Source: an uncultured Eubacteriales bacterium
GTDB lineage: Bacteria; Bacillota; Clostridia; UMGS1840
Direction of reading: 5' to 3'
Assembly (NCBI GenBank): GCA_900555525.1
Contig: USLP01000056.1
Coordinates: 1-7,719 of the forward strand
Length of the DNA: 7,719 nucleotides
A program made the position numbers and the translations under genes. Shown here one piece after another: positions 1 through 7,719 of the stretch (positions are counted from its first letter, which is position 1; every line of letters begins with the position of its first letter). The notes beneath the pieces are model-generated. The model had not been told where the DNA came from. It saw only the letters and a list, made by a program, of their open reading frames with translations, and made no database searches.

Positions 1-316
1 CGCAAAAATGCCCGATTGCATTTCTGCACCAATAACAGCTGCCGCACAGCTTATTAGGGTCAACGCAAACTCTGTCGCCGACGTTTACATTTTTTACGTT
101 TTTTCCGATTTCGGTAACAATACCCGAAAATTCATGCCCTAAAACTGTACCTTTCGGGGTTGCCGCCGCTCCCTCGTCGCCGTCAAATATATGTATATCC
201 GTACCGCAAATTCCGCAAGCCATAACCTTAATAACAATCTCATCATCATTAGGATGAGGTATTTTTAAATCTTCGATTTTCAAGCTTTCTTTTCCGTAAA
301 ATACTCCTGCTTTCAT
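1..316 (-). CDS. Zinc-dependent alcohol/polyol dehydrogenase, N-terminal part (runs off left edge)
   Basis: This is the first 105 codons of a medium-chain zinc dehydrogenase, which oxidises alcohols or polyols with NAD(P). The start reads MKAGVFYGKESLKIED. The catalytic zinc ligands are visible as Cys37 in GICGTD and His61-Glu62 in VLGHEFSG. The structural zinc lobe has Cys91, Cys94, Cys97 and Cys105 with the usual 3-3-8 spacing. The Rossmann half lies outside the window. The ATG overlaps the stop of the upstream PHP gene as ATGA, and a ribosome site AAAGGCGG lies 7 bases before it, so the two are probably translationally coupled. The substrate cannot be read from this part. A sugar-alcohol dehydrogenase of the sorbitol or galactitol-phosphate type is my inference from the divergent DeoR regulator and the phosphatase partner. 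Confidence 0.93.
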   Translation of the reverse strand, partial: MKAGVFYGKESLKIEDLKIPHPNDDEIVIKVMACGICGTDIHIFDGDEGAAATPKGTVLGHEFSGIVTEIGKNVKNVNVGDRVCVDPNKLCGSCYWCRNAIGHFC

Positions 317-1149
317 ATTGTTTCCGCCTTTCTTCCGCATGGTACTGCGGTTCTGTTTTTATAATAATAAACGTTTTCAAAACCTACTTCACAAAGCATT
401 TTGTATGCGCTTTCAAAGCTATTGGCGCAATTTTCGGCTATATGAGCATCAGAACCCAAGGTAATCAGATAGCCGCCAAGCTCCTTATAGCGTCTTACGA
501 TACTTTCGCACGGCATAAATTCACAATATGCGCTGTTCGGAAAAACGTTTGATGTGTTGACTTCGAGCGCAATGTTTTTTTCAATAATAAGCTTCAAAAT
601 CTCATCAATTTGCTTACTGTAAGCATCGAGCGGAACAAGAATTTTATATTTTCCGCTTATATAACGAAGCGGACACGTAAGATGCGCCAATATATCAAAA
701 TCACATTTCGTAATCATTTTTTTCATATCGTGAAAATATTGACTTATATAAATGCCTATTTCATCTCTCGGCATTTTTGAAAAATCTATCTGCGAATACG
801 GCATAGTGTAATTTTTGTATCTCACCGCATGAACCGAGCCTATAATAACGTCAAAATTATTTTGTTTGATGATTTTTTCCGTAATATCGCCGTGCCAAAA
901 GCCCTCCCCTATCTCTGTTCCGCAAATCGCTCCCAAAGCGCGTGCGCCTGTGGCAGAGTTTTTGGCAATTTCAAAAACGTCAACTGTATCGCAGTACTCA
1001 ATGTCGCAGTGGTCGGTAACGGCAAATCCGCAAAGACCGTGTTTTTTTGCCGAATGTGCCATATCCGAAAGCTTACAGACCGAATCGTGCGAATGTTCGG
1101 AATGGGTGTGCATATCATAAATACACATATTTTCGTATGAATCAATCAT
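313..1149 (-). CDS. PHP-family phosphoesterase, histidinol-phosphatase-like
   Basis: A 278-residue protein of the PHP superfamily, metal-dependent phosphatases with a distorted TIM barrel. All motifs are present: HTHSEHS at residues 14-20, TDH at 45-47, Glu79 in GTEIGE, GSVH at 104-107, AH at 155-156, LEVNTS at 195-200 and GSDAH at 232-236. The length fits the HisJ/HisK class. No histidine biosynthesis genes are nearby. Its partner is a zinc dehydrogenase (ATGA overlap) and the divergent gene is a DeoR regulator, so a sugar- or polyol-phosphate phosphatase is more likely than a histidine enzyme; this is inference. The ATG at 1149 follows AAAGGA by about 10 bases. An earlier ATG inside the leader hits a stop after four codons. 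A strong promoter lies just upstream. Confidence 0.9.
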   Translation of the reverse strand: MIDSYENMCIYDMHTHSEHSHDSVCKLSDMAHSAKKHGLCGFAVTDHCDIEYCDTVDVFEIAKNSATGARALGAICGTEIGEGFWHGDITEKIIKQNNFDVIIGSVHAVRYKNYTMPYSQIDFSKMPRDEIGIYISQYFHDMKKMITKCDFDILAHLTCPLRYISGKYKILVPLDAYSKQIDEILKLIIEKNIALEVNTSNVFPNSAYCEFMPCESIVRRYKELGGYLITLGSDAHIAENCANSFESAYKMLCEVGFENVYYYKNRTAVPCGRKAETI

Positions 1150-1169
1150 TTTTTAATCATTCCTTTATC

Positions 1170-1198
1170 TTGACAACTATGTATTTATATAGTATAAT
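1170..1198 (+). promoter_or_regulatory. Consensus sigma-A promoter for the DeoR-family regulator
   Basis: TTGACA (1170-1175), a 17-base spacer and TATAAT (1193-1198) form a perfect consensus promoter. Transcription would start near 1205, leaving a leader of about 84 bases before the regulator. It overlaps the opposing promoter, so both cannot easily hold RNA polymerase at once. Confidence 0.8.
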
Positions 1199-1222
1199 AA
1201 CTCTAAACAATCATTTTGTCAA
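1194..1222 (-). promoter_or_regulatory. Sigma-A promoter for the PHP phosphatase/dehydrogenase operon
   Basis: On the minus strand, TTGACA (1222-1217) is followed by a 17-base spacer and TATTAT (1199-1194). The expected start of transcription is near 1187, giving a leader of about 38 bases. The -10 overlaps that of the opposite promoter by five bases. Confidence 0.8.
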
Positions 1223-1288
1223 TATAATTCATTTTTTTTGATAAAACAAGCAAATAAATGAATGATTTTTTAAAGGGAAGGTGCGCAA

Positions 1289-2002
1289 ATGAACAAAGAA
1301 CGAGAAAAAGAAATTTTGAAAGCCTTGCTGATAAATAAAAAAATAAGCGTTTCGGAACTTGCAAAAAAGCTTTTCGCAAGCGAAGCGTCAATCCGCAGAG
1401 ACCTTGTAAATCTTGAAAACAGCGGACTTATAAAACGAATACACGGCGGTGCGATGATTGAAGAAAAGAGCATTTCAACGCAGAAAATACCGTTTGTTAT
1501 CCGTGAGCTTGAACAGAGCGACGCAAAAATTGAAATAGCGAAAAAAGCAGTCGAGCTTATAAACGATTATGATGTGATTTTTCTTGATTCATCATCAAGC
1601 GCCTATAATCTGATACCGTATCTGACGCTAAAAAATCACTTAACGGTTATAACAAGCGGTGTCAAAGCGCTTTCCAAGCTTGGCGAATACGGGATAAAAA
1701 CGATTTCGACAGGCGGTGAGCTGATAAGCTCCTGCAATGCGCTTGTCGGCGAAGAAGCATACAAAACAATAGCACATTTTAATGCTGATATCGCTTTTTT
1801 TTCGTGCAGAGGACTTTCGGAGGACGGCTGGCTTACGGATATTTCCGATAAAGAAAATTACATCAGAAAAAAAATGATTGAACACTCAAAAAAATCCTAT
1901 TTACTGCTTGCAAGCGAAAAATTCGGAAAGAAATACTTCCACAATTTATGCCACATAAGCAGAATTTCAGGCGTCATATGCGAAAAAGGCCTCCCACTTT
2001 GA
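1289..2002 (+). CDS. DeoR-family transcriptional regulator
   Basis: A 237-residue DeoR-type regulator, close to the usual 250. The N-terminal winged helix-turn-helix covers about residues 5-55, with SVSELAKKLFASEASIRRDL as the helix-turn-helix and the family hallmark RIHGGA at 50-55. The C-terminal sensor domain (about 75-230) has the phosphosugar-binding elements DSSSSA (100-105), TSG (122-124), TGGE (141-144) and a CRGLSEDG stretch (173-180). Members usually repress sugar or polyol catabolic genes and are released by a phosphorylated intermediate. The ATG follows AGGGAAGG by about 8 bases. It diverges from the PHP/dehydrogenase pair and is the obvious candidate to control both that operon and itself; the effector is unknown. 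Confidence 0.93.
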   Translation: MNKEREKEILKALLINKKISVSELAKKLFASEASIRRDLVNLENSGLIKRIHGGAMIEEKSISTQKIPFVIRELEQSDAKIEIAKKAVELINDYDVIFLDSSSSAYNLIPYLTLKNHLTVITSGVKALSKLGEYGIKTISTGGELISSCNALVGEEAYKTIAHFNADIAFFSCRGLSEDGWLTDISDKENYIRKKMIEHSKKSYLLLASEKFGKKYFHNLCHISRISGVICEKGLPL

Positions 2003-2040
2003 GGTAGGTTCACACAAATTTTTAAATTTTCCAATTGTAG

Positions 2041-2070
2041 GGGCGAACCTGCGTGTCCGCCCGTTTTATA
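2041..2070 (+). terminator. Hairpin after the DeoR gene, terminator-like and resembling a dispersed Clostridia repeat
   Basis: GGGCGAAC (2041-2048) pairs with GTCCGCCC (2055-2062), with one mismatch and a 6-base loop. It is followed by GTTTTATA, a short U-rich tail, and so may end the DeoR transcript. The core GTAGGGGCG...CGCCCG (2037-2063) looks like the small GC-rich palindromic repeats common between genes of Clostridia. That link is from memory, not from a search. Confidence 0.5.
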
Positions 2071-2079
2071 GGTTTGGAC
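2063..2079. repeat. Short repeat, copy 1 of 2
   Basis: GTTTTATAGGTTTG followed by GAC. The same 17 bases with one change (TAC at the end) occur at 3963-3979. Both copies sit between genes and next to a hairpin, which suggests fragments of one dispersed element. Confidence 0.5.
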
Positions 2080-2114
2080 GTTTATGTAAACAACAAAAAT
2101 TTATTGACAAAAAA

Positions 2115-2987
2115 TTATAATGCACCGAGTATAACGGAACAAATGGAAAGAATTATAGTTAATACAGATTTTTTCGTAAGCTGTTCCCCGTAGAGCAATA
2201 CAGATAATATGGAAGAAAAAATCAACGTAATGCTTGAAGCTCCTATTGTATAGAATGTAAGACTAATATTTTTTAATATATAAATACTCAAAAGCGTACT
2301 TGCGCAGTTAAGTACAGAAATTATAATTGCCATACCGCATGCCTTAAATCCGACATTATTTGTTTTTTTGACCGCCTTTTTTCTTTTCAGTATCAAAGAT
2401 GAGACTGTGTAAGGAATAAGAAATACATTAGCCCAAAAGCAGAGAACGCTGTTTGGACATACGTTCGTCGAGGTCGCATAAAGCTTATAAAGGCACGATG
2501 CAGACCCGTCTATAAAAAATATAATTAAACACAAAATATATCCGATTAAGGTAGATTTTGACTTATCATCTTTGGAAAATATCGGCTGTATTGCTATAAA
2601 AAGCGCAATAAAACAAGCTAAAATATTAAAAACAGATACCGTCTCTTGCATAAAAATTACACCGAATATATACGCAATTGCAATCATTCCCGAATTCTGA
2701 AAAATAGATACTGTTATGACAGAAGCTTGCCGCAAAGCCAAAATATCGCTTATTACCGAACCTCCCGCAAGCAGCGCAAGAGCAGCGCTGTATGCCAATG
2801 TGGGCAAATTGGGAACAACGTCAAACCCTGAAGAAAAAGCATAAAAAATTACCGACACAACCGATATTACGAAAAGAAAAATTTCACCCGAAGCAACTGA
2901 GTTTAACGTCATTTTCGAGTATTTTTTCTTTAAAACAGCACAGAGCGCTGTTCCGAACGAAAACACAAAAAATAATATGTATACCAT
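2115..2987 (-). CDS. EamA/DMT-superfamily membrane transporter
   Basis: A 290-residue protein made almost entirely of hydrophobic segments, consistent with ten transmembrane helices as two EamA repeats separated by a charged linker near SKDDKSKS. The last part, YTIGASSITLIFSSILSVLL then YGEQLTKKS, is the typical EamA ending with the conserved Gly-Glu before the last helix. Such proteins usually export or import small metabolites; the substrate cannot be inferred. The frame is open upstream to 3050, but GGAG at 2999-2996 lies 8 bases before the ATG at 2987. That start also begins directly with the first helix, and the promoter -10 falls inside the longer version. It diverges from an AraC regulator with abutting promoters, so AraC control is likely. 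No clear terminator of its own was seen. Confidence 0.88.
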   Translation of the reverse strand: MVYILFFVFSFGTALCAVLKKKYSKMTLNSVASGEIFLFVISVVSVIFYAFSSGFDVVPNLPTLAYSAALALLAGGSVISDILALRQASVITVSIFQNSGMIAIAYIFGVIFMQETVSVFNILACFIALFIAIQPIFSKDDKSKSTLIGYILCLIIFFIDGSASCLYKLYATSTNVCPNSVLCFWANVFLIPYTVSSLILKRKKAVKKTNNVGFKACGMAIIISVLNCASTLLSIYILKNISLTFYTIGASSITLIFSSILSVLLYGEQLTKKSVLTIILSICSVILGAL

Positions 2988-2995
2988 AAGTAATT

Positions 2996-2999
2996 CTCC
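2996..2999 (-). promoter_or_regulatory. Ribosome binding site that sets the EamA start
   Basis: GGAG on the minus strand, 8 bases before the ATG at 2987. It argues against the in-frame ATG at 3050, which would lie upstream of the likely transcription start. Confidence 0.75.
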
Positions 3000-3021
3000 G
3001 TTTCTTAAATTTATTAAAAAG

Positions 3022-3050
3022 ATTATAACATAAAGCTCTTGACAAAGCAA
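3022..3050 (-). promoter_or_regulatory. Promoter of the EamA transporter gene (extended -10)
   Basis: On the minus strand, TATAAT (3027-3022) is preceded by TGT, forming an extended -10. A weak -35, TTGCTT (3050-3045), lies 17 bases upstream. A weak -35 next to an activator-type regulator gene suits AraC activation. The predicted start of transcription is near 3015. Confidence 0.65.
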
Positions 3051-3067
3051 GAAAAATAATGTACAAT
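3039..3067 (+). promoter_or_regulatory. Promoter of the AraC-family regulator gene
   Basis: TTGACA (3039-3044), a 17-base spacer and TACAAT (3062-3067). Its -35 box abuts the -35 box of the opposite promoter, so the two are back to back. The predicted start is near 3074, giving a very short leader of about 25 bases. Confidence 0.78.
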
Positions 3068-3087
3068 TATAGACAAATATTGATATT

Positions 3088-3092
3088 AGGTG
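3088..3092 (+). promoter_or_regulatory. Ribosome binding site that sets the AraC TTG start
   Basis: AGGTG lies 6 bases before TTG at 3099. The GTG at 3090, the next in-frame candidate upstream, overlaps this site and has no Shine-Dalgarno sequence of its own. Confidence 0.6.
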
Positions 3093-3098
3093 ATTATA

Positions 3099-3905
3099 TT
3101 GAGAGAAGGAAAAATACGCGATTCAATTTTTAAAGACGTGTCCTGTATATCGCACTTCCATTATCATATAGAGATTATTTTTGTAATGAACGGCGAAATA
3201 TTTCTTATAAGAGATAGTAGAAAATATCTTTTGAAAGCAGGAGAATTTGCGGTAATAATGCCAACTGAGCGTCATGGTTACAAGACAGAAAGCACATCTG
3301 AAATATATATACTGGAAATTTCGCCAAAAGAAATTCCCGAATATAATTCACTTTTGAAAAACAAGTGTTTTTCAAAGTTTATTGGCAGTATATCCCCTGA
3401 AACCCAAAAAATCATAAGACAAAAAATGAATGGCAAAGCCTTGAACCCTTTTGAAAAAAAGGATATCATCTATAAAACATTTTCATTGCTTTACAATGAA
3501 CTGTCATTGACAAACACAAAATATGAAGGCGGAAGCATTTTTTCGGACGCACTTAATTATATAACAGATAATTACCACGAAAAAATCTCACTTACTTCTA
3601 CCGCAAAAGCTATAGGTGTTACGCATGAACATTTGAGCCGTGTTTTTACGAAAAATTTTGGTATCTCCTTTTGTGAAACATTGGAAAACCTCAGGCTTGA
3701 AGAAGCGGAGTATCTGCTTCGTACAACCGATTTATCAATAGCTGAAATTGCATTTGAGGCAGGTTTCGGAAGTATACGAAGCTTTAATCGAATTTTCAAA
3801 AAATATTTTAACCTAACCCCTATGCTTTTAAGAAAGGAAATGAGTCTTAATGAAGAGTGCAAAAGCCTCCCCAAAGGACTTTATTTATCGTTTTACAGAA
3901 AATAG
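3099..3905 (+). CDS. AraC-family transcriptional regulator with N-terminal cupin
   Basis: A 268-residue regulator if translation starts at TTG 3099 (271 from GTG 3090). The N-terminal cupin sensor covers about residues 15-75, with the HFHYHIEI histidine cluster and the later PTERHGY. The C-terminal AraC DNA-binding domain covers about 150-250. It has two helix-turn-helix units: LTSTAKAIGVTHEHLSRVF and IAEIAFEAGFGSIRSFNRIF, followed by the characteristic NLTP segment. It probably binds a small ligand and activates the divergent EamA transporter gene, whose -35 is poor; that partnership is inferred from position. The start was chosen from the AGGTG site. No strong terminator follows directly. 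Confidence 0.92.
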   Translation: MREGKIRDSIFKDVSCISHFHYHIEIIFVMNGEIFLIRDSRKYLLKAGEFAVIMPTERHGYKTESTSEIYILEISPKEIPEYNSLLKNKCFSKFIGSISPETQKIIRQKMNGKALNPFEKKDIIYKTFSLLYNELSLTNTKYEGGSIFSDALNYITDNYHEKISLTSTAKAIGVTHEHLSRVFTKNFGISFCETLENLRLEEAEYLLRTTDLSIAEIAFEAGFGSIRSFNRIFKKYFNLTPMLLRKEMSLNEECKSLPKGLYLSFYRK

Positions 3906-3962
3906 CAAAAAAACTCAAGCCTATTTAATAATACTGCAAACCGCAATGTAATTTATATCACT

Positions 3963-3979
3963 GTTTTATAGGTTTGTAC
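3963..3979. repeat. Short repeat, copy 2 of 2
   Basis: GTTTTATAGGTTTG followed by TAC, matching 16 of 17 bases at 2063-2079. Here the repeat lies just before the hairpin at 3985-4013, whereas in copy 1 it lies just after one. Confidence 0.5.
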
Positions 3980-3984
3980 AACCA

Positions 3985-4013
3985 TACGGAATGACACCGC
4001 GGCATATTCCGTA
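3985..4013. repeat. Intergenic palindrome with CCGCGG in the loop
   Basis: TACGGAAT (3985-3992) and ATTCCGTA (4006-4013) are perfect inverted repeats around a 13-base loop that contains the palindrome CCGCGG. There is no U-tract on either side, so it does not look like a terminator. A miniature dispersed palindrome is the best guess. Confidence 0.5.
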
Positions 4014-4037
4014 CGTGTGGAAAATTTGTACCAATTT

Positions 4038-4079
4038 AAAAAAATTACGGCAGAAGGCTTAAATCGGCTTTCTGCCGTA
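4038..4079 (-). terminator. Strong hairpin with its U-tract on the minus strand
   Basis: TACGGCAGAA (4046-4055) pairs perfectly with TTCTGCCGTA (4070-4079), and the stem can extend inward through GGC/GCT. A run of seven A at 4038-4044 gives seven U after the stem on the minus strand. On the plus strand the tail is only TTAATG. It may still act as a weak or bidirectional terminator behind the AraC gene. Confidence 0.6.
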
Positions 4080-4087
4080 TTAATGTA

Positions 4088-4116
4088 TTGACAATATCGA
4101 AATTTTGTAGTAGAAT
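4088..4116 (+). promoter_or_regulatory. Promoter of the DUF3737-MalY operon
   Basis: TTGACA (4088-4093), a 17-base spacer and TAGAAT (4111-4116). The predicted start is near 4123, leaving a leader of only about 25 bases and so no room for a riboswitch. Confidence 0.78.
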
Positions 4117-4132
4117 ATAGATATAACAATGT

Positions 4133-4139
4133 AAAGGAG
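4133..4139 (+). promoter_or_regulatory. Ribosome binding site that sets the DUF3737 start
   Basis: AAAGGAG ends 3 bases before the ATG at 4143, which is too close, but 9 bases before the in-frame ATG at 4149. The second ATG is therefore preferred. Confidence 0.75.
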
Positions 4140-4148
4140 CTTATGAAA

Positions 4149-4988
4149 ATGGAAAAGATAAAGCAAGAATCTTTGACAGGTGAAAGAGCATTGTTTATGG
4201 GAGAAAATCTCTGTATTGAGGACACGGTTTTTGCGGACGGTGAATCACCGCTTAAGGAAAGCAAAAACATTAAGCTTTACGGCTGTATGTTCAAATGGAA
4301 ATATCCGCTTTGGTACAGCAATGATATATATCTTGAAGACTGCATACTCTTTGACACGGCACGTGCGGGAATTTGGTACACGAAAAATATAAACTTAAAG
4401 GACACGACCGTAGAAGCGCCGAAAAGCTTCAGACGTGCGGAAAACATAATCCTAAACAACATAGTTTTTCCGAATGCTTACGAAACGCTTTGGAATTGCG
4501 GGCATGTTTCCATGAAAAACGTATCTGCTCACGGCGATTATTTCGCTATGAACAGCTCGGACGTAAAAGCCGAAAATTTCAGTCTTGTCGGGAATTATTC
4601 TTTTGACGGTGCAAAAAACGTTGAAATAAGAAATGCAAAAATGCTTTCAAAAGATTCTTTTTGGAACAGTGAAAACATTACCGTTTACGATTCATATATA
4701 TCGGGCGAATATCTCGGCTGGAATTCAAAAAATCTCACGCTTATAAACTGCACGGTTGAAAGCCTGCAAGGTATGTGTTATATAGACAATCTCACAATGA
4801 AAAACTGCAAGCTTATAAATACCTCGCTTGCGTTTGAGTATTCCACGGTTGACGCAGACATAACCTCAAAAATAGACAGCGTGATGAATCCGTCGGGCGG
4901 AATTATCCGCGCGGAGCATATTGACACGCTCATTATGGAAGCGGACAAAATAGACAAGACGAAAACAAAAATAATTGTCAGGGCATGA
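4149..4988 (+). CDS. DUF3737 family protein (predicted beta-helix)
   Basis: A 279-residue protein from the preferred ATG at 4149. I recognise it as DUF3737 from features such as LTGERALF, DGESPLKESKNIKL, FKWKYPLWY, GIWYTKNI, NAYETLWNC and SGEYLGWNSKN. The chain is built from about twenty-residue repeats of alternating Asn-rich turns and hydrophobic strands (ENI, KNI, KNL), typical of a right-handed parallel beta-helix. There is no signal peptide or membrane segment, so it is probably cytoplasmic. The biochemical function of the family is, to my knowledge, unknown. Its stop overlaps an ATG of the following frame, and it shares a promoter with the PLP C-S lyase downstream, which hints at a link to amino-sulfur or related metabolism (inference). 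Confidence 0.9.
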   Translation: MEKIKQESLTGERALFMGENLCIEDTVFADGESPLKESKNIKLYGCMFKWKYPLWYSNDIYLEDCILFDTARAGIWYTKNINLKDTTVEAPKSFRRAENIILNNIVFPNAYETLWNCGHVSMKNVSAHGDYFAMNSSDVKAENFSLVGNYSFDGAKNVEIRNAKMLSKDSFWNSENITVYDSYISGEYLGWNSKNLTLINCTVESLQGMCYIDNLTMKNCKLINTSLAFEYSTVDADITSKIDSVMNPSGGIIRAEHIDTLIMEADKIDKTKTKIIVRA

Positions 4989-4990
4989 AC

Positions 4991-4995
4991 GGGGG
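4991..4995 (+). promoter_or_regulatory. Ribosome binding site that sets the MalY TTG start
   Basis: GGGGG lies 7 bases before TTG at 5003. The ATG at 4985, which overlaps the upstream stop, has only AGGG one base away and adds six residues not expected in the family. Confidence 0.65.
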
Positions 4996-5002
4996 TATAA
5001 AA

Positions 5003-6163
5003 TTGAAATATGATTTTGATACTGTAAACGACAGACGAAACACAAATTCGCTCAAATGGTCGGTGAATGACAGTGAACTTCCGATGTGGGTTGCGGATAT
5101 GGATTTTAGGACAGCCCCCGCTGTTACGGAAGCAATCCTTGATAGAGCGAAGCACGGCATATTCGGCTATAATATTGTGCCGGACGAGTGGTATTTTGCA
5201 TATATGAACCGGTGGAAAAGCCGTTATAATTTTGAAATCAAAAAGGAATGGCTGATATTTTGCACGGGTGTTGTTCCTGCTGTTTCAAGCATTGTGCGAA
5301 AGCTGACAACCCCTGCCGAAAACGTTCTTTTACTTACGCCTGTTTATAACATTTTCTTCAATTCCATTGTAAACAACGGGCGAAATGTGCTTGAATGCAG
5401 GCTGAAATATGACGGAGAACGTTATGAAATCGATTTTGACGATTTGGAGAATAAGCTTTCAAATCCGCAGACTACCATGATAATTTTCTGCAATCCGCAT
5501 AATCCTATCGGAAAAATCTGGTCTAAGGAAACATTAAAAAAAGTCGGAGGTCTTTGCAAAAAGCATAACGTTATCGTTGTAAGCGATGAAATTCATTGCG
5601 ATTTAACGAAAACGGGAAAAACATATACTCCTTTTGCATCAGCATCGGAGGAATGTAAAATGAACAGCATAACCTGCATTTCGCCGACAAAATCGTTCAA
5701 TCTTGCAGGCTTGCAGACTGCCGCCGTCATGATTCCGAACGAATATTTGAGAAACAAGGTAAACCGAGGTCTTAATACGGACGAAGCGGCAGAACCGAAC
5801 TGCTTCGCCGTGCAGGCGGTAACGGCGGCATACGGTTTGGGCGGTGAATGGCTTGACGAGCTGCGCAAATATTTGGACGAAAACCGCATGCTTGTCTCCG
5901 ACTTTATAAAAGCCGAGCTTCCCATGCTTAAGCTTGTAAAATCCGAAGCGACGTATCTTTTGTGGCTCGACTGTTCCTCCATTTGCAAAAATTCAATCGA
6001 ATTGGCGGAGCATATAAGAAAGAAAACAGGGCTTTTTCTCTCGGACGGCGCTCAATACGGCTTGGGCGGCGAACAATTCCTGAGGCTTAACATAGCATGC
6101 CCGAAAGCTGTGCTAAAGGACGGTTTAAACCGCTTGAAAAAAGCGATTCTTATGATAAAGTAA
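5003..6163 (+). CDS. MalY/PatB-family PLP-dependent C-S beta-lyase or aminotransferase
   Basis: A 386-residue cytosolic fold-type I PLP enzyme, full length for the family. It begins LKYDFDTVNDRRNTNSLKW, read with TTG as Met, which matches the usual MalY/PatB N-terminus. Counting from the TTG, the key motifs are MWVADMDF (28-35), GYN (55-57), CNPHNPIG (163-170), VVSDEIHCDL (192-201) and SPTKSFNLAG (227-236). Lys230 is the PLP lysine, and Arg361 in FLRLNIACP should bind the substrate carboxylate. Family members cleave cystathionine or cysteine conjugates to give a thiol or H2S, pyruvate and ammonia; some act as aminotransferases. The gene is coupled to the DUF3737 gene and ends in a hairpin terminator. 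An ATG start at 4985 is possible but less likely. Confidence 0.93.
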   Translation: MKYDFDTVNDRRNTNSLKWSVNDSELPMWVADMDFRTAPAVTEAILDRAKHGIFGYNIVPDEWYFAYMNRWKSRYNFEIKKEWLIFCTGVVPAVSSIVRKLTTPAENVLLLTPVYNIFFNSIVNNGRNVLECRLKYDGERYEIDFDDLENKLSNPQTTMIIFCNPHNPIGKIWSKETLKKVGGLCKKHNVIVVSDEIHCDLTKTGKTYTPFASASEECKMNSITCISPTKSFNLAGLQTAAVMIPNEYLRNKVNRGLNTDEAAEPNCFAVQAVTAAYGLGGEWLDELRKYLDENRMLVSDFIKAELPMLKLVKSEATYLLWLDCSSICKNSIELAEHIRKKTGLFLSDGAQYGLGGEQFLRLNIACPKAVLKDGLNRLKKAILMIK

Positions 6164-6193
6164 AGGACTACGAAATGCAGTCCTTTACTTTAT
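6155..6193 (+). terminator. Terminator hairpin containing the MalY stop codon
   Basis: Positions 6155-6169 pair perfectly with 6179-6193 (15 base pairs) around a 9-base loop, followed by GTCATTTTT. The last codons and the TAA stop (6161-6163) lie inside the left arm, so a terminating ribosome would compete with folding. Confidence 0.8.
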
Positions 6194-6215
6194 TGTCATT
6201 TTTCCGCGCAGTATT

Positions 6216-6320
6216 AGTCTGAAAGAAAATCGTTCATAGTGCCGCTTTGCAGTAAGGGTGCTGTACGACATTGTACCGCCCCGAACAAAAAGTGGTGCTA
6301 TGGGCGATTTTATAAAGACT
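6216..6320 (+). other. Long imperfect palindrome of unknown role
   Basis: Positions 6226-6248 pair with 6289-6311 over 23 consecutive pairs (18 Watson-Crick, 5 G-U) when read as plus-strand RNA. An outer AGTCT/AGACT pair (6216-6220 with 6316-6320) extends it. An inner stem has GTAC (6263-6266) with GTAC (6273-6276), flanked by further GC pairs. Its right end touches the stop codon of the glmS-like frame. It could be a miniature transposable palindrome, a structured RNA or a 3' barrier between convergent genes. No U-tract follows on either strand. Confidence 0.6.
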
Positions 6321-7719
6321 TATTCTACTGTAACGGATTTCGCAAGGTTTCTCGGCTTATCTATATCACAGCCTCTTTCCTTGGAAATATGATATGCAAT
6401 CGACTGGAGCGGAAGAATAAGAAGCGACGGCATAAGCATGGGAACAGTTTTGGGGATATAATAGATATAGTCCGCAACGTCCTCCGTAACCGTTTCGCCC
6501 TCTGCCAAAAACAGCACCACGCAAGCGCCTCTCGCCTTAACCTCTTTAATATTGGAAATTGTCTTTTCCATAAGCTCCTTTTGCGTTGCAAGCGCCATAA
6601 CGAGCGTACCGTCCTCAATAAGAGAAATTGTGCCGTGTTTAAGCTCGCCTGCCGCATACGCTTCGGAATGAATATAAGAAATTTCCTTAAGCTTCAGCGA
6701 GCCCTCCATGCTGAGCGCATAGTCAACTCCCCTGCCGATGAAGAACACGTCCTCTTTATCCTTGAATTTTTTGCCGTAATCGCTGAAAATCTGCATATCT
6801 TCAAGAATTTTTTTCATTTGGAACGAAAGATTTTCAAGTCCGTCAACAGCGTTTTTGATTTCTTCGGGAGTAACCGTTCCCAGAATATCACCCATATACA
6901 AGCTTAAAAGATAAATAACGGAAAGCTGTGCGCTGTATGCTTTCGTGGTAGCAACGGCTATTTCGGGGCCTGCCCATGTATAAATAACCTTGTCGCTTTC
7001 TCTTGCAATGGAGCTTCCCACAACGTTTACGATGCTTATCGTCATTGCGCCCTTGCGTTTTGCCTCACGAAGAGCCGCCAATGTATCTGCCGTTTCGCCC
7101 GACTGGCTTATTGCTATAAACAGCGTGCCTTCGTCCACAATCGGGTCTCTGTATCTGAATTCCGACGCAACGTCAACCTCAACGGAAATGCGGCACATTT
7201 TTTCCAAAATGTATTTTCCGACAATTCCGACATGATAAGCCGAACCGCAGGCAACGATATATATTTTTCTGAAAGCTTTAAGCTGTTCGGAAGTAAATTC
7301 AATATCGTCAAGCTTTATTTTTCCGTTTTCTATTCTCGGCAAAATTGTCTTGCTGACCGCTTCGGGCTGTTCAAAAATTTCTTTAAGCATAAAAACACAG
7401 CTGGTTTTTCCTTTAACTCCTGTAACTTCAATTTTGGGAATATCATTGCCCCAGTTTTTCAGAAGTTCTTTAATTATTTCGTGATGGGTTAAAAAAGTAT
7501 AATTTAGGGAAGGATTATACTTTTCAATATCTCTTTTAGTTAAAGGCAAATGAACCGGATAGATTACTCTTAAATTTCCATTTAGGTTATTTAAATAGTC
7601 CAAATCTATGACTTTAACATTATAAACCTCTAGCATTTTTTTATCAACACTTTTCAAAGTGTTGTAAATGTCGTAGGCATAGACTGTTTCGTCTTTTTTT
7701 GCAAGGCTGACGGCTATTT
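6320..7719 (-). CDS. glmS: Chimeric frame: GlmS isomerase (SIS) half joined to a Mur-ligase-like fragment (runs off right edge)
   Basis: The C-terminal 356 residues (7390 to 6320) are the isomerase half of glutamine-fructose-6-phosphate aminotransferase, which makes glucosamine-6-phosphate for peptidoglycan. It starts MLKEIFEQPEAV, the usual linker after the glutaminase domain. The first SIS domain has VACGSAYH and SQSGETADT. The second has GRGVDYALSMEGSLKLKEIS, then YIHSEAYAAGELKHG. It ends DKPRNLAKSVTVE with the conserved lysine, so this half is complete. The N-terminal glutaminase domain with its catalytic Cys is absent. Instead the frame continues through GVKGKTS (7420-7400) into a Mur-ligase-like N-terminus and stays open to the edge of the window. 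TTG (7657) or ATG (7636) could serve as starts, but the true start is probably outside. The gene symbol applies to the C-terminal part only. Confidence 0.85.
   Translation of the reverse strand, partial: IAVSLAKKDETVYAYDIYNTLKSVDKKMLEVYNVKVIDLDYLNNLNGNLRVIYPVHLPLTKRDIEKYNPSLNYTFLTHHEIIKELLKNWGNDIPKIEVTGVKGKTSCVFMLKEIFEQPEAVSKTILPRIENGKIKLDDIEFTSEQLKAFRKIYIVACGSAYHVGIVGKYILEKMCRISVEVDVASEFRYRDPIVDEGTLFIAISQSGETADTLAALREAKRKGAMTISIVNVVGSSIARESDKVIYTWAGPEIAVATTKAYSAQLSVIYLLSLYMGDILGTVTPEEIKNAVDGLENLSFQMKKILEDMQIFSDYGKKFKDKEDVFFIGRGVDYALSMEGSLKLKEISYIHSEAYAAGELKHGTISLIEDGTLVMALATQKELMEKTISNIKEVKARGACVVLFLAEGETVTEDVADYIYYIPKTVPMLMPSLLILPLQSIAYHISKERGCDIDKPRNLAKSVTVE
7376..7393 (-). other. Chimera junction at shared Phe-Met-Leu-Lys-Glu-Ile codons
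   Basis: The switch falls within TTTATGCTTAAAGAAATT. GlmS proteins normally read HFMLKEIFEQP or HYMLKEI here, and Mur-type proteins can read a hydrophobic FMLKEI helix right after the P-loop. The reading frame is preserved across it. A shared stretch of this length suits a short-overlap assembly join or a microhomology recombination. Confidence 0.6.
7391..7719 (-). other. Mur-ligase-like segment resembling methanogen CfbE (coenzyme F430 synthase), fragment
   Basis: The upstream part of the chimeric frame reads IAVSLAKKDETVYAYDIYNT at the edge, consistent with an N-terminal Rossmann domain, and ends with IEVTGVKGKTS, a Mur-ligase P-loop. It is cut off immediately after that, so it lacks the central ATPase and C-terminal ligase domains. 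It resembles the Mur-ligase-like CfbE of methanogenic archaea from memory; no search was done. By hand count, 7501-7680 has 50 G+C in 180 bases (28%), against about 47% in three sampled 60-base rows of the GlmS part (6361-6420, 6481-6540, 6901-6960). Its leucine codons are mostly TTA, TTG and CTA. Confidence 0.6.

What the first reader, a model, noticed from the sequence alone, without database searches (positions are those of the whole stretch)
6320..7719. In-frame chimera of bacterial GlmS isomerase half and an archaeal-type Mur-ligase fragment
The sequence shows a complete GlmS SIS half without its glutaminase domain, preceded in frame by a P-loop-containing, AT-rich segment (28% G+C by hand count) that I recognise as closest to the methanogen CfbE type. 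The truncated Mur part ends just past the P-loop and could not be a working ligase. Methanogens and Clostridia share gut habitats. The join lies in about 18 bases plausible in both genes. I rank an assembly chimera first, recombination second and a functional fusion third. If real, it would be an ammonia-dependent GlmS isomerase with a new nucleotide-binding front end.
Basis: partly seen in the sequence, partly recalled or inferred. Interest (0 to 1): 0.85.

Follow-up and report, generated by a model that had tools for sequence, protein, structure and literature searches.

The report
Archaeal-bacterial chimeric contig join, not gene
The end of this bacterial DNA piece carries part of a methanogen-type gene joined in frame to part of a bacterial cell-wall-sugar gene at a short motif that close relatives of both genes carry, which is most likely a sequence-assembly (or library) error rather than a real fused enzyme.

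Summary
In detail: window 6320-7717 (minus strand) is one open frame of 465 codons whose front 114 residues are CfbE (coenzyme F430 synthase) and whose last 357 are the isomerase half of GlmS; the two counts share six residues. Each half has a nearly identical intact relative elsewhere: CfbE P0001, Methanobrevibacter-like, 110 of 114 residues; full-length GlmS P0121, 354 of 357. Both carry FMLKEI exactly at the join. From the neighbouring residues, the DNA the two could share is at most 21 bases (7374-7394). Words of 20-21 bases are expected by chance about 8-30 times between two genomes of assumed size and composition, and such an overlap is what a short-k de Bruijn assembler needs. A search with the segment spanning the join listed these two and no fusion (listing capped at 120). 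P0043 is another CfbE chimera, with a release factor, in another contig. I conclude an artefact chimera, assembly before library. Not a new enzyme.

The parts
7395..7717 (-). Unambiguous CfbE part (corresponding to P0001 residues 15 to 122), methanogen-type, open at the window end
   Evidence: NF033197 E 2.1e-27; 110 of 114 residues identical to P0001 over the fusion's first 114 residues
7400..7420 (-). P-loop GVKGKTS of the CfbE part
   Evidence: codon map; all 120 listed front-piece hits match the P-loop pattern
7374..7394 (-). Join: longest stretch that both parents could share base for base (core FMLKEI codons 7376-7393, 18 nt; at most 21 nt)
   Evidence: bound worked out from protein relatives, parents' DNA not seen
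6320..7373 (-). GlmS isomerase half (two SIS stretches) to its own C terminus ...DKPRNLAKSVTVE and stop; no glutaminase domain before it
   Evidence: SIS E 1.2e-54; 354 of 357 residues (from the shared FMLKEI on) identical to full-length GlmS P0121

Best explanation
This is most likely an assembly chimera: an assembler would have walked from the glmS gene of a Clostridia-like bacterium into the cfbE gene of a Methanobrevibacter species through a word of about 20 bases that both genes likely carry by chance. Shown: both halves, their near-identical intact protein relatives, the FMLKEI residues common to both at the join, the 21-base ceiling on shared DNA (given those relatives' neighbouring residues), and no fusion in the listed hits of a join-spanning search. 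Inferred: that the parents' DNA agrees over that stretch, that a short-k de Bruijn step (or, less likely, a library chimera) made the join, that both organisms lived in one sample, and the bacterium's class. The confidence given is for an artefact of either kind; the library variant's 0.15 lies inside it. No new enzyme is needed.
For: Front 114 residues: 110 identical to CfbE P0001 (471 aa); 8 of 120 listed hits carry an organism name, all Methanobrevibacter. Rear 357 residues: 354 identical to P0121, a 621-aa GlmS with glutaminase and SIS domains. At the join the relatives read CVFMLKEILID and EHFMLKEIFEQ, the window CVFMLKEIFEQ; likeness to each runs up to this motif and ends there. Neighbouring residues cap the shared DNA at 21 bases; about 30 shared 20-base words but 5e-5 shared 30-base words are expected by chance between genomes of assumed 2.0 and 2.5 Mb at 31% and 42% G+C (simple composition estimate). 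A search with fusion residues 80-145 listed P0001, P0043 and P0121 first and no fusion; 0 of the 312 proteins held has both halves by motif. G+C changes from 44.1% to 30.7% at the join. The join lies about 325 bases from the window end. P0043 has the same CfbE sequence joined to a bacterial-type release factor in another contig at another point, with an internal 21-residue gap. Passages read: PMC8171044 calls a stretch common to two similar species a 'chimeric node' of the graph; PMC3901335 reports chimeric contigs at all taxonomic levels in simulated viral communities.
Against: No reads, coverage or assembler name for the window were available. The parents' DNA was not retrieved (one search found no cfbE locus and no close glmS), so synonymous differences within the 18-base core are untested; the core's Leu codon CTT is not the CfbE piece's commonest (2 of 13 Leu codons there, against 95 of 207 in the window's other coding stretches). 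The same passages say that assembly chimeras tend to join close relatives and that few joined viruses to bacteria, and the chimeric node is defined there for similar species, so a cross-domain join is not the usual case. The join is in frame, as one chance join in three would be. Whether the window is a whole contig is not known. The protein collection is clustered at 90% identity and listings are capped at 120, so a fusion could be hidden.
Confidence: 0.95

Rival explanations
1. Library chimera: the two DNA fragments were joined in the tube (ligation, PCR template switching or multiple displacement) at the same microhomology, before sequencing. Its odds are counted inside the 0.95 for an artefact.
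For: A short shared stretch at the join fits template switching too. P0043, another CfbE chimera with an internal gap, shows that rearranged forms of this sequence exist in another contig.
Against: A single molecule's join would rarely dominate an assembly (general reasoning); the possible shared length (at most 21) sits at the word size of common short-k assembly (k = 21, recalled). This is only a matter of degree.
Confidence: 0.15
2. Real illegitimate recombination in a bacterium: a Methanobrevibacter cfbE fragment replaced the front of glmS, leaving a hybrid reading frame, possibly a pseudogene.
For: The frame is open across the join; methanogens and Clostridia share gut habitats (general knowledge).
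Against: An intact GlmS 354/357 identical exists on another contig. No fusion was listed. Both parts have drifted little from intact relatives (4 of 114 and 3 of 357 differences), and the bacterium would lose a gene that is normally essential (recalled).
Confidence: 0.03
3. A functional fusion: a GlmS isomerase with a CfbE-type nucleotide-binding front end.
For: Open frame and complete SIS half.
Against: Only about 17 of the 216 residues of P0001's Mur middle domain remain (112-327; likeness to CfbE ends at residue 128), so the ligase site is not complete; no other example listed; glutaminase domain missing.
Confidence: 0.01

Closest known systems
CfbE, coenzyme F430 synthase (NCBIfam NF033197), as in Methanobrevibacter
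   Same: Front 114 residues, 110 identical to P0001; P-loop present
   Different: Stops just after the P-loop; scores 106.1 bits against a cut-off of 250
GlmS, glutamine--fructose-6-phosphate transaminase (TIGR01135)
   Same: Rear 357 residues, 354 identical to P0121; two SIS stretches; C terminus intact
   Different: No glutaminase domain, although the frame still passes the model's cut-off (441.9 against 418.05 bits)
Chimeric metagenome contigs (PMC8171044 and PMC3901335; passages read)
   Same: Sequence of two species joined in one contig, through a short common stretch
   Different: The papers describe joins mostly between related species; here the halves look archaeal and bacterial and the common stretch is at most 21 bases, so chance rather than homology would supply it

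Membership tests
CfbE (NF033197) | Whole-protein score above the curated cut-off of 250 bits | tested here: not met
   106.1 bits, profile positions 12-130 of 430 only
CfbE (NF033197) | N-terminal part and P-loop | tested here: met
   Front piece E 2.1e-27; GVKGKTS at 7400-7420
CfbE (NF033197) | Complete Mur middle and C-terminal parts | tested here: not met
   P0001's Mur_ligase_M spans 112-327; the fusion leaves CfbE at residue 128
GlmS (TIGR01135) | Two SIS stretches and conserved C terminus | tested here: met
   SIS E 1.2e-54, two stretches; match to profile end 607/607
GlmS (TIGR01135) | N-terminal glutaminase domain with the initial Cys | tested here: not met
   No GATase match in the fusion; present in P0121
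Genuine gene fusion | Seen in independent contigs or genomes | tested here: not met
   Join-spanning search: 289 hits among 825 candidates, 120 listed, no fusion among them; 0 of 312 proteins held carry both halves by motif. A fusion hidden in a 90% cluster or below the listing is not excluded
Chimeric contig | Each side near-identical to a separate intact relative, both carrying the motif at the join | tested here: met
   110/114 and 354/357; shared FMLKEI, at most 21 nt
Chimeric contig | Identical DNA in both parents over the join | tested here: inconclusive
   Parents' DNA not obtained; only the upper bound of 21 bases could be worked out
Chimeric contig | No or few reads across the join, depth step | not testable with these tools
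   No reads held; no whole genome held for the window

The most novel reading that the evidence does not exclude
A cross-domain recombinant gene in a gut bacterium in which a Methanobrevibacter CfbE nucleotide-binding front replaced the glutaminase of GlmS, giving an amidotransferase-free isomerase under a new N-terminal control.
Probability: 0.01. Interest if true: 0.7.

Novelty: not a real feature. Interest (0 to 1): 0.04.

Why it matters
It matters only as a caution. An in-frame, domain-like 'fusion protein' can likely arise from a chance word of about 20 bases shared by an archaeon and a bacterium, and could enter protein databases as a novel architecture. The test used here (cap the shared stretch from the relatives' neighbouring residues, then search with the join-spanning segment) is quick and general.

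Tried and rejected
A look at the window's own whole genome was not possible (none held). DNA of the parents was sought and not obtained: the genome-contig scan with a CfbE+GlmS query used six short patterns, 68 stretches matched and 4 encode a relative: three with GlmS at 53-57% identity, one with a 24% match to the CfbE part, and no cfbE close to the window's. Viral contigs: 15 stretches matched, none a relative. Phages: no match. Plasmids: 9 records, all under 60% identity; of the 5 listed, 3 are annotated as Mur-type ligases and 2 carry no annotation. E. coli genomes: no match in 'near' mode. A draw of 291 genomes of the class of G002 gave a match to P0121 at E 0.001 or better in 271, many of them too weak to be glmS; the best listed are 62% identical, so the host species was not reached. 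The eight copies fetched (L013-L020) each match P0121 in one piece from residue 10-14 to 621. In the 20 loci then held, tblastn at E 1e-10 found GlmS in 11 and neither CfbE nor any of the window's other seven genes in any; most of these loci have flanks of only about 1.5 kb. No Rfam match in the window at gathering scores. The CfbE model gives matches in 4 of 4 bacterial genomes and 12 of 14 control genomes, over its cut-off in 0 of 4 and 2 of 14; the call does not say which two, and the weak matches are presumably other Mur ligases. Considered and rejected: an archaeal gene transferred whole (the CfbE part stops in mid-domain), functional fusion, natural recombination. Paper searches were seen as listings; from 26 and 27 three papers were opened for passages only. 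k = 21 as a common smallest word is recalled. No structure was predicted.

Full report
What was checked. The window's minus-strand frame 6320-7717 is open for 465 codons and runs off the window's end. Its last 357 residues are the GlmS isomerase half with two SIS stretches and the intact C terminus; its front 114 correspond to residues 15-128 of CfbE, coenzyme F430 synthase. The two counts overlap by the six residues FMLKEI. The two pieces searched apart give the same answer: CfbE E 2.1e-27 for 7391-7717 and GlmS E 6.9e-131 for 6320-7390. Pfam by itself finds no family in the front piece. G+C is 30.7% for 7391-7719 and 44.1% for 6320-7390; third-position G+C is 28% (first 103 codons) and 47% (from codon 111).

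Where each half comes from. The front piece was searched with candidate lengths fitting whole proteins: 526 proteins at E 0.01 or better, 120 listed. The best, P0001 (471 aa), is identical at 110 of 114 positions. Eight of the 120 listed carry an organism name, and all eight are Methanobrevibacter. The rear piece (only the 7,987 candidates sharing most words were scored, 120 listed) is best matched by P0121 (621 aa), identical at 354 of 357 positions and carrying a glutaminase domain. 113 of the 120 listed GlmS-like proteins have MCGI within their first 30 residues. Two of those 120 carry an organism name, Oscillospiraceae and Ruminococcaceae, both at 66% identity. That the window's bacterium is Clostridia-like is inferred from these two. 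The window's other genes (alcohol dehydrogenase, PHP, DeoR, EamA, AraC, DUF3737, aminotransferase) were named by Pfam only; their origin was not tested.

The join. CfbE P0001 reads ...GKTSCVFMLKEILIDKN..., GlmS P0121 reads ...DGYEHFMLKEIFEQPEA..., and the window reads ...GKTSCVFMLKEIFEQPEA.... The six residues FMLKEI belong to both. FMLKEI follows the P-loop in 102 of the 120 listed CfbE-like proteins, but is present in only 7 of the 120 listed GlmS-like ones by the pattern used, which 116 of them match in some form, so the sharing looks like chance, not homology. Using the relatives' neighbouring residues (His before the motif in GlmS, Leu after it in CfbE), no choice of codons lets both agree with the window over more than 21 bases, 7374-7394. 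At simple base composition two genomes of assumed 2.0 and 2.5 Mb with 31% and 42% G+C are expected to share about 30 words of 20 bases and about 8 of 21, but only 5e-5 of 30. A join at up to 21 shared bases is thus what a de Bruijn graph with a short word could make; k = 21 as a common smallest setting is recalled, not looked up. That the parents agree at every base of the core is inferred, since their DNA was not obtained. Against it, mildly: the core's Leu codon CTT is used at 2 of 13 Leu codons in the CfbE piece (95 of 207 in the window's other coding stretches).

Is the fusion found elsewhere? A search with fusion residues 80-145, which straddle the join, gave 289 proteins among 825 candidates, 120 listed. 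The top three are P0001 (73% identity over 80% of the segment), P0043 (97% over 55%) and P0121 (100% over 56%): no listed protein matches both sides well. None of the 312 proteins listed in the three searches has both the CfbE P-loop and the GlmS motifs. The collection is clustered at 90% identity and the listings are capped, so a hidden fusion is not excluded.

A second chimera. P0043 (619 aa, contig of 2,647 bases) has the P0001 sequence with an internal gap of 21 residues and then, after residue 272 of P0001, a release factor (PCRF and RF-1 domains). It suggests that joins between this CfbE and unrelated genes occur in other contigs at other points, as expected of artefacts and not of one evolved fusion. 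Whether P0043 is itself an artefact was not tested.

Could it work? P0001's Mur middle domain spans residues 112-327 and the fusion leaves CfbE at residue 128, so little beyond the P-loop remains. CfbE closes the last ring of F430 with ATP (PMC7242693, passages read). The GlmS half lacks the glutaminase domain, which in GlmS supplies the ammonia (general knowledge).

Literature. Passages read describe stretches common to two similar species as chimeric nodes of assembly graphs (PMC8171044) and chimeric contigs at all taxonomic levels in simulated viral communities (PMC3901335). The latter also says that chimeras tend to join close relatives and that few joined viruses to bacteria, so a cross-domain join is unusual, though a chance word explains it. 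No search was made for a published CfbE-GlmS fusion as such; the CfbE search listed four papers.

Limits. No reads, no assembler name and no genome for the window. Whether the window is a whole contig is not told; if it is, the join lies about 325 bases from its end. Verdict: artefact chimera, 0.95, the library variant included.

Noticed in passing
P0043 (protein collection; contig of 2,647 bases): The same CfbE sequence as P0001 with a 21-residue internal gap, joined in frame to a peptide chain release factor: another likely chimera.
   Followed up: partly
window 4143-6163 (+): DUF3737 frame (4143-4988) and a class I/II aminotransferase frame (4985-6163) overlap by four bases, as in coupled genes; Pfam gives DUF3737 no known function.
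   Followed up: no
P0001 (protein collection): Its cluster holds 2,409 member sequences although one contig is given, far more than the others in the list; perhaps a very abundant Methanobrevibacter strain.
   Followed up: no
window 2-340 (-): Alcohol dehydrogenase gene cut off by the other end of the window.
   Followed up: no
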